IMG/VR virus record: IMGVR_UViG_3300047586_000137
Span: 1-52,077 of that record
Reading direction: 5' to 3' (one strand)
Source: a virus
Length of the DNA stretch: 52,077 nucleotides
Below, piece by piece: positions 1 through 52,077 of this stretch (position 1 is the stretch's first letter; the number at the start of each line of letters is the position of its first letter). The notes under the pieces are model-generated. The model saw only the letters and a program-made list of their open reading frames with translations. It was not told the DNA's origin and made no database searches. Made by a program: the position numbers and the translations under genes.

Positions 1-127
1 GGCGATGACCTTCTATCTGATCCAGTGGAACGGTGTCTCTTCATCAATCGTCGCGAGTGCGTACATACCCGCCAACCAATGGGTGCGTCTTTCCGGGTCG
101 CTTCTCACGGTGAATACGAATGTGATC
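1..127. repeat. Terminal direct repeat (contig self-overlap), left copy
   Basis: Bases 1-127 are identical to bases 51951-52077, the last 127 bases of the window. The repeat lies inside a coding region and the reading frame continues correctly across the join. An odd length of exactly 127 fits an assembler k-mer overlap better than a biological terminal redundancy. The molecule was therefore circular or circularly permuted, with a unique length of 51,950 bp. Confidence 0.95.
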
Positions 128-343
128 TTTTTCAATATCGGCGGCTATGGCTGCTGGACGACTCAGGCCGTCGATCTGTTCGGCGCGCAGTGCGTTCCGA
201 TGGGGGGGCCTGGAGCCTACCAGAAGACTCCCGGCAACTACGGATACCACCCGAAGGTCCGTTTCGATACCGATGTTCTGATGCCGCAGTATGTCGGCCC
301 GGATCAAGTCAGCCTGAAACTCCGACTCGCGGAATACGTATAA
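2..343 (+). CDS. DUF2460-like tail protein with carbohydrate-binding-like insert (3' part; gene starts at 51478)
   Basis: This is the C-terminal part of the gene that begins at 51478 and crosses the circular join. The full protein is 271 residues. This part carries most of a beta-rich segment resembling the carbohydrate-binding inserts common in phage tail proteins (NFADSSWT upstream, then WVRLSGSLLTVNTNVIFF). It ends with VRFDTDVLMPQYVGPDQVSL, which fits the C-terminus of DUF2460-type distal tail proteins. The TAA stop directly abuts the ATG at 344, so it is translated with the tail-hub gene. It is probably a virion tail-tip component with a possible glycan-binding role. The fold is inferred; gene reality is well supported. 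Confidence 0.8.
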   Translation, partial: AMTFYLIQWNGVSSSIVASAYIPANQWVRLSGSLLTVNTNVIFFNIGGYGCWTTQAVDLFGAQCVPMGGPGAYQKTPGNYGYHPKVRFDTDVLMPQYVGPDQVSLKLRLAEYV

Positions 344-3300
344 ATGGGAAGCCTCGGAACAATCGCCACCGTCAAAGAGCAGGCACAAACTAGTCAGCCC
401 CTCATGCTGGCTGAGTTCGCCATGCCTGACGGGACGACTACGCTCCGGCTTTCCACACATGATCTGACGGCCACGGCTTTCCATTATGGCGGGCACGCCT
501 ACCTGCCTCGCATCCTGAATCAGGATATGGCCGCATTCCAACTGGTGAGCCAGCAAGGCGTCTCGATCCCGCCAACGATCAGCCTGAAACTGGCCGATGC
601 CGACAAATTGCTTTGGGGCTATGAGCAAGCCATCGGATTCCGGGGCGCAATTCTTACAATCCGTTTCGTCTTTTTCCAGGCCGGGGTAATGAGCCCGTTG
701 TTCTCTTCGGATTCCATCGCGTATGGTCCATTCCTGTGCTCGGCGGCGTCGAACGTGGACGACATTTCCCTGACCATCCCGGCCGGCTCCAAACTCAACA
801 TGGAGCAAATCCAAGCTCCGTTCGTTCACATTCAACAGACCTGCCCATGGTCCTTTCCCAGCAACACGGCACAACGCGCGGATGGCGCCGGGAACGAACT
901 CAGTGAGTTCTACCAATGCGGCTACTCACCGGATGTGGCGACGGGCTCGGGCGGTTGCGGGAACTATCAGAGCGGCAGCACGCCATATGCCTCATGCGGC
1001 TACAGCAAGGGCGATTGCGTCGCGCGAGGCATGTACTCTCAGGACTCATCCGCGCGCAAGACGGGGCGTTTCGGCGGCATGCAATTCCAGCCACCCACCG
1101 CGCTGAAATCCCGGTCCTACGTCACCGGGAACTGGCAGGAAATCTATAACAGCCTGAATGACTCGAAGTATGGCGATTTCGTTCCGATGGTCTATGGAAC
1201 GCAGTGGGTCGATTGCCCGATCATCGTTTCCACCGGCGACGCGAACATGGCGAAGTTCGAAGTCCTGGTCTGCCTCGGCCAGGTTACGGGCATCGACAAG
1301 GTGGTTCTGAACGATACCCTGATCCCATGTGCGAAGGGCGTAGAGGGGACGACGTACCCGGTGGCGGACGTCTCATTCTGCTGGCGCTGCATCAACAACG
1401 GCGCGCGCAGCGGCGCAGCGAACACAGATAGTCTGTTCGATGGCAAGGGCGACCCCTACGGCTCTTATTGCGTCCTGGAGATTGTCGTTCCGGTTGCGCT
1501 GGCATCGTCGTCCTCGGCGCCGCGCGTCCAGGCGCTCACCCATGGGCCGATGCTCCAGGTATTCCAGACCATCACGGCCATTACTGTTTCCGGCGGCGTT
1601 GCAACGGTGACGGTGGCCGGGAACCTGCCGCCGGTGCCTGGCAGCGTCGGTCAGTTCACGATCAGCGGGACTGGCATCTCGGGGATGGACAAGCAGTGGA
1701 CGGCGGGCCTGGTCTATTGGAATTATCCGCCTGAGCAACTTCAATTCACCTGTGGGCTGGGCAATGGGACCTATACCGGCCTGAACGGTGTTATTGAATA
1801 TCCCGTCAGCACCACGCGGCCACCCTGGGTTCTCCTGGACCTTTTACTCTGGTCAGGCTGGAACCTCTCGGATATCAACATCGCCAGCTTCATCGCGGCG
1901 GATGCTATCTGCGCGGTCCAGGTGAGTTACACGGACCAGAACGGAAACACACTCACCAAGGATCGCTATAAGTATCAGAACGTGCTGCGCCAGCGCCGGA
2001 GCGTGGGTCAGGTGGTGCGCGGGATTCTGGGTGCTATGAACGCTGTCGCCGTCAACAACGCTGGCGGCGCGCTCATACTCCTCATCAAGCAGACACTCGC
2101 CGATCAGCAGCCGGCCCTCCCCGCCGGCTCGAACTATGCGACCGCCGTTTCCAGCATTCATGCTGGCGGCGGCGCGGGCAACGGCTACGTCGCTTATGCC
2201 TTCGATGAGTCGGACGTGATTCGCGACAACGAGGGCAAAGGCAAACCGAAGTTCGCGATTACTCAGCGGCCCAATACGGATCTACCCGCGCTGTCCAGCG
2301 TCCAGTGGCAGGATGAAGATAATCAGTACGTCGTGGATTCGCTGACCGTGGCGGACCTTCCGGCCCTTGCGCGCGTGAGCCAGAACACGACAGCGGCGGC
2401 GCCAGCGGAGGGTTTCGCCAATTACGATCAGGTCCGGCGCATTCTCAATACCTTCTTTGCGGAAAATGCCTGGGGCAATCCCCGCAACGATCCGGGCGGG
2501 ACGCTCCAAGTTTCGCTAACTACGACATTCAAGGGAGTCGAGCTCACGGTCGGTCAGATCGTCCTACTGAGTTGGGCGCAGGCCAGCATCAGCCTTCAGC
2601 CCTTCCGGATTCTGCAAATCAAGCCGAGCACGAACTTTGAGACGTGCGATCTGTTGCTCCAATGGCATTCGGATACCTGGTATACCGACGCCTTCGGCCA
2701 GGCCACAACGCCAGGCGGCAGCGGGTCTGGTTCTGGCCCGCTTCTGCGCGCGCCCTACCCTGTTTTTACCGGACGCTCCCATTATGGACTCGCGGCGGAT
2801 CCCCTTCATAACGGCGAGAAGCCCAACTACACGCTCATCTCGGATTCTCTCTGGCAGGGACAGGCGACGCAGGCGAAGGTCTTCCGCGCCTCCGGGGTTC
2901 TCCCGGTGAATTCGTTTTCTACGGCGGAGAAACCTCCATTTGTTCCCCTTCAGGGTTCAACCTCTTCCACGGGCGGCGCGATTGCCGGCGGGCAGACCAT
3001 CTATGTAGGCTTCGCGGCGGAGGATTCCGCCGGCAAACTCAGCCCGCTCTGCAGTCTGGTCCAGACCTATGTCCCGTCTGGAACCAACACGAACACTGTC
3101 ACGGTCGCGAATATCCAGTGGGCAACGGGCACGTCGGCCTACCATGCGTGGATCGGTTCCGACCCGCAACGACTCTACTATGTGGGCCGCGTGGCGGGTC
3201 TGCCATCGAGCGTGACATTTGCACTCTCGCTCAACGCCGAAGTGAACGGCGACGTCTCGGCGCCGGATCAAACACTCTCCGGATTGCGGCTCTTGTTCAA

Positions 3301-4936
3301 GCGCGTCATGCGCGCCGGCGCGTGGGGCGGCGTGGCGACGGGGCGGACCAGTAGCAGCATTACGGTCACCGGGGCTGGCTGGACGACAAACCAGTGGGCC
3401 GGTCGCATTGTTTCGATGGTCGGCCTAAAGAATGGATCCACGGCGGCAGAGAATCCGCCCGGGGTGTCCTGGCTCATCACCGGAAATTCCGCCGACACTC
3501 TCAGCCTCAATGGTTCCTACGGCCCCGACCCAACGACCCTTTTCAGCACGTCGAATGGCGATCTCGCTGAACTCATCATCCGCGCGCAAGCGACGGCGGC
3601 CGCGGCCTCCAGTATCACGGATACCGGATTGGCGCTGACGGCCTCCGTCGAAATCGGCCGGCTGGTCCGGATCATCGCGGGGACCGGCGTGGGGCAGGTG
3701 GCCGCGATCACCGCGAACACGACCACAGTCATCACGATCCAGGGGACCTGGCCTGTGACCCCGGACACGACCTCAGTCTTTTGGATTGAAGAGGCCGGAT
3801 GGATCGGCTCGCAGGATTTCCCCGCCGGTTCCAACGCAAACCCGTTCGCCGCGGCGACGCAGTTCGCGGTAGGGATCGGCTACCCGCAGCAATATCTGAT
3901 GATCTGCCCGTTTGGCTTGAAGGCCGACGGTACGGCATCCCTACTTGGAGCCCAGAGCGTCGCCATCCGCGACTTCTTCCTCTGGGATCAGACCGATCCG
4001 AACGCGGGCGGTGGCACTGCCACGATCCCCGATGCGGCACAGGTTACAGGCTTCGCCGGATTGAACAGCATCGGCTATGTCAACGGGGTGCATTATTTTC
4101 GGGATGCGTCCGGAGGGATTCTATTCTCCATCGGTATTGGCTGGGCCGCGTCGACCGATACCAACTGGGCATCCGAAGAACTCTTGCTCAATGACGGAAC
4201 CATCGACGTTCCGCTGGGCTCTACATCCGCGGCCTTTTTCACCTCCGGATTGATTCCCTATCAGGGAGCGATCACCTACACGGTCAAGGGTATCTCGGTC
4301 AACAAGGCCGGAGTCTGGAATTTAAGCGGCCCATCGACGGCCAGCATCGCGGTCGACATCGCGAACCTGCCTTCATCCCTGCTGATCGTCTCCTCGCCCA
4401 CGATCACTACCGCCCTGGCAAACGCGCCCGGATACATTCTGGTCAACCCGGCCAATGCGGCGCAGTGGACCTGGCTGATTCCCTACCTCCTGGCGGCGAA
4501 CGCGAATCGCTGGTTTATCCAGTTCTTCATCAAGGTCTTCACTGATGCGACGCATACGGTCGCGGTCGGCCGGATCACGGATACCACGAATGCTCAAACC
4601 ACGAGCGGCCGCGTGTTGCATTTCGCGAGTACGACGATTGGTGGTGTTCCGATCATTGTCGGGATGAGCGTCACCGGGACGCACATTCCGGCTGATGCGA
4701 CCGTGGCCTCCGTCACGAGCAACAGCGTCACAATTTCCGCCGATGTGACGGGCACGGTGGCGAACGGGGCGACGATCATTTTTGAACCGGCCTGGCAATC
4801 GATCACCGGGCCTTTGTTTGTCCCGCCCGGCATTGCTTATGGGGGCACGATGCAAGCCGATTGGCAACCATACAATGGGCCGGAATACATGGAACTTGTC
4901 GTCGGTGAATGTACGAAGGAGGGCGCGTTCGTATGA
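344..4936 (+). CDS. Tail-tip hub protein: apparent fusion of lambda L-like Fe-S domain and J-like host-specificity hub
   Basis: 1530 residues. The first ~250 residues resemble lambda gpL/DUF2163 proteins: CPWSFP is followed by spaced CGY motifs and then GRFGGMQF, with cysteines at C167, C192, C205, C218 and C225. In lambda gpL a similar cluster of four cysteines holds an iron-sulfur cluster. The next part (from about residue 265, YGDFVPMVYGTQWVDCP) resembles the start of J-type hub proteins. Later segments are beta-rich and Thr/Ser/Gly-rich, with a fibronectin-III-like stretch (TYTVKGISVNKAGVW) near residue 1310. A ~65-residue module shared with other genes lies at 4598-4789. The protein should form the tail tip, contact the receptor and plug the tube. 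It overlaps the next gene by four bases (4933-4936). The L/J fusion is my reading from motifs, not a search. Confidence 0.8.
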   Translation: MGSLGTIATVKEQAQTSQPLMLAEFAMPDGTTTLRLSTHDLTATAFHYGGHAYLPRILNQDMAAFQLVSQQGVSIPPTISLKLADADKLLWGYEQAIGFRGAILTIRFVFFQAGVMSPLFSSDSIAYGPFLCSAASNVDDISLTIPAGSKLNMEQIQAPFVHIQQTCPWSFPSNTAQRADGAGNELSEFYQCGYSPDVATGSGGCGNYQSGSTPYASCGYSKGDCVARGMYSQDSSARKTGRFGGMQFQPPTALKSRSYVTGNWQEIYNSLNDSKYGDFVPMVYGTQWVDCPIIVSTGDANMAKFEVLVCLGQVTGIDKVVLNDTLIPCAKGVEGTTYPVADVSFCWRCINNGARSGAANTDSLFDGKGDPYGSYCVLEIVVPVALASSSSAPRVQALTHGPMLQVFQTITAITVSGGVATVTVAGNLPPVPGSVGQFTISGTGISGMDKQWTAGLVYWNYPPEQLQFTCGLGNGTYTGLNGVIEYPVSTTRPPWVLLDLLLWSGWNLSDINIASFIAADAICAVQVSYTDQNGNTLTKDRYKYQNVLRQRRSVGQVVRGILGAMNAVAVNNAGGALILLIKQTLADQQPALPAGSNYATAVSSIHAGGGAGNGYVAYAFDESDVIRDNEGKGKPKFAITQRPNTDLPALSSVQWQDEDNQYVVDSLTVADLPALARVSQNTTAAAPAEGFANYDQVRRILNTFFAENAWGNPRNDPGGTLQVSLTTTFKGVELTVGQIVLLSWAQASISLQPFRILQIKPSTNFETCDLLLQWHSDTWYTDAFGQATTPGGSGSGSGPLLRAPYPVFTGRSHYGLAADPLHNGEKPNYTLISDSLWQGQATQAKVFRASGVLPVNSFSTAEKPPFVPLQGSTSSTGGAIAGGQTIYVGFAAEDSAGKLSPLCSLVQTYVPSGTNTNTVTVANIQWATGTSAYHAWIGSDPQRLYYVGRVAGLPSSVTFALSLNAEVNGDVSAPDQTLSGLRLLFKRVMRAGAWGGVATGRTSSSITVTGAGWTTNQWAGRIVSMVGLKNGSTAAENPPGVSWLITGNSADTLSLNGSYGPDPTTLFSTSNGDLAELIIRAQATAAAASSITDTGLALTASVEIGRLVRIIAGTGVGQVAAITANTTTVITIQGTWPVTPDTTSVFWIEEAGWIGSQDFPAGSNANPFAAATQFAVGIGYPQQYLMICPFGLKADGTASLLGAQSVAIRDFFLWDQTDPNAGGGTATIPDAAQVTGFAGLNSIGYVNGVHYFRDASGGILFSIGIGWAASTDTNWASEELLLNDGTIDVPLGSTSAAFFTSGLIPYQGAITYTVKGISVNKAGVWNLSGPSTASIAVDIANLPSSLLIVSSPTITTALANAPGYILVNPANAAQWTWLIPYLLAANANRWFIQFFIKVFTDATHTVAVGRITDTTNAQTTSGRVLHFASTTIGGVPIIVGMSVTGTHIPADATVASVTSNSVTISADVTGTVANGATIIFEPAWQSITGPLFVPPGIAYGGTMQADWQPYNGPEYMELVVGECTKEGAFV
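4598..4789 (+). repeat. Shared ~65-residue tail module, copy 1 (inside hub gene)
   Basis: Protein-level repeat: RVLHFASTTIGG, then GMSVTGTHIPADATV, then SNSVTISADVTGTVANG. Related copies occur at 5053-5250, 18329-18577 and 20192-20412 in two other genes. The pattern is LHFAST, a G-x-x-V-x-GT turn, V-x-S-V, and a closing TGTG/TGTV-x-NG-x-x-I strand. Boundaries are approximate. Confidence 0.7.
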
Positions 4937-6966
4937 TGACGCTCTCGAACATCGTCACGGCCGACGTCAACCCGAATACGGGCGTCGTGCCCTCGCTGCC
5001 CTCCGCTGTGACGGTCATGCGGTCCATCGAAGGAATCACTAACGAGACGGTAAACACCAGCGCGTCCACCTCTTCGGGCAGCCCGGTTCTCACATTCCTC
5101 TCGACGACCGGAATGGCGCCCGGCCAGGCCGTCAGCGGGAGCGGCGTAGCGGCGGGTTCGGTGGTGCTCTCCCTGACGGCGACGCAGGTTACTCTCACCA
5201 AGAACACGACCGGCGTAGGGAACGGCGTGCCAATCGCCTTCGCCACCCCAGCCATCGGCACCTACAACGCCATCGCCCAGACGGCCTACTATGCTGTCGG
5301 GGTGGTTTTCTCCGCCGACGCGAACCGTTGCCAATGCACGGTTCTCTATTCGATCTGGGACAGCCTGTTTCAGACGATCAACGCATCCGGGCTCGCGGCG
5401 CAAGGCTACCTTCAGAGTGGCGTCTGCAAATCGTGGGGCGTCTACTCGATCCAGGACGCGAACAACGTCACGACGCTCAACTTTACGTGCCACCCGGAAC
5501 CGCTCGGCGTGGCGCTGTCGTACATGGCCTTTACGGCCGTTCCGACCAACTACTCGGGAGAGTACCTCGCCATGCCGGCGATGCCGTCTTATACGGCGGC
5601 ATTCGGCGCCTCGACCTTCTCCTACGCCATCGTCAGCATCACCATTGCCACCGGCGTGGTGACGAAGAGCACTGGCGCGAATTTCTCCTCGGCCATGGTC
5701 GGGAAATACTATTGGCTGAACGGCTTCCAGGTCAAATGCACGGCGTACAGCAGCACGAGCAGCATCACTGTGAAGTGCACGGGCGGCAGCACGCTTCCGA
5801 CGCCCGCCCAACTGAGCAACCTGATCACGGGCATCCCACTCCAGGATGAGGGCCTGATCACCCTCCTGGTCGGGCCGGCCGTCTCCCGGATCATCAAGAA
5901 AACGATGGTCGCGACGAAAGAACTCACCGGGGACGAGATGGCGGACGGCGGAGTCCCGCCAACAGTCCTTGGTGGCTCAGGGGACGCTCAGTTTACAGGG
6001 GTGGCGACATTCCACGGGACGGATGTCTCCTATCTCAGCTTCAGCGGCTCGGGTATTCAACTCATCAGTCCGGATGGGACGAAAATCGTCAGCGTCACGT
6101 CGACAGGTGCGCTGCTTCAGGGCAACGGCGCTACCGGCCCAACCGCGCTCGTGACGGCCTCCGGCGCGTTCTTTGCCTCCGCTTGGGATACCACTCACGA
6201 CGTTCCCAGTGGCCCGGCCTCGGTCATCACGCCGAGTTCTCTGATGTTCGCGGCTGCCTGGACGACAGCGGGCGTGGCGAATGGAGCATGCGCGCGGATT
6301 GGCAGCGCTGGCCTGATTATCGCCGCGGGCTGGAACCCCACTTACGGGGTCCCGAGCGGGCCGGCGGCTGTGCTCACATCCGCCAGCCTGACGTTCGCGG
6401 CTGCCTGGACGGTCGGCGGAGCAGTCAGCGGTCCCTACACGCAAATCTCGGCCAGCGGTATTGTGCTGGCCACCGGCGGGACATCGGGCTACCCGGTCAT
6501 CACCATCGGCACTTCGGCGATGACTTTCACCGGATATGGGGATGGGACTTCGGCGGAATTGGACATCTCTGCCTATGCCCTTGCCATGTACGCCTCGGGC
6601 GGCGGCCTGATGCTCTGGCTGAAAGAGGCGACTACTACCGAGGTCTGCGGACAGTTCTCGACGCCGAGCGGGATCACTTCCTCACAGATCGGCCTGTTTC
6701 TCAATTCCAGCAACACGGCGGGGCAATCGTTTGTCCAAGTGAAGGATTTCGGCTCCGGCGCCGTCGTCCAGGTGGGCTATCAGCCGGTCGGGTCTTTCAC
6801 CGCTGGCATCAGCCTCATCGGGGCAGTCTGCTGGAAAAGCAATCTCGGGACAGCCGCCAGCGGCGCGGGGACGCTCTCTAATTTGCCGACCGGGAAATCG
6901 GGGAATCCGGTTTGGCTCGCGGTTTATGACACAAACGGAACCCTTCGTTATATTCCAGCTTGGTGA
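4933..6966 (+). CDS. Fibre-like tail protein with internal repeats
   Basis: 677 residues from the ATG at 4933. That start has AAGGAGGG at 4916-4923 with nine-base spacing; an upstream in-frame ATG at 4909 lies before the ribosome site and is rejected. The N-terminal part is beta-rich and contains a copy of the shared tail module (about 5053-5250). The C-terminal half has near-repeats built on FAAAWT and VPSGPA (about 6145-6480), typical of trimeric fibre shafts. The end (NGTLRYIPAW) matches a C-terminal signature common in phage fibres: a Gly-containing strand, then Tyr, Pro and Trp. It follows the hub gene with a four-base overlap and is probably a central or side tail fibre. It has no signal peptide, unlike the genes after 9677. 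Confidence 0.75.
   Translation: MMTLSNIVTADVNPNTGVVPSLPSAVTVMRSIEGITNETVNTSASTSSGSPVLTFLSTTGMAPGQAVSGSGVAAGSVVLSLTATQVTLTKNTTGVGNGVPIAFATPAIGTYNAIAQTAYYAVGVVFSADANRCQCTVLYSIWDSLFQTINASGLAAQGYLQSGVCKSWGVYSIQDANNVTTLNFTCHPEPLGVALSYMAFTAVPTNYSGEYLAMPAMPSYTAAFGASTFSYAIVSITIATGVVTKSTGANFSSAMVGKYYWLNGFQVKCTAYSSTSSITVKCTGGSTLPTPAQLSNLITGIPLQDEGLITLLVGPAVSRIIKKTMVATKELTGDEMADGGVPPTVLGGSGDAQFTGVATFHGTDVSYLSFSGSGIQLISPDGTKIVSVTSTGALLQGNGATGPTALVTASGAFFASAWDTTHDVPSGPASVITPSSLMFAAAWTTAGVANGACARIGSAGLIIAAGWNPTYGVPSGPAAVLTSASLTFAAAWTVGGAVSGPYTQISASGIVLATGGTSGYPVITIGTSAMTFTGYGDGTSAELDISAYALAMYASGGGLMLWLKEATTTEVCGQFSTPSGITSSQIGLFLNSSNTAGQSFVQVKDFGSGAVVQVGYQPVGSFTAGISLIGAVCWKSNLGTAASGAGTLSNLPTGKSGNPVWLAVYDTNGTLRYIPAW
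5053..5250 (+). repeat. Shared ~65-residue tail module, copy 2
   Basis: Encodes PVLTFLSTTGMAPGQAV, then VVLSLTATQVTLTKNTTG and VGNG. The order of strands and turns is the same as in the modules at 4598-4789, 18329-18577 and 20192-20412. Limits are approximate, judged by eye. Confidence 0.65.
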
Positions 6967-6977
6967 AGAAAGAAAAC

Positions 6978-7199
6978 ATGATTCTCACTTTGAAGTTTCA
7001 CCCCGCCGATGCTGCGCTCATCACGCAAAAACGGCAAATGATGGCGCCGATTCAGAACCAGATCATGGGGATCTACGAAAGTATGATCGCGCGCGAAGGC
7101 ATGACGCCGACGCCCGGCGCGCCGATCAAAATCACACGTGAAGGCGCGGATTCCATCGACGTAGAAGTGCCCGATCCGCCGGGGCCATTGAAGGAGTAG
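6978..7199 (+). CDS. Small hypothetical protein
   Basis: 73 residues from ATG 6978 (MILTLKFHPADAAL). A TTG start six codons earlier is possible but overlaps the previous stop. GAAGAAAG just upstream can serve as the ribosome site. The protein is soluble, Met/Pro-rich and acidic at its C-terminus, with no recognised domain. It sits between the fibre gene and the L,D-transpeptidase gene, two bases before the latter, so it is probably co-transcribed with the host-envelope genes. Confidence 0.6.
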   Translation: MILTLKFHPADAALITQKRQMMAPIQNQIMGIYESMIAREGMTPTPGAPIKITREGADSIDVEVPDPPGPLKE

Positions 7200-7201
7200 C
7201 G

Positions 7202-7636
7202 ATGACCATCACCGTGAGTGTCCCGCATGACCGCACGAAATTAGGCAAATTAAGCCTCGATGACTTCGAGTGCGCCTGTTACTGCAAGGCCGACAATGCG
7301 GCGGCCGTGGATGCCGGCAACCCATCCCGGGATCCGCTGCTCGAGGATGGCGACACGCCCACCGGTCGGTATCTCGCTGTCGTGGATGGTGTGAGATTCC
7401 CCGAACATTCCTACGGGCCTCATCCGGTCATCGTCCTGACGGCCGTCAGCGGCGACGCTCTGGATAGCAAGCGTACCGGGCTGCTGGTGCACAGCGGGCC
7501 GCTTAACGCCGTGGGCGCGTTGCGACCGACTCATGGTTGCATCCGAGACGCGGATGATGACCAGGCGGAACTAGTCAGGCGAATGCAACTCCAGGGCGGC
7601 CGCGGCGTTCTGGAGGTCGTGGAGATCACAGAATGA
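7202..7636 (+). CDS. L,D-transpeptidase (YkuD-fold) protein
   Basis: 144 residues. It carries the YkuD hallmarks in order: a TPTGRY turn (52-57), LLVHSG with His97, and RPTHGCIR with His111, Cys113 and Arg115, matching the family pattern H...(S/T)HGC(I/V)R. Cys113 would be the nucleophile. Enzymes of this family form or exchange 3-3 peptidoglycan cross-links; related domains can also cut. There is no signal peptide, so it would need a holin or another route to reach the wall, as endolysins do. It overlaps the downstream membrane-protein gene by four bases (ATGA at 7633). No lysozyme, amidase or endopeptidase is visible elsewhere, so this is the only candidate wall-active enzyme. The domain call is strong; a lytic role is inference. 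Confidence 0.8.
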   Translation: MTITVSVPHDRTKLGKLSLDDFECACYCKADNAAAVDAGNPSRDPLLEDGDTPTGRYLAVVDGVRFPEHSYGPHPVIVLTAVSGDALDSKRTGLLVHSGPLNAVGALRPTHGCIRDADDDQAELVRRMQLQGGRGVLEVVEITE

Positions 7637-8319
7637 GAACGCTTCTGAGAATCCTCTCGGCCGTTGCCCTCTGCGCGCTGATTATGGCGCTCGGGGCGGC
7701 GGTGCGGCTGGGATGGCAGGCCGCAGAGACCTTGCGCGCTTGGCAGGCGATCCCGGCGCGGCTGACGCAGGTCATCGACCAGCGCCTCCAAAGCGTAGAG
7801 AAGACTACGGATTCACGGCTTGCCAGTATCCAACAGACGGCGGATCGGCGGCTGGCGAGCCTTCAGGCCGATGCGGACGCCCGGCTGGATACCACGATAC
7901 GTCTGGCTGACGCGCAATTGGCCGCCATGCGCGGCGAGTTGCTGGCGGAGGTCCATCCCCTCTCGCTCGAGGCCGCGGCCACGCTACGGGCCTACGGGGC
8001 GCTGCCTATGGCCATCCAGCCGACTGTTCAGACCATGAACGAACTCTCAGGGCCGTTTTTGAGGAACGCCCTCGGGGCGGTGGCGGCCGTTAAGGTGACG
8101 GCGGGTGATCTGGCGAAGGCCGGCCGCACCTTTGAATCTACTTCTTTGTCAATGAATGCGGCGGCGCAAAATAGCGCGGAGGCGTCCAAACAGACCGCCA
8201 TCGTCATGAGCAACTTTGCGAAGGCCACAAAACCTTTGCCTACCTGGGTTCGGATCGGGCTGGCGGTGGCGCCGCCCATAGCACAGACGGCCTTCGCCGT
8301 TGTAGGGAGCATCAAATGA
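7633..8319 (+). CDS. Membrane-anchored coiled-coil protein
   Basis: 228 residues. An N-terminal membrane segment (about 7-27, LSAVALCALIMALGAAV) is followed by a long charged helical region with a repeating (D/A)RLAS pattern (VEKTTDSRLASIQQTADRRL). A second hydrophobic stretch lies near the C-terminus (GLAVAPPIAQTAFAVVG). The layout suggests an inner-membrane protein with a periplasmic coiled coil, reminiscent of spanins or antiholins, but no family is recognised. Four-base overlaps with both neighbours tie it to the transpeptidase gene and the next small gene. Confidence 0.7.
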   Translation: MRTLLRILSAVALCALIMALGAAVRLGWQAAETLRAWQAIPARLTQVIDQRLQSVEKTTDSRLASIQQTADRRLASLQADADARLDTTIRLADAQLAAMRGELLAEVHPLSLEAAATLRAYGALPMAIQPTVQTMNELSGPFLRNALGAVAAVKVTAGDLAKAGRTFESTSLSMNAAAQNSAEASKQTAIVMSNFAKATKPLPTWVRIGLAVAPPIAQTAFAVVGSIK

Positions 8320-8660
8320 GTTGGCTGACAAAACTATTCGGTGATATCCAGGGCTTTTTCATGAGCCCCAAACTGCAGGCAGTCGAGAAGGAAATCGCGG
8401 CGCTTCTGCCGTTCGCGTTGAATATCGTGCAAGATATCAACGTCCTGGCGCCGAACAAGACCCTGACTGAAATCAACACGATCGCCACGAAGTACGGCCA
8501 GCCGGCCATCAATGCGATCGCGGCTGATCCGACCAGCACTGGCAACGTGCTGCTGAATCTGGGGACGGCGATCCTCCAGAAGAACCATGCCCCGGACGCG
8601 GCCACCTCGCTGCTGAACACCGTCGTGCAGCTCGCAGTCGTAGTGGCGAGGGCTCAGTGA
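8316..8660 (+). CDS. Small helical protein of the lysis/envelope cluster
   Basis: 114 residues beginning MSWLTKLFGDIQGFF; the start overlaps the previous stop (ATGA). The N-terminus is amphipathic, then come Ala/Leu-rich helices and a hydrophobic C-terminus (VVQLAVVVARAQ). I recognise no family. Its position among membrane proteins next to a transpeptidase suggests a role at the envelope. Confidence 0.6.
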   Translation: MSWLTKLFGDIQGFFMSPKLQAVEKEIAALLPFALNIVQDINVLAPNKTLTEINTIATKYGQPAINAIAADPTSTGNVLLNLGTAILQKNHAPDAATSLLNTVVQLAVVVARAQ

Positions 8661-8664
8661 CGCC

Positions 8665-8994
8665 ATGACCATCAACAAAGACACAGCGGCTACCATCGTC
8701 GGCTGGGTCCTTGGAGCCTCATTCTGGGCTACTGTGGACCCGGCCAAGCTGCTCACCGGGGATCGGATCGAAATCATGAAACTGCTCACAGGTGTTCTCA
8801 TGGCCGTGCTCGGCCATATCACGAATCACGAAACAAAGATGATCCCCGGAGGACTTGGTGTATTAGGTTTCTCAGAGCTCAAGCGGAATCCTGATGAAAT
8901 AGCCGAGGCTTTGAAATCCGCAATCGAAGCCGGTCATCCCGTCGTCGGCGCTATTCGCAACGCCGCCGCTCAATCAGATCAGCCCGCGAAGTGA
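8665..8994 (+). CDS. Possible holin-like membrane protein
   Basis: 109 residues. Two hydrophobic segments, about 9-25 (ATIVGWVLGASFWATV) and 38-54 (IMKLLTGVLMAVLGHIT), are separated by a short charged turn and followed by a polar, charged tail. That is a class-II-holin-like layout, but sequence alone does not prove function. Its stop overlaps the GTG start option of the following gene (8991-8994). Confidence 0.55.
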   Translation: MTINKDTAATIVGWVLGASFWATVDPAKLLTGDRIEIMKLLTGVLMAVLGHITNHETKMIPGGLGVLGFSELKRNPDEIAEALKSAIEAGHPVVGAIRNAAAQSDQPAK

Positions 8995-9344
8995 AGCGAA
9001 CGGAGGCGAATGTGTTTTTCTTCGGCAGGATTCACCGGGAGCTTGCCGACATGCGGCAATTGCTCGAACAAATTCACCATCAGGAGTTAGATGTCATGTC
9101 AAAGATCACCGATTGGGCGGCGAAGGAACAAACCGATCTGGCGGCCATCGCCGCCACCCTCAATGGCATAGTCGCGGGCATAACCGCCCTCGATACGCTC
9201 ATCACACAACTGGAAGCGACCGTGGTTTCCCCGACTCCCGAGGAACAGGCGGCCCTGGACGCGGTAACGGCCGCCTCCGATGCGTTGGTCGTTCAGGCCG
9301 CCGCCATCTCGACGGCTCCGCCGGCTGGCCCCGCGGCTCAGTAG
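8991..9344 (+). CDS. Small Ala-rich helical phage protein
   Basis: 117 residues if it starts at the GTG at 8991, which overlaps the previous stop. Alternatively 82 residues from ATG 9096, which has AGGAG at 9082-9086. The ATG form (MSKITDWAAKEQTDLAAI) resembles short phage proteins with an all-alpha, coiled-coil core followed by an Ala/Pro tail. The function is unknown; I favour the 9096 start on ribosome-site grounds. A strong hairpin lies just downstream. Confidence 0.6.
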   Translation: MKRTEANVFFFGRIHRELADMRQLLEQIHHQELDVMSKITDWAAKEQTDLAAIAATLNGIVAGITALDTLITQLEATVVSPTPEEQAALDAVTAASDALVVQAAAISTAPPAGPAAQ

Positions 9345-9359
9345 GGAAGCGTCTCTGAA

Positions 9360-9377
9360 GCGGGGCTTCGGCCCCGC
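9360..9377 (+). terminator. Stable UUCG-tetraloop hairpin
   Basis: GCGGGGC, TTCG, GCCCCGC: a perfect seven-pair stem closed by a C(UUCG)G tetraloop, one of the most stable RNA hairpins. It lies 15 bases after a stop codon. The following bases contain only scattered T, so it is an incomplete intrinsic terminator and could instead be an attenuator or mRNA-stabilising element. Confidence 0.65.
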
Positions 9378-9400
9378 ATCCTCATTCTGGAGTTTTATCG

Positions 9401-9655
9401 ATGCCATTTCCCCAAGAACCGGACTACTGCAACATGGAATGCCGCGAGATGCTGATCCGACTTTGCCAGCGTTATGACTCGCTAGAACGTTCCCTGATCG
9501 GCAACGGCCAGCCCGGCGAAATTGTCAAATTGCGGAATCGCATCGGGTCACTGGAAGATTTCCGCGCTTGGGTAAGAGGTGCCTTCTGGGCTATCGGCGG
9601 AGCGCTGACGCTAATTCTTACAGGGCTGGGAATACTCCTCGGCCGCAGGGGTTGA
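9401..9655 (+). CDS. Small XhlA-like membrane protein
   Basis: 84 residues. A polar N-terminal helix with three cysteines (YCNMECREMLIRLC) is followed by a heptad-like segment and one C-terminal membrane helix (about 62-80, AFWAIGGALTLILTGLGIL), ending in GRRG. This helix-then-membrane layout is that of XhlA-type lysis accessory proteins. A ribosome site (TGGAG) lies upstream. It is separated from the preceding cluster by a strong hairpin. Confidence 0.6.
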   Translation: MPFPQEPDYCNMECREMLIRLCQRYDSLERSLIGNGQPGEIVKLRNRIGSLEDFRAWVRGAFWAIGGALTLILTGLGILLGRRG

Positions 9656-9676
9656 GCCAACGAAAGCGGGTTACAC

Positions 9677-11812
9677 GTGAAACACATTCTCGCATTCATA
9701 TTCTGCGTAACTGCGTTCGCCCAGACGCTCGTCACCGTCACCGGCCCGATCAATACGCCGGAAGGCAACCCAGCGACCGGCACGCTCCAGATCACCAATC
9801 CGCCGGTGACTTGCGGCGCTATCGATCTGGAAAAAGCTACGATCACCATCAAGGTGGTGGCCGGCGTCTTCTCGCGCTCGCTCGCCCTCTATCCCATCGC
9901 GGACTGCGGCTCGGGCGGCTACGCCTACACGGTGATCTGGGTCGGGGCGGACGGCAACCGGCCCGGGAGTTATTGGGTCATCCACGCCAGCAGCTCGCCG
10001 GTCACCGTGGCAGCGATCAAGCAATCCACACCGCCACCGCAGGCCGTCACGATCCCCGTCACTGCGCTGCAGGTGGCCTCCGGCAATGATACCGACTGCT
10101 TAGTGGTGCACGGGAATGGCGTGGCGCCGGGGGCCTGCGGGCCAAAGGGAGATACCGGAGCGACCGGTGCTCAGGGGCCACAGGGTGCTGCTGGTGCGAC
10201 GGGCGCCGCCGGCGCGAAGGGTGACACCGGGGCGACCGGGGCGGCTGGTGCCCAGGGCTCACAGGGCATCCAAGGCGTAACTGGGGCAACGGGTGCCGCC
10301 GGCGCAACGGGAGCGCAAGGATCACAAGGCATTCAGGGCACCACTGGCGCTACTGGCTCGACTGGCGCTACCGGCGCAACGGGAGCGACTGGGCCCGGAG
10401 TCGCTTCGGGCGGCACGACCGGACAGATTCTCGCGAAGAAGTCCGACACGAGTTACGACACGAAATGGGAGGATGCGCCAACCGCGTCCGGCACCGTTAC
10501 CCATGCGGAGGGCGATCTTACGGCCACATATCTGCCCGTCGGGAATGGGGGCGGCGACGTCAAGAATTCCACGGCTTACATTGATTCTAATGGAGTCCTG
10601 CACACTTCCGGCGGCTTCCAGGAAGACGGGAGCGGCGGTACACAGATTACATTCACGGAAAGCGCCGTACCCACCGCGCCCAGCGCGAGCCAGGACGTTC
10701 TCTATTTCGATTCCACGGCGCATTTCTTGAAGGCGATCAATAGCTCTTCGACAGTGCTCTACTATCTGGCTGCTTCGGCCTTCGGAACCTCGGGCAATGG
10801 TGTCAAATGGAATGCGGATGGAACACTCGGAGACTTGGGCTATGTTCCGAGTTCCTTATCCGCCGCCAACACCTGGACGGCGAAACAGACATTTTCACCG
10901 GGCGGCACTGTGGCGGGCGTGAATGTGGGTTCACATGCTGGCGATCCTAGTGCGCCCGTAAATGGGGACGTCTGGTACAACTCCACAGGAAACGCTCTCA
11001 ATGCCCGGATCAATGGGGCTACGGTGGCCCTGGGAGCGGGCGGCGGCACTTCGGTTAACGTGAACGGTTCCTCGGTATCGAATCCCAACTTCAACGGTTC
11101 GACGCCGGCCTCCCAGAGCAACTACCTCAACGTCACGTTCCAGGTTTCCGGTTCCAGCGTGAGCGCCGAGATCCCCGACCCGAGCGTGACGTACCAGACG
11201 CTGGCGAATCTGGACACGACAACCACGCTCGGCACATCCGACACGAAATATCCAAGCCAGAAGGCAGTCAAGACCTATGTGGATACCGCAATGGTGGCTG
11301 CAGGCTCGCCGGTGGGCACGGCAAGTGGGAGCCTCACGTTCACTGGCCTGCCCGACATGGGATGCGCGGATCAGACCTTCGCCTTTACGGGGATCACCGC
11401 AGCCACGCAGATCAGCCCTGGCTGGCCCTCCACGCTACCAGCGGGGATCACTGGGAATATGTGGGCTAGTGCAACCGACACTGTGAAGGTACGTCTCTGC
11501 AATTCTTCCGGCGCCGCGGCAACGTTCGGTGCCTTGACGTACGTGGCCAAGATCGCAAATTACTACTTGACCGCGAGCGCGTCGCCTTCTTACGGGGCCA
11601 TCGCAGACGGCGCGTGCGCGTCCCAGAACATCACATTGACCGGGACGACCGCGGGTGATCCGGTGGTGGCTGGTGCACCTGCGGCGCTTGCGGCTGGATT
11701 GCGCGTTGACATGGTGGCCTCTGCGACAAACACGGTGGCCGCGCGGGTCTGCAACTGGAGCGGCGCGAGCGCCACGCCGAGCGGGACTTTCGTGGCGATG
11801 ATCGCCAAATAG
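9677..11812 (+). CDS. Exported collagen-like fibre protein
   Basis: 711 residues, GTG start. The N-terminus is a Sec signal peptide ([15 protein letters not shown], then Q). A beta-rich domain (20-150) precedes a collagen-like run of about 29 Gly-X-Y triplets (155-241, e.g. [16 protein letters not shown]). The middle has typical phage-fibre segments ([30 protein letters not shown]). The last ~150 residues are two diverged copies of a ~75-residue domain, each with a conserved Cys pair that could form disulfides once exported. The combination of a fibre sequence and an export signal is unusual. The gene begins the signal-peptide cassette running to 22351. It may be a secreted adhesin or a fibre assembled outside the cytoplasm. 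Confidence 0.8.
10139..10399 (+). repeat. Collagen-like triplet repeat
   Basis: A nine-base-periodic repeat encoding about 29 consecutive Gly-X-Y triplets, dominated by GAT, GAQ, GAA, GSQ and GIQ. It contains larger near-repeats such as [10 protein letters not shown], which occurs twice. This repeat is liable to length change by slippage or recombination. Confidence 0.9.
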
Positions 11813-11821
11813 GAGTACATC

Positions 11822-12544
11822 ATGAAGCGTCTGATTCTCTTTCTCGCTTGCGCGTCGGCGTGGTGCCAGAACCCGGTTGTTCGCGAACTCGGTTGTGCGC
11901 CAGCCACGGCCTCAGGGACGACCTATGCCTGCAGCATCGCGGTGGCGCCGGGCGCATACTCCACCAATGTCAAATATTGGTTCGTGGCCGACGTCGCGAA
12001 CACCGGCGCAGCAACGATCAATTTCAACTCGCTCGGGGCGAAGACCATCAAGAAACCGCACGGAGCTATCACCACGGACCTGATTGCAGGAGACCTCCTG
12101 GCCGGGCAATACGTCTTGCTCGCCTACGACGGGACCAACATGCAAGTCCTGACCCAACTGGGCGGCGGCGGAAGACGCGCGTTCGGTTATAGCTTCTATG
12201 GCGGCGCGACTCCGCTGACGACTTCAACCGTCGGCTATCTAACCGTGCCATTCGCCTGTACGCTCGCGGCCTGGAACATCTCAGTTTCGCCGGCAGACAC
12301 GGCGACCATCGACATCTGGCAACTTGGCACGGGGACGGCCATCCCGACGGTGAGCAATACGATCACGGCCTCGGCAGTGCCCGCCATCACCACAGGGACG
12401 ACGGTTCATTCGACCACAATGACCAGTTGGGCGACAACGCATGGTGGGTTGCTGGTCGCGGCGAATGATGTCTTCGGAATCAACATCAAAACAATCGGAG
12501 GGACTGCCGCTTTCCTTAACCTGACGGTGGAGTGCGATCAATAG
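11822..12544 (+). CDS. Exported fibre-like beta protein
   Basis: 240 residues. The signal sequence MKRLILFLACASAWC is followed by Q. Because the last residue is Cys, a lipoprotein or non-standard cleavage is an alternative. Residues 45-115 (TGAATINFNSLGAKTIKK; YVLLAYDGTNMQVLTQLG) match a beta-strand pattern frequent in phage fibres and appendage proteins. The C-terminal half is Thr/Ala-rich beta structure. The ribosome site overlaps the previous stop region (TAGGAG), an arrangement repeated almost exactly before the next gene. Confidence 0.7.
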   Translation: MKRLILFLACASAWCQNPVVRELGCAPATASGTTYACSIAVAPGAYSTNVKYWFVADVANTGAATINFNSLGAKTIKKPHGAITTDLIAGDLLAGQYVLLAYDGTNMQVLTQLGGGGRRAFGYSFYGGATPLTTSTVGYLTVPFACTLAAWNISVSPADTATIDIWQLGTGTAIPTVSNTITASAVPAITTGTTVHSTTMTSWATTHGGLLVAANDVFGINIKTIGGTAAFLNLTVECDQ

Positions 12545-12555
12545 GAGTTATCACA

Positions 12556-13056
12556 ATGAAACGACTGATTCTGCTTTCTCTTCTCATTGCCCCCGTTTTC
12601 GGTCAGGGCATCGTGCGCTGGGCGGCGACAACCGGCGACATGACGCTCTCCGCCGCCACGACCGTAACCATTCAGCAGCCCGCCAGCAGCACCCAGAACA
12701 TCAACCTCGATGAGGCGGTCGTGTACTGCTCGGTGGCGTGCACCGTGACGCAGGCGGCCAATGGGACTGCGGCAACGAGCACTGCCGGGACCGTGACGCC
12801 GATCCTGCCGACGCCTCTCGCCACCGTGGTACCGGTCACCTTCTGGACGACTTCGAACGTCGGCACAGGCACGGCACAGGGCGGCGCGGTCCACATCCCA
12901 GCGGGTTCGACAGTGACATTCTGCCTCAGTGCTTTCTGTGGGGCAACTGCGGACGTTGATCTCTTGCCGCGCAGCACGGGCAGCAACTATTCAATCTCGA
13001 TTGCTTCGATGAGCGGCACAGCGAACATCACGGTGTATGGCCGCGCGAGGTTATAA
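12556..13056 (+). CDS. Exported small beta-rich protein
   Basis: 166 residues from ATG 12556. The start has GGAG eight bases upstream (TAGGAGTTATCACA) and opens a signal peptide (MKRLILLSLLIAPVFG, then Q), so the longer GTG form is rejected. The mature part is beta-rich, with two close Cys pairs (YCSVAC; FCLSAFC) suited to disulfides. No family is recognised. Its signal peptide is nearly a copy of the preceding gene's at both DNA and protein level, suggesting duplication or shuffling of the 5' unit. Confidence 0.7.
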   Translation: MKRLILLSLLIAPVFGQGIVRWAATTGDMTLSAATTVTIQQPASSTQNINLDEAVVYCSVACTVTQAANGTAATSTAGTVTPILPTPLATVVPVTFWTTSNVGTGTAQGGAVHIPAGSTVTFCLSAFCGATADVDLLPRSTGSNYSISIASMSGTANITVYGRARL

Positions 13057-13059
13057 GTC

Positions 13060-14277
13060 ATGAAACCACTTCTCGTTCTACTCTTTGCGGTGCTCGCGCT
13101 TTCGGCCCAGGCACCTATGGGCCGGCAGATCGTCGCGGCCGGCGGCGGCGGCGGCTCCGGCGACAATACGGCCGCCTATCTCATCGGATCGGCCGATGGT
13201 ACTCTAACCAACGCGATCAACCTGGGCCTGCTAAATACGGGACTGCTGAAAATCACAGTTACGGGGCAGGCGGCCACAGTGGGCAATGCTTCAGCGGGAA
13301 CGGACTTTCAGGCGGTCATCAGTGGTGCGCCTGGGACGTGGCCGTCCTTCGGCGGGGCAGCCTTGCTCAGCATCGGCACCATGGCCGGAACGGTGGCGGC
13401 GGGTGACGATTCGCGGCTCACGAATGCACGCGCACCAACCGGTTCCGCCGGCGGTGCCCTCACTGGGACGTACCCGAACCCTACCATTGCAAGTGGCGCG
13501 GCCATCCCCAACGCCTCCCTTTCCACCGGCTATCTGTCCATGACCAAGACGGTCGGTACGGGCGGAGTTACTCAATACTTGCTGGTCAAGATCGATTCGG
13601 CTACGCCAGCCGATGCAGTCGTACTAGCAGCTACTAGCGACGTGGGAATCCTTGGGGTTGCAACCTCCACCCAATCGGCCGCGGCCACGGTGGAAGTGGC
13701 AACGCGAGGCATCGTCAACTGCGTCGCGGACAATGGAACCACAATCGGGCATGTTCTCGGGGTAGGGACTTCTACGGCTGGCAGATGCAAGGACCTCGGA
13801 ACCGCCGCAATGGGTTCCGTGGATCTTGCCCTGCAAGTGGTGGGGCGCGCACTGACGGCAGTCTCGGGCGGTTCTAACGTCTCAGTGCAGTTGTTTGGGC
13901 CGGGGCATTATGGGACGCAGGTCGTGGCAGGCGATTTGCCCTATGTCCCCGTCCTTGTCTCAAGCGGCGCTGGACCGATTGCCGATCCAGGAGGCGTCTC
14001 GTACATCCAGACCAATAACTACACCGGGGTTCTTACTTTCAACGCTCCGGCTGGTGTTGCCGGAATGCAGCGCTGTTACCGGAACGCAACCACGCGAATC
14101 GGGATTATTACCGTGCAAATGGCATCCTCGAACTATGTTGACATGAATGGTGCGAATGGCAGTAGCGCGGGTACCCTAGTTTCTAGTGGGGCACTTGGAG
14201 ATCAGATATGCATAATTTCCGATGCTGCAAACCATTGGTATGTTATGTCATCGGCTGGTTCATGGACGAACAACTAA
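13060..14277 (+). CDS. Exported tail-fibre-like protein
   Basis: 405 residues. Signal peptide MKPLLVLLFAVLALSA then Q. The mature start is Gly-rich (AAGGGGGSGDN). Residues around 105-145 carry classic phage-fibre wording: DDSRLTNARAPTGSAGGAL followed by TGTYPNPTI. The central part (TPADAVVLAATSDVGILGVA) resembles domains seen in phage structural proteins. The C-terminus has a Cys pair and aromatic residues. Strong fibre resemblance combined with an export signal makes it a key member of the cassette. Confidence 0.75.
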   Translation: MKPLLVLLFAVLALSAQAPMGRQIVAAGGGGGSGDNTAAYLIGSADGTLTNAINLGLLNTGLLKITVTGQAATVGNASAGTDFQAVISGAPGTWPSFGGAALLSIGTMAGTVAAGDDSRLTNARAPTGSAGGALTGTYPNPTIASGAAIPNASLSTGYLSMTKTVGTGGVTQYLLVKIDSATPADAVVLAATSDVGILGVATSTQSAAATVEVATRGIVNCVADNGTTIGHVLGVGTSTAGRCKDLGTAAMGSVDLALQVVGRALTAVSGGSNVSVQLFGPGHYGTQVVAGDLPYVPVLVSSGAGPIADPGGVSYIQTNNYTGVLTFNAPAGVAGMQRCYRNATTRIGIITVQMASSNYVDMNGANGSSAGTLVSSGALGDQICIISDAANHWYVMSSAGSWTNN

Positions 14278-14278
14278 C

Positions 14279-16006
14279 ATGAAATACATCCTACTGACCC
14301 TCGCTTTGTTGCTTTCTGTTTGCCTGTTGGCACAAATCATATCTCCCGTAGCAACTAAATCTCCGTTCACCTATTATGTGAATACCTCTACGGGCAATGA
14401 TACGTACCTGGGTAAGTCCCCTTCCACGGCTTGGGCAACTACGACAAAAGCAGATACCGTTGCTCTCACCGGTAGCCAGTCCGTTGGTTATAGCACCGGA
14501 GGGTCTTACACGGTGTATCGTACCGGCCCGTACACTCCATACATTGTTGATGACTTCACCGGAACAAACGGCACGGCCCTTACCGCCCATACTGCTAATC
14601 TCGGAGGATCGTGGACCGCCGCCAGTGGCGTCACGTGGATAGAATCCAACACGGCGCAGTGGCACAGCGGGCTGGGGTTTCAAGTAATTGACACAGGTCA
14701 CGCCGACGAAGATATTACAGCAACATTTATTCAGGGAACTGCCAGCAGCGGCGCGATAGTGTTCCGCTATACTTCAACAAGTAATTTCTGGTATTTGTTG
14801 ATGAATTACAATCAGAACTATTTCAGCATATACAAGGACGCTGCTACCGTAATCACAGACATGGGCGATACTCCGCTAACGGGGGGCTCCTACCCGGCTA
14901 CTTATACTGCACATATTCGACTTATTGGGAATCAAATTCACTGCGATGTCTCATTGAGTGGAGTTCTTGCTGCTGAGGTGGATGTGAACGATTCATTTAA
15001 CGCGACCGCCACTAAAGTCGGCATGAGGGCGGGTGGCGCGGGGCAGGCAATCGACACGTTGCGGGTTACCGCACTGCCGCTTTCATATAGGGCTCCCGCA
15101 ACGCTGATGTCGGCCATTTCGGCGACAAACGCTTCCACGCCGCTTACATTGGCCACGTACGATGGATCGGGGCAAGTGGTTCATCCCAGTGTCGTTCATT
15201 TCGCCAGTCCGTGGAATGGTTATAGCTATTGGATGGTCGCAACCCCGTTTCCCAGTAGCAATGCGGCCTATGAAAATCCGTCTCTCTGGGTAAGCAATGA
15301 TAACTCGACGTGGATTGTCCCACCCGGTGTAACAAACCCCATTGTGGCCGCCCCTGGCGGGGGATACATCAACAATGATCCAGATTTACTGTTGGGTCCA
15401 GATGGACTATTGTACCTATTCTGGGGAACTTATGATGCAACTGGCTCCCCAATGGTGGATATTTATTACATTACCAGTTCAGATGGCGTGAATTGGTCTG
15501 GCAGCACATCCATAATGTCTTCAGCCACCAATACCATTATGTCTCCGACGATAGTTTGGCATGCCGGGATGTGGTATATGTGGGTTATCTCCAACACTGG
15601 CGGCAATTTCGACGGCTACCCATTGCTTTACACTGGAATAAACCTAGGCTCACTGACCGGGCCAATTATCTGCCCGATTGATACTAGATACTATTTAACT
15701 ACCGTAGCGAGTCCCTGGCACTTGGAGGTGCGGTGGAACCCTAGCGGTGGTTTTTTTGATATGGTCTATGTGGCCCTGAATGCCCCAGCGGGATTGTATT
15801 GGCTTCGCAGTTACGACGGGGTGAATTGGGCCATGGTGGGCACCACCCCATTCTTGACAAAGGGAACTACGGGGCATTTCGACGCCACAGAGCTTTACCG
15901 TTCTACTTTCCAACCGAATGGATCAAACTATGATTTGTGGTATTCCGCCGAAGCCGCAACTGGTTACTGGGAAGTTGGATACACTCTCGTGACGATAACA
16001 CCATGA
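14279..16006 (+). CDS. Exported lectin-like plus beta-propeller (GH43/sialidase-like) protein
   Basis: 575 residues from ATG 14279, one base after the previous stop; this start begins the signal peptide (MKYILLTLALLLSVCLLA then Q), so longer forms are rejected. The mature start (YYVNTSTGND) is the usual opening of beta-helix depolymerases but is cut short. It is followed by a concanavalin-A/LamG-like region (about 75-265). A five-bladed-propeller-like region comes next, with HPSVVHF, YWMVATPFP and NNDPDLLLGPDGLLYLFWG, resembling glycosidase-type propellers found in phage depolymerases. It probably binds or cuts surface polysaccharide. The DNA is visibly more AT-rich than the head genes. Confidence 0.7.
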   Translation: MKYILLTLALLLSVCLLAQIISPVATKSPFTYYVNTSTGNDTYLGKSPSTAWATTTKADTVALTGSQSVGYSTGGSYTVYRTGPYTPYIVDDFTGTNGTALTAHTANLGGSWTAASGVTWIESNTAQWHSGLGFQVIDTGHADEDITATFIQGTASSGAIVFRYTSTSNFWYLLMNYNQNYFSIYKDAATVITDMGDTPLTGGSYPATYTAHIRLIGNQIHCDVSLSGVLAAEVDVNDSFNATATKVGMRAGGAGQAIDTLRVTALPLSYRAPATLMSAISATNASTPLTLATYDGSGQVVHPSVVHFASPWNGYSYWMVATPFPSSNAAYENPSLWVSNDNSTWIVPPGVTNPIVAAPGGGYINNDPDLLLGPDGLLYLFWGTYDATGSPMVDIYYITSSDGVNWSGSTSIMSSATNTIMSPTIVWHAGMWYMWVISNTGGNFDGYPLLYTGINLGSLTGPIICPIDTRYYLTTVASPWHLEVRWNPSGGFFDMVYVALNAPAGLYWLRSYDGVNWAMVGTTPFLTKGTTGHFDATELYRSTFQPNGSNYDLWYSAEAATGYWEVGYTLVTITP

Positions 16007-16089
16007 AACACGTTCTCTCTCTTCTCTTCCTCGCCCTGCTCTCGACGCCCGCGTGGGGAACGAAAGTCATTAACAAACTGGAGTTGACC
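16003..16089 (+). pseudogene. Relic in-frame signal peptide upstream of the beta-helix gene
   Basis: ATG 16003 overlaps the previous stop and opens a 29-codon stretch coding a good signal peptide (MKHVLSLLFLALLSTPAWG). It runs in frame into a second complete signal peptide at ATG 16090. No ribosome site precedes 16003, whereas GGAG precedes 16090. It looks like the 5' end of a former cassette gene left behind when another gene was inserted at its signal-peptide region. Confidence 0.6.
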
Positions 16090-17661
16090 ATGAAACAAGT
16101 ATTTCGGCTTTTCCTGGCCGCCGTTTTTGTCGCAGCACTGAGTTGGGCCGCTCTTCCGACTAAGGTAGTTTGGGAAGTTCGAACTACTGGTGCCGATACG
16201 AACGGCGGAGGGTATCTATCGACCGGCACGGACATGAGTCAGTACGACAACAAGAATGCTGCGTCTTGTACGTCCTGCCAGAGTGCGACGATAAATATCA
16301 GCACGACCGACGCAGTTGCAGCCGGAACTACGACGATTGTGAGTGCTACGGGCAATTTCAGCAGTGCCTTGGTGGGCAACGTGATCTATCTGGCCGGCGG
16401 GACTGGTACGTTGACCGGCGACTGGTACTATGTTTCAGTGGTCACTAATAGTACGACTATTACTGTTGATCGCACGGTGGCAACTGGAACTGGCATTACC
16501 ATGAACATCGGTGGAGCGCTACTGACGATCTCACAAGGATTAGCACTTATGACTCAAAGTAGCGATGTCTGGGTCAAGACCGGCACAGGTTACTCAATTT
16601 CGGTTGGGTTAACAATCCCAGGTGGTGTGAATGACGATAGCAGCAAAGCGCCCAATCTGCTACTTGGCTACACGTCTACGCGCGGCGACAATGGTAGGCC
16701 CGTTATCTCTACCACGAGTGCAATCACAATGCTTACGATTGCGATGTACAACGTAGTTGTGGCGAACTTCACACTAAATGCCGGGCAGACAGCCACAACG
16801 GGTGTATCTACGAGCGTGAATGGGAAACGTGGCACGCGCATCTTTAACATCCTGTGCCAGAACGGTTTTGTTACTTATGGGATATACACTGCCAATGGGG
16901 GTTCTGTCTACAATTCGAGAGTAACCGCCATGAAGTCTGGCGCTACGGCTGGTGTGTACTATGGTGGCCCAGTTTTCAATACTATCGTAGATGGTAGCTT
17001 AGGTACAGTCCCAGGATTCAAGCCGATATATTCCGATCCGGCCGAGATCTGCGTTGGGTGCATTGCTTATAACAATGGCGGTGCGGGTTTTGACATGACA
17101 GACGGCAACGGCGGATTGACGACCTATACCCTGGAGTCTTGTGTTGCCTACGGAAACGGAAGCGACGGGATTAAGAATACCAACGCTTACTACAATCTGA
17201 TTGTTAGAAATTGTGCCTTGATTAAAAACACTGGCTATGGCATCAACAACGGAGTCGTTGAGCCCAGTTTTGCTTTGCCTTTCCTGGATTATAATGCTTA
17301 CGGTTCAGGTGCGATGGCCAATACTCTAGGCGCGCTTCACTATGTGCCCCAGGGCGCACATGACGTAACGGGCGTATCGGCAGATCCATTCGTGGCGGCT
17401 GCCAGTCTGAACTTCGCCCTCAACACAAGCAACCCCGGTGGTGCACAGTTGGCAGCATTGGGATTCCCTGGACAATTGATTGCCGGGGGTACTGGCTACA
17501 GAGACATCGGCGCGGTTCAGCACGCCTGCCCAGGCGAATCATCGTCAGCGGGCTATCCTGGGACGTTGTTAGCTGGTGGCGCTGGATTCCTTAGCATCGG
17601 TGCACTTCAGCCACAGTGCCTTGCTGCCATCGGTGTGTTTATGACTCCGATCATTATGTAA
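16090..17661 (+). CDS. Exported parallel beta-helix protein
   Basis: 523 residues from ATG 16090 (GGAG at 16080-16083). Signal peptide MKQVFRLFLAAVFVAALSWA. Residues after about 170 show the irregular Asn/Gly-rich pattern of right-handed beta-helix proteins (VGCIAYNNGGAGFDMTDGNG; YGNGSDGIKNTNAYYNLIV), as in pectate lyases and phage tailspikes. The C-terminal part has two related segments (GFPGQLIAGGTGYRDIGAVQ; GYPGTLLAGGAGFLSIGALQ). It is probably an exported polysaccharide-binding or degrading protein; no catalytic residues can be assigned. AT-rich relative to the structural genes. Confidence 0.7.
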   Translation: MKQVFRLFLAAVFVAALSWAALPTKVVWEVRTTGADTNGGGYLSTGTDMSQYDNKNAASCTSCQSATINISTTDAVAAGTTTIVSATGNFSSALVGNVIYLAGGTGTLTGDWYYVSVVTNSTTITVDRTVATGTGITMNIGGALLTISQGLALMTQSSDVWVKTGTGYSISVGLTIPGGVNDDSSKAPNLLLGYTSTRGDNGRPVISTTSAITMLTIAMYNVVVANFTLNAGQTATTGVSTSVNGKRGTRIFNILCQNGFVTYGIYTANGGSVYNSRVTAMKSGATAGVYYGGPVFNTIVDGSLGTVPGFKPIYSDPAEICVGCIAYNNGGAGFDMTDGNGGLTTYTLESCVAYGNGSDGIKNTNAYYNLIVRNCALIKNTGYGINNGVVEPSFALPFLDYNAYGSGAMANTLGALHYVPQGAHDVTGVSADPFVAAASLNFALNTSNPGGAQLAALGFPGQLIAGGTGYRDIGAVQHACPGESSSAGYPGTLLAGGAGFLSIGALQPQCLAAIGVFMTPIIM

Positions 17662-17662
17662 T

Positions 17663-20600
17663 ATGCACAAACTTCTCTGCCTGATTCTCTTCGCGCTCGC
17701 CGCGTCGGCCCAGACCAGTCCGACGATGATCCTGACGCCGACCTATATCGCGACTCTCAAGGCGCGAGTCAACGGCGTCAACCCCGTACCGGCGGAATGG
17801 ACAATCCTGAGAACACGAACGGATAACGGCTCTGCCGGCTGCGATTTCAATATTCAGTACACCGCCGGGACGCCTGATCATCTGCCACCCGTCTACGCCA
17901 GCATGGAGCACTATACAGACGCCCAAGGCAACGGAGGCAACGGCTATATCGCTATCGGCTCAGATGCCAATAGGTATGAGGGTGGCGATGTGATGATGGG
18001 GCTCAGTCTGAGCCTTTGCTATCTGGTTCTCAAAGACGGCGATGTTACGCCTTACGGTTGGAATTCTGGCAACGGCTACACCTGGAACGGGATCGCCCTG
18101 ACGCCGCAGCAATATGGACTGCTCGCTGGGATACAGGCCTTCAAGATTCTCAACAAGGCTACGCCTACCGCCGCTAAATCAACGCCAGCCTCAAGCCCTA
18201 TAAATTGGGGAGGATTGGCGTGGCAGACCATACAAGGTGCACCCCCTGCCCGCATGTTTCGCAACAACGGTAGTGCCGGTTCGCAGGTTTACGGCACAAT
18301 CGACGCGCTGACAGCCAACGCAGTCACGAATGCCACCACTGCGGCGGGAAACAATACGCTTCATTTCACCAACGCGAAAGCCATGGCCTGTGATCTTGTG
18401 TTCACTGTGGGCGATCAGGTATCGGGAACAAACATTACTGCGGGCACAACCGTCTCTTCGATTGGCACGGGCGGAGCGGATGCCCCATGCGGCGGCTTGC
18501 TGGTCACGAGCGTTGTTCTCTCCGCGAACGTGACGGGTAGCGGTGTAGCCTCCGGCGCGGTGATCGCGGATATCCCATCGAATTCCTGCACTTCACCGGG
18601 ACAAGCCCCTGTCTTCGTTGGCGGGAATCCAGGTTCGGGCACGTCTCATACTGCCATCACGCTATCAAACATCATGGGTCCACTGGGGACGCAGCTCAAC
18701 GGAAACACTTACTACGTTTCGACGCTTGTCACCACCACGGGGGGATGGAATAGCTCGAATTATGGTTACTATCTGGATACGACCAGCGGAGGTGGAACCA
18801 GTGTTTGCACCGTTCCAAACCAAGGCGCAAGCTACAAAGGTGCGGTGGTCGGCAGCGGTCAAAACTACAACCACGACCAGGACCAGGACTACGAATTCCC
18901 ACCCAGGTATTTTCTTCCGGGAATGTCGCTCCTGTACGACTGGCTGCACCCGCTCATAAATCAATCCGTGGCGACTGGGCTAAACGGCTTAGCCAGCACC
19001 ATCTCGGCTACGAGTGGGGGCGCATCTATTACGGGCACATTCACAGCCAGTGGTTCGGCCTGGAATGCTTCGACAAACCCGTGGACAGACAGCACGGCAA
19101 CCGCGAACGGCAACTACCCGCAAGCTATCTTAGTCGGCTACTCCACACTTCAAGCCCAGGCGCTCGATGCGATGGATTCCTGGATTCGCGGGCTGTTTCT
19201 CAACTACTACAACGGGAACGATCTCCAGACCTTCGTTGTAGCGTCAAGCAACTACCACTGGGGGCACTATGCCGGTCTGGGGTTGGCCGGCATTGCCGCC
19301 TACAACGATGACTCGCGTGGCCATGTCTGGTACGACTACTGGCGCAACCACATGCATCTAGCCATCGACCAGCCATTTGCGGCGCGCTGGTTTGGTGCAA
19401 ACGGCAACATGATGGACGCTTGGAATTACCAGAGCTTTGCCATAAGCAACATTGCCCTAGCTCAGATTTCCAACATCACAGCGATGGGTGACGATTTGGT
19501 TTCGAATTCCGCCCAGCCCTACTCTTGGATTGTTGGGCTGGAGTACTATAAGCATAATCTGGAGCCAAATGGGAATTCGGAATTGACGCGCGGTTACGTT
19601 GAGTATCCAGGATGGTCCACTAGTCCGCTATACGTGAATCAAGCCTATGCGTCCGCATTGTTTCCCGTTCAATACTTAGCCGACCTTGAGAACCACACCT
19701 TAAAGAACAAGTTCCGCAGCTATGTTCAGTCTTTCATTACAAAATGGGGAGAATCCGTTGGTTTAGGGGACGCCTATACGCCTTTTTTGTTCTGGGACCC
19801 AAGCGCTACTCAGACGTCATGGAGCAATGAGCCTACGGTCTTGGGTAATCTGGCCAACCCCGCTGGCGGCTACGGTCATGTCTACATGCGAAGCGACTGG
19901 ACGACCGGGGCCATTTTTGCTGATCTTGCCGCACGACCTCTGATTTATGACCAAGGAAACGGGAAGGACCGCTACGATTCGGTCGGCACAATGCTGCTCC
20001 AGCGTGGGTCTAACACCATGCTGGTCAACCCGCTGGCCGAGTGTGTGCGTGAAGCCCCGATAACCCAGGTCGGTATCGGGGTGACGTTGTTCAATAATGC
20101 CACCGCCTGCTGGAACTACGTTTCAAGCCTTTATCTAGGTGGTGGTTACTACCAGCCCATGCAGACAGCCGGGAATCCCAGCACCACGACGACGGTTGGG
20201 TCTGTTACTCTCACCACCAATGCTTCCACGGGTTCCGGGGCCGTGCTGCATTTCGCTTCTACGGCGGGCGCGACAACGGGCATGATTGCCATTGGGACTA
20301 ACATCCCTAGCTTTGCGTATGTGTTGTCGATCGGTTCTACAAGTGTGACATTGAACCAGAGCGTCACTGGGACCGGCGTGGGCAACGGGGACACTATCAT
20401 CCTGGCTACAATTGATTCCTATGGTGGTCGCTATGGCGAAGCACAGGGCGGTACTGCAGTAAACAACTACTTCTTTATGCAGCCCGGATGGTTGGCTGCG
20501 CGTGCTCCCGTGTGTACTGGGGCTGGCTCACCGTACGCTCCCGCCGCTTCTTATAGTGTCACCACCGGTCATAGCACCGATGCCTTTACCGTGACGCTGG

Positions 20601-22351
20601 CATCTCCGACTACGGATGGCTGGGGCACTGGAACTCCGATCCTGCTTACTTGGTCATCTGGCGCTACTGCCCCGACTTATTATGTGTCTGACGGTAGCGG
20701 AACGACAGCCAGTTTTGGCGCGGGTACCCTTTACCAGATCACGAACTGGAGCGGGAGCGGGGGCACCCGCACCTTCGGCCTTGCGATTGCCCCAACGAAT
20801 TTCGGAACGTGGGCGGGATACCCGACTACAGGCCTAACAGCAGTAACGATTGCCGCAGCGGGGTCAGGCACGCAATACATCCAAGGGGGAACTTGCAACT
20901 CCGGAATCGGCACCATGGAGGCGGAAACGCACCCGACCCGAATTGATCTGCTGGAGTCCACGGCAAGTTACGCCTACGCCCGAGCCGTGAATATGGAAGC
21001 TCTCTATAACAACAATCCGTATCTGACCGGTTACAAGGGGCACGTCTTAGCCAATCAGCGCGAGGTGCTGTACCTGTTGCCTAAGCTGTTCTTGGTGTAT
21101 GACCGGACACGAAATGCACACTGGAACCAGCAGGCGGTGAACTTTACCAGCATTGTCGATTCTGACGGGGCAAATCCAGCCTACCTCGTAACGGCTGGGC
21201 ATATTTTCCATTCCGGCATGAAGGTCGTTATCAGCGGCGGAACCTGCGCCAGCGGCGGAAAATCAGTGAATGGCCAGACGTACACACTCACGGTCTTGGA
21301 CGGCTACAGGCTCGCACTCAATGAAATCACATCGCCACTTGGGTACACCTGCACGGGCACGGCGACCGGCAACATCTGGGGTCATCAGGTGATTCCATGG
21401 CACACGGGAGCAGTGCCGACCGAGGTAACGACAGGCGGGCAAATCACGGCTGGAATGCGGCAGTGGTACGTGGAGGCTCCGGCTGTGAACATTGCCACTA
21501 TCGGCAACACGACGCCTGTCAAGCTGACGACCAGCACGCCGCATATGCTGAATACGGGTTTTACGATCAACGTGGCTGGAATCACCGGGGTTTGTGCAGG
21601 ATTGAACGGTAACTGGGCGGTCACGATTCCTAGCACCAGCAATTCCACTGATCTCTATACGATGACATTGAACGGCTCGACGGCTTGCGGCGCGGGCACG
21701 GTCGGCTCATCGACCATTCAGAAGTTCAATGGCGCGATCACTTCGATCAAACCGCTCACACCGCCTGTCGTGTTGACCGACTTGTCTTTTGATCAAGGCT
21801 CTCCGCAAACTGCAGGTGGTTTCGTCTACCGCTTGGAGATTCACGACCCGCGCAACTGTACAAGCAATTCGACTTGGTGCCAGGTCTCCGGCGCGGATGG
21901 GGCCGACTCTCAGAATTGGCTCACAGCCCTAGACGCCTCACAGAGCGCGGCAGACACGGCCACTATCACGCCGCTGACGGCCTCGAACGCTGACATGGTG
22001 CAGGTGAGCAGCACGGCTGTGGCGGGCTTCCAGAACTCGCAGGTGGCAAGCGGTGCCTGCAACTCCGGCACCGGACTGTGCTCAATCCCAGCGCCGGCGC
22101 TGCCAATCACGTACATGTTCACACAGCCAGGCGGGGCGGCCAGCCACGTGATCGCGGGCATGACCCCGTCGATCACCTACTACGTCACGGCCGCGGGCGG
22201 CTCAGTGACCATTGCGGCGACGGGCAGCTCGGGCGCCATGACGGCGACGGCCAGCGGGATCCTGGCTTTCTCATCCTCCGGCGGCGGTGCGGCGCCGCGC
22301 AGCGCGATCATCGGGCCGGTGAAGATCGCCGGGCCGGTGAAGATTCAATAG
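17663..22351 (+). CDS. Exported heparinase-II/III-like polysaccharide lyase with inserted tail modules
   Basis: 1562 residues. Signal peptide MHKLLCLILFALAASA then Q. The N-terminal third contains helical segments fitting the alpha-toroid of heparinase/alginate-lyase-like enzymes (YLVLKDGD; LLYDWLHPLI; NYHWGHYAGLGLAGIAAYND; NMMDAWNYQ). Around residues 730-790 comes the heparinase-II/III-type beta domain (GYGHVYMRSDWTTGAIF; MLLQRGSNTMLVNPLAE). Two copies of the ~65-residue tail module are inserted, at about 18329-18577 and 20192-20412. The C-terminal 350 residues are beta-rich with ligand-binding character. It likely cuts an acidic polysaccharide outside the cell. It ends the cassette at a bidirectional hairpin. 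The lyase assignment rests on pattern resemblance, and the substrate is unknown. Confidence 0.65.
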   Translation: MHKLLCLILFALAASAQTSPTMILTPTYIATLKARVNGVNPVPAEWTILRTRTDNGSAGCDFNIQYTAGTPDHLPPVYASMEHYTDAQGNGGNGYIAIGSDANRYEGGDVMMGLSLSLCYLVLKDGDVTPYGWNSGNGYTWNGIALTPQQYGLLAGIQAFKILNKATPTAAKSTPASSPINWGGLAWQTIQGAPPARMFRNNGSAGSQVYGTIDALTANAVTNATTAAGNNTLHFTNAKAMACDLVFTVGDQVSGTNITAGTTVSSIGTGGADAPCGGLLVTSVVLSANVTGSGVASGAVIADIPSNSCTSPGQAPVFVGGNPGSGTSHTAITLSNIMGPLGTQLNGNTYYVSTLVTTTGGWNSSNYGYYLDTTSGGGTSVCTVPNQGASYKGAVVGSGQNYNHDQDQDYEFPPRYFLPGMSLLYDWLHPLINQSVATGLNGLASTISATSGGASITGTFTASGSAWNASTNPWTDSTATANGNYPQAILVGYSTLQAQALDAMDSWIRGLFLNYYNGNDLQTFVVASSNYHWGHYAGLGLAGIAAYNDDSRGHVWYDYWRNHMHLAIDQPFAARWFGANGNMMDAWNYQSFAISNIALAQISNITAMGDDLVSNSAQPYSWIVGLEYYKHNLEPNGNSELTRGYVEYPGWSTSPLYVNQAYASALFPVQYLADLENHTLKNKFRSYVQSFITKWGESVGLGDAYTPFLFWDPSATQTSWSNEPTVLGNLANPAGGYGHVYMRSDWTTGAIFADLAARPLIYDQGNGKDRYDSVGTMLLQRGSNTMLVNPLAECVREAPITQVGIGVTLFNNATACWNYVSSLYLGGGYYQPMQTAGNPSTTTTVGSVTLTTNASTGSGAVLHFASTAGATTGMIAIGTNIPSFAYVLSIGSTSVTLNQSVTGTGVGNGDTIILATIDSYGGRYGEAQGGTAVNNYFFMQPGWLAARAPVCTGAGSPYAPAASYSVTTGHSTDAFTVTLASPTTDGWGTGTPILLTWSSGATAPTYYVSDGSGTTASFGAGTLYQITNWSGSGGTRTFGLAIAPTNFGTWAGYPTTGLTAVTIAAAGSGTQYIQGGTCNSGIGTMEAETHPTRIDLLESTASYAYARAVNMEALYNNNPYLTGYKGHVLANQREVLYLLPKLFLVYDRTRNAHWNQQAVNFTSIVDSDGANPAYLVTAGHIFHSGMKVVISGGTCASGGKSVNGQTYTLTVLDGYRLALNEITSPLGYTCTGTATGNIWGHQVIPWHTGAVPTEVTTGGQITAGMRQWYVEAPAVNIATIGNTTPVKLTTSTPHMLNTGFTINVAGITGVCAGLNGNWAVTIPSTSNSTDLYTMTLNGSTACGAGTVGSSTIQKFNGAITSIKPLTPPVVLTDLSFDQGSPQTAGGFVYRLEIHDPRNCTSNSTWCQVSGADGADSQNWLTALDASQSAADTATITPLTASNADMVQVSSTAVAGFQNSQVASGACNSGTGLCSIPAPALPITYMFTQPGGAASHVIAGMTPSITYYVTAAGGSVTIAATGSSGAMTATASGILAFSSSGGGAAPRSAIIGPVKIAGPVKIQ
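18329..18577 (+). repeat. Shared ~65-residue tail module, copy 3 (expanded)
   Basis: Encodes NNTLHFTNA, VGDQVSGTNITAGTTVSSI, then SVVLSANVTGSGVASGAVI. It is the same module as at 4598-4789 but carries an insertion of about 15 residues with Cys. It lies inside the lyase gene. Confidence 0.6.
20192..20412 (+). repeat. Shared ~65-residue tail module, copy 4
   Basis: Encodes AVLHFASTAGATTGMIAIG, then SIGSTSVTLNQSVTGTGVG. Closest by eye to copy 1 (both share VLHFAST), although that copy is in a non-exported virion protein over 15 kb away. Confidence 0.65.
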
Positions 22352-22356
22352 GCCTT

Positions 22357-22385
22357 GGGCGCTAGGGCGTCCGGCTAGCCAGCCC
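22357..22385. terminator. Bidirectional hairpin between convergent genes
   Basis: GGGCGCTAG (22357-22365) pairs with CTAGC (22375-22379) and GCCC (22382-22385), with a nine-base loop and a two-base bulge. It lies six bases after the stop at 22351 and covers the stop of the leftward gene at 22362. Placement between convergent genes supports termination in both directions. Confidence 0.55.
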
Positions 22386-22634
22386 GACTACCAGCATCAC
22401 CAGCAGCGCTGCGATGGCAAACCCGAGCCCCACGACCGCCCACGAAGATTGAGGTTTCAGGGGAACGGCGGCTGGCGATTCCGCTGGTTCTTGGCGCACC
22501 ATGGGCGCGACCTGGCCGGCCAGAATGGCCGCGCTCCGTTCAATGCTCGCCAGTGATCTCCGCACGGCGGCCACATTTGCCCAAACCACAATCCAGAAGA
22601 TCACGGTCAGAATGAAGACGATCACTTCCCACAT
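22362..22634 (-). CDS. Small two-helix membrane protein
   Basis: 90 residues. Two membrane helices, about 3-24 (VIVFILTVIFWIVVWANVAA) and 68-86 (VVGLGFAIAALLVMLVVGL), are joined by a polar region containing RRSLASIERSAA. GGAG precedes the ATG on the minus strand. It is the last of three leftward genes and, with them, may be expressed in the lysogen. Superinfection exclusion or a lysis accessory role is possible, but nothing specific is recognised. Confidence 0.65.
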   Translation of the reverse strand: MWEVIVFILTVIFWIVVWANVAAVRRSLASIERSAAILAGQVAPMVRQEPAESPAAVPLKPQSSWAVVGLGFAIAALLVMLVVGLASRTP

Positions 22635-22655
22635 GGCTTGTCTCTCCGTGCATTA

Positions 22656-22811
22656 TCACATATTAGCAGCCCGCAGGCGTTCCAAGAGCGCCTGGATCCA
22701 TTCTCCCCACGGCGCCGCCGGCCGCGCCGCGCACGCTAGCCCCAATTCACAGGCCCGATACGAAGTCGGGAAGATGCAATAATTGCACTTTGGGCAGGCC
22801 GCGACGGTCAT
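22656..22811 (-). CDS. 51-residue Cys-rich protein
   Basis: A short leftward gene whose ATG overlaps the stop of the preceding leftward gene (ATGA, 22808-22811). It encodes MTVAACPKCNYCIFPTSYRA, followed by two more Cys and a Trp-containing amphipathic helix. CPKC plus two further Cys suggests a small zinc-binding fold. The overlap and the codon structure make a real gene likely; function unknown. Confidence 0.55.
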   Translation of the reverse strand: MTVAACPKCNYCIFPTSYRACELGLACAARPAAPWGEWIQALLERLRAANM

Positions 22812-23047
22812 CCCTCGACCGCTGCCCCGCGCTGTCCCCCAGGTGCCTTCGGCTTATCTTCTGCCAGTTCGCGTATGGGAACGGGCTTGGACTTTCCTTG
22901 TGCCATATCGAGCAAGTCTTCCAGCAATTCTTCGTACGTCGGCTTCCGTTTGCCTGCTAGGAAGTAGGCATATTGCTGCTCTTTCAGCCACCGGAAGAGG
23001 CGCGGCCCGGCGCGAACCTGCAGAGATTTCGTTTTGTTCTCAGTCAT
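22808..23047 (-). CDS. Small ribbon-helix-helix-like regulator, leftward
   Basis: 79 residues. The N-terminal beta-like segment (KSLQVRAGPRLFRWLKEQQ) followed by TYEELLEDLLDMAQ fits a strand-helix-helix DNA-binding protein. The C-terminus is Lys/Pro/Glu-rich and probably disordered. It is the first leftward gene, 62 bases from the divergent rightward gene that also looks RHH-type, the position expected for a lysogeny regulator. The fold assignment is tentative. Confidence 0.55.
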   Translation of the reverse strand: MTENKTKSLQVRAGPRLFRWLKEQQYAYFLAGKRKPTYEELLEDLLDMAQGKSKPVPIRELAEDKPKAPGGQRGAAVEG

Positions 23048-23073
23048 TTATGTTATCGGTCACAAAAAAGTTC

Positions 23074-23102
23074 TTGACGACTCGATGACAAAGCCGCATA
23101 CT
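23074..23102 (+). promoter_or_regulatory. Rightward promoter in the divergent region
   Basis: TTGACG (23074-23079) and CATACT (23097-23102) are 17 bases apart: five of six and four of six matches to the sigma-70 boxes. Transcription would begin near 23109, at or beside the GTG at 23110, suggesting a leaderless message if that start is used. The span TTGACGACTCGATGACAA also has imperfect dyad symmetry and could be an operator. Confidence 0.5.
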
Positions 23103-23109
23103 CTCCACT

Positions 23110-23475
23110 GTGAATGTAAACCAGCCACTACGTCAGAATACACCAGAAGCGCCAGAAGTGAAATCCCGGATTGTCAGCATCCGCATGCCCGAAAACGAAT
23201 ACCAGTTCTACGCCCGGGAAGCGGAAGCTCTCGACCGGCCGGTCTCATGGCGCCTACTCCAACGCATCCGGCATGGCGGCCTCGTCCAAGTTCCTGAAAC
23301 CGAACCACCATCCTCCTCCATTGGCGGGGCCGCCCCTCAGTCCCGCTCCTCTTCCGGTGACACCGACGCCGGGCAAACCACTGCGGAGATTTGCCATGAG
23401 CGAGAACGTAATTGCATTTCCGAAGGGTACACGGAAGGGCGCGCTGGTGAAATCAGCACTACCCCAAATGATTGA
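23110..23475 (+). CDS. Ribbon-helix-helix-like regulator, rightward
   Basis: 121 residues from GTG 23110; an internal ATG at 23185 is an alternative. VKSRIVSIRMPENEYQFYAR followed by SWRLLQRIRHGG fits the strand, helix, turn, helix of Arc/CopG-type DNA-binding proteins. The C-terminal 70 residues are polar and low in complexity, and the last 80 bases overlap the next gene in another frame. It is the first gene of the rightward set facing the leftward RHH-like gene, so probably a repressor or Cro-like regulator. Confidence 0.55.
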   Translation: MNVNQPLRQNTPEAPEVKSRIVSIRMPENEYQFYAREAEALDRPVSWRLLQRIRHGGLVQVPETEPPSSSIGGAAPQSRSSSGDTDAGQTTAEICHERERNCISEGYTEGRAGEISTTPND

Positions 23476-23644
23476 AAACAGGCGAAATCGAATTCGCTTT
23501 GCAAATCAGCACGACAGCCGGGCGTTCCTGCGCATGTTCCTTTGCGGGTTCAGTTTCCGCGAGGTGGCGCGGAAGCATCCGGGCCGCGAAGACGGGCTAG
23601 CGCGGGATATTCGCGCCGAGCTTTACGACCGCGAGGCCGCATGA
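23396..23644 (+). CDS. Small HTH-like protein
   Basis: 82 residues from ATG 23396 with GGAG upstream. Basic, with a C-terminal helix-turn-helix-like stretch (FLCGFSFREVARKHPGREDG) reminiscent of sigma region 4 or small phage regulators. It overlaps the preceding gene by 80 bases and the next by four. Possibly an early regulator. Confidence 0.55.
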   Translation: MSENVIAFPKGTRKGALVKSALPQMIENRRNRIRFANQHDSRAFLRMFLCGFSFREVARKHPGREDGLARDIRAELYDREAA

Positions 23645-23778
23645 CCGTTTTCGATTGCTTCGTCTTCGTGCTGCAGGCCGTCAGCACCCTCGTGGTGGCC
23701 CTGACGCTCGGTTATTTCTTCTTCCTGGCAGTCGCGAAACTCAAACAGGTCGCTTCGAGGAGGAGCACGCGGCAATGA
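23641..23778 (+). CDS. 45-residue single-pass membrane protein
   Basis: Starts at ATG 23641 overlapping the previous stop (ATGA). One hydrophobic helix (VVALTLGYFFFLAVAKL) is followed by a basic tail (KQVASRRSTRQ), giving an inside C-terminus. Function unknown. Confidence 0.55.
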   Translation: MTVFDCFVFVLQAVSTLVVALTLGYFFFLAVAKLKQVASRRSTRQ

Positions 23779-23984
23779 CTTTGCGCCCTGACGGGCAGGA
23801 ATCTCGGCGGGGCGCACCGGCGGCGGCTTTTCCCTCCTCCTCCTCGGCCGCCGCCGGCTTTTCTGTGGAGGATCCGGAGGATGAGCTTTCCCACTGCCCG
23901 GGCTGTGGCGTGCCGAGCCCTTACGGCCTGATGTGCAGCCTCTGCCGGGAGCAGGAGCGGGAATTTGGAGACTTTGGGGCATGA
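23775..23984 (+). CDS. 69-residue zinc-ribbon-like protein
   Basis: Starts at ATG 23775 in a four-base overlap. The polar, Ser/Ala-rich N-terminus is probably disordered. The C-terminal part has CPGCGVPSPYGLMCSLC, two CxxC pairs 12 residues apart, consistent with one zinc site. Its stop overlaps the next ATG (23981). Confidence 0.6.
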   Translation: MTLRPDGQESRRGAPAAAFPSSSSAAAGFSVEDPEDELSHCPGCGVPSPYGLMCSLCREQEREFGDFGA

Positions 23985-24100
23985 AATCACAATACTGGCC
24001 GGACGGTGACTTGATGTGCGAGGACGCCGAGCCGGTATCAGATGATACCGCCTGGCTCTTGAACGGCTGCGATGACGAGTTGGAGGATACGCTGCCATGA
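23981..24100 (+). CDS. 39-residue acidic protein
   Basis: A very short gene with four-base overlaps at both ends (ATGA at 23981 and at 24097): MKSQYWPDGDLMCEDAEPVS, then an acidic stretch. No family recognised. The linked overlaps make translation plausible. Confidence 0.5.
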   Translation: MKSQYWPDGDLMCEDAEPVSDDTAWLLNGCDDELEDTLP

Positions 24101-24393
24101 ACGCGACGGAACGACACTACCGGGCGGATGAAATCGCTAAACTGTGGGGCGTTTCGCGGCGCATGATCCAGCGGATCTTCCGGGAGGAACCCGATGTGTT
24201 GCGGATCCGCACTGGCCTTCGCAAAACGACCATCAGCGTGCCGGAGTCAACCCTTGAGCGCGTCCACAAGGCGCGGTGCCGGAACGTCGTCGAGGCTTTC
24301 CATCCGCGCAACCGCCGCATCCAGAAGACGCTGGTGCGACGCGACAAAGGGCGCGTAGTGCTTCTCGGTGGTGCGGACGGAAGTGTGGCCTAA
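24097..24393 (+). CDS. Excisionase-like HTH protein
   Basis: 98 residues. Residues 7-30 (YRADEIAKLWGVSRRMIQRI) form a MerR/excisionase-type helix-turn-helix, and TTISVPESTLERVHK matches where proteins of this type usually end. The last ~45 residues lie antisense to the 3' end of the integrase gene (24247-24393) and look like read-through without a conserved domain. Its position facing the integrase suggests control of excision. The rightward gene set ends here. Confidence 0.7.
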   Translation: MNATERHYRADEIAKLWGVSRRMIQRIFREEPDVLRIRTGLRKTTISVPESTLERVHKARCRNVVEAFHPRNRRIQKTLVRRDKGRVVLLGGADGSVA

Positions 24394-25395
24394 GAGATGC
24401 TGGACCGTCCTCAGATCGGCGCCGGATTCGAGCAAGCGGCAGGCGAACGTATCGCGGAAACGGTGCGGGTGAACATGCGCGACACCGGCCAACTTCCCGA
24501 GGGTAATGAGCGTGTGCCGGAAGGACCCTACCGCCGTCTGCAGAGCGCATCGGCCGTTCCAGAAAAAATAGAGGTCAGATTCCCGTGGCAGTGCATCGAG
24601 TGCGGCCAATACCTGGGCGGGGAGGATGAGGCTCACGCTTGCGCCGGTTTTCGCCGTACGGAGGGTGAGCCGGCCATCGCGAACGGCGGCGCGCCGGAGT
24701 CCGACTCCATCACTGACCCGCAAGCCGGAATGCAGCAGCAACAGGATCAGCGCCCGAGCCCGCAAACGGGCGCGCGGCAGCCAGATCTGATTGTGATTGT
24801 CGAGCCTCCAGCGGGCCGCCAGCAGCGCGCGGACCTCGCCGGTATCGAAGGGCAGGGTGGGGATGATCTGCGCCTGGGGCAACCTCAAAGCGCGCGCAGG
24901 GTTGCTCGTGATGAGTCCGGCGTCGACGCACCAGTGGAAAAAGGCGCGGAGGCTGGCGAGTTCCTTGGCCTGGGTTGTCTGCTTCAAGGGCTGATCGCGC
25001 GGTGTCCGCCGGCCATTGCGCAGGCGCATCAAGACGTCGGGGTGGATCTGGGACACCAGACTGATCCTCTCGGCTTCGCAGAAAGTAGCCAAGCAGCCGA
25101 GTATCCGCATGTAGTTGAGGCGTGTGCCGCGGCAGATTTTGCGAGTTTCCAAGTCGGCGAAGAAGTCGATGATCGCGCCGGCAAGCGTGAATCGGTGCTG
25201 CGCGGTGCGCGGATCCTCTTCGATCTGCGCGAGGTTCCGCTCTGCGGACGACCAGGAGCGCGCATGGAGACTGCGGCGGATGCGCTGCCCATCGATCCGA
25301 CCCTCGCACCAGACGGGGCAATCGCAACGGGTGTAGTTGACGCCCTTGGCAGCGTGGGAACAGCGTCGGGCATGGCGGCGATAGAGGGTAAACAC
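24247..25395 (-). CDS. int: Tyrosine integrase
   Basis: 382 residues. It has all catalytic residues of phage tyrosine recombinases: Arg226 (LLHSGLRVSD), Lys249 (TAKTG), His311 and Arg314 (HPHRFRDTF), His337 (LLGHTS) and Tyr347 (TTEKHYAPF). The core-binding SAM-like domain spans about 67-160. The N-terminus has a Cys/His cluster (CSH at 12-14, then CDCPVWC at 24-30), probably a zinc-stabilised arm-binding domain; I associate this opening with acidobacterial integrases. It catalyses integration and, with the excisionase-like protein, excision. It is transcribed towards that gene and their 3' ends overlap by 147 bases. I could not locate attP. Confidence 0.93.
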   Translation of the reverse strand: MFTLYRRHARRCSHAAKGVNYTRCDCPVWCEGRIDGQRIRRSLHARSWSSAERNLAQIEEDPRTAQHRFTLAGAIIDFFADLETRKICRGTRLNYMRILGCLATFCEAERISLVSQIHPDVLMRLRNGRRTPRDQPLKQTTQAKELASLRAFFHWCVDAGLITSNPARALRLPQAQIIPTLPFDTGEVRALLAARWRLDNHNQIWLPRARLRARALILLLLHSGLRVSDGVGLRRAAVRDGRLTLRTAKTGASVSLILPAQVLAALDALPRESDLYFFWNGRCALQTAVGSFRHTLITLGKLAGVAHVHPHRFRDTFACRLLESGADLRTVQHLLGHTSVRTTEKHYAPFVASHQRLLDAAVARMESLDDVPAPRLVDALKG

Positions 25396-25442
25396 GGCGG
25401 AATTCTATCAGATTCGCAGCCTTTGGGAACGCAGTTGGGTAC

Positions 25443-25811
25443 ATGGAAGAAAATGGAATGATAACTACCGCAGAATCAGTAGATAGCGAGAGCCAATCAG
25501 TTCTGATTGTACAAAGGCCGGGATCTGCGCGGTCAGCAACTTGTAGAGAACAGATTGAGCAGACCGGCACTGATGGCCGGATTGACGTCCCTTTGGGCAC
25601 GCCACGGGTACACGCCTATCCGAGTCTCCTCGTGGAACTGGCCCAACCCCAGCCCATCGTCTGGCTGCTCGAACAGTCGGGCGATTTGATTCTTGATGAT
25701 CTTGAGGCCAAGGCGCAACGGATTAGCGCGTGCGCCGCCGAGCTCTATCGTACCGAAGATCAGGAACTGGAGCGCCGGCAACTCCTGGCCATACGCGGGA
25801 GGCGGTCATGA
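25443..25811 (+). CDS. Hypothetical protein, divergent from integrase
   Basis: 122 residues from ATG 25443, or 117 from ATG 25458. N-terminal part polar; C-terminal part helical and charged (LLEQSGDLILDDLEAKAQRI). Its stop overlaps the ATG of the next gene (25808), which supports a real gene. It is the first gene of the recombination/small-gene operon. No family recognised. Confidence 0.55.
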   Translation: MEENGMITTAESVDSESQSVLIVQRPGSARSATCREQIEQTGTDGRIDVPLGTPRVHAYPSLLVELAQPQPIVWLLEQSGDLILDDLEAKAQRISACAAELYRTEDQELERRQLLAIRGRRS

Positions 25812-25987
25812 GCCAAGAAGACCGCTTCTTCAAATGGCCGCCGGCCCAGCGGTCCAGCCGTGACGCGGATTGGTGCCGGGAAACCGAGGCTTGGGTGAGG
25901 ATCACGGCTGCCCTGCTGACGTTGATCTTGCTGACGCTATCGTGGCACGAGAATTGGCCGGCGTGGCTGTGGAAATTCTTGAAGTGA
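25808..25987 (+). CDS. 59-residue single-pass membrane protein
   Basis: Starts at ATG 25808 in an ATGA overlap. A charged N-terminus (SQEDRFFKWPPAQRSSRDAD) precedes one membrane helix (VRITAALLTLILLTLSW) and a Trp-rich tail (WPAWLWKFLK). Function unknown. Confidence 0.6.
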   Translation: MSQEDRFFKWPPAQRSSRDADWCRETEAWVRITAALLTLILLTLSWHENWPAWLWKFLK

Positions 25988-26000
25988 AAGAAGGGAAATC

Positions 26001-26819
26001 ATGCAACCCGCCGATCCTGAAACCGACGCGATGCCCAGGATGGATATCCCGCCGCCGCTTTTCTACCTTTCTGAACCCTGCTCCGAACTTATGGCAGCTC
26101 TGGCAGCAGCCGCCGCTGATCTGAAGAACCCAAAGAAGGATTCCGAGGCGAAGATCGACCTGAAGGCTGGGGGGGGGTATTCCTATCGCTACGCCGACCT
26201 GGCGACGACCCTAGATGAAATCCGGCCAGCCATTGCAAAGCATGGACTGGCGCTCATCCAATTGCCCTTCGTGAACCACGACGGTCCGAGCGTCCTGACG
26301 ATCATTTCGCACAAATCGGGGCAGCGCATCATGGCGCGTCTGGATTTGCCCGTGAGTTTCCAGGGATCGGGCCGGGACGCCGCGAAGGATCTTGGTTCCG
26401 CGATCACCTACTTGCGGCGCTATGCCGTCACTTCGGCCTTCCCAATTGCGTCAGATGAGGATTCCGACGCCAGCAAAATCCAGGGCGGGGCCAAGCAGCG
26501 TCCCGCCACACCCACATCCGCTCCACGCCCGGCACCTGTCAACGCTCCAGCAGCGCCCACACGACCCTTGCCCGCGATGCCGGCAAAGCAGGCATGGTTG
26601 GGGCAATTCGAATTCATCCGCAAGGCGAATATCGAACGGGAACGCCTCGGTGCCGCAATGTTCAACGAGGTGCTTGGTGCGCATGGCTGGACGAATCTTG
26701 AAGAAATCCCAGATAGCCCGAAGGCACGCAAGGTCTATGACGAGTTGATGAACCGGGCGGTCAGGGCCTTTTTCGCCACCGATGAGGATCTACCGCCCGA
26801 ACTGCGAGAGGTCAAATGA
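26001..26819 (+). CDS. erf: ERF-family single-strand annealing protein
   Basis: 272 residues. The ERF signatures are clear: YSYRYADLATTLDEIRPAIA (60-79), GSAITYLRRYAVTSAF (132-147) and the acidic SDEDSD that follows. A Pro/Ala-rich linker (170-195) separates it from a helical C-terminal domain. ERF proteins anneal complementary single strands and promote recombination and circularisation in temperate phages. AAGGG lies upstream, and the gene overlaps the next by four bases. The neighbouring RusA-like resolvase supports the role. Confidence 0.92.
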   Translation: MQPADPETDAMPRMDIPPPLFYLSEPCSELMAALAAAAADLKNPKKDSEAKIDLKAGGGYSYRYADLATTLDEIRPAIAKHGLALIQLPFVNHDGPSVLTIISHKSGQRIMARLDLPVSFQGSGRDAAKDLGSAITYLRRYAVTSAFPIASDEDSDASKIQGGAKQRPATPTSAPRPAPVNAPAAPTRPLPAMPAKQAWLGQFEFIRKANIERERLGAAMFNEVLGAHGWTNLEEIPDSPKARKVYDELMNRAVRAFFATDEDLPPELREVK

Positions 26820-27757
26820 GCAAGCAGATCATTTTCGAATCCGCCCACGCCGCCGCGCTGGAACTCCGGCCGGCAGTTGGGGGCTTGGCTGTTTACCTGA
26901 AGTTCATCGCCAAAATGAGCCGCGGTGCGGCCCGATCGATGGACGCCGAGTACGCCGTCTTCGGCACTGACAGCTTGCCGAAGCCAGGTTGGACCAAGAT
27001 GGACTCGGACTTCATCGCTCGCAATGTCGGCCTGACGTTCGAGGTCAAATCGATCGGTAAGAGCCCCAAGGCCTTCCACCTGGAATTGAACTGTCCACTG
27101 GTGGACAAGTTTGTCTTCGTGCGCATCGGCGGCAAAAAGAAGGGCAAGGGCACGTACGTGGCCTGCAAGGCCCGCGCGCTGGTCGATGGCCGCTACCAGG
27201 ACCTGGTGGAATTCCTGTTGGCCGCTGGTGCCGCAGACGGCGTCCTGACGCTGAAGCCGCGCGAAGAGCAGCAACCGCTGCAGGCAGTGCTAGAGCACGC
27301 GGACGGCACGGCGAAGTCGAACGACGAGATTTTCGGCCTCCCCAAGCAAGACGGTCAGTTTGACGAAATGGGCAAGTTGGAAAGTTCGCCCTCAAATGAG
27401 GCCGAAAAACCGGAAGAGGCCGATCCTTCGGAGATCCGCATTGCCTACGACGAGGAATTGAAGAATCCGAACTGGTACGCCCGGGTGCGCGTGGTGTTGC
27501 TGGAGGGTGGCTATCTGGCGTCCTGGTGGGTACGCCTCGGGCCGGCGAAGAAACCACTCCTGAGCGAAAGCGGCGAAACGCACAATTTCCCCACAGCGAT
27601 GGAGGCAAGCAGCGATGGCTTGGGTTGCGTCTCTCATCGCGCCCGGTTGGTACTTGCCGAACCGGCCACCGAAAGTGAGGGGAAAACGCCCTGCGCCCGC
27701 GTGGTGGCCTGGGTGAATGAGAAGCTGGCGGCGGTCGAGGTGTTGGCGAAGGCGTGA
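26816..27757 (+). CDS. Unknown protein paired with ERF
   Basis: 313 residues, start in an ATGA overlap with the ERF gene. The N-terminal half (FESAHAAALELRPAVGGLAV) is mixed alpha/beta with a basic GGKKKGKG loop. A Glu-rich linker (about 195-210) leads to a C-terminal domain with several Trp (NPNWYARVRVVLLEGGYLAS). I do not recognise it; tight coupling with ERF and RusA suggests a recombination or nuclease-accessory role. Confidence 0.6.
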   Translation: MSKQIIFESAHAAALELRPAVGGLAVYLKFIAKMSRGAARSMDAEYAVFGTDSLPKPGWTKMDSDFIARNVGLTFEVKSIGKSPKAFHLELNCPLVDKFVFVRIGGKKKGKGTYVACKARALVDGRYQDLVEFLLAAGAADGVLTLKPREEQQPLQAVLEHADGTAKSNDEIFGLPKQDGQFDEMGKLESSPSNEAEKPEEADPSEIRIAYDEELKNPNWYARVRVVLLEGGYLASWWVRLGPAKKPLLSESGETHNFPTAMEASSDGLGCVSHRARLVLAEPATESEGKTPCARVVAWVNEKLAAVEVLAKA

Positions 27758-27758
27758 G

Positions 27759-28193
27759 ATGCTCCCCGATACTCTCAGCGCGACTCGGGTAGGTTCAGGC
27801 TTCCGCCTGGTCCTGCCCGGACGTGTGCCGACGAAGGGGAATCGTCCGGTGCCCGTCCGGCCCGGTCTGGTGCTGCCCTCGAAGCAGTATCGCAAGTGGA
27901 TCAAAGACACGGAGTACGCGGCGTTGGCTCTATGGGCACGGGTGTGGGCCATGCGAATCAAACTGCCCATTGACCAGCCGCTCAGTGTGACCGCCACGAT
28001 CTACCTCCCGACGCGGGGACGCGGGGACGAGGATAACTATAAGAAAGCCATCGGTGATTGGTTGCAGAAGAACAACTTTATCAGCAATGACCGGCTTATC
28101 CATTGGCGTTCCGCCGGGATATGGCTGGACAGGCAGGAACCGCGTCTGGAGTTACTGGTCGAGCCCTACACGATGCGGCCGGGAGAACTCTGA
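27759..28193 (+). CDS. rusA: RusA-like Holliday-junction resolvase
   Basis: 144 residues from ATG 27759. The start of the core (LPGRVPTKGNRPV) and the metal-binding block RGDEDNYKKAIGDWL, followed by ISNDRLI, fit RusA: Asp90, Asp92, Asp100 and Asp111 align with the family's conserved acidic residues. RusA cuts Holliday junctions made during phage recombination and helps resolve concatemers. It sits next to the ERF annealing gene, as in many temperate phages. Confidence 0.85.
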   Translation: MLPDTLSATRVGSGFRLVLPGRVPTKGNRPVPVRPGLVLPSKQYRKWIKDTEYAALALWARVWAMRIKLPIDQPLSVTATIYLPTRGRGDEDNYKKAIGDWLQKNNFISNDRLIHWRSAGIWLDRQEPRLELLVEPYTMRPGEL

Positions 28194-28194
28194 A

Positions 28195-28404
28195 ATGACC
28201 ATCGGACAGAAGGCAGCGCGGAAACTCCGCAAACTGGCCGATCTGATCGACCCCAGAATCGGTCCATCTGAGGTTATGACAATGAGAATCGAAGTCGATT
28301 CGTGCCAGGCTGAGGATACAATCCGCAGGCTTTCCAGACTTGCGGCAGAACTAAGTCAATACAAGGTGATCGGGAAGGCAGAGCGAGATGCAGAATCTGG
28401 CTGA
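28195..28404 (+). CDS. Small hypothetical helical protein
   Basis: 69 residues from ATG 28195, two bases after the previous stop. Basic N-terminal helix (GQKAARKLRKLADLIDP), then DTIRRLSRLAAELSQYKVIG. No family recognised. It overlaps the following HTH gene by 17 bases. Confidence 0.6.
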   Translation: MTIGQKAARKLRKLADLIDPRIGPSEVMTMRIEVDSCQAEDTIRRLSRLAAELSQYKVIGKAERDAESG

Positions 28405-28702
28405 AGTTCTGAGCAAATGGCGTTTCATTTCACGCCTTTCGGTGCGCGACGCCGCCGCACGGGTGGGACTGGACGCAGCAACCTACAGCCGGCTGGAGCG
28501 CGGGATCGAAGTCAGCGCAAGCACGCTGCGTACGGTGCTGTTCTGGCTGCTCAGATCGGAGGCCGCTACTGCGAATGTGGAGGTGCCTATGAGCCGGTCC
28601 GGTCAAAGCCCGGACGCCGGTGACGGCGAGGCTACAACAAACGAAAGTCGGGGATTCCCGCAAACAAGCATGCAGCCGGGGTCTGGGGACAGGCCCCGGT
28701 AG
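28388..28702 (+). CDS. XRE-type HTH regulator
   Basis: 104 residues. Residues 14-50 form a Cro/CI-type helix-turn-helix (SVRDAAARVGLDAATYSRLE, then RGIEVSASTLRTVL). The C-terminal half is polar and without structure hints; there is no peptidase or oligomerisation domain as in CI. Probably an early-gene regulator. Confidence 0.7.
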   Translation: MQNLAEVLSKWRFISRLSVRDAAARVGLDAATYSRLERGIEVSASTLRTVLFWLLRSEAATANVEVPMSRSGQSPDAGDGEATTNESRGFPQTSMQPGSGDRPR

Positions 28703-28715
28703 AAGGGACCTGGCG

Positions 28716-28928
28716 ATGTCTGAGTATACTTTGGCGGTGACGGTGAAGTGCAGCGAGCGGGAGTGCGGGGAATGCCGCTTCGCAAATGGGGCCTTTGCCA
28801 ATAGATGGTGCATTCTGCATCATACGGATGATGATTTAAGCACATCGCTTGAGATGATCTTCAGCCGCCCCCAGCGCTGCGCCGCTTGCCTTAGGGCCGA
28901 AAGGAAAGTCAATGAAGCTCGTAGTTGA
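28716..28928 (+). CDS. Small Cys-rich protein A
   Basis: 70 residues from ATG 28716, AAGGGA upstream. Cysteines in CSERECGECRF, WCILHH and RCAACLRAE suggest one or two zinc sites. It resembles the next gene (same spacing of CxxC, a lone Cys and a terminal RCxxCL(R/K)AE), so the two are probably paralogues. It overlaps the next start by 17 bases. Confidence 0.6.
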   Translation: MSEYTLAVTVKCSERECGECRFANGAFANRWCILHHTDDDLSTSLEMIFSRPQRCAACLRAERKVNEARS

Positions 28929-29127
28929 GATTCCGGAGGTTGTATCGGGGTCGTACGGATGTAAGAAGTGCTCCTTCCATTCCTTAGGAAGGTGCAATCT
29001 GTTTTGGGATAAAATTAGCGGTATTGCGCTGAAAACTAAACGCGGGAAAGATCAACGCTGTCCCGAGTGCCTGAAAGCGGAAATAAAAGGATCAGGCGAT
29101 GACCGAGCGCCCGGCTTTGGACATTAA
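28912..29127 (+). CDS. Small Cys-rich protein B
   Basis: 71 residues, GGAAAG upstream. CKKCSFHSLGRC followed by RCPECLKAEIKG parallels the preceding protein's layout. Both probably bind zinc. Lower GC than the head genes. It overlaps the following gene by 29 bases. Confidence 0.6.
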   Translation: MKLVVEIPEVVSGSYGCKKCSFHSLGRCNLFWDKISGIALKTKRGKDQRCPECLKAEIKGSGDDRAPGFGH

Positions 29128-29746
29128 AGAACTGCGGCGGCTGCACACTGGGATAAAGGGAATCCGCGAGTGGAATTTTTCTGGAATCAACGAGCACTAT
29201 TCCTCAATTGATTTTCTTCTGCGACACACCCCCGAGATCCTCGCCGTGCTGGAAGAGAATGGGCGGCTGCAGAAACTTAATCATCAGTGGAACCGGGAAG
29301 CCGCGGCCATCGGTGGGCTTTGCGGATCTGAGTTCGTTGATGATCCAAAGAATGTCTTTGCGCACGTCCGAGAGATGCAGGAAGCACGGGGTAGGTTCGG
29401 GAAAGAAGCGGCCCGCTTACGAACCGAACTTGCAGTGAAAGAAGCCGAAGCCGCCAAACTCCGACAAGCGCTAACCGGCCGCACGATTTCCTGCGCGGCG
29501 TGCGAGGAGATGGCGGCGCGGGTGAGGGAACTGGAGAAGGACAAGGAACGGCTGGAGGGCTTGGAGAAACTGCTCCGACGTGGCGACTTGCAACTGCTTC
29601 AGGACTCGGGCGATTCGGAAAATTTCCGGGGAGAAACATTTACCGTTATAGATGAATCGGCCCACGAATGGGAGCACCCAACTTTACGTGAGTCAATAGA
29701 TGCCGCCACCGACGCAGCGCTGGAGGAGAGCAGCAATGGCGACTAA
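29099..29746 (+). CDS. Coiled-coil hypothetical protein
   Basis: 215 residues. Residues 85-165 are strongly charged and heptad-like (RFGKEAARLRTELAVKEAEA; AARVRELEKDKERLEGLEKL), with a CAAC pair in the middle. The end (ATDAALEESSNGD) is a repeated tail that recurs in the next protein. Function unknown. Confidence 0.6.
   Translation: MTERPALDIKELRRLHTGIKGIREWNFSGINEHYSSIDFLLRHTPEILAVLEENGRLQKLNHQWNREAAAIGGLCGSEFVDDPKNVFAHVREMQEARGRFGKEAARLRTELAVKEAEAAKLRQALTGRTISCAACEEMAARVRELEKDKERLEGLEKLLRRGDLQLLQDSGDSENFRGETFTVIDESAHEWEHPTLRESIDAATDAALEESSNGD
29700..29730 (+). repeat. Gene-end repeat, family 1, copy 1
   Basis: 31 bases, 29 of them identical to 29845-29875. The repeat codes the C-terminal ATDxALEES tail and ends in GGAGGAGAG, the ribosome site of the following gene. 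Confidence 0.9.
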
Positions 29747-29885
29747 CGAAGACCTGCGCACACGTTGGGAAGATGTCATTATCTGGGAATCGTTCTGGGA
29801 AGAGCTGGACGAACTCCTGAATAAGACATTCGAGCAAGGGAGAAATGCCGCCACCGATACAGCGCTGGAGGAGAGCCATGACTAA
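29736..29885 (+). CDS. 49-residue acidic protein
   Basis: Starts at ATG 29736 after GGAGGAGAG. WEDVIIWESFWEELDELLNK is an aromatic and acidic helix; the C-terminus ATDTALEESHD repeats that of the previous protein. It could be a short anti-host or DNA-mimic-like protein, but this is only a charge-based guess. Confidence 0.55.
   Translation: MATNEDLRTRWEDVIIWESFWEELDELLNKTFEQGRNAATDTALEESHD
29845..29875 (+). repeat. Gene-end repeat, family 1, copy 2
   Basis: Copy of 29700-29730 (29 of 31 bases identical), again at the end of one gene and supplying the ribosome site of the next. Confidence 0.9.
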
Positions 29886-30441
29886 GCAGGAACGTGAAGC
29901 ACAGATTCTCTCATTTGCCAGCGGAAACGTCGCCCTGCATACAGGGTGGCCCGTTGAGGCGCAGAAGGCGCTGTGCGCGAGCGAAGCGGCGCTGATGAAA
30001 GCGACTGCTGAGGGGAATGCGCTGGCGGCGGCGCTGGACTGGTTCTGGAACGATCTTACCATCGGCGTAGAGAAGCAGGGCGATAACCCTTGGTATCTGT
30101 CACTGCCCCGGTCACTAGGCTATGAGGCTTACCAGAAAACTACAGCCTTGCGTGATACTGCACGCGCCATCCTCATCGAGCACGACGCCGAGAAAGATAA
30201 GCGCATTGACGACCTGAAAGACGAAAACAAACGCTTGCGCGAAGGTTTTGACGAAGAGGGTTGCAGCCTTGCCGAGCGGTGTTGCGGAGCGATCAAGACC
30301 ATGCAGCAATCCGAACTCGACCGGCTGAGGAAGCTGTGCGGAGAGGGACCCACCATAATCGGCGAGTTGCCAGCGTGCAGGTGCCGAGAATGTGAGTACG
30401 TGCGCCGTCTTCGTGCAGCCGGCGAAGGGAGAAGCGAATGA
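29878..30441 (+). CDS. Hypothetical helical protein with Cys-rich end
   Basis: 187 residues from ATG 29878. Mostly helical and charged; residues 105-125 are coiled-coil-like (EKDKRIDDLKDENKRLREGF). The C-terminus has CRCRECEYVRRLRAAGEG. Four-base overlap with the next gene. Function unknown. Confidence 0.55.
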   Translation: MTKQEREAQILSFASGNVALHTGWPVEAQKALCASEAALMKATAEGNALAAALDWFWNDLTIGVEKQGDNPWYLSLPRSLGYEAYQKTTALRDTARAILIEHDAEKDKRIDDLKDENKRLREGFDEEGCSLAERCCGAIKTMQQSELDRLRKLCGEGPTIIGELPACRCRECEYVRRLRAAGEGRSE

Positions 30442-30662
30442 GCAATATCTACGATGATCGCGCCTATCCGATGAGTCCGCGTTCTAGTGAGCCTGCGCCC
30501 GAGTGCCCGAACTGCAAACTGCTGCGACAGGCGCTGGGGCCGTTTGGGAAAGCGTGGCGAGACTGGCGTGTTCTGCCTATCTTTAGCGGAAGCAGCCCGC
30601 AGAATCGCGTAACCCGCGAGGATTTTCAGCGTGCCGAGAAAGCACTGAAGGCCACGCGATGA
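30438..30662 (+). CDS. Small hypothetical protein
   Basis: 74 residues, start in an ATGA overlap. One CPNC pair, then a basic, Trp-containing helix (FGKAWRDWRVLPIF). Unknown function. Confidence 0.5.
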   Translation: MSNIYDDRAYPMSPRSSEPAPECPNCKLLRQALGPFGKAWRDWRVLPIFSGSSPQNRVTREDFQRAEKALKATR

Positions 30663-30675
30663 GCAAGGAGAAACT

Positions 30676-31224
30676 ATGATCGAAGCTCTGTTGTTTGCTT
30701 TCCTGCTGGCGCAGGCGCCGGCTACTGCGCCCTGCGATCGCCTCAAGGATCTGGAGCGCATTGAGGCATTCCTGAAGGCTGAGATGGCCGCTGCCGACTG
30801 CCCGAGCCGCGGCTTGGCGCTCTATCGGGCAGAGGTGCACGACGCGCTGGAGGCGGCAAGGAAGGGCTGCCGGGAGCCGGTAGCATCGCCCTGTGAGCGT
30901 GCTAGTGTCCCTGTTCTTTGGTACGGTTTCACGGTAGCAGGCTCACCCTGCGCCGCCATGGATGCTTACTTCGGCTGGCCTCCGGCGTTTCGGACAGTAG
31001 ACGAGTACGGAAAATGGGCTGCTCTGAATAATGCTTGTTACGAAGAGCAAAAAGCGGCAAAGAAGACCGCGAACCACTGCGCCCGCGCCGACGAACTAGC
31101 CTACGAGCTCCTAGACGACAACACGGCGCTGCTTACGGGCGGCGGGATGCCAGCCCAGGAGCGGGCGAAGGTTGAGGCGGAATTGGGGCGGGCAAGTGCG
31201 GCCTGCAAGGAAAGTGGGAAATGA
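30676..31224 (+). CDS. Hypothetical protein with signal-like N-terminus
   Basis: 182 residues. The N-terminus (MIEALLFAFLLAQAPATA) could be a signal peptide. The body contains nine cysteines in a mostly helical context, which would suit an exported, disulfide-bonded protein. The C-terminal tail from 31147 is repeated at 32368. The stop overlaps the next ATG. Confidence 0.6.
   Translation: MIEALLFAFLLAQAPATAPCDRLKDLERIEAFLKAEMAAADCPSRGLALYRAEVHDALEAARKGCREPVASPCERASVPVLWYGFTVAGSPCAAMDAYFGWPPAFRTVDEYGKWAALNNACYEEQKAAKKTANHCARADELAYELLDDNTALLTGGGMPAQERAKVEAELGRASAACKESGK
31147..31176 (+). repeat. Gene-end repeat, family 2, copy 1
   Basis: 30 bases with 29 identical to 32368-32397, both opening at an ATG and coding MPA(Q/K)ERAKVE. 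Weaker similarity continues for about 45 more bases. Confidence 0.9.
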
Positions 31225-31571
31225 AAAAGCTGAAAGACATCTCAGTGTCGGTTAGAATCCCGATTGACTACAAAGTAGGTGGTACGAGGAGATTAAAGGA
31301 CGGGAAGTGGGTCTCGCTCTCAGAAGATGGCGAGTTTAATAATGCTTATGAAGAGGCGAGGTCATGGATCGGCGATAACTTGTTACGCACTCCTGCTAGG
31401 CAGGCCAAAATCGAGACTACGGGTTCCTTCGTATGCGAGCACTGTGGTTCAGGGTGGACGGAGGACAGCCACGAGTATAACGGCGGGTGCTGCGACGAAG
31501 ACGAGAAAAACAATCCCGAACTGAAGCAAGCGAGCAAGGAATGCCTGGGGGCCTTCGATGCCAACCGATAA
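31221..31571 (+). CDS. Small zinc-finger-like protein
   Basis: 116 residues. Beta-rich N-terminus, then CEHCGSGW and GGCCDEDEKN, a possible four-Cys zinc site (residues about 73-94). The tail LKQASKECLGA belongs to the repeated ASKEC family. It overlaps both neighbours. Confidence 0.6.
   Translation: MKKLKDISVSVRIPIDYKVGGTRRLKDGKWVSLSEDGEFNNAYEEARSWIGDNLLRTPARQAKIETTGSFVCEHCGSGWTEDSHEYNGGCCDEDEKNNPELKQASKECLGAFDANR
31530..31544 (+). repeat. Gene-end repeat, family 3 (ASKEC), copy 1
   Basis: GCGAGCAAGGAATGC near the end of a small gene; identical at 31723-31737 and one mismatch at 31940-31954. It codes ASKEC or AGKEC and contains AAGGA close to the next start. Confidence 0.8.
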
Positions 31572-31767
31572 ACAGGCGAATACCCAAATAACGATCACTG
31601 GACCCGATGGGTTGAAGGTAGAAACGACGGTTGCCGGTCTCAAGTGGGCTGCGGAGTACTTCCGAAAGCATCCCAACGAGATTGGGTCTCTTGCAGATAG
31701 AATTCGCAAGGCCGAAGAGATGGCGAGCAAGGAATGCGGGGAGGCCGCTGATGCGAATCCACATTAA
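31558..31767 (+). CDS. Small hypothetical protein
   Basis: 69 residues from ATG 31558, overlapping the previous gene by 14 bases. TQITITGPDGLKVETTVAGL is a beta hairpin-like start; the rest is helical. It ends with EEMASKECGEAADANPH, sharing the tail repeat. Unknown function. Confidence 0.55.
   Translation: MPTDKQANTQITITGPDGLKVETTVAGLKWAAEYFRKHPNEIGSLADRIRKAEEMASKECGEAADANPH
31723..31737 (+). repeat. Gene-end repeat, family 3 (ASKEC), copy 2
   Basis: Identical 15 bases to 31530-31544, located 14 bases before the next gene's ATG (31751). Confidence 0.8.
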
Positions 31768-31969
31768 GCATTATGACGGGCCCAGTTCTGACTTGCCCTA
31801 CCAGATAATGAGCCGTTGGGTCCATGACGACAAGAACCAAATCGTCATAGAGGCCTACTTTGAGTTTGCACAACACGCCGGGGAGCATGCTTTCCAGATG
31901 CTGAAGCAGGCCGAATTGGCATCTCGGCCGGATTCTGATGCGGGCAAGGAATGCGGGGGTGAACCGTAA
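31751..31969 (+). CDS. Small hypothetical protein
   Basis: 72 residues from ATG 31751 with GGGGAGG upstream. IHIKHYDGPSSDLPYQIM, then EAYFEFAQHAGEHAFQML; ends DSDAGKECGGEP, a variant of the repeated tail. Unknown function. Confidence 0.55.
   Translation: MRIHIKHYDGPSSDLPYQIMSRWVHDDKNQIVIEAYFEFAQHAGEHAFQMLKQAELASRPDSDAGKECGGEP
31940..31954 (+). repeat. Gene-end repeat, family 3 (ASKEC), copy 3
   Basis: GCGGGCAAGGAATGC: one mismatch to the copies at 31530 and 31723, again just before a gene junction. Confidence 0.75.
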
Positions 31970-32203
31970 ATGCCAAGTTGCAAGACAAATGATCCAGCAA
32001 GCATCTCTGGCAGTTTGGACGCGATAGGAAGCGCTACTGAACGGTTGCGAGAATATATTCGATTGGCAGCGCTTCAGATTGACAGCCTCATAATGACCAA
32101 TAAGCACAATAATAAAGAGTTGCTTGATGCCCTAGAAGAAGTGACGCGCTTGAGATGTGCGATGAAAAGAAGAGGAGAAGTAGATGCCTGCGCCGAGAAG
32201 TGA
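31970..32203 (+). CDS. Small helical hypothetical protein
   Basis: 77 residues, starting immediately after the previous stop. Helical with heptad spacing (ATERLREYIRLAALQIDSLI; NKELLDALEEVTRLRCAMKR). Possibly a dimer. Low GC. Confidence 0.55.
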   Translation: MPSCKTNDPASISGSLDAIGSATERLREYIRLAALQIDSLIMTNKHNNKELLDALEEVTRLRCAMKRRGEVDACAEK

Positions 32204-32396
32204 AAGTTTTGATTATAAGCGATTTCTTGCGGTTTGGCACAAGCTGCCCAAGCGTATTAAGGAGCGGATCAGATTGAAGGCCGAATGGGAACATATGTGC
32301 TTGACTGCCGTCATGCGCGATTGGTGGCCCGAACTGTGGAAGAAGGTGCTTAAACCAGAGGCTCCCGATGCCAGCCAAGGAGCGGGCGAAGGTTGA
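32184..32396 (+). CDS. Small basic hypothetical protein
   Basis: 70 residues, overlapping the previous gene by 20 bases, GGAG upstream. Basic and Trp-rich (VWHKLPKRIKERIRLKAEWE; DWWPELWKKVLK). It ends in APDASQGAGEG, whose DNA contains the next copy of repeat family 2. Possibly nucleic-acid binding. Confidence 0.55.
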   Translation: MPAPRSESFDYKRFLAVWHKLPKRIKERIRLKAEWEHMCLTAVMRDWWPELWKKVLKPEAPDASQGAGEG

Positions 32397-32397
32397 G
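32368..32397 (+). repeat. Gene-end repeat, family 2, copy 2
   Basis: 29 of 30 bases identical to 31147-31176. Here the sequence is read from its own ATG as a separate mini-gene rather than as the tail of a larger one. Confidence 0.9.
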
Positions 32398-32460
32398 CGT
32401 GGGCTTCGGGAAGCGAGTAGGACGTGTAAGGGCGGGAAGGTGAAAGACGATGGCAAGTAA
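32368..32460 (+). CDS. 30-residue mini-gene derived from a repeated gene tail
   Basis: Encodes MPAKERAKVERGLREASRTC plus a Lys/Gly-rich end. It is a free-standing copy of the C-terminal tail of the protein at 30676-31224. It overlaps genes on both sides. It may be a remnant rather than an expressed gene. Confidence 0.4.
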   Translation: MPAKERAKVERGLREASRTCKGGKVKDDGK

Positions 32461-32800
32461 AACACTTTTAGAGAAATTACTGGAGCGGCGCGCTAAGCGT
32501 CTGCCCAATGAGACCATTTCCCAAGATGAGATTGAACAGGGACAGATTTTTGTTGCTTGGGTGGAGGGGATTATTGATTCTTCGGAAGTCTGTGCCGCCC
32601 TGGACATTAAATCAACGGGCCAAATATGTCAGAAAGCGGGGACCATGCTCCGGAATCTCTGCCGCGGACGCTACATCACAATCACGTGGAACCAAGAAGA
32701 ATCAATTGGCAAAGGGCCGACGAAGGCGGAGGCGGAGTTCAAGGAAGCGAGCGAGCAATGCTTGAAACAAGCCGCGCAGGAATGCGAGGAGGGGAAGTAG
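32450..32800 (+). CDS. Small hypothetical protein
   Basis: 116 residues, GGGAAGG upstream. SSEVCAALDIKSTGQICQKA could be a helix-turn-helix, followed by a basic strand (RGRYITITW). The C-terminus (EFKEASEQCLKQAAQECEEG) is an extended form of the repeated tail. Confidence 0.55.
   Translation: MASKTLLEKLLERRAKRLPNETISQDEIEQGQIFVAWVEGIIDSSEVCAALDIKSTGQICQKAGTMLRNLCRGRYITITWNQEESIGKGPTKAEAEFKEASEQCLKQAAQECEEGK
32784..32799 (+). repeat. Junction repeat joining families 3 and 4
   Basis: 16 bases identical to 33258-33273 and placed directly after AGGAATGC, the family-3 motif. It therefore looks like a recombinant of two junction types. Confidence 0.75.
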
Positions 32801-33043
32801 ATGACGATCTTCCTGATAATGGTTGAGCGCACCGGGGATAGATATCCCGATTCCTATTGGACGTCGGAGGGCTCTGCAAATAGGCGGCTCATCTGGTTGC
32901 GTAAGACATGGGAAGCTACCGGTACTGCTGCCAGCACAACCAGGGCTGGCTTCAGAGGATTTCTGGCTGAGGCTAACCTGGAAAACGCAGAACTTCATAG
33001 CATGCCAGGGCGTCCCAAGAAGGCGGCCCCCGATGCCAGCTAG
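32801..33043 (+). CDS. Small hypothetical protein
   Basis: 80 residues starting right after the previous stop. Aromatic and basic (GDRYPDSYWTSEGSANRRLI), ending PGRPKKAAPDAS; the DNA for APDAS matches that in 32364-32375. Unknown function. Confidence 0.5.
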   Translation: MTIFLIMVERTGDRYPDSYWTSEGSANRRLIWLRKTWEATGTAASTTRAGFRGFLAEANLENAELHSMPGRPKKAAPDAS

Positions 33044-33061
33044 CGCAGCCGGAGGTTTCTG

Positions 33062-33274
33062 ATGGCCGCTAACTCAAAGACAAACTACGACCACGCACTG
33101 CACATCCTGGAGACGCTAGGGTTCTATGGAGAGCAAGCGGAGAGCCAAGCGTATGCTATATCAACATACTTAGAAATTTACGTGGTGGGTCCACGGGTTG
33201 CGGAATCAGAGAAAGGTAAGGCTGGCGCCATCCGCGAGTTCCCGCCGTCTCCCGGCCGCGAGGAGGGGAAGTAA
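33062..33274 (+). CDS. Small hypothetical protein
   Basis: 70 residues, GGAGG upstream. TNYDHALHILETLGFYGEQA, then a short strand. It ends PPSPGREEGK, the family-4 tail. Its stop overlaps the next ATG (TAATG). Confidence 0.5.
   Translation: MAANSKTNYDHALHILETLGFYGEQAESQAYAISTYLEIYVVGPRVAESEKGKAGAIREFPPSPGREEGK
33251..33265 (+). repeat. Gene-end repeat, family 4 (PGREE), copy 1
   Basis: CCCGGCCGCGAGGAG, identical at 33514-33528 and 33861-33875. It codes PGREE and carries GAGGAG, the ribosome site for the following gene. Confidence 0.9.
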
Positions 33275-33537
33275 TGGCAGCGCCTACGCTCGGCAGTAAT
33301 TGGCAGACTACTCTCCGGCTGTTAGAAAACGGTTGGGATTCCTACAACGGCAAGCCAATCACAGCAGCAGCCATTGAAACAGTTGAACGTTTCGCCGTTG
33401 TCCCATGCTCATCTGGAGGCTTGCAGTTGGAAGTGCACCGAAGGCATCTGGGTATAGAGATTGAGATTGGGCCGGATGGCAGAATCATGGGAGCGCTGTT
33501 TGAGGTCCAGCCACCCGGCCGCGAGGAGAAGAAGTGA
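33274..33537 (+). CDS. Conserved-looking small protein (WDSYNG motif)
   Basis: 87 residues. ENGWDSYNGKPITAAAIET, then SSGGLQLEVHRRHLGIEIEI and a terminal beta hairpin. I recall this WD-Y-G-PI and GGLQLE-EIEI pattern from phage and plasmid proteins of unknown function. It ends in the family-4 tail (PPGREEKK) and overlaps the next gene. Confidence 0.55.
   Translation: MAAPTLGSNWQTTLRLLENGWDSYNGKPITAAAIETVERFAVVPCSSGGLQLEVHRRHLGIEIEIGPDGRIMGALFEVQPPGREEKK
33514..33528 (+). repeat. Gene-end repeat, family 4 (PGREE), copy 2
   Basis: Identical 15 bases to 33251-33265, six bases before the next ATG (33534). Confidence 0.9.
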
Positions 33538-33887
33538 CACCAATTAAGCCAAAGATTATCTGTCTCTGTGGCTCAACTCGTTTTATCGAGACCTTCGCTG
33601 TTGAGACCTGGGAACTTGAGAGAGAAGGATTCATTGTCCTGGGATGTACACTACTTCCTTATTGGTACTGTCAAGTGCCCGACCATTTCGGCGAGGCGAC
33701 AGGCACAAAAGAGCAGTGTGATGAACTTCATTTGAGAAAAATCGACCTGGCCGACGAAGTGCTTGTGTTGAACATCCATGGATATATTGGGCACTCGACC
33801 AGGCGCGAGATTGACTATGCCATCGCCCACGGAAAGCCGGTGAGGTATCTGGAGGCGTCTCCCGGCCGCGAGGAGCCCGCGCCATGA
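33534..33887 (+). CDS. Nucleoside 2-deoxyribosyltransferase-like protein
   Basis: 117 residues. ICLCGSTRFIETF (9-21), HLRKIDLADEVLVLNIHGYI (66-85) and HSTRREIDYAIAHGKPVRYL fit the Rossmann-like deoxyribosyltransferase fold. Glu92 in STRREIDYA occupies the family's catalytic-glutamate position. Such enzymes exchange or remove nucleobases from deoxynucleosides. In a phage this could recycle nucleotides or act on modified or signalling nucleotides. It ends in the family-4 tail. Confidence 0.7.
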   Translation: MTPIKPKIICLCGSTRFIETFAVETWELEREGFIVLGCTLLPYWYCQVPDHFGEATGTKEQCDELHLRKIDLADEVLVLNIHGYIGHSTRREIDYAIAHGKPVRYLEASPGREEPAP

Positions 33888-33889
33888 CC
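33861..33889 (+). repeat. Gene-end repeat, family 4, copy 3, with extended junction
   Basis: CCCGGCCGCGAGGAG (33861-33875), continued by a junction of which 20 bases (33870-33889, GAGGAGCCCGCGCCATGACC) recur at 34182-34201, including the start codon of the following gene. Confidence 0.9.
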
Positions 33890-34183
33890 TCGAAGATTGA
33901 GGGGCAAGACATGAGAGAAAAGCTCAGAGAGCTTAGAGTGGTCTGCGATGAAGCCCTAGAGTCACTTTATCAACGCAGGTACGGCATTGGGGGGGGCGTT
34001 AATTGGGGCGATCTCACCTGCGTTGAGGCTCGGCATATCGTCACAGATTCGGAGGAAGATGACGAGTTCTACGAGGTTTTAGTGGAAGAGGTTGCGCCGG
34101 AAGCTCAGGCATTCCAGACGGCGCTAGTAGTCGAGCTTGAACGACGCGGATGGATGAATGTGCATGTGCAGACTGAATGGTGA
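33884..34183 (+). CDS. Small acidic hypothetical protein
   Basis: 99 residues, start in the repeated junction (ATGA overlap). Acidic, helical (LRELRVVCDEALESLYQRRY; DSEEDDEFYEVLVEEVAPEA). No family recognised. Confidence 0.55.
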   Translation: MTSKIEGQDMREKLRELRVVCDEALESLYQRRYGIGGGVNWGDLTCVEARHIVTDSEEDDEFYEVLVEEVAPEAQAFQTALVVELERRGWMNVHVQTEW

Positions 34184-34278
34184 GGAGCCCGCGCCATGAC
34201 CCGCGCCGAGAGGGAACGATGAAGCCGGAGTAGATCCGGCAACTGGAAACGATCAAGTTGGATTAAGAAAGGGAAACC
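34182..34278 (+). pseudogene. Junction repeat followed by broken mini-frames
   Basis: The 20-base junction (34182-34201) gives an ATG at 34196 that reads only eight codons (MTRAERER) before TGA. The ATG overlapping it reads four more codons to TAG. The rest to 34278 is open in no useful frame, ending in AAGAAAGGGAAACC, the ribosome site of the next gene. It looks like the start of a gene whose body was lost. Confidence 0.5.
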
Positions 34279-34458
34279 GTGAAGAAAAAGAGTGTATTGC
34301 CCAAGCGGATTTTCATCACCCTGCAAGACCCTGGCCCAGACCAGTTTCTTATCGCCCATGAAGACTCAAGGGGGTTGGAGGATGGGATCATCGTCGGAAT
34401 CTACGAATTGGTCGAAATAAAGAAGCAGCGAGTCACAGAAGAATTGGTCAAGCTTTAA
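34279..34458 (+). CDS. 59-residue conserved-looking phage protein
   Basis: GTG start with AAAGGG upstream. LPKRIFITLQDPGPDQFLIA, then EDGIIVGIYELVEIKKQRVT: a short all-beta protein of a kind common in phages (predicted K-R-I-F-I-T start, G-x-Y-x-L-V-E-x-K end). Function unknown. I judge it real from the ribosome site and pattern. Confidence 0.6.
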   Translation: MKKKSVLPKRIFITLQDPGPDQFLIAHEDSRGLEDGIIVGIYELVEIKKQRVTEELVKL

Positions 34459-34467
34459 CGAGGCGCC

Positions 34468-34617
34468 ATGACCCGCGTCGGCCAGGAGAACGGACCCGAA
34501 GAGGATGAAGGCCGTTGCCCTTGCTGGGAACAATCGAAGGGCATCAAGGGCGAGATTGAGATTGCGGTCCTGTTGGGAATTCCAGTGCAATACGTCAGCT
34601 ATACGGAGGGCGCATGA
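34468..34617 (+). CDS. 49-residue hypothetical protein
   Basis: ATG at 34468 in GCGCCATGACC, a partial copy of the junction repeat. MTRVGQENGPEEDEGRCPCW, then helical. The stop overlaps ATG 34614. Its opening MTR is shared with the broken frame at 34196. Confidence 0.5.
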   Translation: MTRVGQENGPEEDEGRCPCWEQSKGIKGEIEIAVLLGIPVQYVSYTEGA

Positions 34618-34665
34618 CCCAGCCGCTCCAACTCGGGCCTAGCTTCGCGGCTTGCAGCGCGGCAA

Positions 34666-34929
34666 ATGCGCCCGCAGATCGCGTGCGCCAAACTGTACGC
34701 CGCACTTCGAGCAGGGCCGCAACCGCTTCGTGTATTGCCGGCACGCGGCTGCCAGAGACTCGGCGTCCGGGCGCTGTGGGAACGGATGCGCTGGTCGTTC
34801 GCGGTCGACTACCAGGCTGGCGAATACAAGCTGAACGATCATTTCCCGAGCCGTTACGCGCGGCTGATCGCGGAACGGGAACCGGATCTGGCGAGGATGT
34901 TTGAAGTCAGGGAGCTGCGCGCGGAATGA
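34666..34929 (+). CDS. Conserved-looking phage protein (LWERMRW motif)
   Basis: 87 residues from ATG 34666. RLGVRALWERMRWSFAVDYQ and LNDHFPSRYARLIAEREPDL resemble a small phage protein family I recall but cannot name (RG..RxG-x-x-x-LWE-x-x-RW and YARLI-x-x-EP-x-L). The stop overlaps the initiator gene's ATG (34926). The start is uncertain: ATG 34614, which overlaps the preceding stop, lies in another frame, so a short N-terminal part may have been separated by a frameshift. Confidence 0.6.
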   Translation: MRPQIACAKLYAALRAGPQPLRVLPARGCQRLGVRALWERMRWSFAVDYQAGEYKLNDHFPSRYARLIAEREPDLARMFEVRELRAE

Positions 34930-35975
34930 GCACATGGAGATGCCCAGATTGCAGTCTTATCAATGCCGAAACTTGGGCATATTGCCCGGCCTGTTCGGAG
35001 CCGCGGCCCATCGAGAAAACGGAAAACCTGACAACTGGGTACATCCGGCTCTATCGCAGCGTCCAGGACAATCCAATCTGGCAGCATCCCGACTATCTAA
35101 GAATCTGGCTGTATTTGTTGCTCAACGCCAGTTGGAAGGATCGCCTTTTGCTTGATGGAACGCCCGTTCAGAGAGGTTCACTGCTGACCGGTCGGATGAA
35201 GCTCGCACGCGAAACGGCGACCGGTGAACAAGTCATACGTAATTGTTTGGCAAAACTCGAAGCAACCAGGATGATAACCACGCAACCAACCAAGCAGGGA
35301 ACGCTCATAAGTATCATAAACTACAACATATACCAGTCGGGCGACGGCATGGAAGAACCAGGGGAGCAACCAGCAGAAGAACCAACAGGCTCAAAAGATC
35401 AACTTAAACCGCTTAACCAGCAACCAACCGACAACCAGCCGACAACCACCAGCCAACCAACCAACGAAACAACCAACGCGCAAAATAGAATAAATACAGT
35501 AGATACAATAAGTTCGGGCGGTCTCTTGGATGATGCGCAACCAACAACACAACCAACGAACCAACCATCGATTATAACAGATTTTCCACAGCAAACAACC
35601 ACAAGTAAAGAAACAATAAACAAGAAACAAGAAGAGAGAGAGTGTGTGGGTGTTTGTGGGTTCGTAACGCGCGCGCTTCCAATTTCGCCGAATCTACCAC
35701 CGCCAGAGGACCTCGAATCCAGACTCATCAAGATTGCCGAAGATGCACCAAACCAGCAGGACTACCAGAAGGGCGTGGACCTGGCGGCGCAGACGGTGAT
35801 TTCGGCCAGCGATCCGATCCGTGCGCTCGAAACCATGGAGCGCACGATCCCCGGCTGGTGGCTCGCCATGCTCGAGGGCCGCGCTCGGTCAAAATGCCTC
35901 CGGTATGTGATCCAGGACGGCGATTGGATGCGCGACCCGCCGGCGCCGAAGCGCAGCATCATGGACGATCTCTGA
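34926..35975 (+). CDS. Replication initiator/organiser with RanBP2-type zinc finger
   Basis: 349 residues, start in an ATGA overlap. Residues 4-23 match the RanBP2-type finger exactly: W4, C6, C9, N13, C20, C23 (WRCPDCSLINAETWAYCPAC). Residues 38-130 resemble the winged-helix domain of phage replisome organisers (GYIRLYRSVQDNPIWQHPDY; RGSLLTGRMKLARETATGEQ). A 110-residue Gln/Thr/Pro/Asn-rich linker, coded by CAACCAAC repeats, leads to a helical C-terminal domain (260-349) that may bind a host helicase loader. No helicase or polymerase is encoded, so it probably recruits the host's. Confidence 0.75.
   Translation: MSTWRCPDCSLINAETWAYCPACSEPRPIEKTENLTTGYIRLYRSVQDNPIWQHPDYLRIWLYLLLNASWKDRLLLDGTPVQRGSLLTGRMKLARETATGEQVIRNCLAKLEATRMITTQPTKQGTLISIINYNIYQSGDGMEEPGEQPAEEPTGSKDQLKPLNQQPTDNQPTTTSQPTNETTNAQNRINTVDTISSGGLLDDAQPTTQPTNQPSIITDFPQQTTTSKETINKKQEERECVGVCGFVTRALPISPNLPPPEDLESRLIKIAEDAPNQQDYQKGVDLAAQTVISASDPIRALETMERTIPGWWLAMLEGRARSKCLRYVIQDGDWMRDPPAPKRSIMDDL
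35280..35650 (+). other. Candidate replication origin within the initiator gene
   Basis: A markedly A-rich stretch with about ten copies of CAACCAAC or close variants (e.g. around 35282, 35421, 35452, 35470, 35537, 35551, 35558), followed by an AT-rich run from 35573 and a purine-rich run (AAACAAGAAGAGAGAGAG). In lambda the origin lies inside gene O with iterons and an adjacent AT-rich region, and the layout here is similar. Confidence 0.4.
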
Positions 35976-35982
35976 GGGAATC

Positions 35983-36366
35983 ATGCCAATTTCACACGCA
36001 TTCGCGAAAGCGCAAATCGTTCGGCTCAACGGAACGGTGGATTATCACTTCCGGACCCAGGATGGCGGCGCTGGGCTCAAGGAACTCATCAGCACCCTCG
36101 AGCTCCACGTTGGTACTGAAGGGCAAGCCCAGGCAACTATCAGCCGCTGCCTCGAAGCCAGCCCGCGCTGCCCGAGCGTGTTCGAGTTGATCGAAATGGC
36201 GATTGCGGTGAAGGCGGACGCGACGCGGCCGCGGCAATACACCGGCTGCACGCGCTGCAACGGCGCCGGCTTTGAAGTCTGGCAGAACCGCGACGGCGCG
36301 TGGGTGGGCCGGCGTTGCGCCTGCCAGCCGCCGATTGAGGCGAAAGCAAAGACCCATGGCGACTGA
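35983..36366 (+). CDS. Small zinc-binding protein downstream of the initiator
   Basis: 127 residues. Helical N-terminal two thirds (SHAFAKAQIVRLNGTV; LKELISTLELHVGTEGQAQA). The C-terminal CTRCNGAGFEVW and RRCACQ give a DnaJ-like four-Cys site. The position after the initiator suggests a replication accessory role. It overlaps the following HTH gene by 11 bases. Confidence 0.6.
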   Translation: MPISHAFAKAQIVRLNGTVDYHFRTQDGGAGLKELISTLELHVGTEGQAQATISRCLEASPRCPSVFELIEMAIAVKADATRPRQYTGCTRCNGAGFEVWQNRDGAWVGRRCACQPPIEAKAKTHGD

Positions 36367-36577
36367 ACCTCTCGAAACTCGCACCGTGAAGGAAACGGCC
36401 CATTTCCTCGGCCGCAGCGAGAAGACGATCCGGCGTGCGCTTCACAAGAAATCCATCGACGGAATCCTGATCGGACGGGAGTGGTGCGTCTACTTCCGGG
36501 ATGGTAAACCGGTCGAATTGCGGCGCGGGAAGTCTCGAACTCCTCATGTTTTGATGGGCCAACATAGGCCAGCATAG
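36356..36577 (+). CDS. Small HTH (excisionase/MerR-like) protein
   Basis: 73 residues from ATG 36356. TRTVKETAHFLGRSEKTIRR and a following wing (GILIGREWCVYF) match the HTH_17 type of DNA-binding protein. It sits at the end of the replication block just before packaging, so it may regulate late genes or be a second excisionase candidate. Confidence 0.7.
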   Translation: MATEPLETRTVKETAHFLGRSEKTIRRALHKKSIDGILIGREWCVYFRDGKPVELRRGKSRTPHVLMGQHRPA

Positions 36578-36633
36578 CCCTGTTAGGGACAAGTCAGCCT
36601 CAATCTGCCTTATTTGCCTTAATCTATGAGCGG

Positions 36634-37035
36634 ATGGTTACAGCGGCACTGCCGCTCATCCCGCGCGCGTCCCGCGAACCCGGGCGGCGGAACGATTTGC
36701 CATCTGCATCGGCCTCACACGACGTGTCACCAACACAAGCCCAAGAGCTACTCGCCAGCCCCCAGCACCGCGCGTTGCCGGTGAAGCTCATCGTGGGTGG
36801 CAGGCTCGACGGCACTCTGACAGCGCTTCAGGCAGGCCTGCTGCTGGCATCAAACCCTGATCGCTACCGGCCGATCCCTCGCGGGACGCGCGTCTGCAAG
36901 CTGATCGATCGTCTGGCGCCGACGCCGCTGAGCCGGCCGACGTGGGCATGCTGCTGGCGCACCGCAGAAGCGGCCGTATTGCCGCCAACGCTGGAGTGGC
37001 TGCGGAGTGTAGGGTATGGCGCGGCGACGTCGTAG
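36634..37035 (+). CDS. Uncertain open frame before the terminase genes
   Basis: 133 residues. Segments such as SPTQAQELLASPQHRALPVK and DGTLTALQAGLLLAS look protein-like, but the ends are low in complexity and no ribosome site is evident. A competing ATG at 36626 opens another frame of 52 codons. It may be a real late regulator or GC-driven chance. Confidence 0.35.
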   Translation: MVTAALPLIPRASREPGRRNDLPSASASHDVSPTQAQELLASPQHRALPVKLIVGGRLDGTLTALQAGLLLASNPDRYRPIPRGTRVCKLIDRLAPTPLSRPTWACCWRTAEAAVLPPTLEWLRSVGYGAATS

Positions 37036-37232
37036 CGGGCAACGTGGCGCAGCGGCGGGGCTCTTTACCCGAGGATGGGCGCCTGGGTTTGGCGGGTCCT
37101 TCCTGGCCAAAAATCGCGGGCGGGTAAAATGATTGCAGCGGAGGGGTAGTCTGCGATATTGACGTGGCTTTGACTGGCCCGGTTTCAAGCCCAAGCATTT
37201 CAATCGCCTAGCGACGGGTCAGATGTTTACGA
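37036..37232. other. Non-coding region upstream of terminase; candidate cos region
   Basis: 197 bases without a convincing gene directly before the Nu1-like gene, the position of cos in lambda. It contains a GC-rich run joined to an AT stretch (TCGCGGGCGGGTAAAATGA) and a short hairpin (CGCC, seven bases, GGCG). Two TTGAC hexamers occur near 37160 and 37172, but no good -10 box follows at the right distance. A tRNA-like opening near 37040 does not fold. Confidence 0.35.
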
Positions 37233-37769
37233 ATGCCAGCCGTACCAAAGGATCTAATATCCATCCCGGGCCTCGCCCGCGAGTGGAATTGCACGCGCCA
37301 GAATGCTTGGGCAAGCCTGAAACGCTGGGCGGTGAAAAGCTACGGCGGCCTCGTGAGCCGGGCGCAGGCTGAATCGGCGAAGGCTCGATTATCTGACCCG
37401 AAACAGGCCGAGAAGGCTGCGAAGCAATGGAAGAAATCGGGATCGGCGCCAGTTCCCGCGGAGCCTCCCGCAGCCGATGGCCAAGACCAGCAACTGACGC
37501 GATCCGAGGCCGAGCGGCAGCGGGCTTGGATTCAAATTGAGCGCGAGCGTATCAGTCTGGAGAAAGAAAAAAAGGCGCTGATCCCCGCCGCCGAGGTGGA
37601 ATCCGAATGGGCCTTAACCTGCACGATGATCCGCGATGCGATGCTTTCATTGCCGACGAAACTCTGCGGGCGCCTGGCGGCGATGACAGATGAGCCGGAG
37701 ATCACGAGATATCTGAGAACTGAGATCAGATCGGAACTGGTTAAACTCTCAAGGCAATTGGATGGGTAG
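37233..37769 (+). CDS. Terminase small subunit (Nu1-like)
   Basis: 178 residues. The N-terminal helix-turn-helix (ISIPGLAREWNCTRQNAWAS) would bind cos DNA. A charged coiled region (RQRAWIQIERERISLEKEKK) leads to a C-terminal helix (LRTEIRSELVKLSRQLDG) that should contact the large subunit, as in lambda Nu1. It overlaps the large-subunit gene by eight bases. Family call from layout, position and motifs. Confidence 0.8.
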   Translation: MPAVPKDLISIPGLAREWNCTRQNAWASLKRWAVKSYGGLVSRAQAESAKARLSDPKQAEKAAKQWKKSGSAPVPAEPPAADGQDQQLTRSEAERQRAWIQIERERISLEKEKKALIPAAEVESEWALTCTMIRDAMLSLPTKLCGRLAAMTDEPEITRYLRTEIRSELVKLSRQLDG

Positions 37770-39681
37770 GTTGCGGCGCGTGGCGTCGCGGGCGCTGACG
37801 CCGCCGCGGGAAATCACGCCGGCCGAATGGGTTGAAGAGTACCTCCGGCTGAGTCCGGAGAATTCATCGCGGCCCGGCCGGGTAACGTTGGACCCATTTC
37901 AGCGCGAGCCGCTGGAGTGCTTGGGACCCTTGCAGCCCTGCCGTCGCATAGTCCTATTGTGCGGTTCGCAGTTGATGAAAACCTTCATCATCCAGGCGAC
38001 CGTAGCATATGCGATTGACGTAGAACAGGGGCCGATCATCATTGGCGAACCGAGGGACAAGGACGCGAAGGCCTTTGCGATTGACCGGCTGGACCCGATG
38101 CTGCGCGACACGCCGCAACTTGTCGGCAAGGTTGTAGCGAAAAAGAGCCGCGAGGCTGGAAATACTCAGGAGTTCAAGAAGTTCGTCGGTGGGTCGATCA
38201 CGATTACAGGTGCGCAGAGCCCCGAGAATTTCGCGATACGGGCGAGCCGCTGGTTGTTCCTAGATGAAGTGGACCGCTATCCGCCTTCAGCCGGCAAGGA
38301 AGGCAATCCGATTGAGCTCGCCCGCCAGCGCCAGACGACATACGATAACCGGAAAGAGTTGATCTGCTCGACGCCCACGATCCAGGGCCAGAGCATGATC
38401 GAGCGAGAGTACGCGGAATCGGATCAGCGCGAATGGTTCCTCCCATGTCCTGACTGTCGCCACATGCAAACGCTGCGTTGGGGCAGCGACGGGCAGCCCG
38501 GCGGCGTGCGGTGGGGTGAGCACGGCGAAGTGATGATCGCCCCGTCCGAGGCTCACTACGAATGCGCGGAATGCCGTGCCTGGATCCCGCATTTCAAGAA
38601 AGCGTGGATGAATGCGCGGGGCGAATGGCGCCCACAGAATCCGGCCGGCAAGTTTCCGGGGTTTCGCGCGAATCAACTCATCAGCCCGCGCAAGAGTTGG
38701 GGTGAAATAGCCGAGCAATTTCTGAGAGCCAAGGACAGTCGCGAGGACCTGATCGTATTCGTGAATACCGTGCTTGCCGAATGTTGGCAGGAAAAAGGCG
38801 ATGCCCCGGATTGGGAGAAGCTGCAGAGCCGCGCCGAAGACTATCCGCTGGGGATCGTCCCAGCCGGCGCCGCGATGCTCACGGCAGGCGTCGACGTCCA
38901 GAAGGATTGGGTTGAAGGCTGGGTAAGGGCTTGGGGCGCGCGCCGCCAGTCTTGGGTTGTCGACCACATCTACATTTTGGGACGCTTTACGGATCTGGCG
39001 ACGCGCACCCAACTCGACGTGGCTCTTGATCGGAGTTATCCGCATGCCTTCGGCGCGGAGATGCAAATCGCACAGACGGCGATCGATTCGGGCTATTACA
39101 CGACGGATGTCTATCAGTGGGTCCGGACCAAGGCCGCGGCGTGGGTAATGGCCGTCAAGGGCATAACGAGCGGCGCGACGCTACTCGGGCAACCTTCCGC
39201 CGCGGAGATAACGGTCGGCGGCAGAAAACTGAAGGCGGGGATCAAGCTTTGGCCGGTCAACGTGAACATCGCCAAAGCTGAACTCTATGGCTGGCTGCGC
39301 TCGGATCGGCCGGAGGAAGGCGCAGAGTATCCCTCTGGCTGGGTTCATTTCTCACGCGAGTTGAACGACGAGTTCTATAAACAACTCACGGCCGAGCAGT
39401 TTGTCACGCGCATCGTAAAGGGTTACAAGCGCGGGGAATGGGTCAAGACGCGAGATCGCAATGAAGCGCTGGATAGTTTCGGAAGCTACGCCCGAGCGGC
39501 TGCCGAACGGCTCGGTATCTCGCGCATGACGGATCGCCATTGGGAACGTCTGGTGGCGCAACTTGAGGCAGCCGGAAAGGCCTTGACCGAAGACCAGACG
39601 CAGAGGGGAGCCTCGCAGGCTCAGCAGCCTGCGCAACTTGCGCAACCGCAGCACCGCAAGCTGCAGATAAGGATGCACTGA
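37762..39681 (+). CDS. Terminase large subunit (GpA family)
   Basis: 639 residues, close to lambda gpA's length. Walker-A-type loop GSQLMKT (68-74), Walker B WLFLDEVDRY with Asp168 and Glu169, and coupling-type motif CSTPT (202-206). CPDC (229-232) and CAEC (268-271) form the zinc ribbon seen in many GpA proteins. The nuclease domain starts at AGVDVQKDW with Asp378. It pumps DNA into the prohead and cuts at cos. GpA-type enzymes imply cos packaging rather than headful. Confidence 0.93.
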   Translation: MGRLRRVASRALTPPREITPAEWVEEYLRLSPENSSRPGRVTLDPFQREPLECLGPLQPCRRIVLLCGSQLMKTFIIQATVAYAIDVEQGPIIIGEPRDKDAKAFAIDRLDPMLRDTPQLVGKVVAKKSREAGNTQEFKKFVGGSITITGAQSPENFAIRASRWLFLDEVDRYPPSAGKEGNPIELARQRQTTYDNRKELICSTPTIQGQSMIEREYAESDQREWFLPCPDCRHMQTLRWGSDGQPGGVRWGEHGEVMIAPSEAHYECAECRAWIPHFKKAWMNARGEWRPQNPAGKFPGFRANQLISPRKSWGEIAEQFLRAKDSREDLIVFVNTVLAECWQEKGDAPDWEKLQSRAEDYPLGIVPAGAAMLTAGVDVQKDWVEGWVRAWGARRQSWVVDHIYILGRFTDLATRTQLDVALDRSYPHAFGAEMQIAQTAIDSGYYTTDVYQWVRTKAAAWVMAVKGITSGATLLGQPSAAEITVGGRKLKAGIKLWPVNVNIAKAELYGWLRSDRPEEGAEYPSGWVHFSRELNDEFYKQLTAEQFVTRIVKGYKRGEWVKTRDRNEALDSFGSYARAAAERLGISRMTDRHWERLVAQLEAAGKALTEDQTQRGASQAQQPAQLAQPQHRKLQIRMH

Positions 39682-39926
39682 TGGCCTACACAACCGCGCA
39701 GATCGATGCCGTCGTTGCGACGCTGGAAGGTTCGCTTGGCCAGGGCGTGGCGGAAGTGAATTTCGATGGTCACCACCTGAAGTACAGCACGGCGGCCGAG
39801 ATCCGCCAGAAGATCGCATATTTCAACTCGCTGCGCGCGGAGGCGAGCGATGCACCGGCGACACCCAAGCCGCGGGTGCGCACATTTCTGATGTATGGCG
39901 GGAACGGAATCGGAGTCGGGGGCTAG
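39681..39926 (+). CDS. gpW-like head-tail joining protein
   Basis: 81 residues, start overlapping the terminase stop (TGATG). AYTTAQIDAVVATLEGSLGQ, a beta hairpin (VAEVNFDGHHLKY) and STAAEIRQKIAYFNSLR match the gpW order helix, hairpin, helix. gpW is needed to join tails to filled heads. It lies between terminase and portal as in lambda. Confidence 0.8.
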   Translation: MAYTTAQIDAVVATLEGSLGQGVAEVNFDGHHLKYSTAAEIRQKIAYFNSLRAEASDAPATPKPRVRTFLMYGGNGIGVGG

Positions 39927-39928
39927 AC

Positions 39929-41506
39929 GTGGGCTACCTGAAAAACCTCAGTTCAGCTCTCCTCGGCCGCCCCATGGCGGTGATCCCCTCATCGGGCTTC
40001 ACTGCCGCCACGGGCGGCCGGCGACTCCTCAATGTCGGGAATTCGACCCGCGGCACCAGCAGCCTTGCCCTCGCCGATGGCCAGATGCTCATGGCCCGGG
40101 CGCGCAAGGCTTACATGGACAATCCGCTGGTCGTGAATGGGATCCGCTCGTTCATCGCGGAAACGATCGGAACCGGGATCCGGCCGCACTCGCGCCATCC
40201 GAAGAAGGAAGTCCGTCAGATCCTCGAACGCGAGTTCGCGCTATGGGTCGCTCAATCGAGCGCGGCGCGGCGCATCGGCCGGGATGGGACGGGCGACAGC
40301 CTGCACGATTTCTACGCTCAGCAGGGGCTGGTCTGCCATAACGTCGTGGTGGCCGGGGAAGCCTTCGCCCGGCTGCGCTGGCGCCGTGCTGCTGATCTGA
40401 CGCCGGGCGGTCTGCGCGTTCCATTGCAAATCGAACTGATCCAGCCCGAGCAACTCGCCTACTGGCGCAACTCGGGCAAGATGTCGTCCCCGACGAACCT
40501 GATCCGCGGCAGCATCGAATTCGATCAGATTCATCAGCGCGTCGCCTATCATTTCTACCGCGAGCATCCCGGCGATTCGACGCTGTGGCCGAATACTTTT
40601 GAGATCGTGCGCGTTCCAGCCCAGGACATCCTGCACATCATGGAGCCATCGGCGGATGAGCAGATTCGCGGGATAACTTCTCTTGCTTCGATTCTGCTGG
40701 CGTTATCCGACGTTGACGACTACAAATCTTCCGAGCGCCTCCGCCAGAAGCTCGGAGCGTTTCAGTTTGCGTGGAAGAAAACAGCCACGCCGGAAGACCC
40801 CGGATTCATTGGGACCACCACGGCGGGCAACGATCAGGCGCCGGTCGCCACGGAATATGTGGAAGCCCAACCTGGCGCTACGACGGTGCTCGACACGAAC
40901 GCCGGGGAAGAATTCGACTTCTATGCTCATCCCGGGGTGCCTGTCACCTATGAAGCCTTTTTGCGCGAGAGTCATCGCGAATTTGCGGTGGCGATGCGCA
41001 ATACGTACGAAATGCTGACCGGGGACACGAACCAGATCAATTATTCCAGCGCCCGCGTGCGGCTAATCGCTTTGCGCCGGCAGTGGCAGCAATTTCAGAC
41101 TATGGTCATCGTGCATCAGTTCTGCCGGCCGCTCTGGCGGTCCTGGTGCGACGCGATGGCGCTTGTAGGGATGATCGATGCCGCCGATTACGCCGAGCAC
41201 ATTGTTGACTATCTGGCCGTCGATTGGCGTCCGCAAGGGTGGGAGTGGGTCGATCCGCTCAAGGACATTCAGGCCACGCGCGCGAAGATCGAATCCTGCC
41301 TGACCAGCCGCACGGCGGAGATTAAGGGTTTTGGCGAAGATCCCGAAGACGTGGACAACCAGATCGAGGCCGATCATCTGCGCGAGGTCGAGAAGGGTCT
41401 TGCTCCGGTCTATGGCGCATCGCGGGTGATGATTACCGAGCCGCCCGGAGATAACCCTGATGAGCCATTACTTGCATCGCCAGGAGGCACCAATGTTAAG
41501 GTTTGA
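39929..41506 (+). CDS. Portal protein (lambda gpB family)
   Basis: 525 residues, GTG start. RGTSSLALADGQMLMARARK and YMDNPLVVNGIRSFIAETIG at the N-terminus, the stem/clip region around QPEQLAYWRN and PAQDILHIMEP, and TYEMLTGDTNQINYSSARV are typical lambda-family portal segments. The twelve-subunit ring is the DNA gate at the capsid vertex. It overlaps the protease gene's start region by 14 bases. Confidence 0.92.
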   Translation: MGYLKNLSSALLGRPMAVIPSSGFTAATGGRRLLNVGNSTRGTSSLALADGQMLMARARKAYMDNPLVVNGIRSFIAETIGTGIRPHSRHPKKEVRQILEREFALWVAQSSAARRIGRDGTGDSLHDFYAQQGLVCHNVVVAGEAFARLRWRRAADLTPGGLRVPLQIELIQPEQLAYWRNSGKMSSPTNLIRGSIEFDQIHQRVAYHFYREHPGDSTLWPNTFEIVRVPAQDILHIMEPSADEQIRGITSLASILLALSDVDDYKSSERLRQKLGAFQFAWKKTATPEDPGFIGTTTAGNDQAPVATEYVEAQPGATTVLDTNAGEEFDFYAHPGVPVTYEAFLRESHREFAVAMRNTYEMLTGDTNQINYSSARVRLIALRRQWQQFQTMVIVHQFCRPLWRSWCDAMALVGMIDAADYAEHIVDYLAVDWRPQGWEWVDPLKDIQATRAKIESCLTSRTAEIKGFGEDPEDVDNQIEADHLREVEKGLAPVYGASRVMITEPPGDNPDEPLLASPGGTNVKV

Positions 41507-42677
41507 CGAGGTGATGGAGCGCATCGGGCCACGGCCGGCACTGATTCACGCCGCCAGCATCCCGGGCTCATTCGGCGATCCCAAACCGTATCGCGTTGAA
41601 GAGGGAATCGCGATCGTCGACATCTATGGCCCGCTCTCAAACGAACTCTGGTCCTGGGGCGGAACGACCTATGGCGAGATTCAGAATCAAGTGAAGCTGG
41701 CTGCGGCGGATCCCGAGGTGAAGGGCATTCTACTGAACATCAATTCTCCTGGGGGCCAGACGGACAATGCCTTCGAGACGGCGGCGCTGGTGGGCGAGAG
41801 CACGAAACAAAAGCCGGTTTGGGCTGTGGCCGGGACCATGGCCTACTCGGCCGCATATTTGATCGCCTCCCAAGCGGATCGCGTCTATTGCTCCGAAATT
41901 ACCGGCGGCGTCGGGTCCATCGGAGTTTTCTGCCAACACATGGACCTTTCGGGGATGCTTGAGCAGGCTGGCATCAAAGTTACTCTCATCTCGGCCGGCA
42001 AGGGCAAGACCGATGGCAATCCCTATGAGCCGCTCTCGGATGCGGCGAGGGCTGATATTCAGGAAGAGATCGACCGCCTCTATGGGGAGCTTGTGGGCTC
42101 CGTGGCGAAGGGGCGGAGCATCCTTCCGCAAGACATCGTGAAGCTCGGCGCCCGTCTTTTTGATGGCGCGGCGCGAGCGATGGCCGCCGGGCTGGCCGAT
42201 GGCCCCGGCGACCTGGAGACCGCGTGGGTGGATATGGTGGCGGAAGTCAACAAGCCCAAGCCCGCGCCGGCGTTCCTAACAAGCTCCGTGGCATCCGCCA
42301 CGAGATCAACCGTGGAGGTCAATATGGCAGAATCCGTGGCGGAAACACCCAAAGTGGAAGCCGCCAACATCAACCAGTTGGTCGCGAAAGCGCGCGAGGA
42401 GGGTTTCTCCGCAGCCGGCGAAATCGTCGAACTCTGCGCCATTGCCGGGACACCGGCGAAGGCCGCCGATTTCATCGTCGCGCGCAAATCGGTCGCAGAC
42501 GTGCGCACGGCGCTTATGGCTGCTCGCGCTGATGAACAGGCAAAAAGCGCCATCAACCCGGCGGTGCAACTCGGGAAACAAGGCCAGGACATCGGCGAAG
42601 TCGCCAGCATGGGCAAGGCGAAGCCATGGCGAGAAGTGCTCGGGATGCTCGGTCACCGGGTAAAGGAAGGCAGGTAA
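41493..42677 (+). CDS. S49-family head maturation protease with fused scaffold (gpC-like)
   Basis: 394 residues from ATG 41493, with AGGAGG at 41482-41487; an upstream in-frame ATG (41460) precedes that site and is rejected. The SppA/ClpP-like core has GIAIVDIYGPL, LLNINSPGGQ, the nucleophile Ser119 in TMAYSAAYLIAS and the likely general base Lys172 in AGKGKTDGNPY. The C-terminal ~117 residues form a helical scaffold region that also has its own internal start at 42324. It processes portal and scaffold in the prohead. Confidence 0.9.
   Translation: MLRFDEVMERIGPRPALIHAASIPGSFGDPKPYRVEEGIAIVDIYGPLSNELWSWGGTTYGEIQNQVKLAAADPEVKGILLNINSPGGQTDNAFETAALVGESTKQKPVWAVAGTMAYSAAYLIASQADRVYCSEITGGVGSIGVFCQHMDLSGMLEQAGIKVTLISAGKGKTDGNPYEPLSDAARADIQEEIDRLYGELVGSVAKGRSILPQDIVKLGARLFDGAARAMAAGLADGPGDLETAWVDMVAEVNKPKPAPAFLTSSVASATRSTVEVNMAESVAETPKVEAANINQLVAKAREEGFSAAGEIVELCAIAGTPAKAADFIVARKSVADVRTALMAARADEQAKSAINPAVQLGKQGQDIGEVASMGKAKPWREVLGMLGHRVKEGR
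42324..42677 (+). CDS. Nested scaffold protein (Nu3-like), internal in-frame start
   Basis: 117 residues from ATG 42324, with GGAGG at 42314-42318 and five-base spacing, in the same frame as the protease. MAESVAETPKVEAANINQLV begins a helical, charged protein. This copies the lambda C/Nu3 arrangement, in which the scaffold is made separately in excess from inside the protease gene. Confidence 0.75.
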   Translation: MAESVAETPKVEAANINQLVAKAREEGFSAAGEIVELCAIAGTPAKAADFIVARKSVADVRTALMAARADEQAKSAINPAVQLGKQGQDIGEVASMGKAKPWREVLGMLGHRVKEGR

Positions 42678-42680
42678 CTC

Positions 42681-43361
42681 ATGTCTCTAATCACCGAAAA
42701 CCCGCGCGTTTCCGACGTCGTTCTCTTCGAGGAAGATGAAGGCGTCTACTTTTCTCGCGATGCTGTCACTGTGGTCAGCGGGTGCGCAACCTGCGTCGTC
42801 GGCCAGGTGATGGGCAAGGCCACACTCGGCACTGCAACCAAGGCCGTGAAGTCGGGCGGGAATACCGGCGCCGGAACCTGCACAATGGATTCCAGCACGC
42901 CAGTTCTCGCCAATGCCAAGGTCGGCATCTATACCGTTCGCGTCGTGGCGGTCGGGACGTTCATCGTCATCGACCCCTATGGCGTCTCGGTCGGCGAAGG
43001 CATCTATGGTGCCGGCGCGACCGTGACCTGGGCCGATCAGGTCAAGTTCGCTTTCGCGGATGACGGTTCCACGCATTACATCGTCGGCGATGGCTGGGAC
43101 ATCACAGTTGTGGCCGGCTCGGGCAAGTACACCCAGGTTGCCCCGGCCGCCCTGGATGGCACCCAGAACGCCTGCGCGGTCCTAGTGGCTCCTGCCACGC
43201 CGACCGCCGATGTGGTGGTTCCGGCCATCACCCGGCCGCCCGCCATCTTCAAGCTCGGCGGCCTTGCCTGGACTGCGGCTATGACCTCTCCGCAAAAGGT
43301 CGTAGCCCTCGCGCAGCTCGCCGCCCTCGGCTTCGTGGTGCGCGGAGACTACGGGATATAG
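42681..43361 (+). CDS. Head decoration protein (gpD-like)
   Basis: 226 residues. SLITENPRVSDVVLFEEDEG and YFSRDAVTVVSGCA match the N-terminus of lambda-type decoration proteins; an additional beta-rich region (about 60-160, GTFIVIDPYGVSVGEGIYGA) makes it longer than gpD. The C-terminal ALAQLAALGFVVR fits the family end. It would bind the expanded capsid at three-fold sites. Confidence 0.8.
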   Translation: MSLITENPRVSDVVLFEEDEGVYFSRDAVTVVSGCATCVVGQVMGKATLGTATKAVKSGGNTGAGTCTMDSSTPVLANAKVGIYTVRVVAVGTFIVIDPYGVSVGEGIYGAGATVTWADQVKFAFADDGSTHYIVGDGWDITVVAGSGKYTQVAPAALDGTQNACAVLVAPATPTADVVVPAITRPPAIFKLGGLAWTAAMTSPQKVVALAQLAALGFVVRGDYGI

Positions 43362-43389
43362 CGCGGCGCGCAGAAAGAAGGACAATCAC

Positions 43390-44454
43390 ATGAGCATCAC
43401 AATCCTAGATGTCTTCAAACAAGATGCCTTTGGCGTCGTCTCCCTGGGAGAACTCGTCAGGGATATCTCGCCCCAATTCGGCCTTTTGGGGAAACTGGGT
43501 CTCTTCCGCGCGGAAGGCGTCACACAACGCACCGTTGCGGTTGACTATGACCCCGTGACTAATCAATTGCTGCCTCAGTCGATGTGGGGCGGCCCCGGTG
43601 TGGCGAACAAAACCGCTCTCGGCAGATCCTATTCGTTCGCCATCCCCCACTTCCCGGTCAATGACGTGGTTCTAGCCTCGGACCTTCAAGGGCGCCGGCG
43701 CCCCGGGTCTGACGCTACCGTGGATGCGCAACTGGTCCTCGGGAAAAAGATGATCGAAATGAGAGCGAAACTCGATCAGACTCTTGAATGGATGCGCCTT
43801 GGAGTGCTTAAGGCCGGTATCGTCAAGGATGGCGCGGGGACCACGCTCCTGGACATGTACGGCGCATTCAGCATCTCGCAAACCTCAACGTCGTTCGTCT
43901 TCGGCACTGCGGGAACTGACATCCTCGGAAAGTGCGCGCTGGTTAAGCGCCTGATCCAACTCGCCCTCCGCGGTGAACTCATGGACCGGTTCGTAGCTCT
44001 ATGCTCGGATGGGTTCTATGATGCGCTGGTATCACATCCGAATGTGAAGATGGCATATACCTACTTCCAAAACGGGAACCAAACACTCGCCGATGACTTC
44101 AGCGGCGGCTCCGTCAGCCCTGACTCTTCGGGCCTGTTCGGGAACGGGTATATCCCGTTCAGATACGGAGGGATCAACTGGATCAACTATACCGGGGCGG
44201 TGCCTGATTCCAACGCCGCATCTCAGCCATTGATCGACGCGAATTCGGCATACCTGTTCCCAACCGGGACCGGCGTATTCCGCGAGCACTTCGCTCCGGC
44301 CGATTACATGGAGACGGTCAATACCGAGGGGCTCCCCTTCTATGCGAAGCAAGTCCTAATGGAATTCGACAAGGGGATCAAGGTGGAATGCCAGAGCAAC
44401 CCTCTGCCGATCTGCCTGAAGCCCGCGTGTATCCAGAAGCTCACCGTGAGCTAG
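43390..44454 (+). CDS. Major capsid protein (lambda gpE family)
   Basis: 354 residues, close to gpE. ITILDVFKQDAFGVVSLGEL, FAIPHFPVNDVVLASDLQGR, KKMIEMRAKLDQTLEWMRLG and YTYFQNGNQTLADDF are recognisable gpE-family blocks of the HK97 fold. GAAAGAAGGA precedes the start. A strong hairpin follows the gene. Confidence 0.92.
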   Translation: MSITILDVFKQDAFGVVSLGELVRDISPQFGLLGKLGLFRAEGVTQRTVAVDYDPVTNQLLPQSMWGGPGVANKTALGRSYSFAIPHFPVNDVVLASDLQGRRRPGSDATVDAQLVLGKKMIEMRAKLDQTLEWMRLGVLKAGIVKDGAGTTLLDMYGAFSISQTSTSFVFGTAGTDILGKCALVKRLIQLALRGELMDRFVALCSDGFYDALVSHPNVKMAYTYFQNGNQTLADDFSGGSVSPDSSGLFGNGYIPFRYGGINWINYTGAVPDSNAASQPLIDANSAYLFPTGTGVFREHFAPADYMETVNTEGLPFYAKQVLMEFDKGIKVECQSNPLPICLKPACIQKLTVS

Positions 44455-44475
44455 GTCTACAAACCCCGCAAGCAA

Positions 44476-44499
44476 GGGCGGCGCTCCCGGGCGCCGTCC
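44476..44499 (+). terminator. Hairpin downstream of the major capsid gene
   Basis: GGGCGGCGC pairs with GCGCCGTCC (nine pairs including one G-U), six-base loop, 21 bases after the capsid stop. No T run follows. Likely a partial terminator or mRNA-stabilising hairpin that raises capsid yield relative to connector and tail genes. Confidence 0.6.
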
Positions 44500-44509
44500 T
44501 GTTCAAACC

Positions 44510-44839
44510 ATGAGCACTTACGTTATCCCCGCCGATCCGACTGGCGTGGCGTTCCTCAGCGCCTTGCGCGCAGGGATCGCCGCGCTCGGGGAGGCCGTCT
44601 CCTATCAGCCCGGCGGAGAGAATGCCGACCCGATTCAACTTACCGGCTTATGGCGCGAAGGTTCCGATATTGCGGCGCAGAAGCCAGGGGCACTCGCCGT
44701 CGTGCAATTCTGCCAGGCCGATCTTCCGTTCGACCCGGCGAAGGGCGATCTGATCACCCACGAAGGGATCCTCTTCGACATCACGGAAGCGACCATCGGC
44801 GATCATGGCGCCATCTGGCTCTGGCTGAGGGCGGCATGA
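44510..44839 (+). CDS. Head-tail connector (FII-like)
   Basis: 109 residues. PADPTGVAFLSALRAGIAAL is an N-terminal helix; the C-terminal beta part (GDLITHEGILFDITEATIGD) fits the small beta-barrel of FII-type connectors. It lies directly after the capsid gene as in lambda, and overlaps the next gene by four bases. Confidence 0.65.
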   Translation: MSTYVIPADPTGVAFLSALRAGIAALGEAVSYQPGGENADPIQLTGLWREGSDIAAQKPGALAVVQFCQADLPFDPAKGDLITHEGILFDITEATIGDHGAIWLWLRAA

Positions 44840-45489
44840 GCGATCTTCTCACGACTCGGATCTCATTCAATGGCTCGAAGATCCGCCTTATCGGCTTTGG
44901 GATCCAGCGTTATCAGATGGCGCTCTTGGGGCAGATCGCCCTTGATTCGATCAAGGTCCGCGTGGCGAAGGGTATTGGTTCGGATGACGTGCCGATGAAG
45001 CCTTTGGTGGAGCGCTACCAGCGCTGGAAACAGAAGATCGGATTGGCGCCCATTCGGGATCTTCACGGTCCGGGCAAAACTTCATACATGGGCCGCGTTT
45101 ACGAAGGCCGCAAGCGGTTCGAAGCTGCGGCAGCGGTCCGCGGTCCAAACGGTCGCTTGTATTCCACGGTTAAAACTTTCATCGGCTTTCGCAGCGCTGG
45201 CGGGGGCGCCCACATGCTTGACAATCTCACAGTTCGCAGCGCCAGCGAGAGCAGCGTTCGTATGGACATCACCGCGCAATGGGCGCGGGATCGCGCGCGC
45301 GCCAACGAGCAGCGCGCTCCCTGGTTCGGTTTCTCGCCGAATGACGTTCGCACGATCGCACTCGCGGCGCAGCAGATGTTCAAGGCCCAAGTGACCGATC
45401 TGGCCGTTCGATTGAAGGGTGGGACCGGCGCGCCCATCTGGATGAACCCATTTGGCGCAGATAGCGAGATCCTCCGCAAGGTCGCCTGA
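44836..45489 (+). CDS. Minor tail protein Z-like
   Basis: 217 residues from ATG 44836 (ATGA overlap). KIRLIGFGIQRYQMALLGQI, then basic segments (PLVERYQRWKQKIGL; RVYEGRKRFEAAAA). Position between FII-like and U-like genes suggests the gpZ/tail-completion role. Sequence resemblance is weak. Confidence 0.55.
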   Translation: MSDLLTTRISFNGSKIRLIGFGIQRYQMALLGQIALDSIKVRVAKGIGSDDVPMKPLVERYQRWKQKIGLAPIRDLHGPGKTSYMGRVYEGRKRFEAAAAVRGPNGRLYSTVKTFIGFRSAGGGAHMLDNLTVRSASESSVRMDITAQWARDRARANEQRAPWFGFSPNDVRTIALAAQQMFKAQVTDLAVRLKGGTGAPIWMNPFGADSEILRKVA

Positions 45490-46058
45490 TGCCATCGACG
45501 CGCCAACTCGTCACCGACAAGCTGCTGAGCGTTCTATCTGACCCGGCGACGGGCTTCAATCCGCGTTTCGCCGCGATCGCACCATCCTATGGCGTCGATA
45601 ACACCTTCGAAATCGATTGGACGCCGGGCTCCGTGAATTTCGCCGAAGTCTATCTCGATCCCAGCCAAGTCGAATTCGCGAACATGCTGCCGGCGGAGAA
45701 TGGCGTTTGCGTGTTGCTTTATACGAGCACTTCCGTGACGAATTCCGGCGATGAGCGCCAGAAGCCGTCTCTTTTTTCTGGCAAAATCCTCGCACATGTC
45801 GATTTCATCCTCAAGCGTAAAACCATCCGGCTACTCAGACAGGGTGCGAACCTGCCATCTGATTCCGGAGGCACCTTGGAAAAGCTCGTCAACACCATCG
45901 AGGATGCCTTCCTGGCCTGCGTCATGGCCCCGGCCGTGAGCTGGTCCCCTGTGAGTTTCAACGGCGACTTTCAGTGCTCGCGCGAGCCGTTCCTTTATGC
46001 AGGGGACGGCTGGCAATCTCGAATTCCATTTCAACTTGTTTGCGAGGTACACATATGA
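45489..46058 (+). CDS. Tail terminator U-like
   Basis: 189 residues, start overlapping the previous stop. Mixed alpha/beta: RQLVTDKLLSVLSDPATGFN, FEIDWTPGSVNFAEVYLDP, KILAHVDFILKRKTIRLL. Order and size suit a terminator that caps the tail and binds the connector. Tentative. Confidence 0.5.
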   Translation: MPSTRQLVTDKLLSVLSDPATGFNPRFAAIAPSYGVDNTFEIDWTPGSVNFAEVYLDPSQVEFANMLPAENGVCVLLYTSTSVTNSGDERQKPSLFSGKILAHVDFILKRKTIRLLRQGANLPSDSGGTLEKLVNTIEDAFLACVMAPAVSWSPVSFNGDFQCSREPFLYAGDGWQSRIPFQLVCEVHI

Positions 46059-46375
46059 TTTTTCGCTTCCTGGGTTCCGAGTCCTCGATTGGCGACGATA
46101 TCGAGTTGAAAACCTTCGCGCAATCCATCGAGCTTTCAGATGAACTTGCAAAGCTCGCCATCCTGGGCGGCTGCGCACTGCTCGATGAGACGGCATTCGA
46201 TCAGATCGGATTCGACAAGGCGGATCTGGAGAAATTCTACTCGGTCGGCGAGCATGCGCGCGCCCCGGCCGAATTCCTAGAGAAGAAAAAGGCCGCGCTC
46301 ATTGCCGCTCATGACCTGCGTGAACGGCTGGAGAATGGCGGTTCGCTCGTGGTTGCACAACCGGAACAGGAGTAA
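46055..46375 (+). CDS. Small tail-region protein
   Basis: 106 residues from ATG 46055 (ATGA overlap). IELKTFAQSIELSDELAKLA, then GFDKADLEKFYSVGEHARAP and a charged helix. Lambda has no equivalent between U and V; unknown role, probably tail assembly. Confidence 0.55.
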   Translation: MIFRFLGSESSIGDDIELKTFAQSIELSDELAKLAILGGCALLDETAFDQIGFDKADLEKFYSVGEHARAPAEFLEKKKAALIAAHDLRERLENGGSLVVAQPEQE

Positions 46376-46378
46376 TTC

Positions 46379-47398
46379 ATGTCCAACTATTCCAACACTC
46401 GGATTCAGCGGCTTTACGTTCAGCCCGAGACGACGTGGGGTCAGATCCCGAACTCTTCCGGGACCGCAACTCTCGCAGCCGCGAATTGCTGCCGTATGTC
46501 CGCGTTGGCCTTCAACCAAACCCAGCAGGAGATCGTCCGTTCGGACAAGACTGGCTCGCTGGGCATCACCATGGGGCTGCTCGGGCGGCGGTCGTGCAAT
46601 TGGTCGACCAAGATGTCTATGACCGCGAACGGCGCGGCCGGCACCGCGCCGGATTGCGATCCGTTTCTGGCCGCCATCATGGGCAAGCTCAAGACCGTCA
46701 GCAGTGGCGTGTCGGTGACATATGCACTTGACGATCTGAGTCCCAGCGTCTGCATCTGGGATTTCAACACGCCGGCCACCGTGACGGAGCGCGTTCTCTC
46801 CGGCGCCATCGCCGCCAAGGCGAAATTTGACATAGGCGTCGATGAGCCGCAGGTGGAATTCAGCGGCCAGGGTCTCGCCATTCTCGATACGGACATCTTC
46901 GCGACAGCCGATGCCATCTCCAAGGCCGGGCTGACCACATTCCCCACCGAACCGACGACTCCCGTGACGAATGGCACGCCGGCGCCGGGCTTCACCGGCG
47001 TGATCACGCTGGACGCCCAAACATACAGCACAATGCGTTCCGGCTCAATCTCCATCGACGTAGAGCGCGAATTGCCGATGGACGGCTTCAATTCCTACTA
47101 CGGGCTGGCCCCGGCGGCCGGCTTGCGCAACGTGGCGGCGGACTGGTCGATGTATGACGATGATTCGGCGAATCTTTCGGCTCTCAAAGTGAAGGCGCAG
47201 AACGGAACCGGTGTCAACCTGACGTTCGCCATCGGCACCGTTGCCGGCTCGATCTGGACCTTCACCCTCAAGAACGTCCTACTGCCCAAGCCGCAATATG
47301 ACTACAGCGGCAAACGCCGCGTGGTCTCTTTTGGCGGGGCCCGGGCGCACGATACCACCATCGGCGCGAAGGATGCCTTCGCCATCGTTCTGACCTGA
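46379..47398 (+). CDS. Major tail (tube) protein
   Basis: 339 residues. IQRLYVQPETTWGQIPNSSG at the N-terminus, SLGITMGLLGRRSCNWSTKM, and late TYSTMRSGSISIDVERELPM are typical of long-type tail-tube proteins of non-contractile phages. It forms hexameric rings stacked along the tape measure. It precedes the G/GT chaperone gene by one base. Confidence 0.75.
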   Translation: MSNYSNTRIQRLYVQPETTWGQIPNSSGTATLAAANCCRMSALAFNQTQQEIVRSDKTGSLGITMGLLGRRSCNWSTKMSMTANGAAGTAPDCDPFLAAIMGKLKTVSSGVSVTYALDDLSPSVCIWDFNTPATVTERVLSGAIAAKAKFDIGVDEPQVEFSGQGLAILDTDIFATADAISKAGLTTFPTEPTTPVTNGTPAPGFTGVITLDAQTYSTMRSGSISIDVERELPMDGFNSYYGLAPAAGLRNVAADWSMYDDDSANLSALKVKAQNGTGVNLTFAIGTVAGSIWTFTLKNVLLPKPQYDYSGKRRVVSFGGARAHDTTIGAKDAFAIVLT

Positions 47399-47399
47399 T

Positions 47400-48002
47400 A
47401 TGAACATCAAACCCACTTTCACTCAAGAATCGACGACCTGCCCCGGCGTCCGCTTCACCATGCGCGTGCTGAACCAGATCACGCGCGCTGACCGCGATGC
47501 GGGATTGATCGAAGCGCGTTCGAGCATCGCTGAACTCGCCGCCGAAATGCATCGGTTGCCTGATCCGGATGAGCCGATCCGACGTATCCAGGCAGCCATG
47601 GCGGCGGAGGCACGCGAGGCCAGCGCAGAAGAACAAGCGCAAATCCAGGCGATTGAGACGAAGCCCGAAACGGCCTCGCAGCGCATGGCCCGCAACAAAC
47701 TCGATCATCGCATCGGTCTCATCATGATCCGGGAGATGAAGCCCGCTTTCATCCGCGCCAGCCTCGTCTCCATCGAGGGCTTTGAGGTGGAGGGTAAATC
47801 GCCGACGAAGCCCTGGGACGCTCTGATCCGCCACGCTCCCGATGAATTGATCGATGAGCTTTATTTCGCCGCGAGCGTGAACTCTGGGCTCACCACGGAC
47901 CAGGGAAAAAACTCACAGTCGCCCTCGCCTTCACCCGCAGCGGAGGATGGGGGCGCGAGCAGTACGATTGCAACCGCTGCAAACAGCGCGGCGGCCACGT
48001 AG
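47400..48002 (+). CDS. Tail assembly chaperone G-like
   Basis: 200 residues for the unshifted product. N-terminal beta-rich start (FTQESTTCPGVRFTMRVLN), helical middle, low-complexity Ser/Ala/Pro C-terminus after the slippery site, as expected when the tail in the zero frame is not conserved. It should bind the tape measure and recruit tube protein. Confidence 0.75.
   Translation: MNIKPTFTQESTTCPGVRFTMRVLNQITRADRDAGLIEARSSIAELAAEMHRLPDPDEPIRRIQAAMAAEAREASAEEQAQIQAIETKPETASQRMARNKLDHRIGLIMIREMKPAFIRASLVSIEGFEVEGKSPTKPWDALIRHAPDELIDELYFAASVNSGLTTDQGKNSQSPSPSPAAEDGGASSTIATAANSAAAT
47906..47912 (+). promoter_or_regulatory. Programmed -1 frameshift slippery site A AAA AAC
   Basis: In the zero frame the codons are GGA AAA AAC, giving the canonical heptamer A AAA AAC. 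The -1 frame is open from here to 48358. GC-rich bases just downstream (CGCCC near 47920, GGGCG near 47952) could form a stimulatory stem. Confidence 0.85.
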
Positions 48003-48358
48003 AAAAGAACTGCCGGAAGTTTTTTTCGGCGGATGTGGATCGCAACCGGCAAGGGCGCTATGAGCCGCGGCGTGAATGGTGGTTTCCCGAATATCAATGG
48101 GGCAAGCTGCAGTTCCGACTGGATGATATTTCATCAGCAGAATGCCCCATTTCGCTTATCACGCCCGAGACTATGTGGCTGGTTCAGTTGCTCGGATCGC
48201 AGAATCGGGTGAAGGAAGCCACTGGGGCCGCGCTGTTCGGGGCCCATTCGGGCCGCTGGCCCGCCTGGTGGTTTGACGCGGTGGACATTTTCCAGCGCGT
48301 CTGCTCGATGGAAAAGGAAGCCGCATACAAAGAAGCCGACAGGCATCGACCGCGCTGA
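47912..48358 (+). CDS. GT extension of the tail chaperone, with zinc-knuckle-like motif
   Basis: 148 codons read only after the -1 shift, giving a G-GT product of 319 residues (47400-48358). The extension begins LTVALAFTRSGGWGREQY, followed by CNRCKQRGGHVEKNC, a CCHC zinc-knuckle-like pattern (spacing 2, 5, 4). Then come WWFPEYQWGKLQFRL and a helical end. GT products bind tube protein and carry it to the tape measure. A stand-alone start at 48035 would miss the Cys motif and is not favoured. Confidence 0.8.
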   Translation, partial: LTVALAFTRSGGWGREQYDCNRCKQRGGHVEKNCRKFFSADVDRNRQGRYEPRREWWFPEYQWGKLQFRLDDISSAECPISLITPETMWLVQLLGSQNRVKEATGAALFGAHSGRWPAWWFDAVDIFQRVCSMEKEAAYKEADRHRPR

Positions 48359-48367
48359 GACACATCC

Positions 48368-51082
48368 ATGGCCGTCGCAGACCTCTCTCTCGCCCTCAAC
48401 GTCCAATCCTCCGGCACTGCCGAGATCGACAAGCTCGTCTCCGCGCTGAACAAATATTCGGATAAGGTTGAGCAGATCAAAACCCAGAAAGCGCCCGATA
48501 CGGCGCCGTGGGAGAAGTTTGGCGAAGGTGTCAGGAACGCTATCCAGAATCCGCTCCAGGCCGCCGGCAACGCGGCCGAGGGCTTCCTAAAGGCAATCGG
48601 CCCAATCGGAGCGGGTCTCGGCGTGGCGGCCGCAGGCTTCGGCGCTCTGTTTGCCGCCGGCTCGGAGGCCGCCCATGCCCTGGGCGCTCTTGGCATCGAG
48701 ACCGCGAACACTGCCATCCGGCTGGGCATCTCCGCCGGCCAGGCGAGCCAGCTTGGCATCGCCGCCAAGATGGCGGGCGGGGATGTCGGTTCATTTGAGA
48801 CGGCCATGCGGATGCTCTCCCAGGGGCTGGCCGAGAATTCCGAAAAGGGCAAGGCGGCTCGCGAGCAACTCCAAGCATGGGGCATCTCGGCGAAATCCGA
48901 CACGCTCACGGTCCTCGAGCAGGTCGGCATGAAGCTCAATGGGATGACCAATCAGTATGAGCGCAACGCGGCGGCGGTGGCCGTGTTGGGGCGTTCCGGA
49001 CTCACCCTGCTGCCGATCCTGATGCAGATGGGCGAGAATCTGGACGCCGTCAAGGCGGCCGGTCTTGGCCTGACAGATTCGGCCACGAAAGAGTTTGAGA
49101 AATTGCACCGGCAGACGGTTCTCGCTGATGAGCAATTTGCGAAACTCAAGCGCGACTATTTTAGCGTGCCATTGGCCTCCGTTTGGACCGTCGTCATCGA
49201 TTGGGCCTGGCATAAAAAGGAAGGCGAAGCGTTTGCGGCCGGTCCATTCAGTTCGGGGATGGAGGCGGGTTCAACGGGCTGGGTATCTGATCTTTTCCAC
49301 GGCACCGCTGCTGGGCCACCCCGGCCTGGTATGATCGGCAGCGCCGAGGCGGCATTCACTCCCGCCGAGATAGCGGCATCGCGGGCACGCATGGCTGGCA
49401 AAGCGGCCGACACGTACCCCGATAAATACGTCTTTCACGAAAAGATCGAAAATGAGCCACGGACCCGCCATCCATCCCTACTCGTTCAGGGAATGTTTGG
49501 TGGTTCGTTCTATGCCATGGGCGCGAATGCCCCGACCGGCGGCGAGACTGGGCCAGAGGCTTACGGTCAGGGTCTCATCGACAACCTGAAGAAACTCCGC
49601 GAAGCCCAGCTCGAGGCCGCGCGGATGGACACGGTCTATCAGGAGCGACAGGTAGGCGCGACTCGGGGCAAGGGCCAAACCTTCGGTCAGGAGAAGGATG
49701 AAGCTCTCCGAATTACCCAGATCAAGCTCGATGGTCTTCAGAAAGAGATCGACCTGGGTGAGCATCTCTATGACGCTGATCTGAAGCGGACGCAAATCAT
49801 CCGCGATGGCGAGCAGGCTATTCTCGACATCAAAAAACGGCAACTGGAGATGAGCGAGAGGATGGCCGAGCAAGCCACGCAGGAAGCGCTCGACCGGGCG
49901 CGCGCCATGGCCTCCGGTATCTTCGCCGGGCTCACGAACCCGCGCGGCCCGGGCGAGGGCTTGCGCCAGTTCGGGATGGGCCAACTCAATCAGCTCGAAG
50001 GCCAGATGTTCTCCAATCTGGCAACTCCAGCCTTACTCAATATGGGCGATATCTTCAGGAAGGCTGGCGGCGGCGCGGCCGGCGGTTCCGGCTTCATCGA
50101 TAAGCTGCTTAAGGGCACGATGTTTGAGGCCCCAGACAAGAATGCCGTCAAGCCATCGATCGATGCGGCGACGAAATCGGTTGACGCTCTGCGCGGTTCC
50201 GTGGATGCCCTCACGGGTACACTCGGCGGCACGCCGCCTGCTGGCGGCCTCGGCTATGCCCAATCGCTCTATGGCGCTCCCTTCGGGACGCTCGGCGGCG
50301 GCCTTGGCGGCATAATTGGCGGTTTGCTCGGCCCCGGCGTTTCCAACTCGGCAAACGCAATCGCGGCGGCATTGGGCGGCCAGGGGCTGGCCGCTGGCGC
50401 ACCATTTACATCGGCCGGACTCAATCCCATCGACGCCTTCTCCGCGCTCGCGGCTGGCGGCGCGGGCAGCGGTGGAACCAAGGCTGCCGCGGCGGCAGAT
50501 TCTTCCACCCGCGCGCGCGCCATCGCCGACATCGGCAAGGGCGTGGCGGCCGGCTTCGAAATCTACAATGGTGCCAAGACCGGCGGCGCAAAGGGCGGCC
50601 TGGAGATGGCCGCTGGCGGCCTTATGGCGGCCTCGATGATCCCGGGCCCACAGCAACCCTTCATCCTGGCCGGTGCGGCCATTCTCTCAATGATCGGTTC
50701 CATGTTTGGCGATCCCAAACAGATGCGCCAGAACCAGATCACCAAAGAACTGACCGACTGGCATTACTTCGCGCCGGAGGCTCTGTCGAGCATGATGGGC
50801 ATGGGCGGCAACCTGGCCAATTATGATGAGCGCGGCAACGTGCGCGGGACGCCCTATTCCGGCTGGCGGTTCGACACGACCCAATCACATTATGGCCATC
50901 CCATCGATGGCCAGACTACCTTCGTCCCAGGTAGCGTCCAGCCGATCTACATCACGGTCAGCACGATGGACGCCAAGAGTTTCCAGGACAATGCACATTT
51001 GGTCGCCGCCGCTCTCTATGCGGCGATCCAGCAAGGCCATCCGGTCAACAGCGCCATCCGCGCGGTGACAGGAACGGGGTAG
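48368..51082 (+). CDS. Tape measure protein
   Basis: 904 residues. The N-terminal helical region (LVSALNKYSDKVEQIKTQKA), the hydrophobic Ala/Gly stretch GPIGAGLGVAAAGFGALFAA and the long helical middle (RITQIKLDGLQKEIDLGEH; MSERMAEQATQEALDRARAM) are typical. Gly/Ala-rich hydrophobic segments near 630-800 may insert in the host membrane during injection. At about 1.5 angstrom per residue the tail would be near 135 nm long. It follows the GT stop by nine bases. Confidence 0.88.
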   Translation: MAVADLSLALNVQSSGTAEIDKLVSALNKYSDKVEQIKTQKAPDTAPWEKFGEGVRNAIQNPLQAAGNAAEGFLKAIGPIGAGLGVAAAGFGALFAAGSEAAHALGALGIETANTAIRLGISAGQASQLGIAAKMAGGDVGSFETAMRMLSQGLAENSEKGKAAREQLQAWGISAKSDTLTVLEQVGMKLNGMTNQYERNAAAVAVLGRSGLTLLPILMQMGENLDAVKAAGLGLTDSATKEFEKLHRQTVLADEQFAKLKRDYFSVPLASVWTVVIDWAWHKKEGEAFAAGPFSSGMEAGSTGWVSDLFHGTAAGPPRPGMIGSAEAAFTPAEIAASRARMAGKAADTYPDKYVFHEKIENEPRTRHPSLLVQGMFGGSFYAMGANAPTGGETGPEAYGQGLIDNLKKLREAQLEAARMDTVYQERQVGATRGKGQTFGQEKDEALRITQIKLDGLQKEIDLGEHLYDADLKRTQIIRDGEQAILDIKKRQLEMSERMAEQATQEALDRARAMASGIFAGLTNPRGPGEGLRQFGMGQLNQLEGQMFSNLATPALLNMGDIFRKAGGGAAGGSGFIDKLLKGTMFEAPDKNAVKPSIDAATKSVDALRGSVDALTGTLGGTPPAGGLGYAQSLYGAPFGTLGGGLGGIIGGLLGPGVSNSANAIAAALGGQGLAAGAPFTSAGLNPIDAFSALAAGGAGSGGTKAAAAADSSTRARAIADIGKGVAAGFEIYNGAKTGGAKGGLEMAAGGLMAASMIPGPQQPFILAGAAILSMIGSMFGDPKQMRQNQITKELTDWHYFAPEALSSMMGMGGNLANYDERGNVRGTPYSGWRFDTTQSHYGHPIDGQTTFVPGSVQPIYITVSTMDAKSFQDNAHLVAAALYAAIQQGHPVNSAIRAVTGTG

Positions 51083-51085
51083 ACA

Positions 51086-51478
51086 ATGGCTGTCTTCCCG
51101 ACCCTCTCTAGCGGCGTGATCACGAAGACGCCGGCCACGCTCGGCTCGGGTTTCGCTACCCGCGTGATGCGCTTCTGCGACGATACCGAACAGCGGTTCG
51201 TGACGCGCTATCCATTCAGCATCTTCGTCCTTCAATTCACGAATATCAACGGTTACGATCTTTCCCAACTGGTAGCGTTTTTCCGCACGGTAAAGGGCCA
51301 GTACGATTCGAGTTGGACCCTCACAATCAACGGAACGACCTGCCCGACAATGAACCTGGATTCGGATGACCTCTTGGTGGTGGAGAACGTATCGGAATGT
51401 TTCACGCTCTCGGTAAAATGTCGGAACGTGTTTGATGCCATTCCGAGCGGCGGCGGAACTGGACAAGGGACAAGCTGA
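51086..51478 (+). CDS. DUF2460-like distal tail protein
   Basis: 130 residues. TLGSGFATRVMRFCDDTEQR, FSIFVLQFTNINGYDLSQLV and AFFRTVKGQYDSSWT fit the N-terminal part of DUF2460/gpM-type proteins that sit at the tail end. Its stop overlaps the next start. The next protein looks like a diverged relative with an added binding region. Confidence 0.7.
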   Translation: MAVFPTLSSGVITKTPATLGSGFATRVMRFCDDTEQRFVTRYPFSIFVLQFTNINGYDLSQLVAFFRTVKGQYDSSWTLTINGTTCPTMNLDSDDLLVVENVSECFTLSVKCRNVFDAIPSGGGTGQGTS

Positions 51479-52077
51479 TGCCATCGCTCTATCCTCAACT
51501 CAACACCGCCGGGATGATGGTTCAACGCCCATTCGGCCAGACCTTCTCTCATCTTTCTTCGATCAGTGAACTCGCGGCTGGCGCGCGGCAATCCTACTAT
51601 TGGCGGAATCTGCCACTGATGACCTGGGACCTGACTTATCCGGCGCTCGCGGCTGCTGAATATACGACGGTCCACGCCTTCCACCAGGTGCAGCAGGGGC
51701 GCTTCGGAGAGTTCATATTCCTAGACCCGGGCGGCAACTTGGTCCCAGCGTCGGAGAACTTCGCCGATTCGTCATGGACGAAATCCTACGTCACGATAGG
51801 CGCCGCGACCACCGATCCGTTCGGTGGGAACAACGCGACCGCCTGCACTGGGACTTCCGGTTCAAATAGCTGTCTCGTTGCCGCAACTTTACCTTCCGGC
51901 CTGTCTGCCGGCCTGATGATTTGTCTGAGTGCCTGGGTCCGGCCACATGTGGCGATGACCTTCTATCTGATCCAGTGGAACGGTGTCTCTTCATCAATCG
52001 TCGCGAGTGCGTACATACCCGCCAACCAATGGGTGCGTCTTTCCGGGTCGCTTCTCACGGTGAATACGAATGTGATC
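51478..52077 (+). CDS. DUF2460-like tail protein with carbohydrate-binding-like insert (5' part; continues at base 2)
   Basis: Starts at ATG 51478 (ATGA overlap). On the circle it ends at 343, giving 271 residues. FGQTFSHLSSISELAAGARQ and FHQVQQGRFGEFIFLDPGGN resemble the preceding DUF2460-like protein. After NLVPASENFADSSWT a binding-module-like segment begins (FGGNNATACTG; LMICLSAWVRPHVAMTFY). Bases from 51951 onward are the duplicated contig end. Confidence 0.8.
   Translation, partial: MPSLYPQLNTAGMMVQRPFGQTFSHLSSISELAAGARQSYYWRNLPLMTWDLTYPALAAAEYTTVHAFHQVQQGRFGEFIFLDPGGNLVPASENFADSSWTKSYVTIGAATTDPFGGNNATACTGTSGSNSCLVAATLPSGLSAGLMICLSAWVRPHVAMTFYLIQWNGVSSSIVASAYIPANQWVRLSGSLLTVNTNVI
51951..52077. 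repeat. Terminal direct repeat (contig self-overlap), right copy
   Basis: 127 bases identical to 1-127; see the left copy. Removing one copy gives the unique circle of 51,950 bp. Confidence 0.95.

Follow-up and report, generated by a model that had tools for sequence, protein, structure and literature searches.

Repeats at gene junctions as probable scars of gene exchange in the early accessory module of an uncultured phage

Introduction

How phages can swap single small genes without breaking the genes on either side is a long-standing question. Conserved boundary sequences and linked genes were reportedly described by Kroger and Hobom in 1982 for the nin region of lambda and P22. A boundary-sequence hypothesis is cited in work on the cluster I mycobacteriophages, in which the neighbouring genes gp67 and gp68 of Island3 have common 3' ends (Pope et al. 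2011, PMC3029335). Another kind of short repeat, the start-associated sequence of cluster K mycobacteriophages, lies at the start codons of non-structural genes and follows a single consensus of 13 bp; each genome carries 11-19 copies, placed just upstream of starts (PMC3203893).

Most mosaic boundaries carry no sequence trace. The phage genome described here holds many such traces in one block of small genes, and this module offers a natural test bed for asking if short stretches of identity at ribosome sites direct the exchange of genes.

Genome setting of the module

The window, which is the whole stretch of DNA analysed, is the 52,077 bp IMG/VR virus record IMGVR_UViG_3300047586_000137 from an uncultured phage. 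Its terminal 127 bases are identical (1-127 and 51951-52077), which points to a closed genome of ~51,950 bp and would fit a complete genome, either circular or terminally redundant. About 22 small rightward genes at 28.4-34.9 kb form the module, which lies 3' of genes for Erf-like and RusA-like proteins.

26001-26819, + strand: Erf-like ssDNA annealing protein (phrog_2324, E=1.2e-32)
27717-28193, + strand: RusA-like Holliday junction resolvase (phrog_34, E=1.9e-11)
34926-35975, + strand: DnaD-like helicase loader adjoining the module (phrog_2514, E=1.6e-28)
37762-39681: large terminase

Gene starts in the module are predictions, and searches of Pfam, PHROGs and phage records left most of its proteins unmatched. 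Gene 34666-34929 (87 aa) has relatives 42-47% identical in the mycobacteriophages TM4, Sparky, Quesadilla and Imvubu, and one 39% identical in Tunturiibacter phage Tunturi_4.

Repeated sequences at gene junctions

A preliminary description of this DNA had one sequence ending three neighbouring small genes, where it both encoded a common PGREE tail and served as ribosome site for whichever gene came next, and this is borne out. There are exactly three copies of CCCGGCCGCGAGGAG, at 33251, 33514 and 33861, all on the + strand; they share one reading frame at the 3' ends of genes, and each forms the ribosome site for the gene that follows. Allowing up to two mismatches finds the same three places only, against 0.47 expected, and no shuffle reached three. 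The tails read ...PPSPGREEGK (gene 33062-33274), ...VQPPGREEKK (33274-33537) and ...EASPGREEPAP (33534-33887), each followed by a stop codon, and PGREE is thus not terminal, being followed by two or three more residues (GK, KK, PAP).

33062-33274, + strand: small gene, 70 aa, no family match
33246-33265, + strand: linker E copy 1, CGTCTCCCGGCCGCGAGGAG, at the 3' end of gene 33062-33274, with the ribosome site of 33274-33537
33274-33537, + strand: small gene, 87 aa, no family match, between linker E copies 1 and 2
33514-33528, + strand: linker E copy 2, CCCGGCCGCGAGGAG, at the 3' end of gene 33274-33537, with the ribosome site of 33534-33887
33534-33887, + strand: small gene, 117 aa, between linker E copies 2 and 3, related to proteins of other phages, one annotated as a deoxyribosyltransferase
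33856-33889, + strand: linker E copy 3 joined at GAGGAG to linker F (GAGGAGCCCGCGCCATGACC), a chimeric junction of genes 33534-33887 and 33884-34183
33884-34183, + strand: small gene, 99 aa, no family match
34182-34201, + strand: linker F copy 2, GAGGAGCCCGCGCCATGACC, 3' of gene 33884-34183
34463-34477, + strand: linker G, GCGCCATGACCCGCG, start of ORF 34468-34617; other copy at 34191-34205
34468-34617, + strand: ORF, 49 aa, its C-terminal part weakly matching positions 146-173 of the 249-position nucleoside 2-deoxyribosyltransferase family phrog_355

Copies 1 and 3 of linker E are identical over 20 bp (33246/33856), and the right arm of copy 1, GGGAAGTA, is also present at 32784. The preliminary description further placed a 20-base extension with its start codon at 34182. 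The 20-mer GAGGAGCCCGCGCCATGACC is indeed found at 33870 and 34182, but the second junction lacks the left part, CCCGGCCGC, so that the right arm alone is in common, and its ATG opens only an 8-codon ORF (MTRAERER and a stop, 34196-34222). The chain of linkers continues with the 34191/34463 pair, whose common core is GCGCCATGACC. ORF 34468-34617 is possibly a truncated gene joined to a linker start, and both it and the 8-codon ORF look like remnants of deleted genes.

Beyond CCCGGCCGCGAGGAG, at least six more junction repeats lie at 29.7-34.5 kb (29700/29845, 31146/32367, 31530/31723/31940, 32364/33029, 32784/33258 and 34191/34463), and the set comprises at least five different families across a dozen junctions.

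29700-29731, + strand: linker A copy 1, encoding the tail AATDAALEES at the end of gene 29099-29746, with a GGAGGAG ribosome site
29845-29876, + strand: linker A copy 2, encoding the tail AATDTALEES at the end of gene 29736-29885; identity to copy 1, 94%
31530-31564, + strand: linker B copy 1, encoding the tail ASKEC, with the ribosome site and ATG of gene 31558-31767
31723-31757, + strand: linker B copy 2, encoding the tail ASKECGEA, with the ribosome site and ATG of gene 31751-31969; identity to copy 1, 80% over 35 bp
31940-31958, + strand: linker B copy 3 (tail AGKECGG), end of gene 31751-31969
32364-32375, + strand: CCCGATGCCAGC, coding for PDAS near the end of gene 32184-32396; a second copy (33029-33040) ends gene 32801-33043
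32367-32460, + strand: relic, its first 31 bp 97% identical to 31146-31176, followed by a diverged continuation
32784-32799, + strand: linker D copy 1, GCGAGGAGGGGAAGTA, at the 3' end of gene 32450-32800; repeated at 33258-33273

The relic reads MPAKERAKVERGLREASRTCKGGK, which resembles the C-terminus of gene 30676-31224, in a frame that differs from that of gene 32184-32396. Judged by this reading, it appears to be a diverged copy of the last ~25 codons of gene 30676-31224, lying 3' of gene 32184-32396.

Genes that end in common PGREE, KECG or AATDxALEES tails have bodies without convincing likeness, the tails alone matching. For gene 33534-33887, the closest homologue, in contig L091, is 53-56% identical and ends ...VMYMEPRN where the window protein reads ...VRYLEASPGREEPAP; more distant homologues have their own, varied ends. 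Because the L091 homologue stops at the same point without a tail, the PGREE tail of gene 33534-33887 looks like an addition.

Likeness at the level of DNA

Same-strand repeats of at least 12 bp were counted in the module (28388-34950) and compared with 200 first-order Markov sequences: 14 were observed, against a shuffled mean of 1.6 and a maximum of 6. In 11 of the 14, both copies fall in junction zones, defined as -45 to +30 of a stop codon and covering a quarter of the module. Rotated zones gave a mean of 1.25 and reached 11 in 22 of 2000 trials, a result of only moderate strength (about 1%) since the repeats are clumped. The late region (1-25500) has no junction repeats by the same measure. 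Among 216 compared sequences of at least 6.5 kb, the window included, it ranks 6th for clustered 14-mers and stands near the top for clustered 14-mers located at predicted junctions.

Ten repeats of at least 15 bp were observed, whereas within-gene codon shuffling leaves a mean of 0.03, and resampling of synonymous codons, with the proteins kept, a mean of 0.18 and a maximum of 1. Since synonymous resampling removes the repeats, the likeness is that of copied DNA and not of a selected peptide tag. Composition, coding and peptide sequence all fail to explain it; the DNA was copied.

One-sided identity at the ribosome site

Five junctions with a GAGGAG hexamer were aligned on that hexamer, and identity was counted leftward and rightward from it. 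The junction at 33870 matches that at 33260 over 14 bp to the left and 0 to the right, and matches 34182 over 0 to the left and 14 bp to the right; between 32786 and 33260 the match covers 2 bp on the left side and 8 bp on the right. As aligned, each junction can be read as a left arm, the tail of one gene, and a right arm, the start of another, joined at the ribosome-site core. This one-sidedness fits crossovers at the ribosome site. With left and right halves matching different neighbours, presumed crossover points can be placed within a few bases, at the positions where identity between these short copies stops. Identity that stops at a core of 6-8 bp points to microhomology.

Search for relatives and for the linker elsewhere

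A nucleotide search with 29-36.9 kb gave no match in 50,697 phage records, and single-protein scans with the terminase and ERF found no relative. Terminase profile scans of viral and genome contigs returned relatives at best 37-46% identical, none of which encodes a recognisable module protein; module DNA compared with 43 viral records gave one marginal 24-base match (E = 0.006). The patterns CCCGGCCGCGAGGAGN8ATG, AGGAGCGGGCGAAGGTTGAG and GCGAGCAAGGAATGCNNGGNGG were not found in IMG/VR, where absence is weak evidence, as records very near the window's genome may be missing from the searched set. The plain 15-mer linker occurs in 112 IMG/VR stretches, with no second copy among the matches listed, as chance predicts.

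Junction repeats of other kinds occur in other contigs. Nine terminase relatives (L051, L052, L053, L055, L064, L066, L070, L087 and L262) carry 2-7 copies of a ~33 bp element upstream of the terminase (in L053, for example, at 449, 909, 1365, 1852, 2879, 3179 and 3539). The element reads ATGAACGCGCTGTTC-N5-GAAGCCAAGC, contains the inverted repeat GAACgcgctGTTC, sits in gaps between apparent minus-strand early genes and is possibly a repeated promoter, operator or start-associated element. A further terminase relative, L208, belongs to a Bryobacterales (Acidobacteria) assembly and repeats CATGACGATTCATCACTCCGGTGCGCC at 8819 and 9403, ~0.6 and 1.2 kb upstream of its terminase. The phage contig L113 (IMGVR_UViG_3300037199_000131) has many long exact junction repeats, such as 9965/10857 and 2516/2955, and in it GTTCTGGGCTTTCGGCCCGCGCATTGAGGAGGAACAACCGTGAT precedes two different genes.

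Origin of the junction repeats

The repeats are probably scars left as genes were repeatedly inserted, replaced and deleted in an early accessory-gene module. Every linker contains a gene's final codons together with a ribosome site, and in many cases the start codon of the gene that follows. Crossing over within short identities, frequently at the GAGGAG core, would fuse one gene's 3' end with another's 5' end; as both joined genes would stay unbroken, such products would survive selection, and the joined arms would be carried into new junctions. The tails PGREE, KECG and AATDxALEES would then be passengers. Recombination at short identities near gene ends, together with selection for intact neighbours, is the simplest account. 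Copies, positions, identity of DNA, one-sided chimeric junctions and the relic at a gene end are plain in the genome; from them we infer recombination as the origin, the enzymes that may be responsible and any continuing activity.

The preliminary description went further, towards cassette exchange in a built-in zone worked by ERF. Part of this agrees with the present results: junction repeats exceed chance, the DNA was copied, one tail looks added, junctions are chimeric, and ERF and RusA-like proteins are encoded nearby. A dedicated zone, in which linkers are selected as homology arms along which ERF, with RusA, swaps genes, is nevertheless unlikely. The two enzyme genes lie 5-8 kb upstream, recombination between linkers would preserve both the frame of the upstream tail and the downstream ribosome site, and on 800 bp sequences, whether identical or diverged, the ERF of phage D3 is roughly as effective a recombinase as Red (PMC3945230). 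However, efficient pairing needs a segment of at least 23-27 bp with Red-beta, a related annealing protein, and of 31-34 bp with RecA (PMC3945230), so that ERF acting on single copies of 15-20 bp would probably be inefficient. Identity also breaks at GAGGAG and is not kept across the whole site, which suits incidental microhomology. In addition, no gene was seen gained or lost between two linkers in any relative, the relatives found all being distant, and the IMG/VR matches listed held no second linker copy. We likewise give little credence to a broader model in which the ribosome-site hexamer would be the usual crossover point, tails and starts would be freely recombinable, and the module would be a self-renewing array of single-gene cassettes driven by the phage's own annealing protein.

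It is quite improbable that the junctions are alike as translation signals, that is, strong or coupled ribosome sites kept similar by selection in the manner of the 13 bp start-associated sequences at non-structural gene starts (PMC3203893). A purine-rich ribosome site does stand beside a start codon in most copies, but the matching bases either reach 9-14 bp upstream of that site, within the previous gene, or continue beyond it for 8-14 bp, and no pair among the five GAGGAG junctions matches far on both sides. There are, moreover, at least five different sequences with no single consensus, and neither a conserved fold nor an Rfam match.

Common C-terminal peptides might instead be functional tags for localisation, binding or degradation, selected as protein. 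The three PGREE copies do share one frame, and AATDxALEES and KECG tails recur in the same way, yet their codons are identical too (a chance of ~0.018 per extra PGREE copy given the same residues), synonymous resampling abolishes the repeats, and the 34182 linker and 32367 relic are repeated without coding the same tail; selection for tags is accordingly very improbable. Equally hard to credit is tandem gene duplication followed by divergence of bodies with ends left alike. The neighbours 28716-28928 and 28912-29127 encode Cys-rich small proteins with a similar stretch (RCAACLRAERK/RCPECLKAEIK; 12 residues, 67%, E=8e-4), and their likeness makes some local duplication likely, but the PGREE and KECG genes differ in length and have no convincing similarity outside their tails, and their starts differ although duplication would have copied starts as well.

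An RNA element was rejected, as six junctions have no common fold (RNA parameters) and no Rfam match was found, junction 32760-32820 alone folding better than shuffles (z = -2.5). The lack of a common fold at these six junctions also speaks against the folding attC-like sites of an integron-like array. Nor do the repeats follow one consensus across the genome as cluster K start-associated sequences do; they form several families confined to 29.7-34.5 kb.

Comparison with known systems

Insertion, replacement and deletion of genes, the preferred reading, has its closest counterpart in Island3. In both phages, neighbouring and otherwise unrelated small genes have the same C-terminal residues and the same DNA at their 3' ends, and the repeat includes the next start; in the window the likeness of the DNA exceeds what protein or translation would need. 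Island3 also encodes a RecT-like pairing protein and a RusA-like resolvase. The comparison of Island3 with Brujita was reproduced: Island3 has two copies of the common 3' end flanking gp68, and Brujita has one, made of the left side of the first Island3 copy and the right side of the second. Such repeats can thus gain or lose a gene elsewhere; for the present phage we infer exchange. By the exact-repeat count applied to the window, the Island3 right arm has eight junction repeats among 48, three of which belong to the gp67/gp68 pair. Island3 differs in that its repeat, present as a single pair, is longer (about 50-60 bp), and in that a close relative carries one copy and lacks the inserted gene. 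In the window the families are shorter, number at least five and extend over a dozen junctions, and the records searched yielded no near relative.

The nin regions of lambda and P22 are alike in being blocks of small genes beside replication genes, joined by a ribosome site and overlapping ATGA, and GCATGA recurs at many of their junctions. Exact repeats of at least 12 bp number two in lambda nin, one of them at a junction, and none in P22 nin. The consensus there is loose, while copies in the window are exact, 15-20 bp long and reach into gene tails. Cluster K repeats also stand at the starts of non-structural genes, but as one consensus, in contrast to the several unrelated families of the window, whose identity lies on one flank of the ribosome site. 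The module belongs to a known kind of phage mosaicism, that of the lambda/P22 nin boundary sequences and Island3, and illustrates it richly; its notable features are the unusual density of its repeats and the ribosome site as their pivot.
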